Shown here in pieces: positions 1 through 64,000 of a DNA stretch of 64,000 nucleotides. A model generated the notes under the pieces. The model ran no database searches, had not been told where the DNA came from, and worked only from the letters and a program-made list of their open reading frames with translations. Origin of the DNA: Nitrososphaeraceae archaeon (lineage in GTDB: Archaea; Thermoproteota; Nitrososphaeria; Nitrososphaerales; Nitrososphaeraceae); the NCBI GenBank assembly GCA_021325295.1, contig JAJPHM010000017.1:1-64000 (forward strand), given 5' to 3'. Both the position numbers and the translations under genes were made by a program. The first letter of the stretch is position 1, and the number at the start of each line of letters is the position of its first letter.

Positions 1-8
1 ACTTGGTA

Positions 9-332
9 ATGACAAACAACGATAATACATCATCGTCATCAAACAGAGGGTTAGCCTCTGCAGATGAAGAGACAAAAGAGAGGGTAGCAAGGAAGGGCGG
101 AGAAGCAGTCTCTCAGGATAGAGAGCATATGGCTGAAATTGGACGCAAAGGTGGAGAGGAAGTTTCACAAGACAGAGAGCACATGGCTGAGATAGGAAGA
201 AAGGGCGGAGAATCATCCCATGGAGGAGGAAGTAGTTCGTCAGGAAACCAAGGTGGAGGCGAAGGCCGCGGTTTCGCAGGCATGTCTGAAGAAAAGCGGA
301 AGGAAATAGTCAGTAAAGGCGGCCAGCACTAG
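9..332 (+). CDS. KGG-repeat stress-type protein
   Basis: Small, very hydrophilic protein of about 107 residues with several Lys-Gly-Gly units (ARKGGEAV, GRKGGEEV, GRKGGESS, SKGGQH), each preceded by Arg or Lys. Two units are near-exact copies sharing SQDREHMAEIGRKGGE. This is the pattern of the KGG / Con-10 / GsiB stress proteins, which are induced by stress in bacteria and fungi; no biochemical activity is known to me. A Ser/Gly-rich linker lies between the third and last repeat. ATG at 9 is the likely start, but TTG at 3 is in frame and the window edge hides anything further upstream. A degenerate extra copy follows directly in the same frame. Confidence 0.8.
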   Translation: MTNNDNTSSSSNRGLASADEETKERVARKGGEAVSQDREHMAEIGRKGGEEVSQDREHMAEIGRKGGESSHGGGSSSSGNQGGGEGRGFAGMSEEKRKEIVSKGGQH

Positions 333-341
333 ACTATAACT

Positions 342-425
342 AGGAGCAATAGCAATAGGGGTTTAGCTTCAGCCCGTGAAGAAACAAAGAAGATGGTAGC
401 AAGGAAGGGCGGAAAATCTCACTAA
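342..425 (+). pseudogene. Degenerate copy of the KGG-protein N-terminus
   Basis: After the stop of the KGG gene the same frame continues as RSNSNRGLASAREETKK followed by MVARKGGKSH and a TAA. This closely repeats the N-terminus of the intact gene (SSSNRGLASADEETKE, RVARKGG). It has no start codon of its own in the matching part and ends after one KGG unit. A further short open stretch in another frame (443-484) ends AERKGEEH and also resembles a KGG unit. I read this as a decayed tandem duplication. Expression only by readthrough of the TAG at 330-332 is conceivable but not supported. Confidence 0.65.
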
Positions 426-942
426 AGAAGACTGTCAAAAGGATGTATGAAAAGAAGGCAGAAAGAAAGGGCGAAGAGCACTAGACTCAAATCAGAGCAG
501 AACTAATCCGCCCCACTAACCTCTTTGAGCAGATGCAATATGACTTTATGACCACCTTCTCCAGATGCCAATTGAATAGAAGCAAGTTCCTCACGTTGTA
601 CTATAGTGAGGCCTGAAAGCAAGGTAGAGTAATAAAGACAGGAGAATTAGCCTTTCGTTTTAGCACGTATCAGAGATAGGCAGCTATCGCGGTGTCAGCA
701 TGTATGACTATCGATTATCTCGCCATTATCAGGCAGTATTGGATCTGCCCAGGGCAAGATTTCAAAGTAAAGGTCAGGCCGATTGTTGATTTTTGACTGA
801 AAATTACTATATCATAGGCACACAAATCAAAAGATGGAATACAAACCGCCGAGCTAATCCCATATTTTTTCAATTAGCTCCCCAACGCACGTCTTTATTT
901 GACGCAAAACTGATAAATATTCTATATGAAGCCTCCGCTATC
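426..942. other. Intergenic region without a clear gene
   Basis: Apart from the KGG-like scrap ending at 484, I see no convincing gene. A weak hairpin CCTCAC (589-594) / GTGAGG (606-611) is present. The frame of the next gene is open from a TTG at 793, but the section 793-942 does not look like a conserved N-terminus. An AT-rich stretch (about 910-930) could hold the promoter of the gene starting at 943. Confidence 0.4.
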
Positions 943-1845
943 ATGGCAAAGACAGAACGATTTACCAATCTGAATGTGGATATAGAAAGACTCGCTACGA
1001 GAGTGCAGACATATTTGCAGGAGCACAAGTTTGAGGTTGCTTTTTCAAAGGATCATACCGAGCCTGCTTCATGGTTCTTTATTCAGGCCAGAAAATCTGA
1101 TGCGTTAAGAACCATAGCCGGTGCCAGAAGGAGCACTGACATTACTATCAGAGGCTCGCCAGATGACTTTGAAGTGACAATAGGAACGGGAGAATGGGGC
1201 AAGAACATTGTTACTTCTGCACCCCTGTTTATAGTACCAGTAGTTGGTGTCACTGCAACCCTTGCCAAGCTGTATGTTGCCAAAAAGTTTGAAGACAATT
1301 TGTGGAAATACATCAAAGATCAAGCAAACTTTTTGGGCGGAAGTGCTTCTTCAGCCAAGGCAGAAGCATCACAGGCCTCTATCGGAGGGGTAGATAGCAG
1401 AGCATATGATTGCGACTATGTCGAGGGATACCCTGGCTGGAATGACCAGATTCTGGGCGGCAGACTTGTACTATTCCGGGAAAAGGGCGGCAAGAACAGG
1501 CTAGTTTTCAAAGCGCCAGACAGCTCTAAAGAGATTGTAATACCAGCGCAAAACATCACAAATGCAACAATTATCAATAGAAAGAAGGGGCTGGATGAAG
1601 ACGACCTTATGATACAGCTTGAATGCAAAGACCAGAATGACAAGGAGCTCAGACTGGTACTCAATCTGGCCGACGATATTATCAGGGGTGTTCTGGCAGG
1701 CATTAACGAAATAGTTGGAGAGGACAAGGTGCTGAGGAGCTTTAGTCAGGTTCAGGTAAACGCCAGTACAAAGTATTGCATGAGCTGCGGAAATAAACTG
1801 CCTTCAGATGCCAAATTCTGCTCATCCTGCGGACAGAAGCAGTAG
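943..1845 (+). CDS. Protein with C-terminal zinc ribbon, function unknown
   Basis: About 300 residues from ATG 943. The N-terminal half (FTNLNVDIERLATRVQTYL onward) looks like a globular domain for a membrane- or protein-bound factor. A hydrophobic stretch (SAPLFIVPVVGVTATLAKLY) may be a single membrane segment. The middle contains a beta-rich region resembling a PH-like or GRAM-like fold, which is a guess. The extreme C-terminus is a clear zinc ribbon with CMSCG and CSSCG, two CxxC knuckles, as in many archaeal zinc_ribbon_2 proteins. The frame also stays open to a TTG at 793, but the added 50 residues are basic and unlike the rest; I prefer 943. A strong hairpin plus T-run follows the stop. 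Confidence 0.7.
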   Translation: MAKTERFTNLNVDIERLATRVQTYLQEHKFEVAFSKDHTEPASWFFIQARKSDALRTIAGARRSTDITIRGSPDDFEVTIGTGEWGKNIVTSAPLFIVPVVGVTATLAKLYVAKKFEDNLWKYIKDQANFLGGSASSAKAEASQASIGGVDSRAYDCDYVEGYPGWNDQILGGRLVLFREKGGKNRLVFKAPDSSKEIVIPAQNITNATIINRKKGLDEDDLMIQLECKDQNDKELRLVLNLADDIIRGVLAGINEIVGEDKVLRSFSQVQVNASTKYCMSCGNKLPSDAKFCSSCGQKQ

Positions 1846-1886
1846 AAAATTAGTATGGGGCACATGCTGTCTCATACTAATTTTTT
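1846..1886 (+). terminator. Hairpin with T-run after the zinc-ribbon gene
   Basis: A perfect 12-bp stem, AAAATTAGTATG (1846-1857) with CATACTAATTTT (1873-1884), 15-nt loop, ending in six Ts (1881-1886). It starts at the base after the stop codon. Archaeal termination mainly needs the T-run, so the hairpin may serve RNA 3' stability as well. Confidence 0.65.
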
Positions 1887-1936
1887 CTTATATAACTCAG
1901 CTGCAAAGCATACTAATCGTTAATACTAGGTTTAGG

Positions 1937-1954
1937 CTTCTTTTCGAAAAGAAG
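1937..1954. repeat. 18-bp perfect palindrome before the antiporter gene
   Basis: CTTCTTTTCGAAAAGAAG is fully self-complementary and ends 7 bp before the GTG start at 1962. It could be an operator or an mRNA hairpin; its 3' arm with the following GGTC (GAAGGTC) also overlaps the ribosome-binding position of the next gene. Confidence 0.5.
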
Positions 1955-1961
1955 GTCAAAA

Positions 1962-3290
1962 GTGTTTACCGGATTTAATATTCCTGCCACTGTAATGGCA
2001 GTGGCTGCATCTGAAAATGGCAAGATTGTAATTGCTTCGGAATACATTATTCCAATCTTCCTTGGCACAGTCTTTGCAGCTGCGCTTTTTTCATCAAAGA
2101 TAAAGATTCCATACACCATGATGCTTGTTGGAATTGGGATCATAATCTCAATTCTCAGCCTCTCACCCAAGTTTGACATTATCGGAAGCGACTTTGCTGT
2201 TGACCCAAAGCTGATCCTTGATTTTATGATTCCTCCGCTAATTTTTGAAGCCATGATGAAAATAGACTACCAGGAGTTCAGAAAGGTCAGGCTGCCTGCC
2301 CTTCTTCTTGCCACGGTGGGGGTCATAGTTGCCACGCTTGTTGGCGGTTTTCTACTGACCTATGTTGCAGGCCTTCCATTTATGATTGCATTTGCCTTTG
2401 CGGCGCTTATTGCGCCAACAGATGCCGCCATGGTAATAGAGGTCTTCAAGAAAGTAAAAGTTCCCAAGCTATTATCAACCCTTATGGAGTCAGAATCAAG
2501 CTTCAATGATGCCACTGGAATTATTGCCTTCTCTTCAATTCTGGCATTATCTCTTGGAGCAGGGTCAAATGTGATGGGAACGCCAGAAGGTGGAATCATC
2601 GATTTTGACCTTGTCAACGCCGCAGAGCATTTTGGCATCGTATTTTTTGGAGGTGCCCTGATTGGAATAGCAATAGCCGCTGGCGCTCACAGGCTTCATG
2701 CCATGGTGGATGACCCTTTCTCAGAAACAGCCCTGACAGTTGCGACAGTTTTTGGCGCCATGGTACTTTCGAACGCTATCGGCGTTTCTGGACTTGTAGC
2801 TGTCGCTGTGGCAGGCCTGTACTTTGGAAATGTGACAATAAGAAGCGAAAAGGTAGTAAGCGTCAGAGTCAAAGAAACTGCTTTCAATTTCTGGGAGCTA
2901 ATCGCATTCTTTGCCAACTCGGCTGCATTTTTATTTCTAGGAGCAACGATGGATTTAACAAGGTTTCCAGGAAACTTTACCTTAATCGGCCTTGCCTTTG
3001 CCGCAGTCCTTGCAGCAAGGGCAGCATCCACATACCCCATTTTGGCTATAACAAATCGTATAACAAAAGACAAGATTCCAACCGTTTGGAAAAACGTAGT
3101 GTTTCTAGGAGGAATGCGTGGTGCTGTTTCGGTTGCACTTGTCGCTTCTTTACCTGAAAGTGACTTCAAGGCGACGCTTGAAACCATTACATTTGGAGTT
3201 GTGTTATCCTCCCTGATACTGCAGTATATTGTACTGACAGGATATATCAAGAGGGTGTTCAAAAGGTACGAGGTACAAGAGATGACATAA
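1962..3290 (+). CDS. Na+/H+ antiporter, CPA1 (NhaP-type) family
   Basis: A 442-residue integral membrane protein with about 12 hydrophobic segments. It matches the cation:proton antiporter CPA1 / Na_H_Exchanger family, which exchanges Na+ or K+ for H+ across the cytoplasmic membrane for pH and salt balance. Family features seen are the loop LIAPTDAAMVIEVFK, the following ESSFNDATGI with the paired Asn-Asp of electroneutral CPA1 members, and the conserved GGMRGAVSVALVASLP near the C-terminus. There is no long cytosolic regulatory tail. GTG at 1962 has GAAGGT just upstream; ATG at 1995 is an alternative giving a protein 11 residues shorter. The palindrome at 1937-1954 lies in the leader. Confidence 0.92.
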   Translation: MFTGFNIPATVMAVAASENGKIVIASEYIIPIFLGTVFAAALFSSKIKIPYTMMLVGIGIIISILSLSPKFDIIGSDFAVDPKLILDFMIPPLIFEAMMKIDYQEFRKVRLPALLLATVGVIVATLVGGFLLTYVAGLPFMIAFAFAALIAPTDAAMVIEVFKKVKVPKLLSTLMESESSFNDATGIIAFSSILALSLGAGSNVMGTPEGGIIDFDLVNAAEHFGIVFFGGALIGIAIAAGAHRLHAMVDDPFSETALTVATVFGAMVLSNAIGVSGLVAVAVAGLYFGNVTIRSEKVVSVRVKETAFNFWELIAFFANSAAFLFLGATMDLTRFPGNFTLIGLAFAAVLAARAASTYPILAITNRITKDKIPTVWKNVVFLGGMRGAVSVALVASLPESDFKATLETITFGVVLSSLILQYIVLTGYIKRVFKRYEVQEMT

Positions 3291-3417
3291 AAAAATTGGA
3301 TTGCGTTATCTTCTGTCCTGTTGGTTCGATGTCAATTAACAGCATCCGCTGGACGCATGGGCTATCTCTAATTGTGGCTAGGAATCTCTATCTTCCTACT
3401 TGTCTTTTCCACTTGCG

Positions 3418-3981
3418 CTATTGTGTCAGAGGCCGTGCATATGCTTCCAAGGTGTAGGTGACTGTGAAGGGTTCTCCGCTTCTCTTGTGAAACACAAGTG
3501 AATCCCCGATAAAGTCAAAAGTCCCTGAGGAGATAGGCACGTCGCCTGAGACTATATCTGATTCTACTATATTTGATTCCATGTGTGAGTATGTTATGGT
3601 TGTCCCGTTTATCACGGCAATTGGAGTCAATCCATGTTCTTTGTCCACAGGAACTGAAGAGTTGTATCGGTGTATCACTTCAATTTCTATTGGCTTGCTC
3701 GCCACAAAAGTTACCCTGCCTTCCCAGACCCTGCCATCGTTTCTTATCGGCAGTGCAAAAACTGTCTGGTGTGGAAGCGGCTGATTTGGAGCCTTCACCG
3801 GTGCTGCGCTTGACATGGCAGTCTTTTGAACTCTGATCGTTGTTGGCCATTCAGAGCTTTGCTGTTGGGCCAGTGCATTTAGCTGCAGAGTCAAAATTGG
3901 AGCCAGCAACGCTGCTGCCATCATTACAATGACTGATGCCATGCCTGCAAAAACAATTTTTCCTTGCTTATCCAGTAGCAT
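3418..3981 (-). CDS. Secreted or membrane-anchored protein, function unknown
   Basis: 187 residues. The N-terminus is a signal peptide or anchor (basic start, then hydrophobic residues 11-38, ending LNALAQQ). The remainder is extracytoplasmic and beta-rich. Residues about 70-185 resemble residues about 65-165 of the secreted protein at 31149-32594: both have a G(R/T)(V/I)-x-(F/W)-x-AS-x-P-(I/V)-E pattern, then V-x-H, then a FSG- or SSG-type turn and a closing (T/E)YTLxA strand. I infer a shared extracellular beta-sandwich module. Two N-x-S/T sequons (NSS, NGT) are possible glycosylation sites. It faces away from the antiporter (convergent) and is divergent from the urease operon. Confidence 0.7.
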   Translation of the reverse strand: MLLDKQGKIVFAGMASVIVMMAAALLAPILTLQLNALAQQQSSEWPTTIRVQKTAMSSAAPVKAPNQPLPHQTVFALPIRNDGRVWEGRVTFVASKPIEIEVIHRYNSSVPVDKEHGLTPIAVINGTTITYSHMESNIVESDIVSGDVPISSGTFDFIGDSLVFHKRSGEPFTVTYTLEAYARPLTQ

Positions 3982-4224
3982 TACTGTGGTAAAATGTGGC
4001 TATCATTTAGGTCTTGCCCATTGGGATTGTATTGCATCTAGAGGTACGGTAGCAAAATCTGGCGATCAGGGTTTTGTATTTGCGACTGTTTCGCACGATT
4101 TTTTCCAATATGGCAAAATAGACTAGAGATCACTTGATGATATAATTCAATCAGCGAAAAGAAAAGTATCCCCGGTTCTCAAAAAAGCAAATAATGATAT
4201 CAATAACAATACTCTTCAAGTAGC
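3982..4224. other. Divergent promoter region before ureE
   Basis: AT-rich spacer between the divergent secreted-protein gene and ureE. AAATAATGATAT at about 4189-4200 lies 25-36 bp before the ureE ATG and is the best TATA candidate, implying a very short leader. No gene is apparent. Confidence 0.45.
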
Positions 4225-4755
4225 ATGGAGATTGTACCAGGATTGATAACTGTTAGCTCGATAGTAGGCAATATTAGAGGTGACCCAAGACTGGCAGAGG
4301 TATACCACAGGATGGCTGGAAAGAATATGGCCGAATCAATCACAATCAGCAGATCAGAATCACAACGAAGTAGAATGCGCAAAAGGTCTGATAAGGGCAC
4401 AGATATAGCATTCACGCTCGATCAAGGCGTCCATATCAGACACAGAGATGTAGTGATGTTAACGGAGAACAAGATAGTCGTTATTGATATTGAGCCAGAA
4501 GATGTGGCGATGATAGAAGTCAAAGAGAATGCTAAAGATGAGATATTAAATTTGGGAATTCGCATTGGCCATATCATAGGTAACCTTCATAGGCCAATCA
4601 AGATTGAAGAGAACAGAATATTTTTTCCAATACAAGCAGATACTGAAATAGATATGCTCAGAAATTTATTGCATCCAATTGCGGATCATGTAGAGATCAA
4701 GAAAACTAGTATGATATTTGAACCAGAAGAAGAGATGAAAGTACATGCACATTAA
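4225..4755 (+). CDS. ureE: Urease accessory protein UreE
   Basis: 176 residues. UreE is the nickel metallochaperone that delivers Ni2+ to the urease apo-complex with UreD, UreF and UreG. The N-terminal beta domain contains a conserved RSESQRSR-type segment (R-x-R/K rich, followed by GTDIAFTL and VMLTENKIVVIDI), and the C-terminal ferredoxin-like metal-binding domain has GIRIGHIIGNLHRP, the counterpart of the family's G-N-x-H motif with the nickel-binding His. The very His-rich tail of some bacterial UreE proteins is absent; only VHAH ends the protein. First gene of a tight operon; it overlaps ureF by 11 bp. Confidence 0.9.
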   Translation: MEIVPGLITVSSIVGNIRGDPRLAEVYHRMAGKNMAESITISRSESQRSRMRKRSDKGTDIAFTLDQGVHIRHRDVVMLTENKIVVIDIEPEDVAMIEVKENAKDEILNLGIRIGHIIGNLHRPIKIEENRIFFPIQADTEIDMLRNLLHPIADHVEIKKTSMIFEPEEEMKVHAH

Positions 4756-5479
4756 CGATGGAAATGATCTTAGTGCCAAAAGCGATGATAGTTTCTCTTC
4801 ACTTTTAGATATCCTCCAGCTCTCTGATTCTTTTTTTCCAACCGGAATGTATACCATGTCAAATGGTCTTGAGGCAATATTTTACGCTGACAAGATTAAA
4901 GGACCAAAAGACGTCGCAGACCTGATAAAGGTATATTTAGAATATCAATTAGGACCTGCAGATTGCGTAGGCTTTGGTAATTCGTACAGATTTATAGAAA
5001 ATAAGGATCTTCAAAAGCTAATTGAAATCGATCACATAATTTTTTCAGTCAAGCTTGTCGAAGAGATAAGGAATGCATCGACAAGGTCTGGCACCCAACT
5101 CATTCGTTGCCTAGACTTTTTCTCGCAAAATAAGGAATTTTTGAAATCATACAGCGCGGCTGTACAGATCAAGAAGGCACATGGTGTCTATCCTGTAGCT
5201 TTTGCAGTAGCGTGTTCCAGCTTTGACATTCCAAAGGAAAATGCCTGTACTATGATGCTCTATTCTTTTACGGTTAGCATAGTCGGTGCTGCGTTAAGAC
5301 TGGGCCTCATACAGCATTTCGAGGGCCAGAAGATTATCCACGACCTCAAGCCAGTAATGCTCAGAGCAGTTAGAGAAAATATCGACAAGCCAATTGAAAG
5401 TATCTGGCAGTTCGCGCCCCAAATAGACCTATATCAGATCGACCACGAGAAAATGGATTCTAAAATGTTTATTACTTGA
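4745..5479 (+). CDS. ureF: Urease accessory protein UreF
   Basis: 244 residues, all-helical UreF family. UreF binds UreD and recruits the UreG GTPase to the urease apoprotein during nickel insertion. The family hallmark is visible near the N-terminus: LQLSDSFFPTGMYTMSNGLE, equivalent to the LxDSxFPxGxFxHSxGLE pattern. The centre has ARSGT-like NASTRSGTQL and HGVYPVAFAVA, the second conserved block (G-x-x-P-V-x-x-A). Length is normal for the family. The ATG at 4745 lies inside the end of ureE, so translation is probably coupled. It overlaps the TTG alternative start of ureG by 4 bp. Confidence 0.92.
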   Translation: MHINDGNDLSAKSDDSFSSLLDILQLSDSFFPTGMYTMSNGLEAIFYADKIKGPKDVADLIKVYLEYQLGPADCVGFGNSYRFIENKDLQKLIEIDHIIFSVKLVEEIRNASTRSGTQLIRCLDFFSQNKEFLKSYSAAVQIKKAHGVYPVAFAVACSSFDIPKENACTMMLYSFTVSIVGAALRLGLIQHFEGQKIIHDLKPVMLRAVRENIDKPIESIWQFAPQIDLYQIDHEKMDSKMFIT

Positions 5480-5496
5480 CTAGCTTCATTTCGGAT

Positions 5497-6150
5497 ATGG
5501 GCTCCAGTCGAATTCCAAGAGTAGGCATTGGTGGGCCTGTAGGGGCCGGAAAGACCATGCTGATAGAGCAAGTTGTTCCCATACTGTCAAATGAAGGTTA
5601 TAGGGTTGGCATAATTTCTAACGATGTGGTCTCAAAAGAAGATGCCGATCGTATGAGAAAAAATTTGTCCACAGAAAAAGGGCTGCTTTCAGAAGACCTC
5701 GTAATTGGACTTGCAACTGGAGGATGTCCTCACACAGCAGTGAGGGAGGACCCATCGATGAACATCTCTGTAGTTGAAGAGATGGAAGAAAAACACAGCG
5801 ACTTGGACATGATTATAATCGAAAGCGGAGGGGACAACATTACAACTACATTTAGCCCTGCTCTGGCCGATTATTTCATTTATATTATTGACGTGGCTGG
5901 AGGCGACAAATATCCAAGAAAAAGAGGACTCGGAATTGAGAGCTGTGATCTATTGGTTATAAACAAAATAGATCTAGCGCCTTATGTTGGAGCAGATTTG
6001 GGCATAATGGAAAAGGACGCTCGGCTAGTAAGGAAGTCCAAACCCTATGTTTTTGTAAATTGCAAGACAGGGCAGGGATTGAAGCAAGTCGCCAGTCACC
6101 TGATAAAAGACGTATTGTTTGAGCTGCCTCCAAAGGCTGTGGCAAAGTAA
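5497..6150 (+). CDS. ureG: Urease accessory GTPase UreG
   Basis: About 217 residues. UreG is the SIMIBI-class GTPase whose GTP hydrolysis drives nickel loading of urease. The P-loop GPVGAGKT is at residues 13-20 from ATG 5497; further motifs are ISNDVVSKEDADRM (switch region), GCPHTAVREDPSMN with the metal-binding Cys-Pro-His, IESGGDN, and the base-specificity NKIDL. The frame is open to a TTG at 5476 that overlaps the ureF stop; ATG 5497 is preferred because the conserved domain begins soon after it, but the overlapping TTG would fit the spacing of the rest of the operon. Confidence 0.94.
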   Translation: MGSSRIPRVGIGGPVGAGKTMLIEQVVPILSNEGYRVGIISNDVVSKEDADRMRKNLSTEKGLLSEDLVIGLATGGCPHTAVREDPSMNISVVEEMEEKHSDLDMIIIESGGDNITTTFSPALADYFIYIIDVAGGDKYPRKRGLGIESCDLLVINKIDLAPYVGADLGIMEKDARLVRKSKPYVFVNCKTGQGLKQVASHLIKDVLFELPPKAVAK

Positions 6151-7086
6151 GTGGGCGAGGTTTTAGACTTTTATACACCAGATGACCTGCCGCCAGAGAT
6201 AGCTGTATATGAATCAGGTCTGGAGCAGCTGAGCGGTGGGAATGAAGGCAAGATAGGTGCACTTGCACTGAGACTGGCATACGACAAGTCGACTGCAAGG
6301 ACAGTTGTAAGAGAACAATATTCGAGAATTCCTCTATTCGCTCAGAGAGCCCTTTACTTAGAAGAATCCCTTCCATCGATGGCATATCTATACATAATTT
6401 CACCCTCAGGCGGCGTTCTGCAAGGCGATAGATACAGAATGGATATTACGCTTGAAGAAAGCGCCTTTGCTCATATAACGACACAGGGAGCAACCAGAAT
6501 TTATAGAATGGAAAAAAACTATGCTACTCAGATTGTCAATATTTCTATTGGCGAGGCAAGTTATCTTGAATTCATTCCTGACCAGATAATTCCGTATAGA
6601 AATTCACGCTTTTATCAGAAAATCACACTGCGGGTTCATGAGAGCGCCACTGCAATATATTCAGAAATCATTGTTCCCGGCAGAGTTCATAGTGGTGAAT
6701 CATTTGAATATGATATCTGTTATACAAAGGTAGTCGTCAAGGATCAGGCTGATGTTTTGAAATTTATAGATGTTGGATTAATCGAACCCAAAAGACATGA
6801 TGTAAAAAGCTTTGGGGTCTTGGGAGAATTCAAAGTGCTTGGCACTGTATACATTATCAATAAAAAGCAAGATATCTGCAGCAAACTAAAGCAGGAAATC
6901 AACGCTACCTTGAGGCACTCCACTGCGGTATCTTGCGGTTCAACCTTATTGCCATCCAATTCAGGAATTGTTGTGAGACTGCTGGGCCACAATTCAGAGG
7001 ATATCAAGAAGGCGGTATATGAGGTAGCTTCAATTGCAAGAAAATTAATTCTCGGTGCTCCATTTACCAAGATAAGGAAAAATTAG
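6151..7086 (+). CDS. ureD: Urease accessory protein UreD (UreH)
   Basis: 311 residues. UreD is the scaffold that binds the urease apoenzyme and forms the UreDFG activation complex. Family features seen are PSGGVLQGDRYRMDI, then TTQGATRIYRM (the conserved T-x-Q-x-x-x-x-x-(Y/F) block), and EFIPDQIIPYRNSRFYQ. The start is GTG at 6151, directly following the ureG TAA, which indicates translational coupling. Last gene of the operon; after it comes a 109-bp spacer. Urease structural genes ureA, ureB and ureC are not in the window. Confidence 0.92.
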   Translation: MGEVLDFYTPDDLPPEIAVYESGLEQLSGGNEGKIGALALRLAYDKSTARTVVREQYSRIPLFAQRALYLEESLPSMAYLYIISPSGGVLQGDRYRMDITLEESAFAHITTQGATRIYRMEKNYATQIVNISIGEASYLEFIPDQIIPYRNSRFYQKITLRVHESATAIYSEIIVPGRVHSGESFEYDICYTKVVVKDQADVLKFIDVGLIEPKRHDVKSFGVLGEFKVLGTVYIINKKQDICSKLKQEINATLRHSTAVSCGSTLLPSNSGIVVRLLGHNSEDIKKAVYEVASIARKLILGAPFTKIRKN

Positions 7087-7195
7087 CGATATCGTTTTTA
7101 CAGCAATCTATTGGCAACTACCGTCTAGTTATTAACATCTATCAAGTGGTAGAACTTCAGATAAATAAGGTAGATGTCAGATAATTAACAGGAAA

Positions 7196-7777
7196 ATGGA
7201 TATTCCATGGGGCAGCGAAATATCGAACAAGTTCATAACAAACATAGGATTGATCACGACCACAGGCCCTCATGGCCAAGATGTAATGGCAGCCGAGTGG
7301 ACGCATCACGTTTCTTACCGGCCCGGGTTGATAGCAGTATCTGTGGGACCAAGCCATGCCACGCATGAAAACATTGCACAAACAGAAGAGTTTGGAATTA
7401 GCATCTGTAGCACCGACCAGACTGTGCTTTCAAGTGTCTCTGGCGGATACTCAGCAAGAGAGTATGACAAGATATCAGCACTGCAGGAATTGGGGTTTGA
7501 ATTCTACCCTGCCAAAACGATCAAGACACTGATGGTGAAAGGGGCTTGTGCGAATATTGAGTGCAGGCTGTTCAAGACAATTCCGCTGGGAGATCACACC
7601 ATGTTTGTAGGAGAAGCCACAGAAGGTGTCAGTGACGCAACCAAAGAGCCTCTCAGCTACCATGCAGGAAAATACTGGAAGATGAGCATGAACCTGCCGA
7701 AACCTTCCCAGCAAGAGCGAGAGAAGATAAGGTCGATACTGGAAAAATACAGGCGTCAGGAAGGCAGGCAACACTAG
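7196..7777 (+). CDS. Flavin reductase-like FMN-binding protein
   Basis: 193 residues with the flavin reductase-like split-barrel fold. The N-terminal half has the family pattern of small beta strands around the FMN phosphate: FITNIGLITTTGPHGQDVMAA, SYRPGLIAVSVGPSHATHENI and EFGISICSTDQ. Members reduce or bind FMN using NAD(P)H, or are flavoredoxin-like; the substrate cannot be told from sequence. The start ATG at 7196 is supported by an upstream AT-rich ATAAATAA (7161-7168), 28-35 bp away, which suggests a nearly leaderless mRNA. Probably monocistronic. Confidence 0.85.
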   Translation: MDIPWGSEISNKFITNIGLITTTGPHGQDVMAAEWTHHVSYRPGLIAVSVGPSHATHENIAQTEEFGISICSTDQTVLSSVSGGYSAREYDKISALQELGFEFYPAKTIKTLMVKGACANIECRLFKTIPLGDHTMFVGEATEGVSDATKEPLSYHAGKYWKMSMNLPKPSQQEREKIRSILEKYRRQEGRQH

Positions 7778-7938
7778 CGTTCGGATATCTAGCTCATCCC
7801 GAGCCCGCACAGGCAGTAATTACATTTTTGATGTCTTTTTGATATACTTTTAAGTAATTGTAGACATTCCCTTAAATGTGCCAATTTACGTTACAAAATA
7901 GCTAAAAAGTGTAAATATTACCTTATCCAATATGAAGC

Positions 7939-8271
7939 ATGAATAACCTGGGTTCAACAGTATTGCCTGGAGTTATCATCGTTGCAAGCCTGGTCGCAAT
8001 CGCAGGTGGAAACCTGGCATTTGCGCAACAGGCTGCTTCGAACGCAACTGCATCAAATTCCACTGCGGGTAGTAATGCTACCTCCAGTAACACCAACTCT
8101 ACTGCTGCTGCAAGTCCGCAATGTGGAGAGATTGCTGGCCAAGCCAGTCAATGCCCGGCACAACCAGCGCAGACATATGGAATAGCCATGGTTGCAGCGT
8201 TAATTGCCATCGCCATAGGACTCGGAGTGGGTGTAAAACCTGGCGTAAGACATGAGCCAGACATCAGATAA
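7939..8271 (+). CDS. Small N-glycosylation-rich surface protein
   Basis: 110 residues. A signal peptide (residues about 8-29, ending NLAFAQQ) is followed by a low-complexity Asn/Ser/Thr/Ala stretch with many N-x-S/T sequons (NAT, NST, NAT, NST), a short Cys-containing part (two Cys, CGEIAGQASQC), and a C-terminal transmembrane helix (about 80-99) with a short basic tail. This is the architecture of a membrane-anchored, heavily glycosylated archaeal surface protein, and it would be a natural acceptor for the oligosaccharyltransferase encoded at 32763-35561. TAAATATTA at 7912-7920 is a possible TATA box. A strong terminator follows at 8383. Confidence 0.75.
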   Translation: MNNLGSTVLPGVIIVASLVAIAGGNLAFAQQAASNATASNSTAGSNATSSNTNSTAAASPQCGEIAGQASQCPAQPAQTYGIAMVAALIAIAIGLGVGVKPGVRHEPDIR

Positions 8272-8382
8272 GACAAGGTCAGAAAGCTACACCAAGGTAA
8301 GGTAAAGCAACTAGCAAGTTCGCACATCGCTGTTGCGTATGCCTATTGTAATATATGCGCACATATCCAGTATCGAAAAAGC

Positions 8383-8415
8383 ATTTCATTTGTTTGCCCA
8401 AATGAAATTTTTTTT
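8383..8415 (+). terminator. Intrinsic-type terminator
   Basis: Perfect 10-bp stem ATTTCATTTG (8383-8392) / CAAATGAAAT (8399-8408) with a 6-nt loop, merging into a run of eight Ts (8408-8415). It is placed to end transcripts of the small surface-protein gene. On the other strand it lies just past the stop of the cyclase-like gene. Confidence 0.75.
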
Positions 8416-8503
8416 ATTTTCTATCTATCTGCCTATTGTTTTCTTGATTTTATACAGGTAGTAGTTGTTACGTTCAATTTTTATTGATTAGACAGGCCGG
8501 CAG

Positions 8504-10069
8504 CTAGAGATTCGACCTGTGACTTTTGTACAGATAAGGACGGGCCTTTTCTTCAAACGATTTATAGTGCATTAGATACTGGTTGAATGCCGCAGCATTT
8601 TTTCTTTTGAATACTATCTCAAACCTCCTTTGCACAACATCCCGGATGTCGTGGTATTCTACCTGGATCATTGCTCTGTCGTTGTCTTCAGGGTCAATTA
8701 TGATCATGCTTTGGGCAGTAAAGCCGCCAAACGAACCGACATACAGGCTATTTTTGTTTATCAGCTGCTCTTTCCAACGGTAAAATTCGGCAGCCCAGCC
8801 GGCTAGCTTGTCTTTCAGGCCAACCACACGGGTTTCCTTCTCATAGGATTGAATAAACCTGGACTCTAATTCTGGAAGTATTATTACAGCACTCATGCCG
8901 TCGTTTAGTCGCTCAATAAAAAGGTCTTTGTGAGACATTGGATCAAATGTCAGCGACACTCCTGCAATGATTATCTTTTGCCTAGCATATGACAGGAGGT
9001 TTGAAAAAGAGGGCAGATTTTCACTTCTGTCGTAGAAATATGCGCCGTTTTCGTACCTGCTGTAATATGCCAAATTGATCCTCTCTTTGGCGATCGAGCG
9101 TTCTCTATCAGGCCCTGGCGGGTGAGGACTCCCAAAGCTTGGGCCATATGCAGAGTACAGGACATCCCTTTCTCCATGCTTGAATGTGTATTCGCCTATG
9201 CAGCGGATATACTGGCGAAATTCAGGCAACCTCATCAGGTCTTCTGCTACCCGCGAGCTGAGCAGGATGTGGTCTTCGCTCCCGATATCCATAACCCTCT
9301 TGGCAAGTATTATCCCATCGCCCCATACGTTCATACGGTTCAGAAGGTCCTTGACCAGAAAAACAGGCGCAGCGTTGATGCCTATCCTTATTCTGACCTT
9401 GTCTGGCTCCGCCACCTGGCTGTTATAGGCTGCGAGTTTTTGGTGTAGCTGCATAGACAGCTGGAATGGAAGGTGCGACCCTTGGATGAAACCTATTGCA
9501 ACGCCATCGCCAGTTGGCAGTACAAACTTGCTTTCGGTTGGGGTCAGCCGGTATGCGTCGCACTCTTTAATCGAGTTGTTTAATACGTTTATCTTTTGGA
9601 CCTGTCTTCGAGTATTCAGCGTCCTATCTGAAAGGCCGACAATGTCTGCAAAAAAGAAATTAGTATAGATAGGCGTATCCGCTCCACCATCGCCGATTAC
9701 AAGAAAAGAAGTCTGTGCGCTCTGCCCTTCAAAAATCGCCCTGACCGTGTATCTTCCTGAAGTCAGGTTGCCTGTCAGTTTGAATTCATCATAAAAAGAG
9801 TTGTCTGGATCAAGAGTTAACCTGCCGTCTCTGTATTTTGATCCATCGTTGCTATGAATCTGAACAAACACTGTCCCGTGGTTGGTTGAAATCTTGCTGA
9901 CAGATCCGCTGATCTTGACCTGATCACCAGCTAGGTATGATGGCTTGTCAGTTTCAACGCTCAGTGGTCTATCCTCTGCCAAGGAACAGCTGTACTCTGG
10001 TGGCAACTCAATATAAAATAATGTAACACCAAGCCTTTTGGCTACGGCCAGATAAGTAGGTTCTGTCAA
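8504..10069 (-). CDS. Ig-like / class III cyclase-like / PLD-like fusion protein
   Basis: 521 residues in three parts. Residues about 36-125 form an Ig-like MG2-type domain (DKPSYLAGDQVKISGSV, then SGRYTVRAIFEG). Residues about 135-310 match the class III nucleotidyl cyclase fold: FFFADIVGLS with the first metal Asp (142), TGDGVAIGF with the second metal Asp (188), RIRIGINAA, and VWGDGIILAKRV. In the last motif the transition-state Asn of GDxVNxAxR is Ile254 while Arg258 is kept, so activity is doubtful or altered. Residues about 350-521 (KIIIAGVSLTF, MSAVIILPE, SMIIIDPED) resemble DUF5919/PLD-like effector regions. No signal peptide or membrane segment is obvious, which is odd for an Ig-like domain. 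Start TTG at 10069 is the only option near the N-terminus and is uncertain. Confidence 0.7.
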   Translation of the reverse strand: MTEPTYLAVAKRLGVTLFYIELPPEYSCSLAEDRPLSVETDKPSYLAGDQVKISGSVSKISTNHGTVFVQIHSNDGSKYRDGRLTLDPDNSFYDEFKLTGNLTSGRYTVRAIFEGQSAQTSFLVIGDGGADTPIYTNFFFADIVGLSDRTLNTRRQVQKINVLNNSIKECDAYRLTPTESKFVLPTGDGVAIGFIQGSHLPFQLSMQLHQKLAAYNSQVAEPDKVRIRIGINAAPVFLVKDLLNRMNVWGDGIILAKRVMDIGSEDHILLSSRVAEDLMRLPEFRQYIRCIGEYTFKHGERDVLYSAYGPSFGSPHPPGPDRERSIAKERINLAYYSRYENGAYFYDRSENLPSFSNLLSYARQKIIIAGVSLTFDPMSHKDLFIERLNDGMSAVIILPELESRFIQSYEKETRVVGLKDKLAGWAAEFYRWKEQLINKNSLYVGSFGGFTAQSMIIIDPEDNDRAMIQVEYHDIRDVVQRRFEIVFKRKNAAAFNQYLMHYKSFEEKARPYLYKSHRSNL

Positions 10070-10239
10070 TGGTTGATAAATCAGTCAGTCCAGCGCTACA
10101 TAAAGAAAAGAAAGGTCCGACATTACGACACTAGTTAGGGCAGGTAAATCGGCCCGTGATACTTACTTTGCTTGCATTATCCGACATTTACACCTGCGAA
10201 TCAGGCAGATTTAAACGGGGAATGCGCAAAAGCTGCCTG

Positions 10240-10446
10240 ATGCAAAAGGCATTTGATTTCAGATGGAAGCTTGTAGAGAATTACGCCGCAGCTCTTGTAG
10301 GAGCATTGTTTATCTGGCTTTTTGTGGAAGGCCTTGTCAAAAATGATACGACAAAACTTGGGGTTGCGTTATTAACTGTGGCAGTAGCGCCTTTCTTGGT
10401 GACTTTTCTTGACAAAAAGTCTTCAGTTTCTGGCCAGACTGACTGA
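10240..10446 (+). CDS. Small two-helix membrane protein
   Basis: 68 residues from ATG 10240: MQKAFDFRWKLVENY followed by two hydrophobic helices (AAALVGALFIWLFVEGLV and LGVALLTVAVAPFLVTFL) joined by a short polar loop, and a basic tail. I do not recognise a family. The frame is open upstream to ATG 10222 and GTG 10156. I chose 10240 because TTTAAA at about 10209-10214 sits 26-31 bp upstream, the usual TATA distance for leaderless archaeal genes. Confidence 0.55.
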   Translation: MQKAFDFRWKLVENYAAALVGALFIWLFVEGLVKNDTTKLGVALLTVAVAPFLVTFLDKKSSVSGQTD

Positions 10447-10524
10447 CTGATTGATTGTCAACTGCCATACAGCACTAAAACGCCGACGCTGGTTGCTTGC
10501 TTTGCTTTCTGTGACACATCTTGA

Positions 10525-10863
10525 CTAGGCTTCGCTAACAAGAATCAGCCGATTATTGAATTCAAACGCAAGTGAATTTTGTTTCAGAGCAATGCGGATC
10601 TGGTTTGCGCGCTGGGTCATCTCCTCTTCATTAACATTGTTGGTGTGAATCTCGACTCTGGTGTATTTGACAGGCTCAAACCTGCCTTCAAAGTAGCCGT
10701 CGAACTCTATCAGTGACATACCGCCGTATCTTGAAGCCATTTCACGAACAATCTCAAGATACCCTTCCACTCTTGGCAAATAGAACTTGACAGAATCATT
10801 TAGAATTCTGATGGTGAAATTATTGTGATTTCTACCAGGTGCTGTCAAGTTATCGTTATCCAT
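10525..10863 (-). CDS. Conserved-looking hypothetical protein
   Basis: 112 residues, soluble, mixed alpha/beta. Visible segments are a central FYLPRVEGYLEIVREMASRY helix and alternating strands (VKYTRVEIHTNNV, NRLILVSEA). No family is recognised. A TATA-like GGTTATAAACC (forward 10883-10893) lies 20-30 bp upstream of the ATG, supporting a real short-leader gene. No linked genes help with function. Confidence 0.6.
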   Translation of the reverse strand: MDNDNLTAPGRNHNNFTIRILNDSVKFYLPRVEGYLEIVREMASRYGGMSLIEFDGYFEGRFEPVKYTRVEIHTNNVNEEEMTQRANQIRIALKQNSLAFEFNNRLILVSEA

Positions 10864-10991
10864 AGATCATATGGTCATGCGCGGTTTATAACCACTGTCG
10901 TGCCAGTGCGTTGTTGGTTGCAAGATAGATAGTTAGTTAGTTGGTCAGGCGGTTAGAAAACCATAACTGCCAGTTTGCCTCAGACATTGCC

Positions 10992-11147
10992 ATGACGATA
11001 CTGGATGACTGGAAACAAAAGTCCATACGGGAGGGGCGCTGCGGGGCATTTTCATGCTATATCAAACCCACATTTCAATGCGGCAAGTGCAAATTGCGTT
11101 TCTGTTACAAACACTATAAGGCGCACACGCATTGGAAATTTGAATAG
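10992..11147 (+). CDS. Small zinc-finger protein
   Basis: About 51 residues from ATG 10992. The C-terminal 33 residues hold a Cys/His finger: CGAFSCYIKPTFQCGKCKLRFC followed by YKHYKAHTH, that is C-x4-C, C-x2-C-x4-C, then H residues. The spacing resembles AN1- or B-box-like fingers of archaeal small zinc proteins; the ligand partner is unknown. A longer reading from TTG 10941 adds 17 residues without support. Confidence 0.65.
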   Translation: MTILDDWKQKSIREGRCGAFSCYIKPTFQCGKCKLRFCYKHYKAHTHWKFE

Positions 11148-11230
11148 CATTTTATTTCAGACCTAGGGAACAAAGGTCGCAGCTGGCAAAGAAAAATATC
11201 ATGCAACCTTTCGGTCTATGATCAATCAGT

Positions 11231-11485
11231 CTATAATATGCTGGCTTTTATCTGGTCCTTTTCTTCATCCAGGGAGCCATCAAATGTTGCGGCAATGCTT
11301 TCATCAATCTTAACTATCCTGTAATTTCCAAAGTATTCTGGTCTTTCAATTTTGCTGATAAAATCGACGGCCTCTTTTACAGAGCCAAAATCAACTCCGT
11401 ATGGAAGGGTCTCCCAAGAGCCTGCAGAGGTTATATGCTGAATCCTGTAATAGGTCTTGATTTCTGTTTTTGCAGCCAAATCCAA
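11231..11485 (-). CDS. Hypothetical protein, 84 residues
   Basis: Soluble small protein: TYYRIQHITSAGSWETLPYG, then a helix (SVKEAVDFISKIERPEYFG) and a strand YRIVKIDES. The composition resembles small bacterial and archaeal DUF-type alpha/beta proteins, but I recognise no family. It has only a TTG start (11485). Upstream are 147 bp with TTAG/TTGG repeats before the thioredoxin gene. Confidence 0.55.
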   Translation of the reverse strand: MDLAAKTEIKTYYRIQHITSAGSWETLPYGVDFGSVKEAVDFISKIERPEYFGNYRIVKIDESIAATFDGSLDEEKDQIKASIL

Positions 11486-11632
11486 GGGCCGGCAGACAAT
11501 GAGGTTGGAAAGGATATACGTGGTATGGAGTTATCCTCTAGAGCCGGTTGCGATTTGTTGTTTGGTTAGTTAGTTAGTTGGTTGGTTATGTAGCCCTGTC
11601 CTTCCTTGTCTTACCTTGCCTTGGTTTAGCTC

Positions 11633-12391
11633 TCAGGCCTGCCCATTCTGAAGATCAGTCAGCACCTTATCAAATTCAACATAAGGATATGCGCCCACCA
11701 GCTTGACTGGCTGCTTGCCATCCTCCATTATTACAAAGGTAGGTGTTGCATTAAACCCCAGCTGCATCGCAAGGTTATAGTTATCTTTTACAATGCCTGC
11801 GTATTTATGGGAATCAAGGCACTGTGAGAACTGTGCCGGGTCTTTGATGCCAACGTTGGTGGCAAACTGCTTCAAGACATCCTCGGAAACCCACACTATC
11901 CCTTCCTTTTTCTGGTTATTGTAAAGTTCATCATGGTACTGCCAGTACTTGCCCTGATCCGCCGCGCAGTAAGAGGCCTCTGCTGCAAGGGAGGATGCAT
12001 TTGGCGGCTGCAAAATTACATCATTTATAGGAAAATCCTTGAAGAGAAACTTGGCCTTTCCTGTGTTAACATAGTTTGCCAGCAGCTGATCCTTGGTTTC
12101 CTTGTAGAACAGCTCGCACGAATTACACTGATAATCTCCAAATTCAACAATCGTGACCTTGGCAGAGCTGCTTCCAAGTGCTGCAGCTCCGGGCATAGAA
12201 GGAGCGGCTATCTTTGCTATGATGGGATCCTGAGACGATGCAGTTGTCGCCTGGTTTGTACTGCCGCCCATGACAAATGCTACCACGATCGCAATTATGC
12301 CCGCTGCAGCCCCTGCTCCAACAAACAGTTTTTTCTTGCTGTTATTGTTGCTGCTACCTTTAGTTCTGCTTGCCTTTGGTTTTCCTGTCAT
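11633..12391 (-). CDS. Membrane-anchored DsbA-type thioredoxin-fold protein
   Basis: About 252 residues from ATG 12391 (an in-frame ATG at 12421 adds 10). A basic, Ser/Asn/Lys-rich cytoplasmic N-tail is followed by one transmembrane helix (LFVGAGAAAGIIAIVVAFVMGG). The rest is a thioredoxin fold of the DSBA_2/Thioredoxin_4 type: VEFGDYQCNSCELFYKET carries the CxxC active site (Cys-Asn-Ser-Cys), and FNATPTFVIMEDG contains the cis-Pro after Thr. It probably forms or rearranges disulfides in proteins outside the membrane. Helical insertion (SLAAEASYCAADQGKYWQYH) is typical of the family. Families of such proteins are commonly expanded in ammonia-oxidising archaea. Confidence 0.88.
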   Translation of the reverse strand: MTGKPKASRTKGSSNNNSKKKLFVGAGAAAGIIAIVVAFVMGGSTNQATTASSQDPIIAKIAAPSMPGAAALGSSSAKVTIVEFGDYQCNSCELFYKETKDQLLANYVNTGKAKFLFKDFPINDVILQPPNASSLAAEASYCAADQGKYWQYHDELYNNQKKEGIVWVSEDVLKQFATNVGIKDPAQFSQCLDSHKYAGIVKDNYNLAMQLGFNATPTFVIMEDGKQPVKLVGAYPYVEFDKVLTDLQNGQA

Positions 12392-12497
12392 GCTAGAATG
12401 ATGGATTCTACATATGGTCATTTAAAAATTATTGGTTGGATAGAGGGGAGAAGCAGAAGAGAGTAAGCAAGCAAACCGTTCCAGCTTGTCAGCAGGA

Positions 12498-12875
12498 CTA
12501 TTGTTGCATGGAATGCTTGATGCCTGACTGGTTCAGGGAATTAAAGACCTTGTTTACCATTTCGGCATAATCATACGGGGATACAATGTTCACAACAAGC
12601 TCCATCTTTCTGCCATTGACTATAATAGGAAAGAAGAAAAGGTCCGAATTGTTGTTGTGGGCCATCATGTAATGAACCTTGCCAAATTGCTGCCCTGCGC
12701 TCTGGATTGCATCGGACAGAATCTCTGCCTGCAGCGAGAGCCTGTCAAGCTTCTCTGGCCCTGAAGACATGCTCCGAGAATAGACGCCAATAGTTGTGCC
12801 CTTTTCGATGATTTTGGCACTGGTTATATTCCCATTCAGATTGACGATATTTTCACAAATTCTGTTGCCTTCCAT
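12498..12875 (-). CDS. Small roadblock/profilin-like protein
   Basis: 125 residues, mixed alpha/beta, with the order NIVNLNGNITSAKIIEKG, helix with GPEKLDRLSLQAEIL, GKVHYMMAH, FFFPIIVNGRKMELVVNI, and a C-terminal helix. The same order is seen in the protein at 62202-62636 (CDKVIALDPSIRLAAI, LGPEERAQYAI, GKIHYATSH), so the two are relatives; I believe this is the thaumarchaeal DUF6659-type group with a roadblock-like fold. The molecular role is unknown. Confidence 0.6.
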   Translation of the reverse strand: MEGNRICENIVNLNGNITSAKIIEKGTTIGVYSRSMSSGPEKLDRLSLQAEILSDAIQSAGQQFGKVHYMMAHNNNSDLFFFPIIVNGRKMELVVNIVSPYDYAEMVNKVFNSLNQSGIKHSMQQ

Positions 12876-12988
12876 CTCCTTTTACAGCCTTGTTCTATCT
12901 GGCCCAGAAGATAAACATAGCATTCAGGATCCTTTGCATATCTAGCAAGACGGCTACGCATATACTCTGGTCCACACCAGACTCATAC

Positions 12989-13372
12989 ATGGCTACGGCT
13001 GACAATTTCGCAGTAGAACAGGAAGCGGCGAATAAAGCAATAGAATGGATGAATGCCTACGCAAAGAAAAACAACCACAAGTTTGAAGCCAAATTGAAAG
13101 GCTATACTCTGCAAACATTGCAATTTGGGACGTTTGAGGTAATATCCTGGAAGGGCGAATGGTCAGCAGCTCGCAATATCATAAACAGGGCAAGTAGCAA
13201 GCTAGGCATCAAAGTAGTCGAGTCTGGATACCATGAAAACAAAAGCCTTCTTGCTTCGATGCTTGGAAGCAGCGAATTTGCAAAGGTATACAGCGGAGGC
13301 AGACTGGTTGGAAACATCGAACTTGGCTCAAAGTCTGGCAGATGGATAGCCAGATCTGAGAAGATGGTATGA
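12989..13372 (+). CDS. Hypothetical protein
   Basis: About 127 residues from ATG 12989 (MATADNFAVEQEAANKA). An N-terminal amphipathic helix (AIEWMNAYAKKNNHKF) is followed by a beta-rich part: TLQTLQFGTFEVISWKGEW, a helix (ARNIINRASSKLGIKVVESGY) and a C-terminal strand pair (KVYSGGRLVGNIELGS). No family is recognised. The frame is open up to 12890 but the extra residues are unlike a conserved start. It is divergent from the roadblock-like gene. Confidence 0.5.
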   Translation: MATADNFAVEQEAANKAIEWMNAYAKKNNHKFEAKLKGYTLQTLQFGTFEVISWKGEWSAARNIINRASSKLGIKVVESGYHENKSLLASMLGSSEFAKVYSGGRLVGNIELGSKSGRWIARSEKMV

Positions 13373-13447
13373 TTGGCATTCAGTTGACCTTTGCAGCCAA
13401 GTTCATACTGAAACCAAATTAAGCCAATTTGTCCAGTACTGCGGCAT

Positions 13448-13939
13448 ATGAAGACTGATGCGCAGCTGTCTTCAAAATCAAGCCAAAGACAGGGAAAGTC
13501 AGTTGACTACACAATAAGGGAGATACAGGCAGTAGATCTTGACAAGGGATTCCTTGAAGTGCTGGAAAACCTCGCGCCGGTCGGCCCGCTTGGAAAAGAC
13601 AGGGCGGTCAGGATATTCCACGAGATAAGGTCCAATCCCCTGCACAAGATATACGTTGCAGTGAAAGAAGACGGGCTGGTTTTGGGGACGACTACGCTCC
13701 TTGTGGAACCTAAATTTATCTTTGAAGGCTCAAGAGTTGGGCATATCGAAGATGTGGCAGTCAGAAAGGAGTTTGGGGGCTTTGGCATCGGAAGCAAGCT
13801 TGTTTTGTATGCGACACAAAAGGCAAAGGAACTTGGATGTTTCAGAACTGTGCTTGACTGCTCTGATGAGCGAATGAGATTCTACGAAAAGCTCGGGTAT
13901 TCATATCAGGATAACTGTATGAGGATCCAATTTTGGTGA
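13448..13939 (+). CDS. GNAT acetyltransferase, glucosamine-6-phosphate N-acetyltransferase (GNA1)-like
   Basis: 163 residues. The C-terminal two-thirds is a GNAT fold matching the eukaryotic GNA1 pattern: VGHIEDVAVRKEFGGFGIGS covers the strand plus the acetyl-CoA pyrophosphate loop (GGFGIGS for Q/RxxGxG/A), then LGCFRTVLDCSDERMRFYEK and LGY. GNA1 converts glucosamine-6-phosphate plus acetyl-CoA to GlcNAc-6-phosphate, a step to UDP-GlcNAc, which would feed the glycan enzymes further along (WecB, Alg14-13). The substrate is an inference from motif similarity; a general GNAT role is the fallback. Converges with the deoxyhypusine-synthase-like gene. Confidence 0.78.
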   Translation: MKTDAQLSSKSSQRQGKSVDYTIREIQAVDLDKGFLEVLENLAPVGPLGKDRAVRIFHEIRSNPLHKIYVAVKEDGLVLGTTTLLVEPKFIFEGSRVGHIEDVAVRKEFGGFGIGSKLVLYATQKAKELGCFRTVLDCSDERMRFYEKLGYSYQDNCMRIQFW

Positions 13940-14039
13940 TTATGCTACCGCAGGACGGTGGCCCGGCCAAGATTTCACTTCTCTCGTTCGTTCATCCTTT
14001 CAGCTATCCACGGCCCAGCAGAATCACTATCGCTTGCGG

Positions 14040-15209
14040 TCAGCGCTTTCTTGCCAAGTAAGCCTGCTTCATCTCGCTTACCCAGGCAGCCTTCTTTCTG
14101 TACAGCTCTTTTGGCCTCCGGGGTTTACATTCTGAAAGTGCATAGGAGCAGAGGAGTGGGAAGTAGACGGAGCTGTCTCCGTAAACTATTACATTTCCTC
14201 CATGCGACGTCTTGATCTTGCCCCAGCTTTTGCCTTCTTGCAGCGTTGCGCCAGAAAGACCTCCAGTGTCAGGCCTAGCATCTGTCAGCTGGATAAGGTA
14301 ATCCTGTCCTCCCTCCTTAAGTTTCAGTATCTGGTAGAGTGCAGGACCTGTCTGCTGGAAAAAGTTTTTTGGAACTCCTCCGCCAAGCTCAAGCCCTCCG
14401 GATTTGCCGCTCTTCCACAGTATTGCAGCAGACTCTGCTACGTCAAGAATGACGTTTGGCAAAATGGCAGTGCCTTCAAACAAAAGCGGGAGCATGTCTA
14501 GGCCCACCGACGAGTCTGCAATGGCAGGCATGTATACAGGAACGCCGTGCTCATATGCAGAAACGATAAACGACTTCTCCGGGTATTTGGAATTCTCCTT
14601 TGCCGCCTTGCCCAGCGCATATGCAATATCTGCAGTAGAAGCGCTGGCTGAATCAGCGCTGATTGCTTTTCTTGCGTTTTCTATGTCCTTCTGGATAATG
14701 AGGTCCTGCGCTTGCAAGGTTCCTATTTCTTTTATGTAAACATCATAAATCCGAACTATTTGCTTTGAGTACAAGATGTCATCGTCGACATTAAAATGAC
14801 CCTGCCTGACTGGAAGGTCGTATGCAAAGTGCAGGTCGTGGTAGACATTTGCACCGGTCGCTACTATCCAGTCTATAAAGCCACTTTCTATCATTTTGGC
14901 TATAGACCGTCCAAGGCCAATCGGAGTCATTGCACCTGCAAGAGTCAGGCATACAGTAGAGTTTGTGTCGATCATCTCTTTGAGAATCTCTGCAGCTTCG
15001 GCAAGCCTTCGAGCGTTATACCCGGTTGATCCGTAAAATTCCACAAGTTGAGAAACTGTCATGTTGGCTGAGATGCGCGGCGGATCTATCTTTTTTCCGC
15101 TAAACGTGTGCCTGTGGTCACTGCCGTGGCTATTTGCATGTCGTTCCTGATCATTTCTTTGTTCTTGTCCCTGCCCTCGCCCTTGCCCTAGCTCATTTCT
15201 CCGGTGCAT
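14040..15209 (-). CDS. Deoxyhypusine synthase-like protein, paralogue A
   Basis: 389 residues. Deoxyhypusine synthase uses NAD+ and spermidine (in some archaea other amines) to modify a Lys of translation factor aIF5A. The first 45 residues are a low-complexity Gln/Gly/Arg/His extension. Then DHS blocks follow: LTLAGAMTPIGLGRSIAKMI, VATGANVYHDLHFAY, YMPAIADSSVG, GGGVPKNFFQQ, and LSGATLQEGKSWGKIK, with the Lys aligned to the catalytic Lys at about residue 331. The His pair expected after GGGxxK is Asn-Phe here, as in the bacterial/archaeal DHS-like (homospermidine-type) subgroup, so its amine substrate is open. Divergent from paralogue B. Confidence 0.85.
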   Translation of the reverse strand: MHRRNELGQGRGQGQEQRNDQERHANSHGSDHRHTFSGKKIDPPRISANMTVSQLVEFYGSTGYNARRLAEAAEILKEMIDTNSTVCLTLAGAMTPIGLGRSIAKMIESGFIDWIVATGANVYHDLHFAYDLPVRQGHFNVDDDILYSKQIVRIYDVYIKEIGTLQAQDLIIQKDIENARKAISADSASASTADIAYALGKAAKENSKYPEKSFIVSAYEHGVPVYMPAIADSSVGLDMLPLLFEGTAILPNVILDVAESAAILWKSGKSGGLELGGGVPKNFFQQTGPALYQILKLKEGGQDYLIQLTDARPDTGGLSGATLQEGKSWGKIKTSHGGNVIVYGDSSVYFPLLCSYALSECKPRRPKELYRKKAAWVSEMKQAYLARKR

Positions 15210-15260
15210 CCCTTTGGTAAAATTGAACTTGCATTTAAAAATTCTATTTCATGGAAGGAT

Positions 15261-15286
15261 CCGGCCTGCAAAGCATGGCAGGCCGG
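15261..15286. repeat. GC-rich perfect hairpin between the two DHS genes
   Basis: CCGGCCTGC (15261-15269) pairs with GCAGGCCGG (15278-15286), 9 bp, with an 8-nt loop. It stands in the 236-bp divergent spacer. TTTTTAAA-like sequences near 15233-15242 would serve as TATA for the minus-strand gene, and TTTAAAAA near 15356 for the plus-strand gene. Operator, shared leader structure or small RNA cannot be separated from sequence. Confidence 0.5.
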
Positions 15287-15445
15287 AGCCGGTGTACCGA
15301 AGAGGGATATTGTTTTTTTCGGCAGCATGTACAGGCAACAGAATAAAAGATAACGGTTTAAAAACAAAGTTCCATTCGATGAGAAATGTATGTAACTTTC
15401 AACTAGGCATGACTGGAAACCTAGCAGCCATCCAAACTGTACACA

Positions 15446-16483
15446 ATGGAAGGCGTTTTATACCGTAGAATATTCCTAGTTTGCATGGCGTCAAGAGCAA
15501 GCAATAGAAAGAAAAGAAAATCCTCCAAGCCAGATAGAGATCTGCTGGACAGCAGCGTTCTAGATTATTCTATAGACAGCTCATCTAGCTTGTCCTCGAT
15601 TTACGACAAGATGGTCTTTTCGGGTGGCTTTGAATCAAGGAACCTCTCTGACGGTGTTGATATCCTGAGCAGGATGGTAGAAGAAAAGCAGTGCACAAAG
15701 TTTCTGTCATTTGTGGCCGCCCTTATCTCGACTGGCGCTAGAGGAATAGTACGGGACATGCTAAAAAACAGGATGTTTGACTGCGTAATCACAACCTGCG
15801 GAGCTCTTGACCACGATATTGCCAGAACTTTTGCAAAGTATTATGCTGGTGATTTTAGGATGGATGATCGCCTTCTTGCAACCAAGGATATCCACCGGCT
15901 TGGCAACGTCCTTGTACCTGTGGATAGCTATGGTCCTCTTATCGAAAAAAAAGTCCAAGAATGTCTGGGCTTGATGTACAAGGAAGGCTTGCGGGAAGTT
16001 GCAACATACGAGATCACTGACTATATTGGAAGCACCCTTGACGAGTCTTCGTTTCTGTACTGGGCCCACAAAAACAAAATTCCTGTCATTGTTCCCGGTA
16101 TCGTTGATGGCGCCGTTGGCAGCCAGATGTGGTTCTTTTACCAGCAGCACAAGGACTTTAAGCTTGACATCATGAAAGACGAGACCAAGCTTTCTGACCT
16201 TGTATTTGAAGCAAAAAAATCTGGAGCATTTATGGTAGGAGGAGGTATATCAAAGCATCACACCCTGTGGTGGAACCAGTTCAGAGGCGGCCTTGACTAC
16301 GCCGTCTATATTACAACCGCGCCAGAGTGGGATGGAAGCCTGAGCGGGGCGCTAGTAGCTGAGGCGATTTCTTGGGGGAAGGTGAAAACAAGGGCTAGGC
16401 AGACAACAATTCATGGCGAAGCCACAACCTTGCTGCCGTTCATTTACGCTGCACTTCTTGATCGCAGATCCGGAAAGAAATAG
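15446..16483 (+). CDS. Deoxyhypusine synthase, paralogue B
   Basis: 345 residues; ATG 15485 is an alternative start 13 codons in. All hallmark blocks are present: VAALISTGARGIVRDML, VITTCGALDHDIART, PVIVPGIVDGAVGSQMW, GGGISKHHTLWWNQ with the His pair at about 271-272, and EWDGSLSGALVAEAISWGKV with the catalytic Lys at about 312. These keep the residues expected for canonical DHS, so this copy is the better candidate for aIF5A modification. The N-terminus is a basic Ser-rich stretch (KKRKSSKPDRD). It lies 24 bp before a glycosyltransferase gene on the same strand. Paralogue A is transcribed divergently. Confidence 0.9.
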   Translation: MEGVLYRRIFLVCMASRASNRKKRKSSKPDRDLLDSSVLDYSIDSSSSLSSIYDKMVFSGGFESRNLSDGVDILSRMVEEKQCTKFLSFVAALISTGARGIVRDMLKNRMFDCVITTCGALDHDIARTFAKYYAGDFRMDDRLLATKDIHRLGNVLVPVDSYGPLIEKKVQECLGLMYKEGLREVATYEITDYIGSTLDESSFLYWAHKNKIPVIVPGIVDGAVGSQMWFFYQQHKDFKLDIMKDETKLSDLVFEAKKSGAFMVGGGISKHHTLWWNQFRGGLDYAVYITTAPEWDGSLSGALVAEAISWGKVKTRARQTTIHGEATTLLPFIYAALLDRRSGKK

Positions 16484-16507
16484 CAGTCATGGCAGGCGAG
16501 CGAGCCA

Positions 16508-17377
16508 ATGATCGGTATAATCGGCGGCGAGTTTTTCTCCAATGCTCTCATAAAAGAGCTCGGCAATTCGGTGGATATCAAATTAGTTTCGACCGACCTT
16601 GTAGATCCACAACTAGTTGATAAAGCAAGCGACTGTGACATCATCCACTATATCTTTTCACCACTAGTGACACTTGGCGGATTGAGAACAGTTCAAACCC
16701 TAAAAAAAGCGGGCAAAAAAATAATTGTCCACTGGATAGGCACAGACTCATACAATGCGACAACAAACATAAAATCGAAATTCATAGCAAAAAGATACAA
16801 AGGTCTGGCCGACATTCACCTAGCCAACCCGAGGCTGGTCGACGAGCTAGATTCTATAGGTATAAAACCTATTCCGCTACCTCTTCCAGTTTTCAGAATC
16901 TTTGAACCTAAACCTCTACCTCATGAAACCAGAGTACTGGTCTATCTGCCCGATTCTAGAAAGGACTTTTTTAGGAAGCAAGTAATCGATAAGGTCATAG
17001 AGTCTTTTCCCAAACTGAACTTTGTGATTTTACCATATTCTGCAAGTGACTACTTGAACAAATCCAACGTAACATCAATACCATGGGCAGACGACATGGA
17101 ATCAATTTTTTCCGATACGAGTATCTTTATCAGACTGCCCATGCATGACGGCTTGGGACATTCAGTTATTGAAGCACTTTCAATGGGAAGGTATGTCATT
17201 TATTCTCATGAATTTCCACACTGCAAGCAGGCAGTATCGATTGAACAGGTAAACGAAAGTCTTTGCACGCTGATAACAAAGAGTTCACCTAATAATGAAG
17301 GATCAAGTTATGTCAGAAGCGAATACAACAAGGATAAGATAAGAGAACAGCTGACCAAGATTTACAATACACTTTGA
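16508..17377 (+). CDS. GT-B glycosyltransferase-like protein
   Basis: 289 residues of GT-B type. The N-terminal part has Rossmann-like strands (MIGIIGGEFFSNALIK, IIHYIFSPL, KKIIVHWIGTDS) and the C-terminal part holds the donor-binding half (ADDMESIFSDTSIFIRLPMHDG, GHSVIEALSMGRYVIYS), comparable to the E-x7-E / EALSMG region of GT1/GT4 enzymes. Length is short for GT4. Acceptor and donor are unknown; its place at the head of a glycan cluster suggests a role in surface-glycan assembly. The IS element starts a few bases after its TGA. Confidence 0.8.
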   Translation: MIGIIGGEFFSNALIKELGNSVDIKLVSTDLVDPQLVDKASDCDIIHYIFSPLVTLGGLRTVQTLKKAGKKIIVHWIGTDSYNATTNIKSKFIAKRYKGLADIHLANPRLVDELDSIGIKPIPLPLPVFRIFEPKPLPHETRVLVYLPDSRKDFFRKQVIDKVIESFPKLNFVILPYSASDYLNKSNVTSIPWADDMESIFSDTSIFIRLPMHDGLGHSVIEALSMGRYVIYSHEFPHCKQAVSIEQVNESLCTLITKSSPNNEGSSYVRSEYNKDKIREQLTKIYNTL

Positions 17378-17381
17378 TTTA

Positions 17382-18290
17382 GAGCCTATCCCAATATTAT
17401 TGACAGGCTGGTCTTGTTTCCCTGACAGGTACAGATTTAGCTTGCCATTGCCTCCATATCGTGTGTCCATCAAGAAGTATCAGTACAGGAAGAAAAAGTA
17501 CCTTCCCACTATCAGACATATCCCTGACAGCGTATGGAATGAAGTGAAGGACATCCTGCCTGAAGAAAAGCCATCCAAAACAGTAGGCCGCCCAGCAGTT
17601 TCATTCAGGACGGTAATGGATGGCATCCTGTACATACTTCGCACTGGCTGCCAGTGGAAGATGCTGCCCAGAGAGTATGGGTCAGGCTCTACCTGTCACC
17701 GCAGATTTCAGGAATGGGTTAGTCTAGGGATATTTCAGAAATTGTGGGTCAGATTGCTGCAAATTTACAATTCTGTACGTGGTATCAAATGGAGATGGCA
17801 GTCCCTTGACAGTGCCTCTGTAAAAGCACCTTTAGGTGGGACAAGACAGGCCCCAGTTCGACAGATAGAGGCAAGACAGGTACAAAAAGGCACATTTTAA
17901 CCGACCAGAAAGGAGTACCGCTGTCAGTTGTCATAACAGCAGCCAACACCCACGATATGAAAGCAGCTGCTCAGACTATGGATGGTACTGTTATCAGAAG
18001 ACCCGGGCCCAGGAAATATCGAAGGCAGCACCTGTGTCTGGACAAGGCATACGATTTTCATGCTGTAGAAGATGAGGTTGTAAAAAGAAAGTATGTGCCG
18101 CATATCAGACACAGGAGAGAGAAGAAGCGACATAAAAGAAGGCGATGGGTTGTAGAACGTACCAATTCATGGCACAACAGATTCCGGAAATTGTTAATCC
18201 GGTACGAAAAGAAATCACAGAACTACCTAGCGTTGGTACAGCTAGCATGCTGTATCATTGTGTACAGGAGGTTGATTTTGGGATAGGCTC
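17382..18290 (+). mobile_element. IS5-family (IS427/IS1031-like) insertion sequence
   Basis: 909-bp element bounded by a perfect inverted repeat: GAGCCTATCCCAA at 17382-17394 and TTGGGATAGGCTC at 18278-18290. A 3-bp TTA target duplication flanks it (17379-17381 and 18291-18293). The two transposase frames fit the IS5-type DDE family (DUF4096-like N-terminus). It sits between two glycosyltransferase genes and leaves both intact. The sharp ends suggest a recent insertion. Confidence 0.9.
17400..18286 (+). pseudogene. IS5-type transposase in two overlapping frames
   Basis: The first part (17400-17900) has the DUF4096 segment (RHIPDSVWNEVKDILPEE, TGCQWKMLPREYGSGST, RRFQEWV) and the first catalytic Asp in QSLDSASVKAPLGG. 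The second part, read to a stop at 18286 inside the right repeat, has LCLDKAYDF (second Asp) and RRWVVERTNSWHNRFRKL (Glu). The hand-read continuation in the second frame, DKTGPSSTDRGKTGTKRHIL, begins exactly where the first frame degenerates, so one -1 shift near 17835-17841 (GGTGGGACAAG) would restore a single protein with a full DDE triad. No A6G-type slippery run is there, so a 1-nt deletion is as likely as programmed frameshifting. Confidence 0.85.
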
Positions 18291-18437
18291 TTATTTTGTT
18301 GTTATCGGCCTTGCTGACGGGTCATCTCAATATATATCGCCATTACCCGTTTTTTCTCTCATAACTACCTAGATTACCTTTATTACTGGTCGTTGCCTTA
18401 TTCTTGTTCTACCATAAGAATCGCAGTGGTAAATAAT

Positions 18438-19574
18438 ATGGAAGAAATTGCAGAACCATCTATTCATGAGCAACAATCTGCCTCTGAGATAGGGCTGCGC
18501 TCTCTAAGTGTTATTTACCTTCATAGAAACCCCGATGTGCATCCAAGAACGCTCAAGATTAAGAATGCTGTAGAGAAGAATGGTCTAAGATTCATAATCT
18601 TCAGACCAAGGATCAAGGTGAAATTTAAGAGCAGGCTCCTATCCTCGTTAATCAATTATTCGGCCTTTTTTCTAGAGAGCCTGTTTGTCCGTGGCGATAT
18701 TCTGTGGGTCGCAAATTGCCCTGACACTGTAGGCCTAGGTCCATGTCTGGCCGGTAAAAAATACATCTATGATTATCGCTCTCCATGGTCAAAAGAAGTT
18801 GAAGTAGAATTCGGAAAAGGTATGCTTTCACGATTTGCTGGAAGAATAGAGAACATGGTAAGAAGCAAGGCCGATATCGTCGTTGTTGTCTCTTCCAAAA
18901 TGCTAGAGGAAGTAGAGAACTTTGGCAAACCGGTCTTTACTGTTCCTAATTACCCGCTGAGAAATTTTGTGCCTCGCAAAGAAAGCAAATCCATTCGAAG
19001 TACTGCCGGATGTAGTATTGATAGCAAGGTTGTCCTTTTTGTTGGCAAGCTCAGCAGGGTCGAAGGAGCAGACATGCTTGAAAAAGTTGCAGAAGGTCTT
19101 TCGTCTATGGTCAATATCCAGTTATGGATAGTTGGTGACGGCCCTTTAAGGTATAATATAGAGACTCTTGTGTCCAGGTTTCCAAACTCTGTAAGATTTT
19201 TTGGATGGGTAGACTATAGCGATGTTCCAAGTTACATTGCTTCTGCGGATGTATGCATAGTACCAAGACACAGAACGATATTTAGCGATTATTATAGTGA
19301 ACAAGGAGTGCAGAAAATTGCCGAGTACATAGCTCTGGGCAAGCCAGTGGTAGCATGCAATATAGCTTCCTCCAGTAATTACTTGTTAACAACCGAGGAC
19401 TCATTTGTTGACGGAATAAAACAGGCCCTCGATGGAAGAGCTCCAACAGGAGAGCCCAAGTTCTGGGAAAGCGACAGTGAGCCGGAGCTCTTTCAAGCTA
19501 TAGATACGATGCTTGCACTCAAAGGTATTCCACGGATTACTGCTGTTGGCTACAATAGGAGGCATAGCAATTGA
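18438..19574 (+). CDS. Glycosyltransferase, GT-B (GT4-type)
   Basis: About 378 residues from ATG 18438. The N-terminus is strand-helix alternating with VIYLHRNPDVHPRTLK. The middle has DIVVVVSSKMLEEV followed by the acceptor-side linker, and the C-terminal donor domain shows VVLFVGKLSRVEGADML, LWIVGDGPLR, VRFFGWVDYSDVPSYIASADVCIVPR and GVQKIAEYIALGKPVVACN. These are the usual GT4 hallmarks for a retaining sugar transfer from an NDP-sugar. Its stop overlaps the TTG start of the Alg14-Alg13 fusion by 4 bp, so the two are co-translated. Confidence 0.88.
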   Translation: MEEIAEPSIHEQQSASEIGLRSLSVIYLHRNPDVHPRTLKIKNAVEKNGLRFIIFRPRIKVKFKSRLLSSLINYSAFFLESLFVRGDILWVANCPDTVGLGPCLAGKKYIYDYRSPWSKEVEVEFGKGMLSRFAGRIENMVRSKADIVVVVSSKMLEEVENFGKPVFTVPNYPLRNFVPRKESKSIRSTAGCSIDSKVVLFVGKLSRVEGADMLEKVAEGLSSMVNIQLWIVGDGPLRYNIETLVSRFPNSVRFFGWVDYSDVPSYIASADVCIVPRHRTIFSDYYSEQGVQKIAEYIALGKPVVACNIASSSNYLLTTEDSFVDGIKQALDGRAPTGEPKFWESDSEPELFQAIDTMLALKGIPRITAVGYNRRHSN

Positions 19575-20533
19575 GCAAGGTCGTACTGCTTGCAGGTGGC
19601 GGCGGCCATACAGGCTATGCATATGCTCTCGCTCAGCAGTTAGCCGGCAGATGTGAAATGGAAATAGTTGTCCCAGAAGGCGATAAGCTGAGTCACAACA
19701 GACTCAAGAGGTTTGGAGATGTGAGGACAATGGCAAAACCTCGTGGTCCCAAGACTCCACTTGCTCCATTCATGGCAGGTCTTGCAAAGTCTTTTCTGCG
19801 CTCCTCTTTCATGGTAAGAGGCAAGGCAATTGTTGTCAGCACTGGAAGCAACTTTTGTCTTGCTCCATGTATGCTTGCATGGATGAACGGTATACCCACT
19901 GTAAATTTAGAAAGCTCTGTCAGATTTACAAATGCATCCAAGACGGCGAAGCTTCTTGAAAGATCTTCAACTATAACAGCTTTGCAATGGGAAGAGCAGA
20001 AGAAGCTCCTGCCAAAAGGAGAGGTATTTGGACCTATGCTTGCCAAGCCAGAAGTAAAGCCTTATGACGGAGGATACATCTTGGTCACTGGTGGCACCTA
20101 TGGTCACAAGATGCTGTTCCAAGCGCTAGATTCGTCGAGCCTAGAAAATGTAGTTCTCCAAGCTGGAGCCCTCTATAATCAAGGTTATACACAGAGGCAC
20201 CCGTCATGGAAAGTAATAGATTATAGCGACAAGTTCCACGAGCTCATTGCTGGAGCTCAAGTTGTGGTCACTCATTTTGGCGAAACTATAATTGATTCAG
20301 CGCTAGTTTATGGCAAGCCTACTGTCATTTCCGTTAATCCTGACTGGACAAGAACAGCGGGACTTGAAGATGCAACAGTACTCTGTAAAAAAGTCAATGG
20401 AGTGTTGCTAGACGAGTTTACACCAGATGCACTAATCAGATCAATTGATGCTGCCAAGAAGATGAAACCGCCAGAACTGCCTACCGGAGCTGAGCCTTTG
20501 AGCAAGACAATCTTGAAAGTCGCTGAAAACTAG
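19571..20533 (+). CDS. Alg14-Alg13 fusion, UDP-GlcNAc transferase
   Basis: 320 residues. The N-terminal half is Alg14-like: LLAGGGGHTGYAYALA, then IVVSTGSNFCLAPCML and the membrane-side NLESSVRFTNASKTAKLL. The C-terminal half (from about residue 165) is Alg13-like: ILVTGGTYGHKML, VVVTHFGETIIDSALVYGKP. In eukaryotes the two are separate proteins that together add the second GlcNAc to the dolichol-linked glycan; here they are one protein in the same catalytic order as bacterial MurG. The expected NHQ-type acceptor motif of Alg13 is replaced by RTAG, so the exact sugar is unproven. The TTG start at 19571 overlaps the previous stop. Confidence 0.82.
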   Translation: MSKVVLLAGGGGHTGYAYALAQQLAGRCEMEIVVPEGDKLSHNRLKRFGDVRTMAKPRGPKTPLAPFMAGLAKSFLRSSFMVRGKAIVVSTGSNFCLAPCMLAWMNGIPTVNLESSVRFTNASKTAKLLERSSTITALQWEEQKKLLPKGEVFGPMLAKPEVKPYDGGYILVTGGTYGHKMLFQALDSSSLENVVLQAGALYNQGYTQRHPSWKVIDYSDKFHELIAGAQVVVTHFGETIIDSALVYGKPTVISVNPDWTRTAGLEDATVLCKKVNGVLLDEFTPDALIRSIDAAKKMKPPELPTGAEPLSKTILKVAEN

Positions 20534-20583
20534 CAGGAAATATTGATGTTGGAAATAACGAGACCTTTGTCGGGTAATACGCT

Positions 20584-21678
20584 TTGAAGCTAGCACTAGT
20601 ATTTGGAACAAGGCCACAGATAATCAAATGTGTCCCTGTTATCCGTGAATGCATCGAAAGAAAAATTGATCTTGTCATTGTAAATACAGGCCAGCACTAT
20701 GATTTTGAACTGAGCAAGATTTTTTTTCAAGGTCTTGATGTTCCTCCCCCAAAATATGACTTGGGGATTGGCTCAGGCTCTCACAGCTGGCAGACAGGAA
20801 ATATTATGATAGCGGTAGAAAAAGCACTGAGAGAGATAAAACCATCAGTTTGTCTGGTTCCTGGTGACACAAATTCAGCAATCGGTGCTGCATTGGCAGC
20901 TGTTAAACTCAAAATTTCTGTTGCTCATCTTGAATCAGGACTTAGAAGTCATGAGGAATTTATGCCTGAGGAGATAAATAGAAAGGCAATTGATCATATC
21001 TGCCAACTGCTGTTTGCTCCAACTCAGAATGCCAAAAAAAATCTCCTTGTGGAAGGCATTGCAAAAAAGAAAGTTGTCCTTAGTGGTGACACAATGTATG
21101 ACCTTTATCTGCGCGAAAGGGAAAGAATAGAAGGTACAGGTCTGCCCGAAGGTGCAATAGCGGGTCAATATGCAGTTGCAACCATCCACAGAGAAGAAAA
21201 TACAGACGAGCCCGAGAGACTCGGTAATATCCTTGATGCTATCAAAAGATGCAAGACACATGTAATTTTGCCTATGCATCCTAGGACAAGAGAAAGACTG
21301 AAACAATTTAACTTGATAAACAAGGCCAAATCAATAACGCACCTTTCCATGATCGATCCGCTAGGATACCATGCAATGATGAAGCTGATGCAGAACTCGC
21401 TCTTTGTAATGACAGATTCTGGAGGCATGCAAAAGGAAGCATTTATGGTACAAGTGCCATGCATAACACTTCGGCACAGCACAGAGTGGATTGATACAGT
21501 CAATGCTGGAGCCAACTTTTTGGTTTCCAGAATGGGAAAAGACAGGATCTCTGACATAATAGGTCATGTAACTAAAAATCGCCGAGAGATTGTTAGGATG
21601 ATCAAAAAAGCCAAGAACCCCTTTGGGGATGGAATGGCGGCACCGAAAGTGATCGAAGAGATCATCAAGAGATTTTGA
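20584..21678 (+). CDS. wecB: UDP-N-acetylglucosamine 2-epimerase (WecB type)
   Basis: 364 residues, non-hydrolysing UDP-GlcNAc 2-epimerase giving UDP-ManNAc. Hallmarks are LALVFGTRPQIIKCVPVI, GQHYDFELS, VPGDTNSAIGAALA with the conserved Asp, AHLESGLRS with the Glu, MPEEINRKAID with the second Glu, ATIHREENTD with the His, MTDSGGMQKEAF, and the ending of the GT-B fold. The start is TTG at 20584: the GTRP motif begins seven codons later, and there is no ATG in between, so the TTG start is secure. Fifty bases after the Alg14-13 gene; part of the glycan operon. Confidence 0.94.
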   Translation: MKLALVFGTRPQIIKCVPVIRECIERKIDLVIVNTGQHYDFELSKIFFQGLDVPPPKYDLGIGSGSHSWQTGNIMIAVEKALREIKPSVCLVPGDTNSAIGAALAAVKLKISVAHLESGLRSHEEFMPEEINRKAIDHICQLLFAPTQNAKKNLLVEGIAKKKVVLSGDTMYDLYLRERERIEGTGLPEGAIAGQYAVATIHREENTDEPERLGNILDAIKRCKTHVILPMHPRTRERLKQFNLINKAKSITHLSMIDPLGYHAMMKLMQNSLFVMTDSGGMQKEAFMVQVPCITLRHSTEWIDTVNAGANFLVSRMGKDRISDIIGHVTKNRREIVRMIKKAKNPFGDGMAAPKVIEEIIKRF

Positions 21679-21706
21679 AGGCATCAGAATAGAAGTAGGT
21701 AGAATT

Positions 21707-22681
21707 TTGGTTATCAAAAAAGAAAGTGTGGCTGTTTGCGGAGGATGTGGTTTTATCGGTTCACACCTAGTTCAGAGGTTGACAAGGTCGGGTCATGATG
21801 TTAAGGTAATCTGCAATAGCAATCATCAGACAAGGTCACCAGATGACGCGGGTAAAATGACTATTGTCAGAATAAACATAAAGGAAGATCCGAAACAATT
21901 GAGAGATGCACTAAGAGATTGTTCCACGGTCTTCCACCTTGCGGCTGTGAATGGCGACCGCATTTACTTGGAGAACCATCCTGCCTCTTGCTGTACCAAT
22001 ATGGCTATTGATAATATTATTTTTGAGAATGCCGTTAAAGCTGGTGTTAACCATATTCAGTATTGTTCCAGTGCCCTTGCCTATCCAGTAAGTGCTCAGC
22101 AACTCCTTACTGAGGACATGGTAGATTTTAATAATTTACAAACGCCGGATCAAAGTTATGGATTTGCCAAACTTATGGGCGAATATTCGCTGCATATGTT
22201 TAGGCAGGAGTTTGGAATTAAAGGAAGCATAGTCAGATTATCTACAGTTTATGGCCCATGGCAGGATTACACATATACAGTTCCGGCATTAATTTTGAGA
22301 GCGATTTCCCATACCGACCCCTTTCGCATATACGGCGATGGAAACCAGTCCAGAAATTTCACATATGTTGATGATGTAGCCGAATGTATGATCAGAGCAA
22401 GCAGGCAAATTAGTGACTGTACTGCTGTTAATGTCGCTACAAGGGAATCCACTACAATAAATGAATTAATATCTTTAATATTCAAGATAACAAATTGGCA
22501 GCCCAAGAATATTTCCTATGACCTTAGTAAACCTGCAGGTAACAGGTCGCGGTTATTGGATAATCTGCGAGCCGAAAAACTACTGGACTTTAAGCAGACG
22601 CAATGGACTACGATTGAGGATGGAATGAAGGCCACTGTTTCTTGGTTTCAAAGCAACCAAGAATTAAAAAGCTCAAAATAA
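21707..22681 (+). CDS. NDP-sugar epimerase/dehydratase, extended SDR
   Basis: 324 residues. GGCGFIGSHLVQRL is the NAD-binding G-x-x-G-x-x-G fingerprint at the N-terminus, and YGFAKLMGEY is the Y-x-x-x-K catalytic pair of extended SDR enzymes such as UDP-glucose 4-epimerase. SIVRLSTVYGPWQDYTYTVP and RIYGDGNQSRNFTYVDDVAECM are the substrate-side family motifs. It would epimerise or dehydrate an NDP-hexose for the local glycan. TTG 21707 is the start (VIKKESVAVCGG follows) with no alternative closer. End of the plus-strand run. Confidence 0.88.
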   Translation: MVIKKESVAVCGGCGFIGSHLVQRLTRSGHDVKVICNSNHQTRSPDDAGKMTIVRINIKEDPKQLRDALRDCSTVFHLAAVNGDRIYLENHPASCCTNMAIDNIIFENAVKAGVNHIQYCSSALAYPVSAQQLLTEDMVDFNNLQTPDQSYGFAKLMGEYSLHMFRQEFGIKGSIVRLSTVYGPWQDYTYTVPALILRAISHTDPFRIYGDGNQSRNFTYVDDVAECMIRASRQISDCTAVNVATRESTTINELISLIFKITNWQPKNISYDLSKPAGNRSRLLDNLRAEKLLDFKQTQWTTIEDGMKATVSWFQSNQELKSSK

Positions 22682-22792
22682 GTGTCGCCAATTGTTTAGT
22701 TTACCAAAATGATTGTTTCTATCATGCTATTCAATCATTCTTCAGCGAGAATGGCCTATAGAGAGCAGCATAATGTACATACATATTTCTGC

Positions 22793-24064
22793 TTATTCCA
22801 AGCCAATCAGTCTAAATTGCGGTAGCGGAACTATAAACTTCCCTCCAGCCCTAAGGAAAGCATCTTCTCTTTTCTTAAATTCATCAATGAAGTACCATGG
22901 CAATACAAGAAAGTAATCTGGTTTCTTACTTCTTGCTTCTTCTTCTGACATTATTGGGATAGAAGTTCCCACAATTTTTTTCCCCCATTTAACAGGATTT
23001 CTGTCTGCTGCTGCAGTTATGAGTTTGTGATCAAGATTGTAAAATTGCAATAGAACATGGCCACGTGTCGATGCACCATATACATAAACCGTTTTTCCCT
23101 GATTGACTACATCTTTTATGAAATTGTATGTTTTATTCTTGAGTTCTTGAAGTTTGCTGGCAAACTCCAGATATATTTGATGATCGTCTATTCGCATTTT
23201 ACGTTCCGTCTCCAGAGTATCTTTAACGCGGTCTGTTACTGGGTATTTCGAACAATCTTTGCGCTTGACATAGGTTCTAATGCTACCACCATTAATTTCA
23301 TTAAATTCTAGATCAAAAACTACCAGACCGTGTCTATCTAGTAGATGTTTTAGGGATTGTAGCGAATAATATTCCAAATGTTCATGAGATATATTGTCAA
23401 ATGCATTGTTTTGCAGCATAGTCACAAGGTAATTCATTTGGATTATCCATACGCCGTTTTGGTCCAAGATATTTACTATATCTTCAACGAACCTGTTTGG
23501 TTCGTCTAAATCATAAAACATAGCAATACTGGTTATTACCTTTGCCTTTTGGGTCCCAAATCTCTCTTTGAAGCTGTCATAATTAAAAAAATCATTTATG
23601 ATAAGCGTTGTACCTACTCTAGCCTCCTCAATAAGGTTGACCGCAGGTTCAAATCCTACAAGCCTTGCGTCTTTAGTGCTATAGCATCGCAGCAGCGTTC
23701 CGTCGTTAGCTCCAATATCAACAATGATATCATTAGGCTTAATGGCAACTATCCTTTCAGCGGCTGCAGCTATAGTAGCTAATTGGTTGATCATAGTTTG
23801 ATTGATACCACTCTTGTACCAAAATTTTCGGTACAGTAATTCTGGTGAAACAGTATGCCGCAATTGTACTAGCCCACATCCGCCGCTCAGCTTATCACAT
23901 ATCACCAATTCTAAAGGAGCTGCAAGCGATTCCCGGGACTCAGACTCAACAAAATTGACTATATATTGGACTCCCAAGGACAAAACCGGTTTTAGATTGC
24001 CTTTTCCACATACTCGGCAATTACTGCTTACTTTAAGATCCTTGGGTGAGCTTAATTCTTTCAT
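22793..24064 (-). CDS. NDP-hexose C-methyltransferase-like protein
   Basis: 423 residues with the three-part architecture of sugar C-methyltransferases (Methyltransf_13, class I SAM domain, Methyltransf_14): N-terminal zinc site CRVCG and CDKLSGGCG, then VDIGANDGTLL (SAM motif I) and a C-terminal Rossmann-like part with GKTVYVYGASTRGHVLLQF and YFLVLPWYF. Such enzymes (TylC3, NovU) methylate a deoxysugar ring carbon; the sugar here is unknown. It is transcribed opposite to the SDR gene and towards it; GMD lies upstream on the same strand. Confidence 0.87.
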   Translation of the reverse strand: MKELSSPKDLKVSSNCRVCGKGNLKPVLSLGVQYIVNFVESESRESLAAPLELVICDKLSGGCGLVQLRHTVSPELLYRKFWYKSGINQTMINQLATIAAAAERIVAIKPNDIIVDIGANDGTLLRCYSTKDARLVGFEPAVNLIEEARVGTTLIINDFFNYDSFKERFGTQKAKVITSIAMFYDLDEPNRFVEDIVNILDQNGVWIIQMNYLVTMLQNNAFDNISHEHLEYYSLQSLKHLLDRHGLVVFDLEFNEINGGSIRTYVKRKDCSKYPVTDRVKDTLETERKMRIDDHQIYLEFASKLQELKNKTYNFIKDVVNQGKTVYVYGASTRGHVLLQFYNLDHKLITAAADRNPVKWGKKIVGTSIPIMSEEEARSKKPDYFLVLPWYFIDEFKKREDAFLRAGGKFIVPLPQFRLIGLE

Positions 24065-24163
24065 TCTTTCAGAATTAAATGGTCCGAGTTAAATTGATTT
24101 TGTTACTGTATCTCTATTTATGCCAACGTACCGTATTAGCATTTTGAGGTTACACAATTATAA

Positions 24164-25277
24164 TCAAATATCTTTGTATTTCATCCGCAGTTTTTTACTT
24201 TGTATCTTTGTTGAGTTAACGTTTTCTTTACTTGACCTAGTTATAATTTTTGATTCGTCTGGATACAACGGCGCGTCCCATGCAAATACTTTACCATCCA
24301 AGAACATCTTCCACCTACGTAAATCTTCATCTAACATTAATTTGACCAACTTTTCGAATCTAACCTTTGGAGACCAATGAAGATTCTCTTTAGCTTTTGT
24401 ATAATCTCCACATAGATACTCGACATCAAGAGGTCTGAGGAACCTCTTGTCAGTTTTGACATATTTTTTCCAATCTAATCCAACTAGATCGAAAGCTAAA
24501 GTTACAAAATCCTTAACACTATGTGATTCGCCTGTCGCAATTACAAAATTGTCTGGCTTATCCTGCTGCAGCATCAGATGAACTATCTCCATATACTCTG
24601 GAGCATAGCCCCAATCTCGTCTCGCATCCAAGTTGCCTAGTACAATCTCGTCTCTTAACCCAAGTGATATTTCTGCAACGCAATTAGTAATCTTCCTGGA
24701 AACAAACTCTAATCCTCGAAGTGGCGATTCATGGTTGAATAGTATTCCAGTGGATGCGAACATGCCATAGGAATCTCTATAGATATGGGTCATCCAGTGG
24801 GCGTAAAGTTTGGCAATCGCATACGGGCTAGCAGGTGAGAAAGGCGTTTTTTCATTTTGCATCGTTGTGTTGGTGTTTCCGAACATCTCGCTACTTGATG
24901 CTTGATAAAACTTCAGATCGGGATTAAGCGATCTTATCGCTTCCAAGAGTTTTGTTACTGCCAACCCGGTGATTTCCGCGTTGCCAACTGGTTGCTCAAA
25001 GGCAGTACTCACAAAACTTGCAGCGGCAAGATTATAGACTTCATCAGGATCCGAAACCTTGATTGTCTCAAGTAGGGACCCCATATCCAACAAATCTGCA
25101 GGAATAAGGTTAATACGCGAATATACTTCAAGATTTTGCAGCCGCCAGAAATTTGGAGTAGAAGTCCGCCTGAATGTACCGTATACCTTATAGCCTTTAT
25201 TCAGGAGACTCTTTGCAAGGTAGGCGCCATCCTGACCGGTTATACCCGTAATAAGTGCCCTTTTAACGACTGTTCAC
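24164..25277 (-). CDS. gmd: GDP-mannose 4,6-dehydratase-like protein, start codon anomalous
   Basis: Extended SDR of the GMD family, NADP-dependent, making GDP-4-keto-6-deoxymannose. From about residue 65 on: YNLAAASFVSTAF, SSSEMFGN, SPYAIAKLYAHWMT (catalytic Y-x-x-x-K), and RDWGYAPEYMEIVHLML. The missing N-terminal 60 residues are present in the same frame upstream, beginning KRALITGITGQDGAYLAKSL (the family's NADP-binding G-x-x-G-Q-D-G), but no ATG, GTG or TTG precedes it: the frame is closed by TGA at 25276-25274. A GTG at 25277-25275, 23-31 bp after a TATA box, would start MNSRKRALITG if one T near 25265 were absent. Frameshift mutation, sequence error or non-standard start remain open. 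Confidence 0.85.
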
Positions 25278-25619
25278 CTTGAAAACAATAGAGTTCGGGT
25301 ATTAATATGGATTGGTAAACTATTTAGATCTGTTTCACCAAGAACCTTGATTCTAGAAATGCTCATAAATATTGAATGATATGAGATGAGATTGTAAACA
25401 ATAACTGAAGTATAAATTGTGGAATTTAGGCTATTGAACACTAATCGATAAGGTAGCATAGCGCATTTATGCTTCATTGCTGTATTCAAGGAAGAGTGAA
25501 TTTTCGCGACAATCTCAGATCTATTATCCAGCTGCAAACTATAATCGTCTAGGAAGAAGCTAAGAGAAGCATACAAAACAATCTGAGCAATTTTAATATG
25601 AAAGACCCAAGTCAAGACC
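25278..25619. other. Intergenic region between divergent gmd and GT4 genes
   Basis: AT-rich 342-bp divergent spacer. On the minus strand a long frame exists (to 25615), but it has no recognisable motif and runs straight into the TGA before gmd; I regard it as spurious. It holds the gmd TATA box and presumably the promoter of the GT4 gene. Nothing else is visible. Confidence 0.4.
25300..25308 (-). promoter_or_regulatory. TATA box for the gmd gene
   Basis: On the minus strand this reads ATATTAATA, ending 23 bp before the GTG at 25277. This is the distance expected for a leaderless archaeal transcript beginning at that GTG, and supports GTG 25277 as the original start codon. Confidence 0.5.
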
Positions 25620-25628
25620 TTGAACCTT

Positions 25629-26777
25629 ATGTCGCACCGTCGGAAAACCGCAGGAGTTGTTCATACTACCCTCAATGCAGCAGGAGGAGGGGAAAGAGTT
25701 TGTCTGACAGCGATAGAGGCATTATTAGAACATGAAATTGATGTTACACTCTTTACTCTAGAAAAGACCGATTGGAAGAGGCTTGGAAAGATTTTTGGCA
25801 TCTCAAGATTTGATTCTCTGCACTTTCACGAGAAACATCCTTTAGTCTGGGATAAACCAAGAGTTTTTAGTCTTTACCACAGATTGCTGGCCCGAATTTA
25901 TACTGCGATGGTCTACAATCACAGGTTTGATTTCATAATTAATACGGGTGGCGACATCAATCCAATCAACTGTTCTTATACATACATGCATTTTCCTGCT
26001 TTTCTTTTCGAAAATTCAGAGGCGAAGTATAGAAAGAGTAGATTTTGGAAAATATATCATTATCCTTATATCTACTATCAAAAGAGGCTTTATCCCCGTT
26101 ATCTGGCTAGGACAAAAATCATTTGTAATAGCAAATTTACTCAGAAAGCACTAAAATCACGCTACCAAGATTATGGCGATAAAGTTCTTTATCCACCTCT
26201 TGAACTACGCAGGTTCAGAGATGCATACCACCAATCCAAAAGGGAAGATATAGTGGTTACCTGTAGCAGGTTTATTCCAGATAAAAATTTGCAGGTTGTT
26301 CCTACAATAGCGTCGAATACTCCAGAAATAGAATACCATTTGTACGGTGGAACCCATCAGCTAAGTGGTATTGCAATTAAGAAAATATTGGAAGAAAAGG
26401 AGAGGCTTGGATGTTCCAATGTTCACTTGCATCCCGACGCCAGCCTAGATGAAATTATCAGTATGTACAAAAGAGCAAAGATCTATTTGCATACAATGAT
26501 AGGAGAACATTTTGGGATTTCCATTGTTGAGGGTATGGCTGCAGGATTAGTACCGGTAGTTCATAAGACCGGTGGAGCGTGCAGCGAAATACTGGAAAAT
26601 GAAAAATATGGTTTTTGCTATCAGAAGCCAGAAGAAGCAGCCCATATTATTAAATCAATAGTACTTGACCAGAAAAAGCAAGAGAGATACATGGAATTTG
26701 CTGCTCAACGATCTCAATTGTTTGACAAGGAAACTTTCAAGGAACAGCTCATGGAATTCCTAAACAACAATATTTAG
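25629..26777 (+). CDS. Glycosyltransferase, Alg11-like GT4
   Basis: About 382 residues from ATG 25629 (TTG 25620 also in frame). The N-terminal half has AGVVHTTLNAAGGGERVCLTAI, the glycine-rich acceptor loop. The C-terminal half has VTCSRFIPDKNLQV and the donor motif GEHFGISIVEGMAAGLVPVV followed by HKTGG, closely matching the NEHFGIGVVE-like block of the eukaryotic ALG11 mannosyltransferase. It would add a sugar, plausibly mannose, to a lipid-linked glycan. It is divergently placed from the gmd gene and heads a second plus-strand run of glycan genes. Confidence 0.87.
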   Translation: MSHRRKTAGVVHTTLNAAGGGERVCLTAIEALLEHEIDVTLFTLEKTDWKRLGKIFGISRFDSLHFHEKHPLVWDKPRVFSLYHRLLARIYTAMVYNHRFDFIINTGGDINPINCSYTYMHFPAFLFENSEAKYRKSRFWKIYHYPYIYYQKRLYPRYLARTKIICNSKFTQKALKSRYQDYGDKVLYPPLELRRFRDAYHQSKREDIVVTCSRFIPDKNLQVVPTIASNTPEIEYHLYGGTHQLSGIAIKKILEEKERLGCSNVHLHPDASLDEIISMYKRAKIYLHTMIGEHFGISIVEGMAAGLVPVVHKTGGACSEILENEKYGFCYQKPEEAAHIIKSIVLDQKKQERYMEFAAQRSQLFDKETFKEQLMEFLNNNI

Positions 26778-26955
26778 TCAATCGTTGTCGCTGCATTTGG
26801 TTCTAGGAAACTTAAGAGAATCAATTATTATCCTATTTTTTGTCATCTTCATATGAAGAATTTTTAGGTGACCTTCTTTAACGAAAGAAGCTTTGCAAAA
26901 ATTAATCTTCATAAATAATCAACAACCAAAGACTCAAAAAGGAAATCGCTATGAA

Positions 26956-28113
26956 ATGCCTTACTTGAAGGTCTTGATGATTTCTGGCGAATATCCCCCT
27001 GCTCGGGGTGGAATCGGAAGGTATACAGACAACTTGGTTAAGGCCATACGAAATTATGCTGAGGTAATAGTTGCCTGTGCTCAATCTAATGTCACTAATG
27101 ACAAGAATGTTTATAGCATAATCCAAGCAGGGGATTACAGAAATTCAGAACGCATCCTAAGTCTAATAAAGGAATTTCGGCCGGACATAGTACATGTCCA
27201 GTACGAACCACTATTTTATGATCGATGGAAGCAGACAATATTCGGTGTTCGCCCAAGGTCTTCAACACTTCAGAACTTTTACCATTCAAGTGATGTTCCG
27301 GTCGTGACAACTGCGCATTCGATTTTCCCCTATCCAGAATTCGAGGAATTCTTTGATTCCAAAATTAATAGAAGAGGAGGAAGATTTGAATTCCTTCCCT
27401 TAAGTTTCAGAATCTATGTAAGGAAGTGGTATTTACGGAAGAGCTATGATAGCTTGTTGAGAATAACAAAGTTTTCAAAGCATTTTATTAACTTGAACAA
27501 AGCTACGCAGGATATTATCGGACATGGTAGACTAATATACATCGGATCTGCACCAGCCTTTACTTTCGCAGTCGATAAGCAGAAGTTGAGAGAAGAATTG
27601 GGCTTGCCGCCTGATAAAATGCTTCTTCTTGCATTTGGATTTGCCACCCATTTCAAAGGTTTTGATATCCTGAACGATATAACTATGCCCAAAGGATGGG
27701 CGTTGGTGGTCAAACAAACTCCCAGGGCAGAAAAGCCAATACCAATACAAAATGCGATCAATCTGAGTTTTGATTACCTTGATGAGCAAGGTTTGTCAAA
27801 ATTATTCTTTGCATGCGACGCTATGATTTTTCCACGCAAAATTGCGTCAGGGTCGGGTGTCTTGTTCGATGCACTGGCTCACGGCCTGCCATTTGTGGCA
27901 ACCAACCTAACATTCTTCCGTGAATTTGCAGAACTTGGTCTAGGCGTAGTTGCAGAGAGGAATCCTGAATCATTTAACAAGGCTATAGAGCAACTTGCTT
28001 CCAATTATAGCAAGTTTGTTGAAAATGTAGAGCAGTTCAAACCTCAATTGACATGGGATACGGTGGCGAAGAAGCATATTGAGGTATATTCAGACCTCAT
28101 AAGCAATAACTGA
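26956..28113 (+). CDS. GT4 glycosyltransferase, paralogue 1
   Basis: About 385 residues from ATG 26956; the paralogue at 29840 begins with the matching residues, so the in-frame TTG 26893 is not favoured. KVLMISGEYPPARGGIGRYT is the N-terminal GT4 acceptor motif. In the C-terminal half KMLLLAFGFATHFKGFDIL and FDALAHGLPFVATNLTFF hold the nucleotide-sugar side, though the usual E-x7-E motif is altered. The protein aligns by eye over nearly its full length with the one at 29840-30985, with an FkbM gene and a membrane-protein gene between. Donor and acceptor are unknown. Confidence 0.88.
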   Translation: MPYLKVLMISGEYPPARGGIGRYTDNLVKAIRNYAEVIVACAQSNVTNDKNVYSIIQAGDYRNSERILSLIKEFRPDIVHVQYEPLFYDRWKQTIFGVRPRSSTLQNFYHSSDVPVVTTAHSIFPYPEFEEFFDSKINRRGGRFEFLPLSFRIYVRKWYLRKSYDSLLRITKFSKHFINLNKATQDIIGHGRLIYIGSAPAFTFAVDKQKLREELGLPPDKMLLLAFGFATHFKGFDILNDITMPKGWALVVKQTPRAEKPIPIQNAINLSFDYLDEQGLSKLFFACDAMIFPRKIASGSGVLFDALAHGLPFVATNLTFFREFAELGLGVVAERNPESFNKAIEQLASNYSKFVENVEQFKPQLTWDTVAKKHIEVYSDLISNN

Positions 28114-28215
28114 TACACAGGATAGAAGAGCACTTGAACCAGTGCAGAGATGTAAAAAAAGTAAATTTCCTATTTTATGAGGCGGCGGGCACCAATAGAA
28201 TGGATTAACATAAAA

Positions 28216-29061
28216 TTATTTTTTAGTACAGAGGATATGAAAGGTGTCTAAGCCAGGCTTGTAATCTATCTCATTGAGGGTAAAACTATCATTCACAATT
28301 CGTTCTATCTCTTTCTTGTTTTGCATATTGTGACATTCAATGACCAGGTACTTTGTTTTTTGCAATGTATGCCTTCCTCCTCTTATACACTCAACTTCGC
28401 TGCCCTCTATGTCGACCTTGATCAACTGAATTTCCTTCTCCAAATTTAATGAAGATACTAGTGCATCTAATGTAGAAGTCTTTACAATTAACTGATGATC
28501 TATTTGGCCGAACTTGCTGCCTTTTACAAGAGTGCCAGAAGTGCCCTGTTCAGTGAGATAAAACGCAGATTCGCCTTCACTGTCAGATATTGCCAGATTC
28601 AAGGCAATAACATTAGTTAGGCCATTCAATCCTGCGTTTTTTTTGGTCATAAGTATATTCTCTGGACTGGCATCAATAGCTATAACTTGGCCATCTGATC
28701 CTACTCTCTTGGCAGAAGGAATAGCATACATCCCTAGGTTGCAACCAACATCAATGAATACGTCGCCCTTGTGCAGAAGATCATTTATGAGTCTATGGAC
28801 ATCCTGTTCTGCATTTGTAAATGGTACAAAGCTATCATAACTTTTTTTAAAGTAGTATCTGCAGTCATGTACCTGTATAACGAAATCCCGGACGAAATAT
28901 TTGCAAAATGAAATTTTTCTCTCGCTAAATATTTCATCTCGCTTTTGCTTTCCCCACCTGACTCTAGAGACTATTCTAAAAGCCAAAAATGACAAGATGG
29001 CAATAATAACCGTTATCTTATCCGTAAAGCCACAGGCAATTCTTACATACTGTAATGACAT
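28216..29061 (-). CDS. FkbM-family SAM methyltransferase
   Basis: 281 residues. An N-terminal hydrophobic stretch (ITVIIAILSFLAFRIV) may anchor it to the membrane. The FkbM domain follows: HKGDVFIDVGCNLGMYAIPS (SAM motif I), IAIDASPENILM, NLAISDSEGESAFYL, and LIKVDIEGSEVECIRGG, the characteristic block of FkbM enzymes, which O-methylate small molecules or sugar hydroxyls. Within a glycan cluster it probably methylates a sugar of the surface glycan. It is the only minus-strand gene between the two GT4 paralogues. Confidence 0.88.
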   Translation of the reverse strand: MSLQYVRIACGFTDKITVIIAILSFLAFRIVSRVRWGKQKRDEIFSERKISFCKYFVRDFVIQVHDCRYYFKKSYDSFVPFTNAEQDVHRLINDLLHKGDVFIDVGCNLGMYAIPSAKRVGSDGQVIAIDASPENILMTKKNAGLNGLTNVIALNLAISDSEGESAFYLTEQGTSGTLVKGSKFGQIDHQLIVKTSTLDALVSSLNLEKEIQLIKVDIEGSEVECIRGGRHTLQKTKYLVIECHNMQNKKEIERIVNDSFTLNEIDYKPGLDTFHILCTKK

Positions 29062-29124
29062 TCGTCATAATCTGCTGAAGATAATGCGATATTTTAGCTT
29101 TAACGAACTCCAGAGCCTGCCGAT

Positions 29125-29715
29125 TTGAGAGAGGAATTTAGAAATTCGACCAATTTACTGATGAAAACTGCCCGCTCGATTTTAGATTTTATTATCTCCA
29201 ATAGTTATATATTTCACAAAAATCATCCGGAACTTATGCAGAGAAGATTGCCTTTTAGGGCATGGTACTATTTTAGAATGGGATACATTACGTATCTCTC
29301 ATTTGTTATTGCTACTTTGAATGTTATGGTAACAGTCTATTATTTGGCCATCAAAAATATACCACAGCTACAAATTGTATTTCCAAGCTTTGCAATATGG
29401 GCCATAGTAATAACAATAATAGGCGCGCCAGTATCGGTTGCGTTAGGCTGGCTTCACATAAAGAGAAGTCCGGCTTATCGCTCTGAACTTGATGTAAGTG
29501 TCGAGGCCAATCCATACAATTACAAGTTGCCGCCAGGTTATTGGAAAGAGGCAGTTGCGCCACTCTTGCTAGAATTGCTAAGACTGAACCTTAAGTTATT
29601 AAACAAGGAAACTCTGACTGAAAGTGAAAAGGAGTCTTTGAAAGAGCTTCAAGGCAAGATGGAGAGACTGATAAACGGTGGATATCTTGGAGCACACAAA
29701 CGGATGACTAATTGA
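29125..29715 (+). CDS. Membrane protein with two transmembrane helices
   Basis: 196 residues from TTG 29125 (ATG 29161 is an alternative). It has an N-terminal amphipathic section, two strongly hydrophobic helices (about 77-97 and 108-128) and a C-terminal soluble coiled helix of about 60 residues rich in Leu and Glu (KEAVAPLLLELLRLNLKLL). No family recognised. Its position between glycosyltransferase paralogues suggests an accessory membrane role in glycan assembly, but that is inference only. Confidence 0.6.
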   Translation: MREEFRNSTNLLMKTARSILDFIISNSYIFHKNHPELMQRRLPFRAWYYFRMGYITYLSFVIATLNVMVTVYYLAIKNIPQLQIVFPSFAIWAIVITIIGAPVSVALGWLHIKRSPAYRSELDVSVEANPYNYKLPPGYWKEAVAPLLLELLRLNLKLLNKETLTESEKESLKELQGKMERLINGGYLGAHKRMTN

Positions 29716-29839
29716 ATGTATTTTCTTTATCGTATCTTGGCTTTGTATCATGATAACGGATCTCTCGTCAACAAACTTCATCGTGGTTCCATGCTAGGTA
29801 AGGAAGAAATTTCTGAATTTCACTTGGCAGGAAACTGAC

Positions 29840-30985
29840 TTGAAGATTTTGATGGTTTCAGGAGAATATCCTCCGATGAAAGGAGGAGTTGGCAGGTACA
29901 CCAGCAACCTAGTGCGCGCGTTGAGACAGCATGCAGATGTTGTAGTCGTCTGCAACAAATCCAATGAAGCAGTGGATGAAAATATCCATAACTTGCTTAC
30001 GCCGGGCGATCGGAATAATTCCGATGCCATAAGGAAAATTGTTAGAGAAACTAGGCCAGATGTAGTTCATGTACAGTATGAAGTTGGCATGTATGAGATA
30101 AGTAAAAGTATGTTTACCATTCAAAATTTGAATGGTTCTACCTTAAAAGAATTTTATTTATCCACGGATGTTCCGACTGTAACTACTATTCATTCAATAT
30201 ACCCTCTCGAAGAATATATGGCATTTGTGAAAGATAGAATTTGGAAAAAAGACGGAAGATTCAGTTTTCTCCCTCTTAGACTGAGAGCGCATATGAAAAG
30301 GTGGATGTTGAAGAGGCATTATAATCGTCTGACCAAGATAAAGGATTATTCCGATGAAATAATTAACTTATCAAAATCAGTTCATGAGATCACTGGTCGA
30401 GGTAGCGTCGTATACCATGGCGCCGAACCTTCACCTGTATACACAGGAAAACAGGCATTGCGAGAGGAGATGGGCTTGCCAAGTGATGAGAAGCTACTTC
30501 TTGCGTTTGGCCATATCCTTGATAGCAAGGGTTTCGATATACTCAATAACTTACAACTTCCCGATGGATGGAAACTCGTAATCAAACAGACCACTAGGCT
30601 TGGCCAAGAACAATCACAGCCAGTACAGAATGCGATAAACCTCAATACTGACTACATGGACGACCAAAACCTATCAAAATTATTCTTTGCATGCGACGCT
30701 ATGATATTTACGCGCAAGCTTACTTCTGTATCCGGTGTGCTATTTGACTCACTGGCTCATGGGCTACCTTTTGTAGCGACCAACTTGGCCTTCTTCAGAG
30801 AGTTTGCAGAAATGGGCCTTGGAGTGGTGGCAGAAAGAGAGGCAGATTCTCTGAGCAATGCAATTTTACGATTAGCCCAGAATTATGATGCATTTGCCAA
30901 AAATGTTGAAAGGTTTAAGCCCCAGCTAAAGTGGAATATTGTTGCATCTCAACACATGAATATTTATTCCAAGATGCTCAATTAG
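29840..30985 (+). CDS. GT4 glycosyltransferase, paralogue 2
   Basis: 381 residues starting with TTG: KILMVSGEYPPMKGGVGRYT, then RPDVVHVQYEVGMYE, the donor-side LLLAFGHILDSKGFDILNNL, AINLNTDYMDDQNLSKLFFA, and SGVLFDSLAHGLPFVATNLA. It resembles the protein at 26956-28113 along its whole length, so the pair arose by duplication; the two differ in the middle (residues about 90-190), where acceptor specificity usually lies. The T-run at 30987-30995 directly follows the stop. Confidence 0.88.
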   Translation: MKILMVSGEYPPMKGGVGRYTSNLVRALRQHADVVVVCNKSNEAVDENIHNLLTPGDRNNSDAIRKIVRETRPDVVHVQYEVGMYEISKSMFTIQNLNGSTLKEFYLSTDVPTVTTIHSIYPLEEYMAFVKDRIWKKDGRFSFLPLRLRAHMKRWMLKRHYNRLTKIKDYSDEIINLSKSVHEITGRGSVVYHGAEPSPVYTGKQALREEMGLPSDEKLLLAFGHILDSKGFDILNNLQLPDGWKLVIKQTTRLGQEQSQPVQNAINLNTDYMDDQNLSKLFFACDAMIFTRKLTSVSGVLFDSLAHGLPFVATNLAFFREFAEMGLGVVAEREADSLSNAILRLAQNYDAFAKNVERFKPQLKWNIVASQHMNIYSKMLN

Positions 30986-30986
30986 A

Positions 30987-30995
30987 TTTTTTTTT
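30987..30995 (+). terminator. T-run terminator after GT4 paralogue 2
   Basis: Nine consecutive Ts start two bases after the TAG stop. T-runs on the coding strand are the standard archaeal termination signal, and no hairpin is needed. Confidence 0.55.
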
Positions 30996-31026
30996 CTTCC
31001 CAAGCTATCACTATAGAAACTGAAAT

Positions 31027-31047
31027 AACATCAACTAAAGTGATGTT
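31027..31047. repeat. Inverted repeat before the secreted-protein gene
   Basis: AACATCA (31027-31033) and TGATGTT (31041-31047), with a 7-bp spacer. It lies about 100 bp before the TTG at 31149 and could be an operator. It is the only clear structure in the 163-bp spacer apart from AT-rich promoter-like sequence (TTTATTATATTC near 31127-31139). Confidence 0.4.
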
Positions 31048-31148
31048 GTATTTGCAACAAGAAAATTTGCCAATGTTTCAGTTATTGATGTTCCATACCG
31101 CATAAATACAATTTTTGCTTATTTGCTTTATTATATTCAAGATCTAAA

Positions 31149-32594
31149 TTGAAAGTGACGAGAAAAGGATTTGAAATATTTGGTATATTGCTGTCGGCGT
31201 CATTAATTCTGGCAAATATATTTTCAGCATTCATCTATACTGGTGATAATGCCACCAAAGCATTTGCAACAGATCTGAATTCAAGTGACTTGCCAATAGG
31301 AAGCACAATAATACAACACAAAGCTATTGCTTCAAGTACCGGAACTATAAACAATAATGTAACTATCTTGGCACCGAGGACGGATGCTATCTATAGTGGC
31401 ACTATATCGTGGACAGCAAGCAGACCAGTCGAGCTGTATGTATTACATGCATATCCCATTGACACAGGTCAAACGGTAAACGGCATGTTTGGGCAACCAT
31501 TAACTATCACTGTAAACAACCATCTCTATGCTGCAGCAGATGTAGTTGACAGCAGTTCAGGACAGGTGGAAAGTGCAGTATTTAGCGGCAATGCGTTGTT
31601 GTTAGTATCCAGTTCCGGAACCTTTGTAGCTGAATACACACTTAGGGCTACAGTAGATACAGCAACAATAGTAAGCGACTTCAGTAATGCAATACCGGCT
31701 TCTACGAATCAGAAAATTGTAGGCAATAATACCAAAGCCAATGTAACAAGGACTATTAACACTTCGTCGTTTTCAGTGAGATGGAGTGCTCAAATGGGTG
31801 AACAGATAGAATCGTTGAAATGGTCGGGACTGCCTGGACAGGAGATGGCTAGAGGAGCTGCATTTTCCAGCCCATTAATGCAATGTGCCTCTCAGCTATG
31901 GGGTGACAGCTGGGCCGCACCAGATCCTCAGACAGGAGGCAAGGTCTTGGTTGGATATGCCACACCGCCTGGCTTCTTTGAGTCTTCTGGAAATACTGTA
32001 ACCCTTAATGGGACAAGTGTAGGATGCAGCCCAACAAGCCAGCTTCTGCATCCAATCGGCATAAGGGATACTTACCAATTCTTTAATTCGGGCCCGCAAG
32101 CCAACATAATAAAAGTAACTAGGGAGTTTGACTTTGGTAATTCAAATGCAACAATATTTCCGCAAGGCATATTCAGGCCATACATACCAAGGCTTGATGC
32201 CTCGAGGTTCAGCGAGGTGCTTTACCCTACTACGACTGGCGCTAACGCTGGCCGAGGAAACATTGCAGACCTGACCGTTGGCCCGTCTAACCCGCTTTAT
32301 TGCAAGTTTGGCTGCATGGCTGACAACTGGAATGGAGGTTGGTTTGCGCTACGTGATCCTACGACACAAGCTGGTGTAATAGTCAAGCACGATTACTCTG
32401 TTGACCAATCGGGAAATAGCCTAAGATCAAAGTTATGGATAGATTGGGACGACCCTGCTCAAACTGCAACATCAATAGTACTCGTGCAACCTGACGATGG
32501 ACTAAGTGGCAAGGTAACTGAAGCTGAGTCATTGTGTTTCTTTAACAGGTCTACTTGGAATGCTTCATCTAGCGTGCTACCAGATGGTTGCTGA
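31149..32594 (+). CDS. Large secreted protein sharing a module with the 3418-3981 protein
   Basis: 481 residues from TTG 31149. The N-terminus is a signal peptide or anchor (residues about 8-38). Residues about 65-165 hold the beta-rich module also seen in the secreted protein at 3418-3981: YSGTISWTASRPVELYVLHA, then FSG and a closing FVAEYTLRA. The rest (from about 210) has a distinct domain with Cys residues (MQCASQLWGDSWAAPDPQTG, LYCKFGCMADNWNGGWF), probably disulfide-linked. Many N-x-S/T sequons are present (for example NSS, NVT, NAT, NGT), so it is a candidate substrate for the adjacent oligosaccharyltransferase. No enzyme signature recognised. Confidence 0.7.
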   Translation: MKVTRKGFEIFGILLSASLILANIFSAFIYTGDNATKAFATDLNSSDLPIGSTIIQHKAIASSTGTINNNVTILAPRTDAIYSGTISWTASRPVELYVLHAYPIDTGQTVNGMFGQPLTITVNNHLYAAADVVDSSSGQVESAVFSGNALLLVSSSGTFVAEYTLRATVDTATIVSDFSNAIPASTNQKIVGNNTKANVTRTINTSSFSVRWSAQMGEQIESLKWSGLPGQEMARGAAFSSPLMQCASQLWGDSWAAPDPQTGGKVLVGYATPPGFFESSGNTVTLNGTSVGCSPTSQLLHPIGIRDTYQFFNSGPQANIIKVTREFDFGNSNATIFPQGIFRPYIPRLDASRFSEVLYPTTTGANAGRGNIADLTVGPSNPLYCKFGCMADNWNGGWFALRDPTTQAGVIVKHDYSVDQSGNSLRSKLWIDWDDPAQTATSIVLVQPDDGLSGKVTEAESLCFFNRSTWNASSSVLPDGC

Positions 32595-32762
32595 AGACCA
32601 GTTGAAAGACTCAAGTTCGGACAATGGCCCAATAGCTAATCACCCTTCTAATCTGTCGACTCAAGATAGCCGTTAGCTGATAGGATCATCCAACCTTTTC
32701 CTTGCCATATGAGCGTGAGGAATGGAGTGCCTGTCAGGGCAGTCAGGTAGGTCTATGTACGT

Positions 32763-35561
32763 CTACTTTGGTTCTATCTTGATTGACAATATTCTGGCAT
32801 CATTTGGATTTACTGGCTGGTCCTGGAACTGACCTGTCATAGTCGGCAGCTTGGCTATCTTGTCAACAACATCCATTCCTTCAATCACCTTGCCAAAGGC
32901 TGTGTACTGCCTATCCAGGAAGGTCGAGTTTTGCAGCACTATAAAGAACTGCGAGCCGCCGCTATTTGGATCTGAAGATCTGGCCATCGACACTATTCCC
33001 CTAGTATGCGAGATGTCGTTGAATTCCGCAGGTATGGAATATCCTGGCCCTCCTGTGCCCCACGTGCTCCTGTCAGTGCCATTTACTCTTGTGTTGGGGT
33101 CTCCTCCCTGTATCACAAACCCTGGAACAATTCTGTGGAATAGCGTGCCATCATAGAATCCCTTTCTTGCCAGATTCTCAAAGTTTGCAACAGTCTTGGG
33201 AGCTGCCTTGGGGAAGAACTCGATCTTTATTACGCCCTGCGAAGTGGTTATTACAGCTGTTTCGTTTGAAGGTACCATATCTGCTGGTGTAACAGAAGTC
33301 GGGTTCTTTTCTGTTGCGGTAGAGTTGGCTGTCTTTGGCACTATTCCCTGCTGGGTTGCGTTATACGGGTCGTTTGTAGGCCTAGGCATGTAATCGTGGT
33401 TGACTTTGTATACCAGCACACCAAAGACCAGTCCTGGTTTGTCGCTGTTAAAGCTTGGTGAGGAATAGACCAGGTACAGTGGCTGTCCACTCGGGCCATT
33501 TGCTGGATACTTCACATCCTTTACATAAAGGCCAACACTTCCGGGCTGATAGGTAGGCGACGGGTTGGTAAGGCTGCCGCCGCTAAACGATGCGTAGCTT
33601 ACAGGTGCAAACGGAAATAGATGTCCCAGAAGCGTTGTGTTCCAGAACAGTGGAGTTGGGGTGAACCCATCCTGCTCCAGATACTTGTGCTCATCTAATC
33701 CTCCAATTCTCATAAACCACTGCTTTTTGCTTTCGTCTCCTCCCTGCCCCAGAATGTAAAACGATGTATTGTTCAGAGCAGAGAACCTCTGCGCGACAGT
33801 GTATACTATAATATAGTCGGCCTTGATGTCCCTTGCAATCTGCAGGCCGCTCTCCTTGTCATCAACGAGCATCTTTGCTATCGTTGCAATCTTGGTCGAA
33901 TTGAGGGTGGCATTGTCTACATAAGTTGTCCTGTTTGATAGGGTCGTTATCCAGTAGCCATAGTCCCACCATGCGGCTATCTTTGAGTCTGGCGGAGTGT
34001 TTGCTTTGATCCAGTTGAGCGCATCTGTCCAGTCACTCGTAGTGGTCCTGTATCCAGTGCCACCATTTGCAATAGAAGCAGGGACATCTGCCGAGCTTAC
34101 CCAGTTGGCATTGATTGGATAAAACATTGGAACAGATAGCAGCATAATTATCACGATGGCATAGGATATCCTGATATACTTGCCTGGCTGGTATGACCTT
34201 GGGCTTGCAAACTCTACCCTCTTGGTCGGGGCATTCTTTGAACTTGAGGAGACAGACATTGCCCTGTAGTCTAGGACGCTCCTTGTGACTTCATAGAGGC
34301 CTATGCCTCCCAGAACAATTATGCCAATAGATGCATATACCAGCAATCTGGCAAACGTTGCACTTACATAGACTGCGGTAAATCCAAGTATCAGGGCAAA
34401 GACTGACATATCGTTTCTGCGGCGGAACGCCATCCACACGCCCAAGCCGGCAAACATGAGCAGTATAGAGTAGTCGGTAAAGTAATCTGCTATTGTGGGC
34501 GTAAAGTGCTCGGCAACTGACTCTACAAGCGGATTCTGTGTACTGAGGAACGGGTTGACTGCGTTGAGATACCTAAAGCTAATGTTTGAATAGGCTCCAG
34601 CCGCTGTTACTCCCACAGCCAGCGCCACAAATGCAATCAAAAGGTAGAGCAGATTTCTTGTCTCGCGGTGCGGGCCACTAAACCTCTTGACAAAGTTTGC
34701 AATTACAAGGAATATAGTCCCGCCCAGCAGGGCAAAGCCCGGAAGGCTCTTGACAAAGAGAAGTCCCGGCCTTGGGAATATCAAGATGCTCAAAAGTGTG
34801 GCAACAGTAAAGGCGATGGCTACATACATCGGGATGTTTGTATCTTTTCTGAAGAACGGGAGTGCAATAAGGAAAAACGAGATGGGGATGCTAAAGTATT
34901 CGATACCTCCCCAGGCTCCATTTGCCACGGCAAGGAAGAAGCCTCCAGCAATAGCCTTTGGGATGGCATACTTGACTTCCTTGTGCTTGATTGCAGATAT
35001 GAACAAATAAACTGCGATGAGTCCGTAAAACAGCCCAAGTGGCTCTGACTTGAACCATCCAAGGTTGCCTCTTTCAATTATTGCAGGACTAAATGCAAAC
35101 AGCAGCGCTGAAAAGAGACCTGCGGTGGTCCCTGCAAGCACCCTTACCAGTGCAAATACTACGATTACAGTAAGCGAGCCCACCACTACAGGCAGGATTA
35201 TTGTAAAATCAAGAAGCGACATGCCCCCTCCAAATGCCTTGTACAGGAAGGCAGTAGTCATGTGCAGTGCTGACTGGGATGTTGCTGCAATATCTCGTCC
35301 CTCAGGATACCAAGTCATCGTATCGTGCCACTTTAGGTAGGCATCAAGTCCATGGTCCAGAAGATACTGCGTTGCCCTGTAGTCAAAGTAGGGGTCAAAC
35401 TCGTTGAGGTAAAAGCCGTATTTGGAAGGATACGACCTCATTATAAAAGCGGTGGTAAAAGCAATGGCTAGTATCCCTATAACAAGGAGATGTCTGGCTT
35501 CAAATTTAAACGAGCCAGCCGAAAATATGGTCCTGCTTCCTTCTAGCACAGTGGTTTTCAT
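32763..35561 (-). CDS. aglB: Oligosaccharyltransferase STT3/AglB fused to C-terminal cyclophilin
   Basis: 932 residues. Residues 1-480 form the multi-spanning STT3/AglB domain, which transfers the lipid-linked glycan to Asn in N-x-S/T sequons outside the membrane. Visible motifs are NEFDPYFDYRAT (catalytic Asp 56), SVAEH (348-352, the SVSEH-type motif) and WWDYGYW (531-537, acceptor binding). Residues about 766-932, at the extracytoplasmic C-terminus, form a complete cyclophilin prolyl cis-trans isomerase: FHRIVPGFVIQGGD (Arg and Phe of the active site, Gln), GSQFFIVL and FLDRQYTAFGKV; CypA Met61 is Val and His126 is Tyr. Both domains sit in one uninterrupted frame with an Asn/Pro/Thr-rich linker. 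ATG 35561; probably a single-gene unit. Confidence 0.93.
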   Translation of the reverse strand: MKTTVLEGSRTIFSAGSFKFEARHLLVIGILAIAFTTAFIMRSYPSKYGFYLNEFDPYFDYRATQYLLDHGLDAYLKWHDTMTWYPEGRDIAATSQSALHMTTAFLYKAFGGGMSLLDFTIILPVVVGSLTVIVVFALVRVLAGTTAGLFSALLFAFSPAIIERGNLGWFKSEPLGLFYGLIAVYLFISAIKHKEVKYAIPKAIAGGFFLAVANGAWGGIEYFSIPISFFLIALPFFRKDTNIPMYVAIAFTVATLLSILIFPRPGLLFVKSLPGFALLGGTIFLVIANFVKRFSGPHRETRNLLYLLIAFVALAVGVTAAGAYSNISFRYLNAVNPFLSTQNPLVESVAEHFTPTIADYFTDYSILLMFAGLGVWMAFRRRNDMSVFALILGFTAVYVSATFARLLVYASIGIIVLGGIGLYEVTRSVLDYRAMSVSSSSKNAPTKRVEFASPRSYQPGKYIRISYAIVIIMLLSVPMFYPINANWVSSADVPASIANGGTGYRTTTSDWTDALNWIKANTPPDSKIAAWWDYGYWITTLSNRTTYVDNATLNSTKIATIAKMLVDDKESGLQIARDIKADYIIVYTVAQRFSALNNTSFYILGQGGDESKKQWFMRIGGLDEHKYLEQDGFTPTPLFWNTTLLGHLFPFAPVSYASFSGGSLTNPSPTYQPGSVGLYVKDVKYPANGPSGQPLYLVYSSPSFNSDKPGLVFGVLVYKVNHDYMPRPTNDPYNATQQGIVPKTANSTATEKNPTSVTPADMVPSNETAVITTSQGVIKIEFFPKAAPKTVANFENLARKGFYDGTLFHRIVPGFVIQGGDPNTRVNGTDRSTWGTGGPGYSIPAEFNDISHTRGIVSMARSSDPNSGGSQFFIVLQNSTFLDRQYTAFGKVIEGMDVVDKIAKLPTMTGQFQDQPVNPNDARILSIKIEPK

Positions 35562-35743
35562 TAATTTGCCGCTTTTTTAAGGTACTGCCTGAAAAGTCGG
35601 CAGCATCCGGCATAAGTATGAATGGACCTAGACTGGGCATTTGGTTTACCATGAACGGGTTCTGGCCCGGTATGTCCTCTGCTCAATCCAGCAATCTAAC
35701 AATCTAACAATTCGGCAAGTCAGCCAGACAGGGGTGCGTCAAT

Positions 35744-36439
35744 TCATTCCCGAGCCAGAACCTTTACTTCGCATGCCCTGACCAGATCTTTGAATTTTTT
35801 TGCATCAGCCTCAGATCCCACAATTGCCCCAAAATGCATAGGTATTGCCAGTTTTTTGGGTTTTATCTTCTCATTTACAGCTGCAGCCGCCTCTTCTGCC
35901 GTCATGACATATGTCCCCGAAACAGGCACCAAGGCGATGTCAGGGTTGGTGGATTGCATTTCAGAAATGATGTCAGTATCTCCAGTGTGGTATAACCTGA
36001 GGCCATTTAGGGTAATAATAAATCCCACATTATTGTCAGACTTTGGATGAAATTTCTTGTTGGTATTATATGCAGGAACAGCCTGAATTGGAACATCCTG
36101 CACTGTCAGGCTTTGACCGGGAGAGATTATTTTTACTTCACCAACATGAAGGCCCTTTAATTTCTCATGGCAGTTTGGAGCAGCCACTATGCTTGTTTTA
36201 TCGCTGATAACATGCTTCAGGTCATCTTCGCTCAGGTGATCAAAATGATTATGTGATATAAGGACAATATCTGCATCTTTTTTGTTATGCTGCTCTTTTG
36301 AGAGCTGGTAGGGGTCGATATAGATTGTCTTTCTCTTTTGGCCGCCGCCTGCATTGCCGTCCTGAGCCACGATGCGGAACCCATCATGCCCCAGCCAGTG
36401 AATTTCGATTCCTCCGTAATCTAGCATACTATTTCCCAT
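35744..36439 (-). CDS. Metal-dependent hydrolase, MBL fold (UPF0173/UlaG-like)
   Basis: 231 residues. The metal ligands of the beta-lactamase fold are visible: SHNHFDHLS is the H-x-H-x-D-H motif, LYHTGDTDII carries the bridging Asp, and AIPMHFGAIVG ends with the last His. Length and layout match the short UPF0173/UlaG group, which hydrolyses small phosphate or ester substrates; the substrate here is unknown. The GIEIHWLGHDGFRI N-terminus is also typical. Confidence 0.87.
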   Translation of the reverse strand: MGNSMLDYGGIEIHWLGHDGFRIVAQDGNAGGGQKRKTIYIDPYQLSKEQHNKKDADIVLISHNHFDHLSEDDLKHVISDKTSIVAAPNCHEKLKGLHVGEVKIISPGQSLTVQDVPIQAVPAYNTNKKFHPKSDNNVGFIITLNGLRLYHTGDTDIISEMQSTNPDIALVPVSGTYVMTAEEAAAAVNEKIKPKKLAIPMHFGAIVGSEADAKKFKDLVRACEVKVLARE

Positions 36440-36638
36440 ATGGTCGTTGAAAATTTAAAGGTGTTCATTTAAGGTGGGATTTGGCGCATGGATGCGTGTA
36501 TGCATTATGCATGTATGTCTATTCAAAAGATATACAAACAATATCATCATGTCATATCATCTGTTCTTTACGTCTGCTTCTTTCTTTTTTTCTTCCTTTC
36601 TTCCTTTCCTCTTTTTTGCTTTCTTTTGTATCTGGCTC

Positions 36639-36914
36639 TTATAGCCCAACGCTTTCAATCAGATTTATTAATTCGCTGTATTGCTCGACAAATTTCCTGC
36701 CCTTTGGCGTAATAGATACTACACCATCAGAGCCGCGGCGGATCATGCCTTTTTCTTCCATTTCGCCAAAGTGCCCCATCATCTTGTCATAGGACAGTCT
36801 TGAATAATGCTGGATTCTGGTAGGTCTGGCAGCGCCACACCTGATCGCATCTTCCTCTATTGCACAGAGTATGTCATGGTAGAGCTGGAGTTTATGCCTT
36901 TTCTCTTGTTTCAA
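36639..36914 (-). CDS. Winged-helix DNA-binding protein (ArnR1-like HTH)
   Basis: About 91 residues. The pattern KLQLYHDILCAIEED, TRIQHYSRLSYDKMMGHF, LxxKGMIRR and VSITPKGRKFVEQY matches the archaeal ArnR1-like winged-helix family (HTH_45): an initial helix, a recognition helix and a Thr-x-Lys-Gly wing. I chose TTG 36914, which has GGAGGAGA directly before it; an upstream ATG at 36944 adds 10 residues with a larger overlap. It overlaps the end of the membrane-protein gene by 23 bp, which suggests a joint unit. A pyrimidine-rich + strand tract is beyond the stop. Confidence 0.72.
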   Translation of the reverse strand: MKQEKRHKLQLYHDILCAIEEDAIRCGAARPTRIQHYSRLSYDKMMGHFGEMEEKGMIRRGSDGVVSITPKGRKFVEQYSELINLIESVGL

Positions 36915-37746
36915 TCTCCTCCACCCTCCTGCTGGCAGTGACAACTTGGCGCATCACGTAGACAAATATCACAAGCGCTGCAAGCCTGGCAATCAAAGAC
37001 CCCATGAATGATACGGTGCTATTGTCAAAATAGGCTATCACGAGTGAATACTGTTCAAGCCAGAACAGCGCAAAGGCAGCCGGTATGTATAGCAGCCTTA
37101 TGTTACCTGCCCTGACAAGCGAGACTGTGGCAGTCTTGAGTATGTAGCCAAGTGCAACCATGTTAAATATCCTCATGTAAAAGCTGAGGTCTGCAAGCCT
37201 TGGATAGTCAAAGTAGGGAGTCGATGCCAAGGTGAATGTGGATAATATAAACGGAAACGGCACCATTATCAGAGGAATGAGACTTATCAGGACATACCTT
37301 CTCCTTGCCTGCCTATCCGCTTTCCTGCGAGCATGGCTGTAGTGAGAGCGGAACGAGTCTACCATATCTCTGTCCAGCCTGCTGCTAATTTCCCTTTCTG
37401 CGTCTGGGTGTCCTGCATTTTTGAGCTGATAAGATGCTGCAATTAAGGCAAAGCCTTCAGATTGCATGATGAGCTGAACCCAAAAGAATGCCGGATTCAG
37501 TACAGGGTCCTGGGAATATACAAGGTTCAGGTGCTGGAAGATAAACGATATTGCAATAAAGATGAATCCAACAGGTAGCCCAAGGAGGTAGCCAAATCCG
37601 GTGAACCTGTATGACTTTAGGAAGTACCAAGCGATTACAAAAGACAGAGATGTGGATACTATGGTGGCAATGAGGCTGAGCGGCGAAGCAATGGCTGGAT
37701 TTACCAGCGCAAATGAATTCAGGATATTTGGATCTATGCCTGACAT
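36892..37746 (-). CDS. Multi-spanning membrane protein, about seven helices
   Basis: 284 residues with about seven hydrophobic segments and a central basic loop (RRKADRQARRRY). The motif order (an N-terminal helix pair, the loop with YSHARRKADRQARRR, then an array of four or five helices) is that of many thaumarchaeal membrane proteins without a name. It overlaps the winged-helix gene, so a regulator-plus-sensor pair is a fair inference, but no signal is known. Confidence 0.72.
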   Translation of the reverse strand: MSGIDPNILNSFALVNPAIASPLSLIATIVSTSLSFVIAWYFLKSYRFTGFGYLLGLPVGFIFIAISFIFQHLNLVYSQDPVLNPAFFWVQLIMQSEGFALIAASYQLKNAGHPDAEREISSRLDRDMVDSFRSHYSHARRKADRQARRRYVLISLIPLIMVPFPFILSTFTLASTPYFDYPRLADLSFYMRIFNMVALGYILKTATVSLVRAGNIRLLYIPAAFALFWLEQYSLVIAYFDNSTVSFMGSLIARLAALVIFVYVMRQVVTASRRVEEIETREKA

Positions 37747-38017
37747 AGTTGCTCGTACCCTGCCTGTCTGCCTTCGCGACTGTATAATTATCGTGTCAGA
37801 CTGAATTAAGGCTTGCTCCCTTCAGGAGAGTGTAATGTAGGATGGGACGGAACGGGACAGGCCAGAGTACCAGAAGAGCAAGAGTGACAATCAATGAAGT
37901 TAATACACGATAATAGCAGACCAGCCTTCGAGATGGGCAAAAACATTCCATTCATTACCTGATCGATGGAGAACAGGATTCTGCCCTTTGTTAATATCTA
38001 TCCATCTATCTATGTAT

Positions 38018-38179
38018 TCACTGACTACGAGCCAGAACCATTCTGTCGTCCTCGTCGTCCTGTGCCGCAGACATTATCATGTCCCAGCAGCCGCTGCAAA
38101 AATCCCTGTCGTCTACGACTCTCTGCTCAAATTTTATTGAATTCAAATTATAATCCAGGCCGCAATAAACGCATTTCAT
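38018..38179 (-). CDS. Tiny zinc-ribbon protein, 53 residues
   Basis: Start ATG at 38179, stop TGA at 38018-38020. The protein begins MKCVYCGLDYNLNS with one CxxC and contains DFCSGCWDMIMS with a second CxxC, so four Cys could hold a zinc. The C-terminus is acidic (AQDDEDDRM). I found this by reading the minus strand by hand; it is short but the two knuckles at the right spacing (about 22 residues) support it. It lies 30 bp after the stop of the C2H2-finger gene on the same strand. Confidence 0.65.
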   Translation of the reverse strand: MKCVYCGLDYNLNSIKFEQRVVDDRDFCSGCWDMIMSAAQDDEDDRMVLARSQ

Positions 38180-38209
38180 TTGTGCCCAGCCTTCTGAACG
38201 GTTTTGCTT

Positions 38210-38428
38210 TTAATACGAGTGATCCTCAACTTTGTGAGTCCTCAGTTCCCTAAAGCTGGCAAATGCGATGCCGCATTTTTCACATTTCCACTGATTTGCT
38301 TTTGCCTTCTGGTAATCTCTGTACATGCTGTCTCCGACGTGGTAATTACCGGATCTATAATCATATACAACGGGATTGTAATTGACTTTGTATTTTATAC
38401 TGCTCAAGTTATTTCTTGGAATCTTCAA
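38210..38428 (-). CDS. C2H2 zinc-finger protein, 72 residues
   Basis: The C-terminus has one classical C2H2 finger: WKCEKCGIAFASFRELRTHK followed by VEDH, that is C-x2-C-x12-H-x4-H with Phe and Leu at the core positions. The N-terminal 45 residues are polar, with many Tyr. Single-finger proteins of this kind occur in archaea and may bind DNA or a protein partner. It is followed by the tiny zinc-ribbon gene. Confidence 0.7.
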   Translation of the reverse strand: MKIPRNNLSSIKYKVNYNPVVYDYRSGNYHVGDSMYRDYQKAKANQWKCEKCGIAFASFRELRTHKVEDHSY

Positions 38429-38513
38429 TCAAGTTAGCTTAAAAGTTGATTGGTAGCTCTCTACAGAACAAAGTTCTACGGTTTATAGTGTTTTAGCTGA
38501 ATTTTCGCTTCCG

Positions 38514-38972
38514 TCATCTTGTGGGCGAAGGCTGCATTACCACGAGTTTGTTTTTGCTCAGCGTCAGGACAAGCGTACCGCCTGCCAGCAGCCTGTTACG
38601 GAGCCGGCTGTCGATGGTCGCAACAGGACACCTGTTGGTGACTGCATAATTGGCAATATAATCATCGACCTGCACTGGCTTGGGCACGGATTTCTCCATG
38701 CTTTCCTTTTCCTTTTCTCCATCAGCTGGAATCAAATTTATCACTTTGAACCTAGAGAGCGATAGATCAATCGCAGTTCTTGCTGCAATTGAGCGCTTGG
38801 GGCCAGCTCTTTTTTCCAGCCTCCTGAGCTCATCTATTACGATATCAGGGACAAGAAAATTCAGCCTGCCAAGGTGGGCTTCAATTCTTTCCAGCTGTTT
38901 TATTGGTGTCGAGACCAGAACCATCAAAAAGCTGGTATCGCAGATAATATCTACCATTTCTACATTCGCCAT
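38514..38972 (-). CDS. PIN-domain protein (Fcf1/UTP23-like)
   Basis: 152 residues with the metal-binding Asp/Glu residues of a PIN nuclease: ICDTSFLMVL (first Asp), PDIVIDELRRLEKR (Glu), VQVDDYIANYAV (Asp) and VATIDSRLRNRLL (Asp). It resembles the archaeal Fcf1/UTP23-type PIN proteins more than VapC toxins; no antitoxin gene is beside it. In archaea this gene is commonly next to aIF2-gamma, as here (153 bp away), which suggests a rRNA-processing or translation-linked role. Confidence 0.8.
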   Translation of the reverse strand: MANVEMVDIICDTSFLMVLVSTPIKQLERIEAHLGRLNFLVPDIVIDELRRLEKRAGPKRSIAARTAIDLSLSRFKVINLIPADGEKEKESMEKSVPKPVQVDDYIANYAVTNRCPVATIDSRLRNRLLAGGTLVLTLSKNKLVVMQPSPTR

Positions 38973-39125
38973 ATATTGACAGTTTGCCTAATGGAAATTG
39001 CTGCGCCCCCGCAAGGCAACGCTGCTCTCCTATGGTTCTTCAGGCCAAAAATGTTGCGGGTCTGCAATGCGGCATGCAAAGTGAGTTTCAATGTACGTAT
39101 TCCGAAAAACACGATATCCTACAGG

Positions 39126-40388
39126 TCAAATCGCTATGCCAGCACCTATCAGCCGCCACCTGTCTGCAATTCTTCTGCTTATGGCAACCCTACTTTTTGG
39201 TGTAAGGCAGACTGGTTTTTTCAGCTTTATCTCCGCCTTGTTCTCTCTGATATTTGTCACTGTGCCTACTGTTGCTGCAGTGCCGACGTTTAACCTTAGA
39301 GGCTCCTTCACCTTGACAGGCTCTACCTTTATCATCTCCTGTGTCCCAACGGCAGTATCAAAAAGGTGCATCTCGACTGTAATATCGTCAACGTCAGGTG
39401 GAAGGCTGTCTGGCCTGCCTGCGACCGACCCTATCAGTGAATCACTCTTTGTAAATGTGGGATCAAGCTGGGTGCCTATTGCTACAAGGCCTCCCGGGCG
39501 TACAGATTCTACAAGGCCTGCACCTGTAGCCAGAGTAGATACGACAGACCGGACTGGCTCATATTTACCCTTCTTTTCGTCAACAAGTCCGGGACGGATT
39601 TCTACTTCATCGCCTACCTTGAGCTCCCCCTGTACCAGTGCACCTCCAATGATTCCGCCCTTTACCTGCTTGATTGGAGCGCCTGGTTTGTTGATATCAA
39701 ACGACCTCAGGATATGCATTATTGGTGGAGCATTCTTTGTCCTTGCCGGTGTCTTGATCGTATTTTCTATGGCCTCTATCAGGGCATCAATATTGAACCG
39801 GTGCTGGGCCGAGACAGGAATTACAGGTGCCTTGTCTGCGACGCTGTCCTTGACAAATTCCTTTATCTGCCTGTAATTGTCCAGAGCTTCGTCATACTCA
39901 GTCAGGTCAACTTTATTCTGCACAAGCACTATCTGTTGTATCCCAAGCACCTGGAGCGCAAGCAGGTGCTCCCTTGTCTGTGGCTGGGGAACTTTTTCAT
40001 TTGCTGCAATTACAAGTATGGCGCCATCCATCAGCGCTGCTCCGGACAGCATATTTGCCATAAGGCTTTCATGCCCAGGCGAATCGACAAAACTCACCAC
40101 TCGCAAAAGCTCGCTTGGGCCTCCGCAGTTGGTGCAGGTAGGCTGGGTAGAATAGCATGCAGGTGCAGGGCAGCGCGGACATTTGTAAAAGGCCGCATCA
40201 GCATAACCTACTTTTATTGTAATGCCCCTTCGCAGCTCCTCGCTGTGGGCGCTTGTCCAAATTCCGGTAATGGCCTCTACCAACGTTGTCTTGCCATGGT
40301 CGACATGGCCTGACGTGCCTATATTGATGCTGGGCTGGTAGCCGTATTCTTTAATGTACCATTCCGGCAGTGTCTCTTTCCAATGCAA
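39126..40388 (-). CDS. eif2g: Translation initiation factor aIF2 subunit gamma
   Basis: 420 residues. It is the GTPase core of aIF2, which brings initiator tRNA to the small subunit. G1 is GTSGHVDHGKTT, the switch I region holds LRRGITIKVGY, the zinc knuckle is CPRCPAPACYSTQPTCTNCG, G3 is DSPGHE and G4 is NKVD. The beta-barrel domains follow (KGGIIGGALVQGELKVGDEV, AVGTQEMIKVEPVK). The length is normal. It stands between the PIN gene and S6e, the usual archaeal neighbourhood. Confidence 0.96.
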   Translation of the reverse strand: MHWKETLPEWYIKEYGYQPSINIGTSGHVDHGKTTLVEAITGIWTSAHSEELRRGITIKVGYADAAFYKCPRCPAPACYSTQPTCTNCGGPSELLRVVSFVDSPGHESLMANMLSGAALMDGAILVIAANEKVPQPQTREHLLALQVLGIQQIVLVQNKVDLTEYDEALDNYRQIKEFVKDSVADKAPVIPVSAQHRFNIDALIEAIENTIKTPARTKNAPPIMHILRSFDINKPGAPIKQVKGGIIGGALVQGELKVGDEVEIRPGLVDEKKGKYEPVRSVVSTLATGAGLVESVRPGGLVAIGTQLDPTFTKSDSLIGSVAGRPDSLPPDVDDITVEMHLFDTAVGTQEMIKVEPVKVKEPLRLNVGTAATVGTVTNIRENKAEIKLKKPVCLTPKSRVAISRRIADRWRLIGAGIAI

Positions 40389-40511
40389 CGCCTACTGTGG
40401 ACTTTACGGGGGATATTAACCTAAGCAAGAAAGAGAGAACATAAGTTGTTTGTTGAAACAATCCAGAATCGACGGGATCTGTGCTGGTTGAGGTCTGCTT
40501 TTGCCTCATTA

Positions 40512-40928
40512 CTATTTTTTCTTTTGTTCCGGAGCTGCCTCGGGCTGCATTTCCTTTTCTTTTTCAGCTTCTTTTTCTGGCAGCTTTCCCTCAACAAGCA
40601 TACAGTTTAGCTGATAGATCTCTTCGGTGACCATGTTGCCTCTGATGAGTTTTCTTACCCTGCTTCCCTCTTCTGCGGTCTTGAGGCCAACGCCCCTTGA
40701 TAGAAGCACATATTTTTTGACGCCTCCATGAACATCTGAGCGCATTGGAGTGCCTGACTTGTCGCTTCCGCCAGTGATTCTTATCTTGCCTCCGGCTATG
40801 CCTACTATCGAGGCATCTACCACATCTCCTATTTTGGCGCCAAGCATCGGCTGGGCTGACCTGTCTTTCAGCTCCTGTGTAATACTCTTACCTTTGTTAT
40901 CAGAAATTACAAGTTTAAACTGAGCCAA
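40512..40928 (-). CDS. rps6e: Small-subunit ribosomal protein S6e
   Basis: 138 residues. The conserved N-terminus MAQFKLVISDNKGKSITQEL and the block KIRITGGSDKSGTPMRSDVH identify eS6; the archaeal form is short, with an acidic-basic tail (PEKEAEKEKEMQPEAAP). The start is TTG at 40928, without an ATG option. A TATA-like sequence lies at 40952-40961. It is upstream of the aIF2-gamma gene and likely transcribed with it. Confidence 0.95.
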   Translation of the reverse strand: MAQFKLVISDNKGKSITQELKDRSAQPMLGAKIGDVVDASIVGIAGGKIRITGGSDKSGTPMRSDVHGGVKKYVLLSRGVGLKTAEEGSRVRKLIRGNMVTEEIYQLNCMLVEGKLPEKEAEKEKEMQPEAAPEQKKK

Positions 40929-40951
40929 TGCAAGACAAAGCGCGGCACGGC

Positions 40952-40961
40952 TTTAATTAAT
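40952..40961 (-). promoter_or_regulatory. TATA box for S6e
   Basis: Minus-strand reading ATTAATTAAA, with its centre about 28 bp upstream of the TTG start. This gives a leaderless or nearly leaderless transcript. Confidence 0.5.
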
Positions 40962-41276
40962 CTATCCCTATCCCTCATCCGGAGTTTTTTGCTCCAATAG
41001 ATGTAATTACACAAGCGTTTGTCAGGCAGTGGCAGCTGCATCTTGTTTTCAAACCCTGACCTGCTTTCTTGTTGTCTGTCCCGTTCGCTTATCTTTCTTT
41101 TTATCATTGCACAGAATACTCAGCTATACTATACTTTGCTGCAGTCTATTCCATCTTTCCTTTTCAATATGGCGGTATCTGCGTTTATTTTAGACAGGAT
41201 TCCCTGCATGACATTGCTCTCCAGTCAAAACAGGTCATGCCTGAATTCTTTAAAAGAAGGTCCTGTCTAATCTCAG
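40962..41276. other. Intergenic region without a convincing gene
   Basis: Divergent spacer between S6e and the small zinc-ribbon gene. Open stretches on the plus strand (about 41019-41299) are pyrimidine- and Cys/Phe-rich with no motif; I take them as noise. Confidence 0.4.
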
Positions 41277-41465
41277 ATGATAATATTGCCCTACGATGAT
41301 ATTGCCGACCCTATGAATGGAACCAAAGAAGGGAATAGTAACGCCGATAGCGAGATCGAGTGTCCCCGCTGCGGATTTATGATGGCTCATATCCAAACTT
41401 GCCATCTTCGGTGCAACAATTGCGGCGCAGAAATGACATGTTCTGACAAAGGTAGCGTATGGTAG
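41277..41465 (+). CDS. Small zinc-ribbon protein, 62 residues
   Basis: The C-terminal half reads ECPRCGFMMAHIQTCHLRC followed by NNCGAEMTC: four or five Cys and a His in two CxxC-type knuckles. ATG 41277 opens the frame; ATG 41313 (MNGTKEGNSN) would still include the finger. The acidic linker DADSEIE precedes the finger. Role unknown. Confidence 0.65.
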   Translation: MIILPYDDIADPMNGTKEGNSNADSEIECPRCGFMMAHIQTCHLRCNNCGAEMTCSDKGSVW

Positions 41466-41551
41466 CCTGCAGATGCAATTAATTGGCAAACGAACCTTTG
41501 CAGAACGTAGGACATTGCACCTTGCATATCTTATATGCTGCTGATTGCCAG

Positions 41552-41761
41552 CTAAAACGGGCTTTTGTCAAAATTCTCCTGAAAGTTACTTGCGATATCT
41601 GTGGCCTTGCCCTTCATTATCTCTATATAGTCGTCATATGAAGTAGAAAACCCGCAGAATTTGCACTTTACCTCTGACATTTCGTCGTTAACTTCTGCTC
41701 TCCTTCCGCATTCCGGGCACCTTGCCTGAAGGACCATGTATCTATCTTGCAAGTGTGCCAA
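41552..41761 (-). CDS. Small zinc-ribbon protein, 69 residues
   Basis: Two CxxC knuckles about 17 residues apart (RCPECGRRAEVNDEMSEVKC, KFCGF) form a classic zinc ribbon. The C-terminal half (YDDYIEIMKGKATDIASNF) is helical. It may be a partner protein of transcription or RNA handling, but nothing specific is shown. It is convergent with the 41277-41465 gene. Confidence 0.65.
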   Translation of the reverse strand: MAHLQDRYMVLQARCPECGRRAEVNDEMSEVKCKFCGFSTSYDDYIEIMKGKATDIASNFQENFDKSPF

Positions 41762-41935
41762 ATATGTGGGTTGCCTGCAAAACTGACTGGCTTATTCAGA
41801 TCATCGGCTTTACAGCTGCAGCAAGGCAGGATAAGATATCTAACGACTCGACCTGATTAGAATATCGTTCTATCTGGTATTAGCGGAGTATAATTAATAA
41901 CTCGCCAAGCCCCCTTTTTTGTTGACAGAGATTCA

Positions 41936-42469
41936 ATGACAAAGATTGGAGATGCCTACAGGTGGATCCATAGCCATGTACTTGAGAGGCCAACCAATTT
42001 TGGCTGGGTTATTGATGGTAAACTCGCTGGATCTGGCCTGCCGCTAACCTATGATCAGTTTGAATGGGCAGTTGCTGAAGGAATCAGGTCAATAGTTAGC
42101 GTTAGAGAAGTTCCGCTTCCTTCCGAGTGGCTTGCAATGGGTAATGGCAAGGATGGAAGGCCCGCCATTGACTACCTTTTCCTGAAGGTGGCAGATTATG
42201 ATGCACCGGCCGCAGAAGAGATGGATGGTGCAGTAGATCATATCCAGCGGCAGATTGCTGCCGACAGACCTGTAATGGTTCATTGTGCTGCAGGCAAGGG
42301 CAGGACTGGAACAGTACTAGCCGCCTATTTTATGAAGACAAAAGGCCTCTCTGCTGATGAGGCGATAGAGTGGATAAGGAGCATTAGGCCAGGCTCTGTG
42401 CAGTCTACAGAGCAGGAGATGCGGCTGCAAGAATACGAGCAGTATATCAAAAAAAGCCGATCACTCTGA
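41936..42469 (+). CDS. Dual-specificity / tyrosine phosphatase
   Basis: 177 residues. The signature VHCAAGKGRTGTVLAAYF is the C-x5-R phosphate loop (Cys-Ala-Ala-Gly-Lys-Gly-Arg) with Thr after the Arg. The general acid Asp is in LKVADYDAP. WVIDGKLAGSGLPLTYDQFE and RSIVSVREVPLP at the N-terminus are the usual DUSP23-like lead-in. It would hydrolyse phosphotyrosine, phosphoserine/threonine or a small phosphate ester. Monocistronic; convergent with small minus-strand genes. Confidence 0.9.
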   Translation: MTKIGDAYRWIHSHVLERPTNFGWVIDGKLAGSGLPLTYDQFEWAVAEGIRSIVSVREVPLPSEWLAMGNGKDGRPAIDYLFLKVADYDAPAAEEMDGAVDHIQRQIAADRPVMVHCAAGKGRTGTVLAAYFMKTKGLSADEAIEWIRSIRPGSVQSTEQEMRLQEYEQYIKKSRSL

Positions 42470-42579
42470 AGGTCTGTCTGTCTCTGCATACATGTAAAAA
42501 GAGCTGTCTGTAATGAAGACTTGTTTAGTTCAACCTGCTTGCATGCCTGCGTGCTTTCTTCTTTCAATTCTATAACGGC

Positions 42580-42726
42580 TCATTCGGGTACAGAGTCGCA
42601 GACTAGCTTGCCGTCCTGGACTTTGACAAAGAGAAACCGGTTATCCTTGAAGATAAGAGTAATCTCTTCCCGTCCCTCCTCTACGTCAAGCAATTCCTGA
42701 CCTTTTATTCCATCAAATTTTGCCAT
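42580..42726 (-). CDS. Small protein, 48 residues, function unknown
   Basis: ATG at 42726, TGA at 42580-42582. MAKFDGIKGQELLDVEEGRE is followed by a beta-hairpin-like EITLIFKDNRFLFVKVQDGK and LVCDSVPE. The strand-rich, charged pattern and the lack of internal stops or odd codons suggest a real small protein, perhaps a KOW/Sm-like or DUF fragment; no family is recognised. Found by reading the minus strand directly; it lies 68 bp downstream of the 42795-43127 gene. Confidence 0.6.
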   Translation of the reverse strand: MAKFDGIKGQELLDVEEGREEITLIFKDNRFLFVKVQDGKLVCDSVPE

Positions 42727-42794
42727 CTTGTTCTCTATGCAGCCAGTTCTATTTAGAAGTTACAATAAAGATCGATCCTGGAATTTGCTTTTGT

Positions 42795-43127
42795 CTAAGA
42801 GATTTCCTGATCCAGATTCTCGATGCATTGCATCAAAAGGTCCCTGCTTCTGTTCATTATCCAATCGGCGAACTGATCGTATGTGAATACTCGCTGCTGC
42901 TCCAAGTCAGGCGGAATAAAGCCTCCATGTGTCAGCACCTGAACCACCACGTATTGTTCGTTGATAGTTGCAATCTCTTCCTCTGCAGCCGAGTCTATTT
43001 CCTCTATTGTATTTCTGTAGAGGACTACAGGCCTTCCTGTCCTGCTGGCGACAATAGATGCCCTTCGCATCCTATCCTTTAGCCTTTCCAGCACCCAATC
43101 ATCGAGTGTAACCTGCCTGTAGGCCAC
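42795..43127 (-). CDS. Hypothetical protein, 110 residues
   Basis: Starts with GTG 43127. A basic helical N-terminus (VLERLKDRMRRASIVASRTG) is followed by VVLYRNTIEEIDSAAEEEIA and QYVVVQVLTHGGFIPPDLEQ, and a C-terminal helix. Family unknown. The next gene on the strand is the 48-residue protein. Confidence 0.55.
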   Translation of the reverse strand: MAYRQVTLDDWVLERLKDRMRRASIVASRTGRPVVLYRNTIEEIDSAAEEEIATINEQYVVVQVLTHGGFIPPDLEQQRVFTYDQFADWIMNRSRDLLMQCIENLDQEIS

Positions 43128-43506
43128 AAAATCCCCTGAATAAATATCTACTTAGGATTGTATGCCAATAAATGTTGACCTTCTTGTCTGACAAGCTTGC
43201 TTCAGCCCACTTCACAGTAGCCCATAAAAGTGCAGCCCCCGGCAGGCCCGTTTTGCTCCCAGTCGTTTGTCAGCCCATGAGCCTGCCTTTCTGCCTGTGC
43301 TCCCGCTCCCTTCTGAATGCAGGATAATCGATCCATATTATGTTGTAGCAGCAAAAATGCATACACTTTTGTAAATCAATTTCAATTTACCTCTATTCCA
43401 CTTTTCCCTTTCTTCTCGTCTCGTCTCCTCTCCACTTTTTTCCTTCCTTTTCTCTGCATTCTGCTTTCCTATCGGTGGATTGGTTATTACCTGCAAATTC
43501 ACTTGT
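43128..43506. other. Intergenic region with a small possible gene and a pyrimidine tract
   Basis: The spacer between the IleS stop and the 110-residue gene. The stretch 43390-43460 is strongly pyrimidine-rich on the plus strand (with 21 consecutive pyrimidines at 43435-43455), meaning a purine-rich 3' trailer in the IleS transcript. It also holds the 44-codon frame at 43202-43336. Confidence 0.5.
43202..43336 (-). CDS. Possible 44-residue protein with a GGC motif
   Basis: ATG 43336 to TGA 43202-43204: MDRLSCIQKGAGAQAERQAH then GLTNDWEQNGPAGGCTFMGY and CEVG. Three Cys, a Trp, and a Gly/Pro-rich GPAGGCTFMGYC give it a protein-like rather than random look. There is no homology I can name, and no ribosome-binding signal beyond AT-rich sequence upstream. 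Could be chance. Confidence 0.35.
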   Translation of the reverse strand: MDRLSCIQKGAGAQAERQAHGLTNDWEQNGPAGGCTFMGYCEVG

Positions 43507-46500
43507 CTATTCTACCAGTATGAATAGTTGCCTTCCGTCAATTTCAATTTCCTTGTATCCTTCCCCGTCTGGCTTGGCAGGCCCTGAGAGAATAACCGAC
43601 CTGACGCGCACAAGATACTGGAGATCGTTTTTGAGCGGAGACACGAGCTCAAGTTCATCATTATTGAGCCCAGATACATATGCCGATGAGAGAATTTCCG
43701 TCGGATTATATTGCCTCTCCTTTCTGAACTGCTGAAGATGTCTTGCCAAGTCGCGCAAAAAGCCCTTGGCTATCAGGCATCTGTCTCTGGCAGTGGAAAC
43801 AAAGACAGTTATGCCATCCCTGTCGGCCGCGGCGTACCCTTCCAAAACCTCATATGATATATCCATGTCAGATGCGGAAAGGTCTACCCTACCGCCCTCG
43901 TATACCAGCTCGTATCGTCCGGATGAGCGCAGCGATTCAAGTACTGCTGACTTGTCAGCGCGCTCAAATGCCTCGGCTGCCTTACCAATGCCGGCCTTTA
44001 CCCGCGGCGCTACATGTTTTCTTACCATTGATACTTTGGGCGCTATAGGCATATTGGCGCCCATCATAGCAGTAACTCGCCCCAGGGCCAGCTCGCTTGG
44101 AATACTCACAAGGGTATAGTTTTCGGTGTTCAGCTGGCCCTTCAGTACATCTGATGCTCCTTTGATATCAAGGGAGCGAACAGCAGCCTCCGGCGCGCAG
44201 ATAAACATCTCTCTGACCGGCCAGCGCCTCTTTAGATGTCCGTTCATTCTAGCAGAGTTGGCAAGTGAAACTATTTGCTTTATTGTGTCAACTGCACTTT
44301 CAATTCCGTTGTCGATAAGCAGGCTATCTGGCGTCGGCCAAGTTTCCAGCATAATGCTCTTCTTGGCATTACTGCCTTTATCTGCAAAACAGGTCAGGTA
44401 CAGGTATTCTGTTATAAATGGTGATAGCGGATGCAGCAATATGTCGATTTTCTCAAGCACATGAGCAAGCACAGAATAAATCGCAAGCCGGTTGTTTAGG
44501 CTCTCATCGCTATCGTCCCAGATGCTATTCCTTGTAATCGGGATGTAGGTCTGGCTCAGGTGGTTTATTACAAACTCCTCGATTGCCTTTGCGCCTTCAT
44601 GGAACCGACATCTTTCAAATGTTCTGGTTACCTCTGACACGACTGCTTGCAGCTTTGACAGCAGCCACTTTTCTGCCAACCCAAGCAAGTTGTTATCGGC
44701 CACCCACTGCAGGTTATGCTTTTCCCGTGTGAATTTGTCATAACTGCTGTTTTCTCTGAAATATATGTGAAGGTTATACAGAGTGCTTATCACCTGGTAT
44801 GGCCTTGTCGCCATTTCCTGCAGGCTAAAGTTGAGCGATTCTATGGGCGAAGACTTCCACATAAAGTAAAACCTGACAAGGTCAACAGGATTCTCTCCCA
44901 GCAGACGATGTGCGTCAATTACATTGCCCAAACTCTTGCTCATCTTGTTTCCATTTTCATCAAGCACATGCCCCTGAAACAGAAAAGACAGGAATGGAGC
45001 CGTGGCTGACCTGCTCAGGATTACATTTTCCATCAGCAAAGTATAGGCCCATCCACGGGTCTGGTCTATTCCTTCCGTAAGAAATGCAGCAGGTACAAGC
45101 GAACTGTACTCTTGGTCTGTGAGCGAAGCATATGGGGCGGCGCCACTGTTGTGCCAAGTATCAAGCACAAAAGGCTCCCTTTGCATAACTGCGCCGCATT
45201 TTTGGCATTTTATCACCACTCTATCTATCCAAGGCCGGTGAAGCTCAAAGTCAGGGCCGTCAGGCAGCTCTGCTGCTCGTTTTACAATTTCAGCCCTTGA
45301 AAACAGAGGCTCCTTATGGCCGCAGCCGCTGCATGACCATATTGGCAGCGGCGTTCCCCATACCCGCTCTCTTGATATACACCATGGCACTCGCTCTTTG
45401 ATTATCTCAAGAAACCTGTTTTTTGGTTGGTCAAAAAAATAGTCTACCTTCCGGGCCGCATCAAGCGGCAAGGTTCCGAGCTTGTCAATTATGTAAAAAT
45501 ATTCCCGGCGTGCCAGCCAGACTACCTTGTGGTGCGACCGCCAGCATGTCGGATACTGGTGCTTTATTCTGCCGATCTTGACAGACGCGCCGGCCTGTTT
45601 CATGGCCTCTACCACCGGCATGTCTGCGTCTCGCACAAACATGCCGCTAAACGCTCCGGCTTCGCTGTTAAAGACTACCCTGTCGTCTATTGGCACAAAA
45701 ATTGGCACATTTCGCTTTGCAGCGATTTCAAAGTCATCCTCACCGTTAGCAGGAGCAAGATGCACAAGTCCACTGCCAGTAGCAATATCAACAAAGTCTT
45801 CTGCTGCCACAAAATGGACGGAGCCTGTTTTTGCAAGCCTGTCCAGACCAGGCACCATGTGCAAAAGTGGGTGGATGTAGCGCCGGCCATCGAGCTCTGC
45901 TCCCCTGACTGACTTGAGTACTGTGAACTCTTCGATGCGCAGTTCCTTTAGCAGCTCCTGCAGGCGGTCTTCGCCAACAACCCAGACTTCTTTGTTGCTG
46001 ACTTGGACAAAGACATAGTTTGCCTTTGGATTTACTCCCACCATCTCGTCTGTTATGACGGTAAAGGGCATCGTGGTCCAGACAATCAGGTATGTATCTT
46101 CTACCTGCTCGCCCACTAGCTTGACTTTATAGTAGAATGAAGGATCCTCAACAGTCTCGTATCCTTGATTTACTTCGGCGTTGCTTAGCGATGTCTGGCA
46201 CGATGGACAATAAGCCACCACCCTGAACCACTCTTTGAGTATTCCTGATTCCCAAGCGCTCTGCAGGTATTTCCATTCCCTTTCTATATACTGGTCGCGA
46301 AACGTCCAGTATGCCTTTTCGTAATTAAACGACATGCCAAGCAGCCTGTCTGCTCCGACCCACTTTTCATTATAATTATGAATGAGCTTCTTGCATGTCT
46401 CTACTATCTTCTCTATACCCACTCGGGTTATGTTTTCTTCTTTGCTTCCGGTCAGGCCAAGTTCTTTTTCTGCCTGAAGCTCCACCGGTAGACCTTGTGT

Positions 46501-46764
46501 GTCCCAGCCCGCGCGAAATGTCACTCTTTTTTTCTGCAGGGTGTTGAAGCGGTACCAGAGGTCTTTGATTACCCTTCCGCGCAAGTGGCCGGCGTGTGGC
46601 TCCCCATTCATGGTAGGAGGTCCTTCGATATACCCAATAATAGCAATCTGGCCTCTCTGACTGACCAGCTCGTTTTCAAGAAGAGTCCTCAGGTCAATAT
46701 TATCCATATAATTGCGGACTTGATTCTCTATTGCCTTTGGGTCAAATGTTGAGCGAAATTCCAT
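43507..46764 (-). CDS. ileS: Isoleucyl-tRNA synthetase
   Basis: 1085 residues, class I aminoacyl-tRNA synthetase. GEPHAGHLRGRVIKDLWYRF holds the HIGH motif (HAGH), and NKMSKSLGN is the KMSKS loop. The editing domain has AGWDTQGLPVELQAEKELGL followed by the CP1 core (VWTTMPFTVITDEMVGVNP, SGLVHLAPANGEDD). There are zinc-type Cys pairs in CPSCQTSLSN and CSGCG. Length matches archaeal/eukaryotic-type IleS. Start ATG 46764; stop 43507 with a purine-rich trailer. Charges tRNA-Ile and edits valine. Confidence 0.96.
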   Translation of the reverse strand: MEFRSTFDPKAIENQVRNYMDNIDLRTLLENELVSQRGQIAIIGYIEGPPTMNGEPHAGHLRGRVIKDLWYRFNTLQKKRVTFRAGWDTQGLPVELQAEKELGLTGSKEENITRVGIEKIVETCKKLIHNYNEKWVGADRLLGMSFNYEKAYWTFRDQYIEREWKYLQSAWESGILKEWFRVVAYCPSCQTSLSNAEVNQGYETVEDPSFYYKVKLVGEQVEDTYLIVWTTMPFTVITDEMVGVNPKANYVFVQVSNKEVWVVGEDRLQELLKELRIEEFTVLKSVRGAELDGRRYIHPLLHMVPGLDRLAKTGSVHFVAAEDFVDIATGSGLVHLAPANGEDDFEIAAKRNVPIFVPIDDRVVFNSEAGAFSGMFVRDADMPVVEAMKQAGASVKIGRIKHQYPTCWRSHHKVVWLARREYFYIIDKLGTLPLDAARKVDYFFDQPKNRFLEIIKERVPWCISRERVWGTPLPIWSCSGCGHKEPLFSRAEIVKRAAELPDGPDFELHRPWIDRVVIKCQKCGAVMQREPFVLDTWHNSGAAPYASLTDQEYSSLVPAAFLTEGIDQTRGWAYTLLMENVILSRSATAPFLSFLFQGHVLDENGNKMSKSLGNVIDAHRLLGENPVDLVRFYFMWKSSPIESLNFSLQEMATRPYQVISTLYNLHIYFRENSSYDKFTREKHNLQWVADNNLLGLAEKWLLSKLQAVVSEVTRTFERCRFHEGAKAIEEFVINHLSQTYIPITRNSIWDDSDESLNNRLAIYSVLAHVLEKIDILLHPLSPFITEYLYLTCFADKGSNAKKSIMLETWPTPDSLLIDNGIESAVDTIKQIVSLANSARMNGHLKRRWPVREMFICAPEAAVRSLDIKGASDVLKGQLNTENYTLVSIPSELALGRVTAMMGANMPIAPKVSMVRKHVAPRVKAGIGKAAEAFERADKSAVLESLRSSGRYELVYEGGRVDLSASDMDISYEVLEGYAAADRDGITVFVSTARDRCLIAKGFLRDLARHLQQFRKERQYNPTEILSSAYVSGLNNDELELVSPLKNDLQYLVRVRSVILSGPAKPDGEGYKEIEIDGRQLFILVE

Positions 46765-46931
46765 TCAGGCGCTGCACACGCATGGCAATTGCAAGACCAG
46801 TGTTTATGTTTTTGTTTTCTATGACTGCCCAGTGCTACCTTCTCTTCCAAGCTTGCTTAGTTCTCTTCTTCTATCTTGTTTTATTCTTGTCTATTCTTTT
46901 CTTTTCTTCTCTATTCTATGAATATCTATCT

Positions 46932-49031
46932 CTATTTCCCCAACGCCAGTATGGCAACAAAGGCTGGCACGAAAACAATGGCTACGGTATTGAGTAATTT
47001 TATCACCGTATTCAGTGCAGGGCCGGCAGTGTCCTTGTATGGGTCTCCGATAAGGTCTCCCACCACTGCCACCGCATGAGACTCGGTCTTTTTCTTTCCT
47101 TGCATTTCGATTAGTTTCTTGGCGTTATCCCAAGCTCCGCCGCTATTTGCAAGGTGGTATGCCAAGAAAAGTCCGCTGACTACGGCACCCATCAAGACAC
47201 CCGCCACAGCCGTCGGTCCAAGCAGCACCCCTGTGACTATGGGCGAAGCAACGGTAACAAGAGCAGGCTTCCAGAGTTCCCTGAGGCTAGCGCCTGTGGC
47301 AATATCAACACACTTGGCATAGTCTGGCAGCTCTGTTCCCTTTAGAATGCCTGGTTTTTCTTTGAACTGCCTGCGTATTTCGTCTACCATCTTGGATGCA
47401 GCCGAGCTTACGCCGGAGATAAGCTGACTTGTTACAAAGAAAGGCAGCAGGCCGCCCACAAGGAGACCGATTATCAGACCGACATCTGACAGCGAGTAGA
47501 GGAAGACCTTGGCGGGAAATATCTTGGTAGCTTCATGCTGGAAAGCCTGTATCATGGCCAGCGCTGCAAGTCCCGCGCTTGCAATGGCAAATCCCTTTGT
47601 TATGGCCTTTGTCGTGTTACCTACTGCATCTATCTTGTCGGTGATTGCCCTGTTCTCCTCGCCCATTCCGGTCATCTCTACTATGCCGCCAGCGTTATCG
47701 CTTATCGGCCCAAATGCATCAATGCAGAGCACAATTCCGGCGAGACTTAGCATTGCAGTGGCCGCCATGGCAGTTCCGTATATGCCCATCACCGGACTCT
47801 GAGTTATCCCATACATTATGCCGTATGAGGCACCAAGGACAATTACAATAGATATCATAAAAGGCCCTGTTGACCTCATGCCTGAGACAATCCCCGTAAG
47901 TGTATTAGACGCGTATCCCCATTTCGTAGAGTCGGCAATCTCCCTTACCGGTTTGTACTTGTAGTTAGTGTAATAGTCGGTAATCTTTTGTATAACAGGC
48001 ACCAAGAGTGTGCCCAATACTGTAGCCCCAAACAAAGAGTACGCCAATGGTGTAAAGCCAAGGAAAGCTGTTGTAAAGATAAAGTTCAGCACTATCGCAA
48101 CTGCAGCGCTAACTACAAATGCAATATCAAGTGGCTTCATAGGATCAGTTATCTTTCTTGGAGTTACAGTCATTGCGCCGACAATAGATGCGATAAGCCC
48201 TGATGCACCAATAAGTATGGGGTAGAGCACAAGTGGATTTACTGTTATGCCGATAACAGAAAGACTCATAGACGTGAGCTTGTCTCCTCCGATGGCCTTG
48301 AGGGTGTCTGGAACAACGAGTGCGCCAAGGAGCATCGCGGCAAGCAGGGTGACAATATAGGACTCGTAAACGTCAGACCCCATGCCTGCTGCATCGCCCA
48401 CATTATCACCTACATTATCGGCTATTGTAGCAGGGTTTCTTGGATCATCTTCTGGAATTCCGGCCTCTACCTTACCTACAAGGTCTGCGCCAAGGTCGGC
48501 TGCCTTTGTAAATATGCCGCCGCCAGCTCTGATAAAAAGTGCAATAAGGCTCGCTCCAATCCCGACTCCGGCCATCATGAGCGGGTCATGAAACACAAAA
48601 TAAAGCACCGTTATAGCGATAAGAGCCATTGCAGGAACAGACAAGCCCACGGTTGCGCCGCCCCTGAATGCTGTGGCGAAAGCATGACCTAGCCCCTTAT
48701 GAGTGGCTTCTGCAGACCTGACTGCAGACTTGACTGTGATCCTCAGGGCTATCAACCCTGCAAGGCCAGATAGCGCAGCACCCACGGCAAATGCCACGCC
48801 ATTAGAAACGCCGGATGCAAAGCTGATTATTATCGCAAGTGCAATTGCAGCAGGAATAACTATTTTGAATTCTCTTTTCAAAAAAGCCATCGCACCGGTT
48901 CTGACTGCCGACGAGATGCTCATCATCTTGTCGGTCCCGCTGTGCTGTTTTCCAACCCAGATCGCAAGGGCTGCTGCAGCTCCCATTGATGCTGCAGACG
49001 CGCCTACAGGCAGGACATCTTCAAATACCAT
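46932..49031 (-). CDS. hppA: Membrane H+-pumping pyrophosphatase, K+-independent type
   Basis: 699 residues with about 16 transmembrane helices. It couples pyrophosphate hydrolysis to proton export, saving energy from biosynthetic PPi. The catalytic loop ADLGADLVGKVEAGIPEDDP with DNVGDNVGDAAGMGSDV gives the conserved Asp-rich PPi-Mg site, and VGNTTKAITKGFAI shows Lys after GNTT, the residue that marks the K+-independent subfamily (Ala in K+-dependent enzymes). Start ATG 49031. Downstream (+ strand 46849-46931) is a pyrimidine-rich + strand tract. Confidence 0.95.
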   Translation of the reverse strand: MVFEDVLPVGASAASMGAAAALAIWVGKQHSGTDKMMSISSAVRTGAMAFLKREFKIVIPAAIALAIIISFASGVSNGVAFAVGAALSGLAGLIALRITVKSAVRSAEATHKGLGHAFATAFRGGATVGLSVPAMALIAITVLYFVFHDPLMMAGVGIGASLIALFIRAGGGIFTKAADLGADLVGKVEAGIPEDDPRNPATIADNVGDNVGDAAGMGSDVYESYIVTLLAAMLLGALVVPDTLKAIGGDKLTSMSLSVIGITVNPLVLYPILIGASGLIASIVGAMTVTPRKITDPMKPLDIAFVVSAAVAIVLNFIFTTAFLGFTPLAYSLFGATVLGTLLVPVIQKITDYYTNYKYKPVREIADSTKWGYASNTLTGIVSGMRSTGPFMISIVIVLGASYGIMYGITQSPVMGIYGTAMAATAMLSLAGIVLCIDAFGPISDNAGGIVEMTGMGEENRAITDKIDAVGNTTKAITKGFAIASAGLAALAMIQAFQHEATKIFPAKVFLYSLSDVGLIIGLLVGGLLPFFVTSQLISGVSSAASKMVDEIRRQFKEKPGILKGTELPDYAKCVDIATGASLRELWKPALVTVASPIVTGVLLGPTAVAGVLMGAVVSGLFLAYHLANSGGAWDNAKKLIEMQGKKKTESHAVAVVGDLIGDPYKDTAGPALNTVIKLLNTVAIVFVPAFVAILALGK

Positions 49032-49397
49032 CCAAAACGATGCCCAAAACTAGATATATAAGCATTGCAATTATGTCTGAACAAAAAGACCTGTAACAAC
49101 GCTTTATCGACCGGCGAATTGACTTTGACTTTACCTTTACAGCCTTGCTCGTACCTTTTCATCTTTCATTTCATTACCGCTTTGCTGCTGCACGTACGTC
49201 TGAACACAACAATGCACTACCCAGTCAGCGTCTCCGGCATGATTTTGCTTTTTGAGACCATCATTCCGCCCAGAAATAATCCATTATTTAGCAGGCGGAT
49301 TGATTTAGAAACGATGGCTATTCCTTCAAGTAGAACGGAAAGGAAAAGAAAGGTTGAAGCTATCTACATGGCTTGAAAGAAAGAGCAACATGGCAAG
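49032..49397. other. Intergenic spacer before hppA and after cdvC
   Basis: 366 bp. The plus-strand frame 49065-49376 has no recognisable features and I do not accept it. The stretch 49330-49397 is pyrimidine-rich on the minus strand (T-rich in the cdvC sense), fitting a terminator region for cdvC. The hppA promoter lies near 49040-49070. Confidence 0.4.
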
Positions 49398-50627
49398 CTA
49401 TAGCGCTTTGAACTGCTCGCTCCATCTCATATAGGCCCTAATCATGTCGACGCTGACGCTTGGCTTTCTTATCTTCAGTATCTCCTTGATGTCTGTCATG
49501 GTTATTGCTCTTGGGACCGCGCCTTGTTCCATGGCTCGGCCGCTTTCAAACAATTCGTTTACTACTCTTAGCTGCGAAGACTGGCAGATGTCCTTGATAT
49601 CGCTTGCACTATAGCCTTCGGTTATTTTTGCCAGCTCTTCTATCCGGAGGCCGGTGTCAATATTCAGTGGTCTAGTGTATTGGTTGAATAGATGAGTCCT
49701 TGAAGCGTTGTCAGGCAATGTAACGTAGATCCTTTTCTGGAACCGTCTCAGAAACCCTGCCTCGAGTGTCCAAGGCTTATTTGTGGCTCCGATAACATAA
49801 AGCTGAGATTCCTTTGATTTTCCATTTATTCCATCCATTTCTGTCAGAAACTGGTTCTTCACCCTTACCTCTCCGCCTACCTCGCTGTTTCTTGTACCAA
49901 GAAGCGAATCAATTTCGTCTACAAAGAGAAGTACAGGGACACCCTCATTTTCATTTAGCTTCCTGGCCATTGTAAAGAGCTTTGATATATTTTTTTCAGC
50001 CTCACCTAGCCACTTGCTCATCATAGAAGCTGCATCTACATTGATAAAATAGCCGTCAATTTCTGCAGCTGCAGCAGCCGCAAGCAGAGTCTTGCCGCAG
50101 CCAGGAGGTCCGTAGAGCAGTATACCCCTTGGCCAGCCAAGAGGGAAAAGGTCCGCTCTTTTCATTGGGTATACTATTGACTCCCTGATTGCTCTTTTTG
50201 CATCATCTAGACCGATGACCTCATCCCAACTGACATTGGGCTTTTCCTTCATTACTAACTCGTCAAAATCTGCCTTCAATGTCTCGACATTGTTGCTCTT
50301 TGCACTTCGTGTGCCAGTATCCTTGCCATTTCCTCCGCCGTCTGTCGCTTCGTGTTTATCCGGGACCTGATTTACTGAAGGCCTTTCGTCATCAAGGCCA
50401 TGAGACATCTGCAGCGCCTTGATTCTGTTCTGATAGGCGCTTGCTCTTTCAGTATAAACTTTGTTTAGTTTGTATTCCGGATAGATCTGGACCAGCTTGA
50501 CTAGGGCCTCGATAGCTCGCTGGTAGAATTGAATCGCCATTCCCCGCGACCCTTGAGAATCTAGTCTGATTGCCTCTGCAGCATATTTGCTGGCACTATT
50601 TTCTAATTCTTGAGGGGCTATACTCAT
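49398..50627 (-). CDS. cdvC: Vps4-type AAA ATPase CdvC
   Basis: 409 residues. Residues 5-75 form a MIT domain of three helices (ASKYAAEAIRLDSQGSRGMA, QRAIEALVKL), which binds ESCRT-III tails. After a Gly/Asn-rich linker, the AAA module has GPPGCGKT (Walker A, 173-180), KWLGE pore loop (205-209), LLFVDEID (Walker B, 233-240), GATNKPW and LRRFQKRIYV (sensor/Arg finger). It remodels CdvB filaments in archaeal cell division. Upstream in the same direction are two ESCRT-III-like genes, the classic partner set. Confidence 0.94.
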   Translation of the reverse strand: MSIAPQELENSASKYAAEAIRLDSQGSRGMAIQFYQRAIEALVKLVQIYPEYKLNKVYTERASAYQNRIKALQMSHGLDDERPSVNQVPDKHEATDGGGNGKDTGTRSAKSNNVETLKADFDELVMKEKPNVSWDEVIGLDDAKRAIRESIVYPMKRADLFPLGWPRGILLYGPPGCGKTLLAAAAAAEIDGYFINVDAASMMSKWLGEAEKNISKLFTMARKLNENEGVPVLLFVDEIDSLLGTRNSEVGGEVRVKNQFLTEMDGINGKSKESQLYVIGATNKPWTLEAGFLRRFQKRIYVTLPDNASRTHLFNQYTRPLNIDTGLRIEELAKITEGYSASDIKDICQSSQLRVVNELFESGRAMEQGAVPRAITMTDIKEILKIRKPSVSVDMIRAYMRWSEQFKAL

Positions 50628-50997
50628 AATTACTATTCACTTTCTCCTTGTCCTTGACCTGATTAGGTTGACACAGATTGGTCCCGGGTTTGAATTACTA
50701 GTGTGTAAATCTATATTGCTCAACGACCAAAATAATTTGCACCCTACGTTTGCCGGCTTTTGCCAGATGTTTGACCAGATTAGAGTGAAGTAGAGTAGAG
50801 AAGATCGGAGCAGTTGGACTAAAGCCAAGCCTGACCTGACTTGGTCTGATCAATAGCACCAAGGGGCATAGGGATTTCTGTCCTTCATATCTTATTTTTT
50901 ATGTTTTGATTTGTATGTCTTACCTTACCTTCTTACAGTGTTTCTTTTGTTATTCCCTTCCTTCATTCTCTTCTCTTATCCATTAATTGCTACTCTG
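50628..50997. other. Spacer between the ESCRT-III-like gene and cdvC
   Basis: 370 bp. Plus-strand 50880-50997 is strongly pyrimidine-rich, giving a purine-rich trailer for the ESCRT-III-like gene. A cdvC promoter probably lies near 50660-50740, which is AT-rich; no gene is seen. Confidence 0.45.
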
Positions 50998-51540
50998 TTA
51001 GGTTAGAAGATGACCTTTCTCTTGGCAATCGGTGTTTTCGTCACTTGCTTGATTATTCCGGCCCTCTTTTTGGTCTAACTTTAGGGCAGGACTCGATTCT
51101 TGGGGACAATGAAGGAGGGAGATGGCACAAGAAATTTGCGATGTATCCAAATCTAGTGTTTCCGCAGCATAAAGGCGGGCAAGTTCTCTTGATAGGTCTT
51201 CAAGTACAGCCTCGGCAGATGGCACAAGTCTCTCAATGTCATTTTTTATTTTGTTCAGCGACAATGCAGCAGAGTCTATTACTGCAATAAATTCGTCAAG
51301 CATCCCCGCTGTTTCGATTCTTCCGGCCAGCTCCGAAATTATATGCTCTCCTTCCCTGACAAGGCCAAGAGCCACAGTCAGCTCCTGATAACCTCCTGTA
51401 TCTTTTGCCTGCTCGGACTTTGAGAAAAGGCAGATTTCCGACTCCAATCTTGTTCTGAGCGTCTCCAGAGCAAAAGAATTTCTCTGCAGAGTCACAAGTG
51501 CAGCCGAGGCCCTCGCCTGTGGCGAGATGCGCCTAAGCAC
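50998..51540 (-). CDS. ESCRT-III-like protein (CdvB paralogue), short type
   Basis: 180 residues, almost all helical. Basic N-terminal LRRISPQARASAALVTLQR is followed by alternating helices (RTRLESEICLFSKSEQAKD, ELAGRIETAGMLDEFIAVI, DIERLVPSAEAVLEDLSREL) like the short archaeal ESCRT-III paralogues that lack the C-terminal winged-helix part. The MIM-type tail is not obvious; the C-terminus is hydrophilic. Its place between cdvC and another ESCRT-III gene supports the call. Confidence 0.65.
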   Translation of the reverse strand: MLRRISPQARASAALVTLQRNSFALETLRTRLESEICLFSKSEQAKDTGGYQELTVALGLVREGEHIISELAGRIETAGMLDEFIAVIDSAALSLNKIKNDIERLVPSAEAVLEDLSRELARLYAAETLDLDTSQISCAISLLHCPQESSPALKLDQKEGRNNQASDENTDCQEKGHLLT

Positions 51541-51767
51541 CCGATATCACCAATTGCCTCTTTGTATGCTTGTCTGCTTTTCCCCAGTTATGGCTTGCTC
51601 TACTGCACTGCACTCCTATTCCGGATTAAAAGAATGACTGCAAGAAAAAAGGGACGTAGTTAAAAGTAATTGCGTAATACATTTGGTTTATTTACCTTCC
51701 GGGCATCCATCCTTTCTTTCCTTTTGACTGCCAGCACTGTCGCTAGAACCTCTCAAGGCCAGTGCTA

Positions 51768-52457
51768 TTATTTTGCTACCAGCTCTGCTGGAAGCTCCGA
51801 GAAACACTGTCTCATCTCTTTCTCTGCGGCTGCAGATGATTCTTGTATTATCTTGGCGGCCTCTTCGTTTGCAGATTCAAAATTTATTGTATAGCCGCCA
51901 ACCTGGCCAGCATCTACCAGTATACCGCTTAAAACCTCTGATATGGCCTTCATTTCGCTTTCCATTTCCGGCATGTACTGGACGATTAAAGAACATATGC
52001 TTTTTACAACGGCCATCGCAGGACCAGCGACTATAACCAAGTCACCGAGCCCAGAAACTGCAGCAAATTTTGCTTGCAGCTTTTCAAATGATACCTTGGA
52101 CATCATGACCACAGCAGTCATCCGTCTGGACTTTGCCAGGTCAGAAGACAGAATGCAGGAATATTGTGTATTGTTCTCCCTGACTGATGTCACCAAGGTC
52201 TTGAATATTCTGTCATCTGCAGACCTCAGGCCAGCACACAGCTGCTCAAGTTTGCATGTCTGCTCAAGTATCATTTTCTGGACAATGTCAACACGCGGCT
52301 TCAGTGGCCCGCCCGGTCTTGGGAGTGGGTTATGATTTTGGGTTTGATCCTGAAATTGAAATTGATTCTGGTTCTGGTTCTCTATGCTTTCGCCGTCTCT
52401 ATCTTTCACAATCAAATCATCTTCAGCCTGTCTTGATTGATCTTCTTCCTCATGCAT
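51768..52457 (-). CDS. cdvB: ESCRT-III protein CdvB (paralogue)
   Basis: 229 residues. A low-complexity Asn/Gln-rich N-terminus (NQNQNQFQFQDQTQNHNPLP) leads into PGGPLKPRVDIVQKMIL, the typical CdvB N-motif, then helices with CAGLRSADDRIFKTLVTSV, ILSSDLAKSRRMTAVVMMSK, LGDLVIVAGPAMAVVKSICS, ISEVLSGILVDAGQVGG and NFESANEEAAKIIQESSAAA. The last two blocks are close to canonical thaumarchaeal CdvB. The protein ends soon after (SELPAELVAK), so the usual MIM and broken-winged-helix tail are missing. It would polymerise at the division site. Confidence 0.85.
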   Translation of the reverse strand: MHEEEDQSRQAEDDLIVKDRDGESIENQNQNQFQFQDQTQNHNPLPRPGGPLKPRVDIVQKMILEQTCKLEQLCAGLRSADDRIFKTLVTSVRENNTQYSCILSSDLAKSRRMTAVVMMSKVSFEKLQAKFAAVSGLGDLVIVAGPAMAVVKSICSLIVQYMPEMESEMKAISEVLSGILVDAGQVGGYTINFESANEEAAKIIQESSAAAEKEMRQCFSELPAELVAK

Positions 52458-52528
52458 TTGATATCACCTGATTACTACTGCAGGATGACAATTTGCAGGA
52501 TAATACTGCATGCATTCTGAATCGCTTT

Positions 52529-52542
52529 GTTACTGTAGTAAC
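52529..52542. promoter_or_regulatory. Palindromic operator candidate between cdvB and the TrmB gene
   Basis: GTTACTGTAGTAAC is a perfect 6-bp inverted repeat with a 2-bp spacer. A related half-copy CTGCAGTAAC (52549-52558) follows 6 bp further. It is in the divergent region between an ESCRT-III gene and a TrmB-family regulator, so a binding site for that regulator is the natural idea. Confidence 0.5.
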
Positions 52543-52638
52543 ACCGCTCTGCAGTAACAGCTTAGCATTTTTTTGAACTTTGACACAATCTATTTGACAA
52601 ATGCTTTTACCTTCAATTCCGAAAAAGCCCTTTTGTTT

Positions 52639-53859
52639 ATGCATGGAATTGCTAGGGAAGACCAAGAAGACGAAGCTGGCTTGGACATAGCCAGCGGCAA
52701 TACCGATCTTGCCGGAAGCCTTGAGGAATTTGGTCTGTCAAAGTATGAGGCAAGGGCGTACATTACAATGATAGGAAAAGGCTCGCTTGCTGCAAGCGAA
52801 ATAGCATATTACGCTAATCTACCGCGCACAAAAGTCTACCAGACAGTTAAAAAGCTGGAAAAAAAGAGGCTTGCAACAATATCTAGACAAAAGCCACTTA
52901 TCTGTAGCGCAAGCCCTCCTGAGGAGGCATTTGCCGAAATAGTAAGCCTGCATGAGCGCAGGGTAAAAAATATGAAAGGAATAGTTGAGAGACTGCAAAA
53001 GATAAACGACGAAAGGCAGAGGCCAAAAGGATCCGAGGAGAGGAGATATTTCATACTTGACCCCGATTCTGCACTTGAGAAGATAAAGAGCCTCATATCG
53101 CAGGCAAAAAGCTCTGTAGCTGCCCAGCTAGACCCCTGGGGCATCAGGCTAATTTCACAGTGCAGGCTTGCTCTGGTCAAAGCCATCAGCAACGGAGTAA
53201 AAGTTCAGCTGGTCGCATCATCTCGGTGTTTGGAAAATGAAACTTTCTTTTCACTGGCAGATGGTATAGAGATAAGGTTAGGAGATGTGGTATCAAGCAT
53301 AATGGTGATTGATTCCATCCATGTCATTACCGTCGACGGTAGCAATGGCAGGGCCACATTGTTTTCATCAGCCGAGGTATTTGGCGCATCACAATCAAAA
53401 CAATTCCAGTATGTATGGGACAGATCTGTTGAAGCAAGGCTGCTGGCAGGCTCTGACCCCGCGGTAGCATCAAAAGCAATGCGGCTGGCCCAGGCTACAG
53501 AGAACGGCCTCTCTGCGCACGTGCTTGAGTGCACAATGAGTTCCCGGTCTGACCTTCCTGATGGCCTATTGGATGTGGTCGACCATAAATACGGGCTTGA
53601 TATATCTTGTATGGACACAGGACAGATACTTGATGTGGTTGACTCGGCCCTGAAGATAAGCTGTAGCGGAGGGCTGAAGCATGACAGGAACAATAATGTA
53701 ATCAGCTTGCAATCATCTGCGGACAGCAGGAATGTTCTGCCACTGGCGCTGATTCTAGCCTGCTACTTCAAACGGGTTGGAAATGAACCAAAGTTGATGC
53801 AAAATTCCGGGCAAGGGTTCCAGACAGTGCATCTGAAATTGGCAAGGTCCACCCTGTGA
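52639..53859 (+). CDS. TrmB-family transcriptional regulator
   Basis: About 406 residues from ATG 52639 (TTG 52573 also in frame). The N-terminal winged helix has GLSKYEARAYITMIGKGSLA and ANLPRTKVYQTVKKLEKKRL, the TrmB-type HTH. After a coiled region (SLHERRVKNMKGIVERL) comes the TrmB C-terminal/PLD-like sensor domain (EERRYFILDPDSALEKIKSL, LQSSAD near the end). Such regulators sense sugars or other small molecules. It is divergent from cdvB with a palindrome at 52529-52542 between, so it may regulate itself and the ESCRT genes; this is inference. Confidence 0.85.
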   Translation: MHGIAREDQEDEAGLDIASGNTDLAGSLEEFGLSKYEARAYITMIGKGSLAASEIAYYANLPRTKVYQTVKKLEKKRLATISRQKPLICSASPPEEAFAEIVSLHERRVKNMKGIVERLQKINDERQRPKGSEERRYFILDPDSALEKIKSLISQAKSSVAAQLDPWGIRLISQCRLALVKAISNGVKVQLVASSRCLENETFFSLADGIEIRLGDVVSSIMVIDSIHVITVDGSNGRATLFSSAEVFGASQSKQFQYVWDRSVEARLLAGSDPAVASKAMRLAQATENGLSAHVLECTMSSRSDLPDGLLDVVDHKYGLDISCMDTGQILDVVDSALKISCSGGLKHDRNNNVISLQSSADSRNVLPLALILACYFKRVGNEPKLMQNSGQGFQTVHLKLARSTL

Positions 53860-53979
53860 TGTCACCTTCCCATTTCCGTTTCCGTAGTCATTCTTGCCTT
53901 ATTTTGTATTCTTCTTTTGATTGGTGTTCCGATCTGCTCAGGTAGCTCTAAATATCAATAACAAGATAACAATCTGGCA

Positions 53980-54543
53980 TTGCGTGTAGCAATTGCAGCA
54001 ATAATTGCTGCAGCGTCAGTTGCAGCTGCAGCCGGTATAATACTTTATCAGATGAACATTCCATCTTCGCAGGCTGAAGCTGGCAATGCCGACCTCAACT
54101 CGAATGCTTCTCAGCTTCAATCGCAGGTGCGAGCGATGAATTTGTCTGACACCACATACCTCAAAGCCAAGGCTACCGTGAACGGATTTGTTGTTTATAC
54201 CGACGTAGCTGCTACTCCCGCCCAGCAGATAAAGGGCCTCGACATAAAGGACCATCTGGATGAAAATCAGGGTATGCTTTTTGTATTTGACCACGAGATG
54301 CAGCAGGCATTTTGGATGAAAGGAATGAAATTTCCGATTGACATTATCTGGCTAGATAGCAATGGCAGGGTCGTGCACATTGAGAATAGCCTCCCTCCAT
54401 GCCCGCCACTTCCGGGTTTCTGTCCGACATATTCACCCGGAGCCAACTCACTTTATGTCTTGGAGGTCACGTCGGGGTTTGCTCAGAAGCATGGAGTCAT
54501 GTCAGGAACCCAAATACAGCTTCAGCTTTTACCAAGAAATTGA
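53980..54543 (+). CDS. Secreted DUF192 protein
   Basis: 187 residues from TTG 53980. An N-terminal hydrophobic helix (VAIAAIIAAASVAAAAGIIL) is a signal peptide or anchor. The DUF192 (COG1430) domain follows: ATPAQQIKGLDIKDHLDENQ, GMLFVFDHEMQQAFWMKGM, FPIDIIWLDSNGRVVHIE, and SLYVLEVTSGFAQKHGV. Function of DUF192 is unknown; proteins are extracytoplasmic. Conserved Cys and Pro (PPCPPLPGFCPTYSPGANS) suggest a disulfide. Confidence 0.82.
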   Translation: MRVAIAAIIAAASVAAAAGIILYQMNIPSSQAEAGNADLNSNASQLQSQVRAMNLSDTTYLKAKATVNGFVVYTDVAATPAQQIKGLDIKDHLDENQGMLFVFDHEMQQAFWMKGMKFPIDIIWLDSNGRVVHIENSLPPCPPLPGFCPTYSPGANSLYVLEVTSGFAQKHGVMSGTQIQLQLLPRN

Positions 54544-54577
54544 GCTACTGCTGACAGGCTGCTAACTATTACTATTC

Positions 54578-55435
54578 TTATTCCTCTTCCTGTTCGTTTT
54601 CTCTTTCTTGTTCAGCAAATTGCTGATCATCCTTCTCAAAAGACTCTATCTGACCCTCAACTTTGTAAGTCAGGCGCTCTGCCTTTCTTGCAAATACCAG
54701 GTAGGTGGTATGGCCTATCATCCTCATTGAAGGTCTGGTCATTCCTTCCCTTGCCTCCATGTTTCTTATCAAAAGCTCTATGCAGTCGATATCGATAAAT
54801 CCACCTTTTTTCAGCTCTGTTGCGGTTCTCTCGATCTGGTTCATTGTAGGACAGATTGCCACAAAAGCCCCACTTCCCTTCAGGGCATCATACACCTGCT
54901 CGATAACTGTCCATGGGTCTCCGAGGTCGACTATTGCAATATCCATGTTTTTTATCTCAAGCCCCTTGTGTGGATCATGCATGTAAAATGTAACATGCTG
55001 GCTCAGACCAGCTCTATCGACATTACGCTTTGCAATCTCTGCAAAGTCAGGATTTACGTCAAAGGAATGAATATGTCCGCTGGGTTTTACAATACTTGCC
55101 ATAAACGTGGTGAGAGCACCGCTGCCAGTACCTATTTCGAGAACAAGAGAGCCATTTGCAAGCCCTGTTCTAGCTGCAATAAAACCCAAGTCTTTCGGAT
55201 ATACTATCTGTGTCCTCCTCTCCGACTTCATTATAAAATCGTGAATGGTCGGCTCGACCAAGAATATGACCTTGCCCTCGGTGGTCCTTATCGCAGAACC
55301 GTATTCCATTCCTACAAGCGGAGCAAAGTCAATAACACCAAGGTGTGTATGAAACTTTTTGTCAGAGGTTACCTTCGTAAGCCATTTTTTTCTGGGCGTA
55401 TGAAAAAGCAAGACGTACGAGCCTTCCTGAATCAT
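54578..55435 (-). CDS. trmI: tRNA (adenine-N1)-methyltransferase TrmI
   Basis: About 285 residues from ATG 55435 (ATG 55453 is also in frame). N-terminal beta-barrel (GSYVLLFHTPRKKWLTKVTS, KFHTHLGVIDFAPLVGMEYG) and a SAM domain: LVLEIGTGSGALTTFMASIV, HIHSFDVNPDFAEIAKRNVD, DIAIVDLGDPW (the catalytic Asp and D-x-x-x-P-W), IEQVYDALKGSGAFVAICPT. In archaea it makes m1A at 57/58 of tRNA. The C-terminus is an acidic Glu/Gln tail (EQERENEQEEE). Convergent with the DUF192 gene. Confidence 0.92.
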   Translation of the reverse strand: MIQEGSYVLLFHTPRKKWLTKVTSDKKFHTHLGVIDFAPLVGMEYGSAIRTTEGKVIFLVEPTIHDFIMKSERRTQIVYPKDLGFIAARTGLANGSLVLEIGTGSGALTTFMASIVKPSGHIHSFDVNPDFAEIAKRNVDRAGLSQHVTFYMHDPHKGLEIKNMDIAIVDLGDPWTVIEQVYDALKGSGAFVAICPTMNQIERTATELKKGGFIDIDCIELLIRNMEAREGMTRPSMRMIGHTTYLVFARKAERLTYKVEGQIESFEKDDQQFAEQERENEQEEE

Positions 55436-55612
55436 TTGGTTGCAACGATACACAAAATTGCAAGGAGATAAAAATCAATCCGTCAGAAGCCAAGAAAGTA
55501 AGATTAGGGAGACAACCCGGCTACTTGCATGCTTGCTACTTCATTGCATGATTTTGGCCAGCAGACCTCCGGCCTTGTCTATTCATCTCATTGTCACGGT
55601 TCTTTGAAACTA

Positions 55613-57574
55613 CTACATCTTTTCAAGAGGTGTGACCCCTATCAGAGCCATCGCGTTTCTAAGTGTCAGGCCAAAAGCCTTTACAAGTGCAAGCCTTGCC
55701 CTCATTATATCTGAATCAGACTCTTTTAGAACGGGAACCTTTTCGTAGAACAGGTTAAACACTGTTGCAAGAGAATAAGCATATCTTGCCACCGACTTTG
55801 GCGAGAGGGACTTTGCTGCTTCTTCAACTACCATGTCAAGCCTTGCAATTTCCTTTACAAGCGTGACTTCATATTCCGATATGAGCGCTGCGAACTGTTC
55901 TTCCATGCCAAATGAAGGATTGTAGACTGCAGGGTTTGCCGATTTTTCCAATATTCGCTGCGACCTGGCATAGGCATACTGCAGGTATGGCCCCGTGTCG
56001 CCTTCAAGGCTCAGGGACTCCTTTATGTCAAAGGTGATTATCTTGTCAAGGTCCTGCCTTACCATGTTGTATCTGATAGCCGAGATTGCAATCTCTTCAG
56101 CTGTTCTTTGCACATGCTCGTCCGGCCACGAAGGATTCCTTGTCTTGACTTCCTCGTGTGCCTTTGAGCGGAGGTTATCCATGATATAGTCGGCATTGAC
56201 AAAAAGGCCCTTTCTTCCAGACATGTGCATAAACTGCTTATCGCCTATATCCATGCCCAAGCTCTTGGCAGTTTCGGAGCTGAGTGTAACAGCCTCGTAT
56301 CCTAGGTGGTAATAGCGGTGATTTTGGTTTTGATTTTGATTGTGGCTACCTCCGGTCAGCTGCGAAAGAACCCAAGATATTATCTTCTGCAGTCTTGCCT
56401 GTCTGGAGTCGATTATTGTAATTACCTGCTCTCCTGAGTTGAAATTGGGGTTGCCTTGGATGCTGTCATCTGCCTTCTTGTCCAGTGTAGTTGCCCACAA
56501 AGTTGAGCCATCCCACTGCACAGTAAACCTGAAATATGAAAATGGATCCTCTACCAAACCGAGCTTCCAAGCTGCATAGGGGATGTCCTTTGCCATGTAG
56601 GTTGCGGTGCCGTCACTTCTGACAAGCACTTTGTCGTCTTCCCCTCCCTCGTGTGCCTTTATCACCCAGCACCCTCTGTTCTTGCCTTCTGTTTCAAAGA
56701 CTGCCAGACCGCTTTTCTTGAGTAGCTCAAATGATCTTGCCCACATTTGAGAGACTACTATCTGCGATTCAAAATTCAAAAGGTCATAGCGCACTTTCAT
56801 TCTCCAGCATGTTATGAGCTGCTCTTCCAGTATCCTGCGCGTAATCTCTGAAGCAAAGGCTGCCAGTTCAGACTTTCCTTCCTCTATATTCTGCAGAACC
56901 AGCTTGCGCTTTTCTGCAAGCAAGGGATTGGATTCATAGATGTCGTTTATCTTTACGTAAAGCTCGCCACAATACTGGTCAAATTTCACTCCATCTGGTG
57001 GTTTGGCAGCAAACCCGGCGAATTTGAGTGCCACGACAATGTCTGCTACCTGCAAGCCAGAGTCGTCTACATAATTTAGAACTGTAACATGGTGGTTTGT
57101 AGCCTTCATTATCCGATGTAGGGTATCTCCCAGTATGGCGTTGCGCATATGACCAACATGCAGCGCCTTGTTTGGGTTTACGCTTGTATGTTCAATTATC
57201 GTATGCAGGCCCTTGCCGACGTCAGGGTAACCGTAGCGTGGATTTTGCAAGGCCTCACGAAGAGTGTTTGACGCTAGCCGCTGATAATTTACTCTGAAAT
57301 TGATATATCCGGCCTGGTGGGGCTCGACTGACAATATTAGCGATTCGGGGTGAGCCTCAAGGTAGGGCTTTAGATGTATATTGATGATCTGGGTAGCTAT
57401 CTCAAACGGGCGCCTTCTCAACTGCTTGGCGAGCTGGAATGCAATATTGCAGCTCAGGTCTCCAAACTCCTTTGGTGGCTCTGAAATGCTAAAGTCAGGT
57501 ACCTGGCATCCCATTGAAGATACCGCGTCGGCGATTACCCTGCGGGTCTCGTTTACTAAAAGGCGGAATGTCAT
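55613..57574 (-). CDS. argS: Arginyl-tRNA synthetase
   Basis: 653 residues. N-terminal Arg-tRNA-synt_N domain (VNETRRVIADAVSSMG, FGDLSCNIAFQLAKQLRR), HIGH motif in VNPNKALHVGHMRNAILGD, and the C-terminal anticodon-binding domain from about residue 520 (DLDKIITFDIKESLSLEGD, GPYLQYAYARSQRIL). KMSK is replaced by MSGRKG in QFMHMSGRKGLFVNADYIM, normal for many ArgS. An unusual insert NQNQNQNH (about residues 417-424) breaks the core between the Rossmann parts. The next gene overlaps its start by 4 bp. Confidence 0.95.
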   Translation of the reverse strand: MTFRLLVNETRRVIADAVSSMGCQVPDFSISEPPKEFGDLSCNIAFQLAKQLRRRPFEIATQIINIHLKPYLEAHPESLILSVEPHQAGYINFRVNYQRLASNTLREALQNPRYGYPDVGKGLHTIIEHTSVNPNKALHVGHMRNAILGDTLHRIMKATNHHVTVLNYVDDSGLQVADIVVALKFAGFAAKPPDGVKFDQYCGELYVKINDIYESNPLLAEKRKLVLQNIEEGKSELAAFASEITRRILEEQLITCWRMKVRYDLLNFESQIVVSQMWARSFELLKKSGLAVFETEGKNRGCWVIKAHEGGEDDKVLVRSDGTATYMAKDIPYAAWKLGLVEDPFSYFRFTVQWDGSTLWATTLDKKADDSIQGNPNFNSGEQVITIIDSRQARLQKIISWVLSQLTGGSHNQNQNQNHRYYHLGYEAVTLSSETAKSLGMDIGDKQFMHMSGRKGLFVNADYIMDNLRSKAHEEVKTRNPSWPDEHVQRTAEEIAISAIRYNMVRQDLDKIITFDIKESLSLEGDTGPYLQYAYARSQRILEKSANPAVYNPSFGMEEQFAALISEYEVTLVKEIARLDMVVEEAAKSLSPKSVARYAYSLATVFNLFYEKVPVLKESDSDIMRARLALVKAFGLTLRNAMALIGVTPLEKM

Positions 57575-58401
57575 CGGTCTGTTTTTGCAACTCCTTGCTC
57601 TTGCCCTTGCCTGTCCTCCGCGGCTCTTTTGCCACTTTCCGCATCTTCATATCCGGCGTCTTTTCTCTCTCCCTTTCCTTTCTGTTGTTGTCTTATATCG
57701 TGTAACCCAAGAAAGTTAAATGCCACAAAGTCAATTGCTTCTGACAGGCCGTCACCCTCCCTGCCTGCAACGACATGTTCGGCCCTGGCCTTGACGTTAT
57801 CCTCGGCGTGACCCAGCGCTATGCTGTATCCGCACAAGTCGTACATCGGGATATCAGTCTCGCTGTCTCCTATAGCCACCACCTGCTCGGGATCTACTTT
57901 AAGCATCTTTAGAGCCTCAACCAAACCCGATGCTTTGTTGATTCCTTTTTCATTGATATGAAAAGCATATTTGCTATCGCTTAGGTACAGGTCAGAGCAA
58001 GGACCCTGATCAAGGATTCTCTGCCCTTCTTGAATGTCAAAGGTTCTGAGCAGAACTACCTCTGTCATCCTTGGAAAGACTGGTTTTTCCTGCACGGCCT
58101 TTATGCTTTTTTTCAAGAATTCATAACCTCTGATACAATTCTCCCTGTTTGCCAAGAGCTTATGCTGTTGAGGGGCCACAGTAATAGCGCCCCCATTTTC
58201 CCCGATTGCAATTTTGGTGGTTCCACCAAACATTGCAAGGACATATGCTTCAATTGAAGACCGTCCTGTGACATAAATGACATTATAGCCAAGCTTTTCA
58301 ATATAGCGCAACTTTGCAAGCGACTTGAGGTGTATAGTCCCTCCGCCATTTTCTGTCAGCGTGCCGTCAATGTCTACTGCAAAAACCTTGATTGAGGCCA
58401 A
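57571..58401 (-). CDS. HAD phosphatase, phosphoglycolate phosphatase type
   Basis: 276 residues. DIDGTLTENGGG is HAD motif I (D-x-D-G-T), VIYVTGRSS is motif II (Thr-Gly-Arg), INKASGLVEAL holds the motif III Lys, and GDSETDIPM is motif IV. The archaeal phosphoglycolate phosphatase / sucrose-phosphate phosphatase-like IIB cap fits the length. A charged low-complexity tail (QQQKGKGERKDAGYEDAESG) is added at the C-terminus and overlaps argS by ATGA; coupled translation is likely. Confidence 0.87.
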   Translation of the reverse strand: MASIKVFAVDIDGTLTENGGGTIHLKSLAKLRYIEKLGYNVIYVTGRSSIEAYVLAMFGGTTKIAIGENGGAITVAPQQHKLLANRENCIRGYEFLKKSIKAVQEKPVFPRMTEVVLLRTFDIQEGQRILDQGPCSDLYLSDSKYAFHINEKGINKASGLVEALKMLKVDPEQVVAIGDSETDIPMYDLCGYSIALGHAEDNVKARAEHVVAGREGDGLSEAIDFVAFNFLGLHDIRQQQKGKGERKDAGYEDAESGKRAAEDRQGQEQGVAKTDR

Positions 58402-58646
58402 ATTGTCAAGTATGCGGAGAATGAATTTCGGATATTATAAGTGTAGTTACCATGTACTTACTGCTGGCCTGTCTTCAGCCAGTTTGCCCCGCCAAGTTTG
58501 CCAAGAATTTCAGTCTTTACAAAATCTCCACGAGGCAGTTGCAATATGCAGATAATATTACAAAGGACGGCAAGGCCTGTTTGCTTTCTTGTTCTTTATC
58601 TATCTATTTATTTATTTTATTTTGGTTAATCTTTCTTTCACTATAT

Positions 58647-59237
58647 CTATTCAGGGATATCCAGAGCTACTGATTCTTTGAGCATCTCTGCAAATTCTGC
58701 CATGTCTTGTTTTGTGATGGCAAGATTTGGTGAAACTGCAGGTACTGGTATCTTTGACGCTGGACGCACAGATGGCTGTCTTTGGTCTTTAGGAATCTGC
58801 ACTAGTGACTTCTCTTTCTCTGTTTTCTGTTTTGGTTGCGCCTTCATCCTTTTATCCGTCAATGATTTCTGTTTTTTGATGCTGGCCTTTACTTTGAATC
58901 CAAAATGGCCTCTATCGCTCCATTTTTCGATCTCGACAAGGTCACCTACGCCTGCAAGCCTGTCGCCCTCACTAGTTACGACAGTAAAGTCTTGTCTGTC
59001 TCCTTTCCTCATGGTCGATAGCACCTCATAGAAATGCTGCCAATCAAGTGGATTTGTGACTAGAGCCTCTATAGTAAGCACATCCCCTACAGTCACTTCG
59101 GTAATATAACTAGACAAAATCTCTAGCTGACCTAGTTTCGCGTACACATTCATCATAAATTCTGTCTTGGATATATAACTTGTGGAATTATTTGATAGAA
59201 CGCGAAAAGCTCCCACATCAGCATATTGAATGTTCAT
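58647..59237 (-). CDS. Hypothetical protein with Lys/Gln/Pro-rich linker
   Basis: About 196 residues from ATG 59237 (MNIQYADVGAFRVLSNNSTS); an in-frame ATG 59303 adds 22. The N-terminal 120 residues are beta-rich (ILSSYITEVTVGDVLTIEAL, DFTVVTSEGDRLAGVGDLVE, GHFGFKVKAS) and then a basic Lys/Gln/Pro linker (KRMKAQPKQKTEKEKSLVQI) leads to a C-terminal helix (TKQDMAEFAEMLKESVALDI). No family recognised. A pyrimidine-rich + strand tract follows the stop. Confidence 0.6.
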   Translation of the reverse strand: MNIQYADVGAFRVLSNNSTSYISKTEFMMNVYAKLGQLEILSSYITEVTVGDVLTIEALVTNPLDWQHFYEVLSTMRKGDRQDFTVVTSEGDRLAGVGDLVEIEKWSDRGHFGFKVKASIKKQKSLTDKRMKAQPKQKTEKEKSLVQIPKDQRQPSVRPASKIPVPAVSPNLAITKQDMAEFAEMLKESVALDIPE

Positions 59238-59306
59238 GATGTTACAAAAAACCTTAATTATATTTGTGAAATTTGTATTGCCTTCTTGTTCTTGATGCCT
59301 CATTAA

Positions 59307-59313
59307 TTATATA
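59307..59313 (+). promoter_or_regulatory. TATA box for the tRNA gene
   Basis: TTATATA, 26-32 bp before the first base of the tRNA (59339). This is the expected archaeal position. Confidence 0.6.
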
Positions 59314-59338
59314 GGGAGAGCAAATGGTCAAAGTATGC

Positions 59339-59437
59339 GGGCCCGTCGCCCAGTCAGGACAGGGTGCTGATTCCCGTTTGAAGAGAAGCACAGGCCTCCG
59401 GAGCCAGTTGTCGTGGGATCGAAGCCCACCGGGCCCG
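59339..59437 (+). tRNA. tRNA-Arg(CCG) with a 24-nt intron at position 29/30
   Basis: Acceptor stem GGGCCCG/CGGGCCC, D stem GCCC/GGGT, T arm GTGGG ATCGAAG CCCAC, discriminator G. The anticodon stem cannot be made in one piece, but removing 24 nt (59370-59393) after G29 joins CTG with GCCTCCGGAGCCAG to give a perfect 5-bp stem CTGGC/GCCAG around loop CTCCGGA, with U33 and anticodon CCG at 59398-59400. A20 and G73 are the usual arginine identity bases. The intron site (29/30) is non-canonical; 28/29 is equivalent by one base. T-loop has A at 54 instead of T, which is odd. No CCA is encoded. Confidence 0.85.
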
Positions 59438-59570
59438 CTATTAATCAGCTAAGACGGGTCGGGCTCAAAGAATAATACAATATCAGGCAATTCGAGCAAG
59501 CAAGATATGTTGCAACAAAGAAAGCCAGAGTTTTTTTATCTCCAAAACTAGTGCAGCGTGCTTGATGAAC

Positions 59571-60137
59571 CTAGCTAAAGAGCAATGCATGTAACTGCTT
59601 TAGTATCCTTGCTGTAGCGCCCCAAATTACGTCATCTTTATACGTAAACTTGTAAACGTCAGAATGTGAGGCATCATAATGCTCCATATCCGGCTCTATG
59701 CTTGCCAGTCCTTCCACAAGGGGCAGGTCTATCACTCTTTCTACTTCTGATGTCAATGCCTTTGGCTCTGGAATGCTATCCTGCACAGTGACAAAGGGCA
59801 GGATTCTAAAATTAGATGTCAGCGTCCTCACAGGCGCAAGGCTCCCCAAAACCTGTTCTGGTCGCAGAGCGATTCCTATCTCTTCGCGGGTTTCCCTCAG
59901 CGCAGTATCAAGCAATGTAGAGTCACCTCTGGCGTATTTTCCGCCGGGAAAAGATATCTGCCCTCCGTGCGAACTCAGACTTGAGCTTCTCTTTGTCAAG
60001 ATCATGTATGGGAGCTTGTTATGATAATGTATTATCACAAGCACAGCAGCCGGAATATTATCAGTTGCGTGGTCGGCGATGCTACCTCCGGTAGCCAGAG
60101 CTGGCTTTAAGCGTGAGATGACAAAGTCCTTGTGCAA
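59571..60137 (-). CDS. Nudix hydrolase, CoA pyrophosphatase-like
   Basis: 188 residues. ILTKRSSSLSSHGGQISFPG with GGKYARGDSTLLDTALRETR and EEIGI is the UPF0035/NudL-type signature followed by the Nudix box (the first Glu replaced by Asp, as in this group). Such enzymes hydrolyse CoA and its derivatives to 3',5'-ADP and phosphopantetheine. Start ATG 60137. Not in an obvious operon. Confidence 0.88.
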   Translation of the reverse strand: MHKDFVISRLKPALATGGSIADHATDNIPAAVLVIIHYHNKLPYMILTKRSSSLSSHGGQISFPGGKYARGDSTLLDTALRETREEIGIALRPEQVLGSLAPVRTLTSNFRILPFVTVQDSIPEPKALTSEVERVIDLPLVEGLASIEPDMEHYDASHSDVYKFTYKDDVIWGATARILKQLHALLFS

Positions 60138-60423
60138 TCATCTTTCAACGACCAAAAGCGCAAGATTAAGTTTTGTCTGGCACAATTGCTTCGTATCTCC
60201 CGCCAAGTCTGTACATCATGGCATCGCAAGTCTGATTGAACAAAATTCGCTAGTTGCAGCGAGATGGCACATAATGCCTAACCGTTACAATCAATGCTAC
60301 TCTCCAGTCAAGTTAAATGGCATCCGTCCAGTATGGCAGTAGTTTCTGTGCAGACGGATTAAGTTAAATCAATTCTATCCAATTTATATCGGACAGATAC
60401 AAGACGTTATTTGCTAGTATGAT

Positions 60424-61323
60424 TTGATTTCGATAAACCCATTACAGGTTATGCTCTGGACGTTCAGGCGAAGCGAGCGCGACGTGGTTAATCTGTACAA
60501 TTCTCTCTCCCCGGTTATGCAGCTTGCTACATGTGGAAATATGCTGAACTTTGGCTACTGGGACGATAGCACAGCAGATCCGCTAACTGCACAGCGCAAT
60601 CTGTGCCTTCTAGTTGACAATGTCGCAGAGCTTGATTCTGCAGCAAGGCTAATAGATATTGGCAGCGGTCTTGGCGGACCTGCGGATTTATGGAAATCAA
60701 TCCACCACCGTCTTGACATTGTCTGCATAAATATTAATTTCAGCCAATTGCAAGATGCAGCAAGGCAGATCGCGGTAGAGAACCCGGAAGCAAATAGCAT
60801 AGTCCTTTCACTTCCACGCAAAGACCATACCATATCGCCGGTGAACGCTACCTGCACAGCATTGCCATTATCCGATGGTTCTGCTGATCGGATAATTGCC
60901 TTGGAGTCTGCGCAGCATTTCAAGCCGCTTGGCCAGTTTCTTCGCGAATGCAAAAGAGTTCTTGCTCCAGGCGGCATAATGGTGCTGGCAGTTCCTGTAT
61001 TAAGAAAGCGATACAGTCTCGGCGCAGGCCCCAAGCTTGGAATCCTCTCGATTACTTGGTCTTCAGAGCACTATCCAGAAGACAAGCTGAAATCAGCTAT
61101 AGTTGAAAATGGTTTCAAGATCGACAGGATGACGCGCATCGGTCACCTTGTATATGAACCCCTAGCAAACTATTACATGCAGAATAGAGCCGTGCTGAAG
61201 CAGAAAATACAGGCAATGTATCCGCCAATTGTTGAGGATATTCTCTGCAGATCTATTGCAAAGATGCGCAGTGTTTCTGAGAGCGAGATTATTGACTATG
61301 TTGTTATCAAGGCTTCATCCTAG
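60424..61323 (+). CDS. SAM-dependent methyltransferase, sterol/tocopherol-type
   Basis: About 299 residues from TTG 60424 (ATG 60451 also possible). MLNFGYWDDSTADPLTAQRN, ARLIDIGSGLGGPADLWKSI (SAM motif I), CININFSQLQDAARQI, and ADRIIALESAQHFKPLGQFL fit the class I methyltransferases of the gamma-tocopherol / cyclopropane / sterol group (Methyltransf_11). Substrate unknown; in archaea such enzymes act on lipids, quinones or small molecules. A TATA-like TTTATAT is near 60383-60389. Confidence 0.8.
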   Translation: MISINPLQVMLWTFRRSERDVVNLYNSLSPVMQLATCGNMLNFGYWDDSTADPLTAQRNLCLLVDNVAELDSAARLIDIGSGLGGPADLWKSIHHRLDIVCININFSQLQDAARQIAVENPEANSIVLSLPRKDHTISPVNATCTALPLSDGSADRIIALESAQHFKPLGQFLRECKRVLAPGGIMVLAVPVLRKRYSLGAGPKLGILSITWSSEHYPEDKLKSAIVENGFKIDRMTRIGHLVYEPLANYYMQNRAVLKQKIQAMYPPIVEDILCRSIAKMRSVSESEIIDYVVIKASS

Positions 61324-61420
61324 CCCAGCTGATCTGAGCTTTAGATGCGGTGCCAGTATTGCAGCTCTTCTCCATCTTCTCCGTTATTTACCTGACCTTT
61401 TCTTTTTCTTTCTGGCTGGG

Positions 61421-62122
61421 CTATGCGGCAGAAGCACCGGCATACTCAGACCAGGTCTGCTGGTAACCATAACCAAAGCTCTTTACATCAGCTAGAAATG
61501 TCCATTTATCCTTGACACTGCAAGTCTTGGCAGCCCTGTACAGAGCCCTCATCAGCTTGTTCTTGTTTCTTGCAAATGATGCAGGGACATGCATGGCCAC
61601 CATAAAGCCTCGGGTTGCAAACATTTTCCTCCACTCATCAGGGTATGCAAATTGCGCTGGCGTAAAGTCAAGCGGAAGCAGCTCATGTGGTGCCCTCTTG
61701 TACGGATCCTTGTTCTTCCATAGATAACCTGCGTATCCCGGGCTAGCCTCGTAATGTCCTGTCTTTGGCTTGATCAGATTCTGAAGGATTGATGGGTCGT
61801 GGCTTCTTCCAACAACCACAAATGTAGTTCCCCCATATCTTTTCGCATCAGCAAGACGTTTCTCGACCTTTCGTTTTGAAACGCCCTTTTTATTAAAAAA
61901 GCCTGCTACGTGGATCTGGATTATAGTAGTATCTGGCTTGTACCCAAAGAGCTGAAGGTACTCCAGAATTTCACTTCTTCTGTCTTGCGGAAGTTCTGAC
62001 GAGATTATCTGCTGCGCATCAGGTGCAATTGTCGAGGCAGCCTGATTGTCAGCCCTTTTTGTCCTAGGCTTTGAACTTGAACCAAGACCAAGCTGGGAAT
62101 TCGAATCTGACTGTTCTGACAC
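61421..62122 (-). CDS. Basic protein of unknown function
   Basis: 233 residues. The N-terminal 35 residues are a Ser/Gln/Lys-rich disordered tail. The core (SEILEYLQLFGYKPDTTIIQ, KVEKRLADAKRYGGTTFVVV, DEWRKMFATRGFMVAMHVPA, KNKLMRALYRAAKTC) is rich in Lys/Arg/Tyr, alpha/beta, and ends with an Ala tail. Its charge suggests nucleic-acid contact; no family recognised. Confidence 0.6.
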   Translation of the reverse strand: MSEQSDSNSQLGLGSSSKPRTKRADNQAASTIAPDAQQIISSELPQDRRSEILEYLQLFGYKPDTTIIQIHVAGFFNKKGVSKRKVEKRLADAKRYGGTTFVVVGRSHDPSILQNLIKPKTGHYEASPGYAGYLWKNKDPYKRAPHELLPLDFTPAQFAYPDEWRKMFATRGFMVAMHVPASFARNKNKLMRALYRAAKTCSVKDKWTFLADVKSFGYGYQQTWSEYAGASAA

Positions 62123-62201
62123 TACTCCTTGGTGGAAGATATTCTATAATTGAATTTGCAACTTTTTTTGCCTTGCTTGCTCCATTCCCCTTTATTTTAT
62201 C

Positions 62202-62636
62202 TCAAGGCCGCAGTCTACTTTTTTCCTTCAGAAACTTGGCAGAGTTCTTTCTTACAAGCGGTATGATCTTGTCCATTATTATCGGGTGGACGTTGCCAGT
62301 CTTGATATCAAATGACAGCAAAAGCACATACCAGAGCCGGCTGTTTTCGTCGGCAATTGGGACAGTCGCCCGGATAAGCCTGACGTAGTGAGAAGTGGCA
62401 TAGTGAATCTTGCCTAGCAGATATTCCCATCGCAGGCGTGTATACTGCCGCGTTGCAGCTGTTATTGCATACTGAGCCCTCTCCTCCGGCCCCAAAATTG
62501 GCTTTAGGCCTTTCCGCATTGAAGTGGCAAGCAGCTTGCCATCCTCGTCTGCGATGGCTGCAAGTCTGATGGATGGATCAAGTGCAATTACCTTGTCGCA
62601 AAAGTCTTGGAAGAACCTGTTCACAGGATAGGTCAA
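62202..62636 (-). CDS. Roadblock/DUF6659-like protein
   Basis: 144 residues: FFQDFCDKVIALDPSIRLAA, IADEDGKLLA, LGPEERAQYAITAATRQYTR, GKIHYATSHYVRLIRATVPI, and a C-terminal helix. It shares its motif order with the 12498-12875 protein. Members are frequent in ammonia-oxidising archaea and the role is not known. It lies head-to-head with ribosomal protein L1 (divergent, 106 bp). Confidence 0.65.
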   Translation of the reverse strand: MTYPVNRFFQDFCDKVIALDPSIRLAAIADEDGKLLATSMRKGLKPILGPEERAQYAITAATRQYTRLRWEYLLGKIHYATSHYVRLIRATVPIADENSRLWYVLLLSFDIKTGNVHPIIMDKIIPLVRKNSAKFLKEKSRLRP

Positions 62637-62742
62637 AAAGAGGTGTTATATTACGTTACCTTACCACGGAGCAGGGAGTCAATCAACCCCAACGATTTTA
62701 AATGGCTTGCTGCGGATTGACCAATTGTAGTGTAGCATAGTC

Positions 62743-63414
62743 ATGGTTAATGATAGCCAGCTAAAGGAATTGATAAAAAGAGCGAGAGAAGGAGCAGGCA
62801 AGAGGAAATTTACCCAGTCTGCAGAATTGACGCTGGTATTGAAGGATATAGATGTAAAGAAGGGGTTTAACATTAATGAAGTTGTTGTACTTCCAAACAA
62901 GCCAAGCAGGCTGGCGAGCATATGCGTGGTAGCCTCAGGCGATATGGGCACAAGAGCGCGCAAGGCCGAAATCGACAAGGTAGTGGAGCCGTCCGAGCTT
63001 GACAGGCTTGGAACAAACAAGCGCGAGGCACGCAAGGTAGTAAAGAGCCACGATTTTTTCCTGTCAGATACTGCTCAGATGGCCACAGTAGGCCGCTCTC
63101 TGGGCCAATTCCTTGGTCCGCAGGGCAAGATGCCAACTCCTGTTCCATACGGCGCGCCCATAGAGAGCATCGCAGCAAGGCTCAGAGGAGCTGTACGGGT
63201 GAAAGCAAAGAACCAGCTCAACATTTCTGCAAAAATAGGCAACGAAAAGATGGATGATGCGCAGCTTGCAGAGAACGCCAGTGCAGTTATCGCGGCGGTG
63301 GAGAAAAAGCTGCCACAGGGCGACAAGAACATCAAAAATGCGCTTGTAAAGTTTACAATGGGCAGGGCAGTAAAGCTTACTTCTCTTAAGGAAGAAGAGA
63401 AGGCCAAGAAATAG
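62743..63414 (+). CDS. rpl1: Large-subunit ribosomal protein L1
   Basis: 223 residues. It forms the L1 stalk and in some archaea represses its own mRNA. Hallmarks are KGFNINEVVVLPNKPSRLAS, FFLSDTAQMATVGRSLGQFL, GPQGKMPTPVPYGAP and AAVEKKLPQGDKNIKNALVK. ATG 62743. L11, which usually precedes it, is not next to it here: the upstream gene is divergent. L10 follows at 63466. Confidence 0.96.
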   Translation: MVNDSQLKELIKRAREGAGKRKFTQSAELTLVLKDIDVKKGFNINEVVVLPNKPSRLASICVVASGDMGTRARKAEIDKVVEPSELDRLGTNKREARKVVKSHDFFLSDTAQMATVGRSLGQFLGPQGKMPTPVPYGAPIESIAARLRGAVRVKAKNQLNISAKIGNEKMDDAQLAENASAVIAAVEKKLPQGDKNIKNALVKFTMGRAVKLTSLKEEEKAKK

Positions 63415-63465
63415 ATAGATAAATGGTAGATGTTGTTTTGATTAGGAGGAAAGAATAGAATAGAA

Positions 63466-64000
63466 ATGTCAACTACAGTCCAACACCAGAAAAAATATCC
63501 AAAAAAGAAGCGACTGATGTACCAAGAGCTGCAGGAGCTGCCTACAAAGTACAATGTCATTGCGCTCTCAAAGATAACCAAAGTGCGTGCTACCCAGCTT
63601 ATGGCACTACGTAAAAAGTTCCGCAATGAGATAAAGATAAGAATAATAAAAAATAAAGTTGCAATAAGAGCTTTTGAAAAGGTAAAGGGCGTTGCAGGGC
63701 TAGAGAGCCTGAGCAAAGAGCTCGAAGGACAATGTGCCCTGATGTTTACCAACATTAGCCCATTCAAGCTTAACCTGATATTTGACCAGAACAAGGTCTT
63801 TCTACCAGCCAAGGGCGGAGATGTGGCAACAAAGGAAATAGTAATTCCAGCAGGCAATACAGGCATTACCCCCGGCCCAGTTCTTTCCGAGTTCAAGGCC
63901 GCAAATGTGCCCACAAGGATAGATCAAGGATCAATATGGGTAAGCAAAGATACAGTTGTAGCCAAACCCGGCGACGTCATATCCCAGAACTTGGCATCCC
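63466..64000 (+). CDS. rpl10: Large-subunit ribosomal protein L10 (P0), partial
   Basis: The first 178 residues are present; the frame runs past the window end. It binds 23S rRNA and carries the L12 dimers of the factor-binding stalk. Motifs are YQELQELPTKYNVIALSKIT, ATQLMALRKKFRNEIKIRII, LMFTNISPFKLNLIFDQNKV, and AGNTGITPGPVLSEFKAANV, all typical archaeal L10. ATG at 63466. AGGAGG at 63444-63449 is 16 bp away, farther than a normal Shine-Dalgarno spacing. Confidence 0.95.
   Translation, partial: MSTTVQHQKKYPKKKRLMYQELQELPTKYNVIALSKITKVRATQLMALRKKFRNEIKIRIIKNKVAIRAFEKVKGVAGLESLSKELEGQCALMFTNISPFKLNLIFDQNKVFLPAKGGDVATKEIVIPAGNTGITPGPVLSEFKAANVPTRIDQGSIWVSKDTVVAKPGDVISQNLAS

Follow-up and report, generated by a model that had tools for sequence, protein, structure and literature searches.

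Bacterial SpeY makes homospermidine, according to the accessible text of two reports (PMC9992855, PMC10407285), and homospermidine can act as a donor for deoxyhypusine synthase (DHS), as stated in accessible parts of PMC9992855 and PMC5178350. For the caldomycin synthase CdmS of Thermus, the first agmatine is proposed to be bound by Glu293 and Ser67 and the second by Glu136 and Asp143 (accessible text of PMC10981699). Transfer of agmatine by an archaeal DHS is reported in the part of PMC6105217 that is accessible. Haloferax volcanii carries two DHS-family genes, HVO_2297 and HVO_B0182, one of which has been proposed for homospermidine (accessible text of PMC5178350). The archaeon studied here resembles it in having two DHS-family genes; it differs in that a plasmid copy from another Haloferax species is of the KHH type (NF003052) and not NF001980, the sequence comparison having been made with that copy rather than with HVO_B0182. 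The archaeal enzyme that transfers agmatine is reportedly also from Haloferax.

Spermidine has been measured in the culture supernatant of Nitrosocosmicus agrestis, with bacterial company present (accessible text of PMC8573960). In the literature searched, this is the only study in which ‘ammonia-oxidizing archaea’ and ‘deoxyhypusine’ occur together, and a word count over its main text gives no occurrence of homospermidine. Here we describe a divergent pair of DHS-family genes, A and B, in a Nitrososphaeraceae archaeon. We consider it likely, taking the reading as a whole, that A makes homospermidine, that B modifies aIF5A and that the product of A is the likely donor for B. Should homospermidine be the sole donor, a single fold would both produce and consume the source of the aminobutyl unit, which would explain the side-by-side gene pair in the family and the clusters of DHS, arginine decarboxylase and SpeY genes in some relatives. 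Both enzyme families are already known and their products are predictable, so that the case is mostly ordinary; the pairing and the donor question are worth testing.

A divergent pair of DHS-family genes

Genes A and B lie head to head, 236 bp apart, in the window, the 64,000-nucleotide stretch of DNA that was analysed. The genes and their motifs are as follows.

14040–15209, minus strand: gene A, SpeY-like homospermidine biosynthesis protein (DHS superfamily), 389 aa; from NF001980, Pfam DS, tree and DHS fold
14217–14225, minus strand: WGK motif of A, W329-G330-K331, with Lys331 predicted to be catalytic; from sequence, Lys in 53/53 rows
14358–14372, minus strand: PKNFF motif of A, P280-K281-N282-F283-F284, with N282 at the site of human DHS His288; from sequence, Asn in 38/38 A-type rows
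15210–15445, no strand: intergenic region of the divergent pair; from sequence, same divergent order in the family
15446–16483, plus strand: gene B, deoxyhypusine synthase, 345 aa (332 aa with a start at 15485); from NF002294, Pfam DS and 8put
16253–16261, plus strand: KHH motif of B, K270-H271-H272, with His271 equivalent to human His288; from sequence, His in 7/7 DHS rows
16373–16381, plus strand: WGK motif of B, W310-G311-K312, with Lys312 predicted to be catalytic; from sequence and alignment

An earlier note on this DNA had described two divergent DHS-family paralogues, and both open reading frames do lie where it placed them and match Pfam DS (A, 265.1 bits; B, 344.4 bits; cut-off, 27). 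The PKNFF and WGK motifs that it named for A, the KHH and WGK motifs that it named for B and the Gln/Gly/His-rich amino-terminal tail of A can all be read in the sequence. A search of the genome, which is 99.73% complete, found A and B and no third DS gene. Because the alignment of A with B, which spans 298 residues, has an E value of 5e-25 (24% identity), their kinship is beyond chance. A recent duplication is ruled out by the 24% identity and by their separate clades.

B passes the archaeal DHS model NF002294 (PRK01221) with 432.8 bits against a cut-off of 350, which bears out its earlier description as a good DHS, and falls below the cut-off of the more general TIGR00321 (266.8 versus 304.25). 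Among solved structures, the closest to B in sequence is 8put (E 9.2e-87), which bears the title ‘IF5A in complex with Deoxyhypusine synthase’. B retains both KHH and WGK and, in them, the equivalents of human DHS His288 (H271) and Lys329 (K312), residues whose roles are given in accessible parts of PMC7226451. A, by contrast, scores 160.1 bits against the same model (cut-off, 350) and lacks the His. The genome encodes a single aIF5A, the candidate substrate of B, with the loop SKPGKHGSAK, which we take to be the modification loop. Judged by eye, B could start equally well at 15446 or at the ATG at 15485 (Met14 of the listed reading frame), which has a TTTTATA-like stretch 21–29 bases upstream. 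By family, B is an archaeal deoxyhypusine synthase, and it most likely modifies aIF5A.

Family and active site of A

A passes the model NF001980 (PRK00770), named ‘homospermidine biosynthesis protein’ and SpeY-like, with 457.9 bits (cut-off, 450), as would be expected from the earlier suggestion that it belongs to a DHS-like group linked to another polyamine; with none of the five DHS models that it matched does it reach the cut-off. We aligned 53 chosen rows (38 A-type, 7 DHS, 5 NF002699 and 3 of the NF002006 kind). All 53, whatever their type, have the catalytic Lys, and the site of human His288 is occupied by Asn in 38/38 A-type and 5/5 NF002699 rows, by Asp in 3/3 rows of the NF002006 kind and by His in 7/7 DHS rows. 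The ‘altered active site’ of the earlier note thus stands in that Asn replaces His, but the change is not peculiar to A, being fixed in its own type and in the caldomycin-synthase type. Asn and the catalytic Lys are both fixed in the 38 A-type rows, and PKN is thus a family signature. A damaged or degenerate DHS is ruled out, as the motif is fixed across the family of A itself.

A phylogeny placed A in a single NF001980 clade of all 38 A-type rows (support 99/99), separate from the 7 DHS rows. Inside this clade the 13 rows from its own order group together (100/99) and are surrounded by rows from bacteria and other archaea. The deep root of the tree is unsure, as the program flags long branches at the junction between DHS and the rest.

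The AlphaFold model of A has a mean pLDDT of 83.8, and its best listed structural matches are DHS structures. Residues 314–319, near the active site, are modelled with low confidence, and the Gln/Gly/His-rich tail lies within a stretch of pLDDT <50 (residues 1–34 of a model without the first Met). This tail has no counterpart in 21 aligned relatives of A, whose rows were read from stop to stop.

A is therefore like NF001980 proteins in its score, its catalytic Lys, its PKN motif and its clade; it differs in the tail and in adjoining a DHS gene rather than one for arginine decarboxylase or agmatinase. We found no evidence that NF001980 includes a biochemically tested SpeY; the two copies scanned against the models, one cyanobacterial and one from a sphingomonad plasmid, match NF002699 instead. 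By family membership, A is a SpeY-like enzyme with homospermidine as its predicted product.

Distribution and gene order

Relatives of A occur in many bacteria, and records titled Nitrososphaera are 78–82% identical to it; our archaeon is probably a Nitrososphaera-like ammonia oxidiser. An NF001980-type gene (at least 440 bits) is present in 107/113 genomes of its own order. Six genomes are exceptions: an NF002699-type gene (>590 bits) stands in for it in G086 and G105, G095 and G145 carry another type (the G095 copy passes NF002006), G136 has one weaker match of 128 bits and G146 one weaker match with E 4.2e-33. The kin of G105 (L105) and G086 (L106), both of genus g13, have NF001980-type genes, and the caldomycin-synthase-type gene of these two amounts to a natural swap compatible with equal function.

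Within the family of our archaeon (61 genomes), 56 have a DS match, 51 an A-type gene, 51 a B-type gene and 48 both, a count that drops 7 fragment rows (43–226 bits) and includes one partial B (G152). Both genes share one contig in 34 genomes with 8 genus labels, and are divergent in all 34, with 247–1699 bp between the matched stretches; adjacency by chance is thereby ruled out. They lie on different contigs in 14/48 genomes, 10 of the 14 from one genus, and since these are draft genomes some of the split cases may be contig breaks.

Other families of the order show other arrangements. Clusters of DHS, arginine decarboxylase and SpeY genes occur in G084, G096 and G078; in G078 the clustered SpeY is split over two reading frames and a second, whole copy lies elsewhere. 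In G015 the decarboxylase gene accompanies SpeY. In all three loci fetched from family f3, an agmatinase-type gene comes next after SpeY, and a Nitrosocaldus copy of the agmatinase-type gene scores as agmatinase (205.8; cut-off, 174.3). A-type and B-type genes are far apart in G046 and G067. As a separate observation, four genomes of family f3 (G067, G076, G079 and G098) all have an aIF5A match broken into two parts, of which the longer contains a single in-frame TAG; this suggests either an intron or a frame change.

Polyamine pathway genes

We surveyed the neighbourhoods of the best 80 of 420 loci with relatives of A, 14 from ammonia oxidisers and 66 from other organisms, a split judged from titles, with HR04 (L185) put with the ammonia oxidisers by similarity. 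Near the 66 loci, several of which are from the same genomes as G001, G005 and G013, we found a pyruvoyl arginine decarboxylase in 19, an agmatinase-type gene in 12, both in 10, either in 21 and neither in 45. In a stricter set of reading frames these two remained the commonest true neighbours (17 and 12 loci, respectively). No ornithine decarboxylase or agmatine deiminase was found among ten neighbours of the relatives of A, mostly at loci lacking arginine decarboxylase and agmatinase.

AdoMet decarboxylase (SpeD) was found in 19/101 genomes of the class, all 19 outside families f1 and f2, which together make up 59 of the 101 genomes searched. Spermidine synthase (PF01564) was matched in 35/101 genomes, including 15/59 of families f1 and f2, three of which (genus g6) score 126–140 bits. 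Our archaeon’s own genome has no match to SpeD or to spermidine synthase (SpeE). A carboxynorspermidine-type decarboxylase was not detected in it either: the sole PLP-dependent decarboxylase of the PF02784 kind, which is also the sole ornithine/arginine decarboxylase-like protein of the genome, scores 30.3 bits against a cut-off of 409, and is LysA-like, there too below the cut-off (245.4 versus 297.9). The genome has three agmatinase-family genes, one of them barely over the agmatinase cut-off (174.6 versus 174.3).

Pyruvoyl arginine decarboxylase has no match in the genome. It is present in 45/61 genomes of the family and unmatched in 9/36 of good quality, so that its lack is common to several. 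The sequences flanking this gene in G108 match two contigs of our genome, C24 and C68. At the equivalent place there is no assembly gap, because C24 continues for 5 kb with other genes, and the place holds grpE/dnaK-like genes. A rearrangement, or loss elsewhere in the assembly, may still account for the missing decarboxylase.

Proposed reactions and alternatives

We infer the substrate, product, mechanism and relay as follows. A would use NAD to oxidise a diamine, as in DHS; the four-carbon unit would be bound to Lys331 as an imine and then transferred to another diamine rather than to a protein. The product would be homospermidine, if the substrate is putrescine, or a guanidino precursor, if it is agmatine. 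B would be the deoxyhypusine synthase of aIF5A, and the aminobutyl unit that it moves would come from the product of A, so that the two paralogues would act in series. That A makes a homospermidine-type product is very likely.

The step order could differ, with the end product, homospermidine, unchanged: A might couple two agmatines in the manner of Thermus caldomycin synthase, and an agmatinase-type ureohydrolase would then yield homospermidine. We looked up the CdmS positions proposed in the accessible text of PMC10981699 using a Trichormus NF002699 protein as ruler in place of CdmS itself; all seven residues looked up are present in it, numbered one on, and we place Thermus CdmS in NF002699 on the basis of the product name of the model. 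In the 38 A-type rows Glu293, which is also fixed in DHS, and Asp143 are fixed, Ser67 is Ala in 38/38 and Glu136 is not conserved. The conserved Asp143, proposed for the second agmatine, thus favours coupling of agmatines, as do the Asn that the A and CdmS types share at the His288 site, the arginine decarboxylase and agmatinase genes near some relatives of A, and the CdmS-type gene of G086 and G105. The shared Lys adds to the likeness with NF002699 (PRK02492), but A scores only 176.3 bits against this model (cut-off, 500) and lies in a separate clade; these differences, with the Ala at Ser67 and the variable Glu136, make agmatine coupling unlikely. The residue pattern leans towards putrescine for A and is not decisive.

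A further reading, that A makes another polyamine-kind compound, such as one built in part from cadaverine or on an acceptor specific to these archaea, finds some support in the missing arginine decarboxylase and in the LysA-like protein, albeit under its cut-off. We hold it to be quite improbable, as the recurring family neighbours, arginine decarboxylase and agmatinase, point to agmatine or putrescine. Least probable is that A is a second, diverged DHS, or a subunit of a DHS heteromer such as trypanosomatids have, acting on aIF5A: it has the fold and catalytic Lys of DHS, the divergent pairing is conserved and the solved entry 6dft lists, by its molecule names, a DHS with a ‘regulatory subunit’, but A carries the fixed residues of its own family with His288 replaced, its relatives occur in many bacteria, some adjoining polyamine genes, and the two genes are parted in the split-contig genomes (14/48, 10 of one genus) and in G046 and G067.

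To return to homospermidine made by A and spent by B, the product of A is a likely donor, since our searches of the genome turned up no route to spermidine. B may use homospermidine or another aminobutyl donor and need not depend on A, since agmatine transfer by an archaeal DHS has been reported (accessible text of PMC6105217); we see the chances of the relay as evenly balanced. Two facts weigh most heavily against the reading: arginine decarboxylase is missing, and spermidine was found with N. agrestis, a result that, as far as the accessible text of that study (PMC8573960) goes, speaks against homospermidine as the sole donor. The 45/66 loci with neither gene nearby, the PF01564 matches in families f1 and f2 (15/59), the score of B under the TIGR00321 cut-off and the low-confidence residues 314–319 of the A model also count against it. 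The broader claim, that most ammonia-oxidising archaea make no spermidine and that the SpeY-like paralogue makes, and the other spends, homospermidine as the sole aIF5A donor, is tentative, somewhat short of an even chance. The preferred reading corrects a ‘second deoxyhypusine synthase’ interpretation of a gene found in 107/113 sampled genomes of the ammonia-oxidiser order, and makes testable which polyamine these archaea have and what donates to hypusine where SpeD is not found.

Intergenic region and surrounding genes

Three elements were noted around the start sites of the pair.

15233–15243, minus strand: TATA-like stretch, 24–34 bases above the ATG of A, found by eye
15257–15290, no strand: inverted repeat GGATCCGGCCTGC/GCAGGCCGGAGCC, with 13-nt arms (92% complementary), an 8-nt spacer and the inner 9 bp perfect
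15456–15464, plus strand: TATA-like stretch, 21–29 bases above the ATG at 15485 (B), found by eye

The divergent placement had been taken to suggest joint control. The adjacency is indeed conserved in the family, but joint control remains conjectural: each gene has a TATA-like stretch of its own, as judged by eye, and the genes are on different contigs in the 14 split genomes. The 9-bp core of the inverted repeat is the sole match in the window at ≤3 mismatches (0.03 expected), and the repeat may be an operator, a hairpin or nothing.

To the right of the pair, at 17400–18286, lies an insertion sequence, perhaps broken: of two adjoining reading frames, one matches the DUF4096 front part of an IS4/5-type transposase and the other its rear part, the DDE domain. 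Two glycosyltransferase-like genes and a UDP-GlcNAc 2-epimerase gene follow in a row at 18393–21678 and look like a surface-sugar cluster. On the other side, at 8504–10069, a 521-aa protein has a guanylate-cyclase-like domain (30.1 bits; cut-off, 21.9), a kind of domain that is uncommon in archaea.
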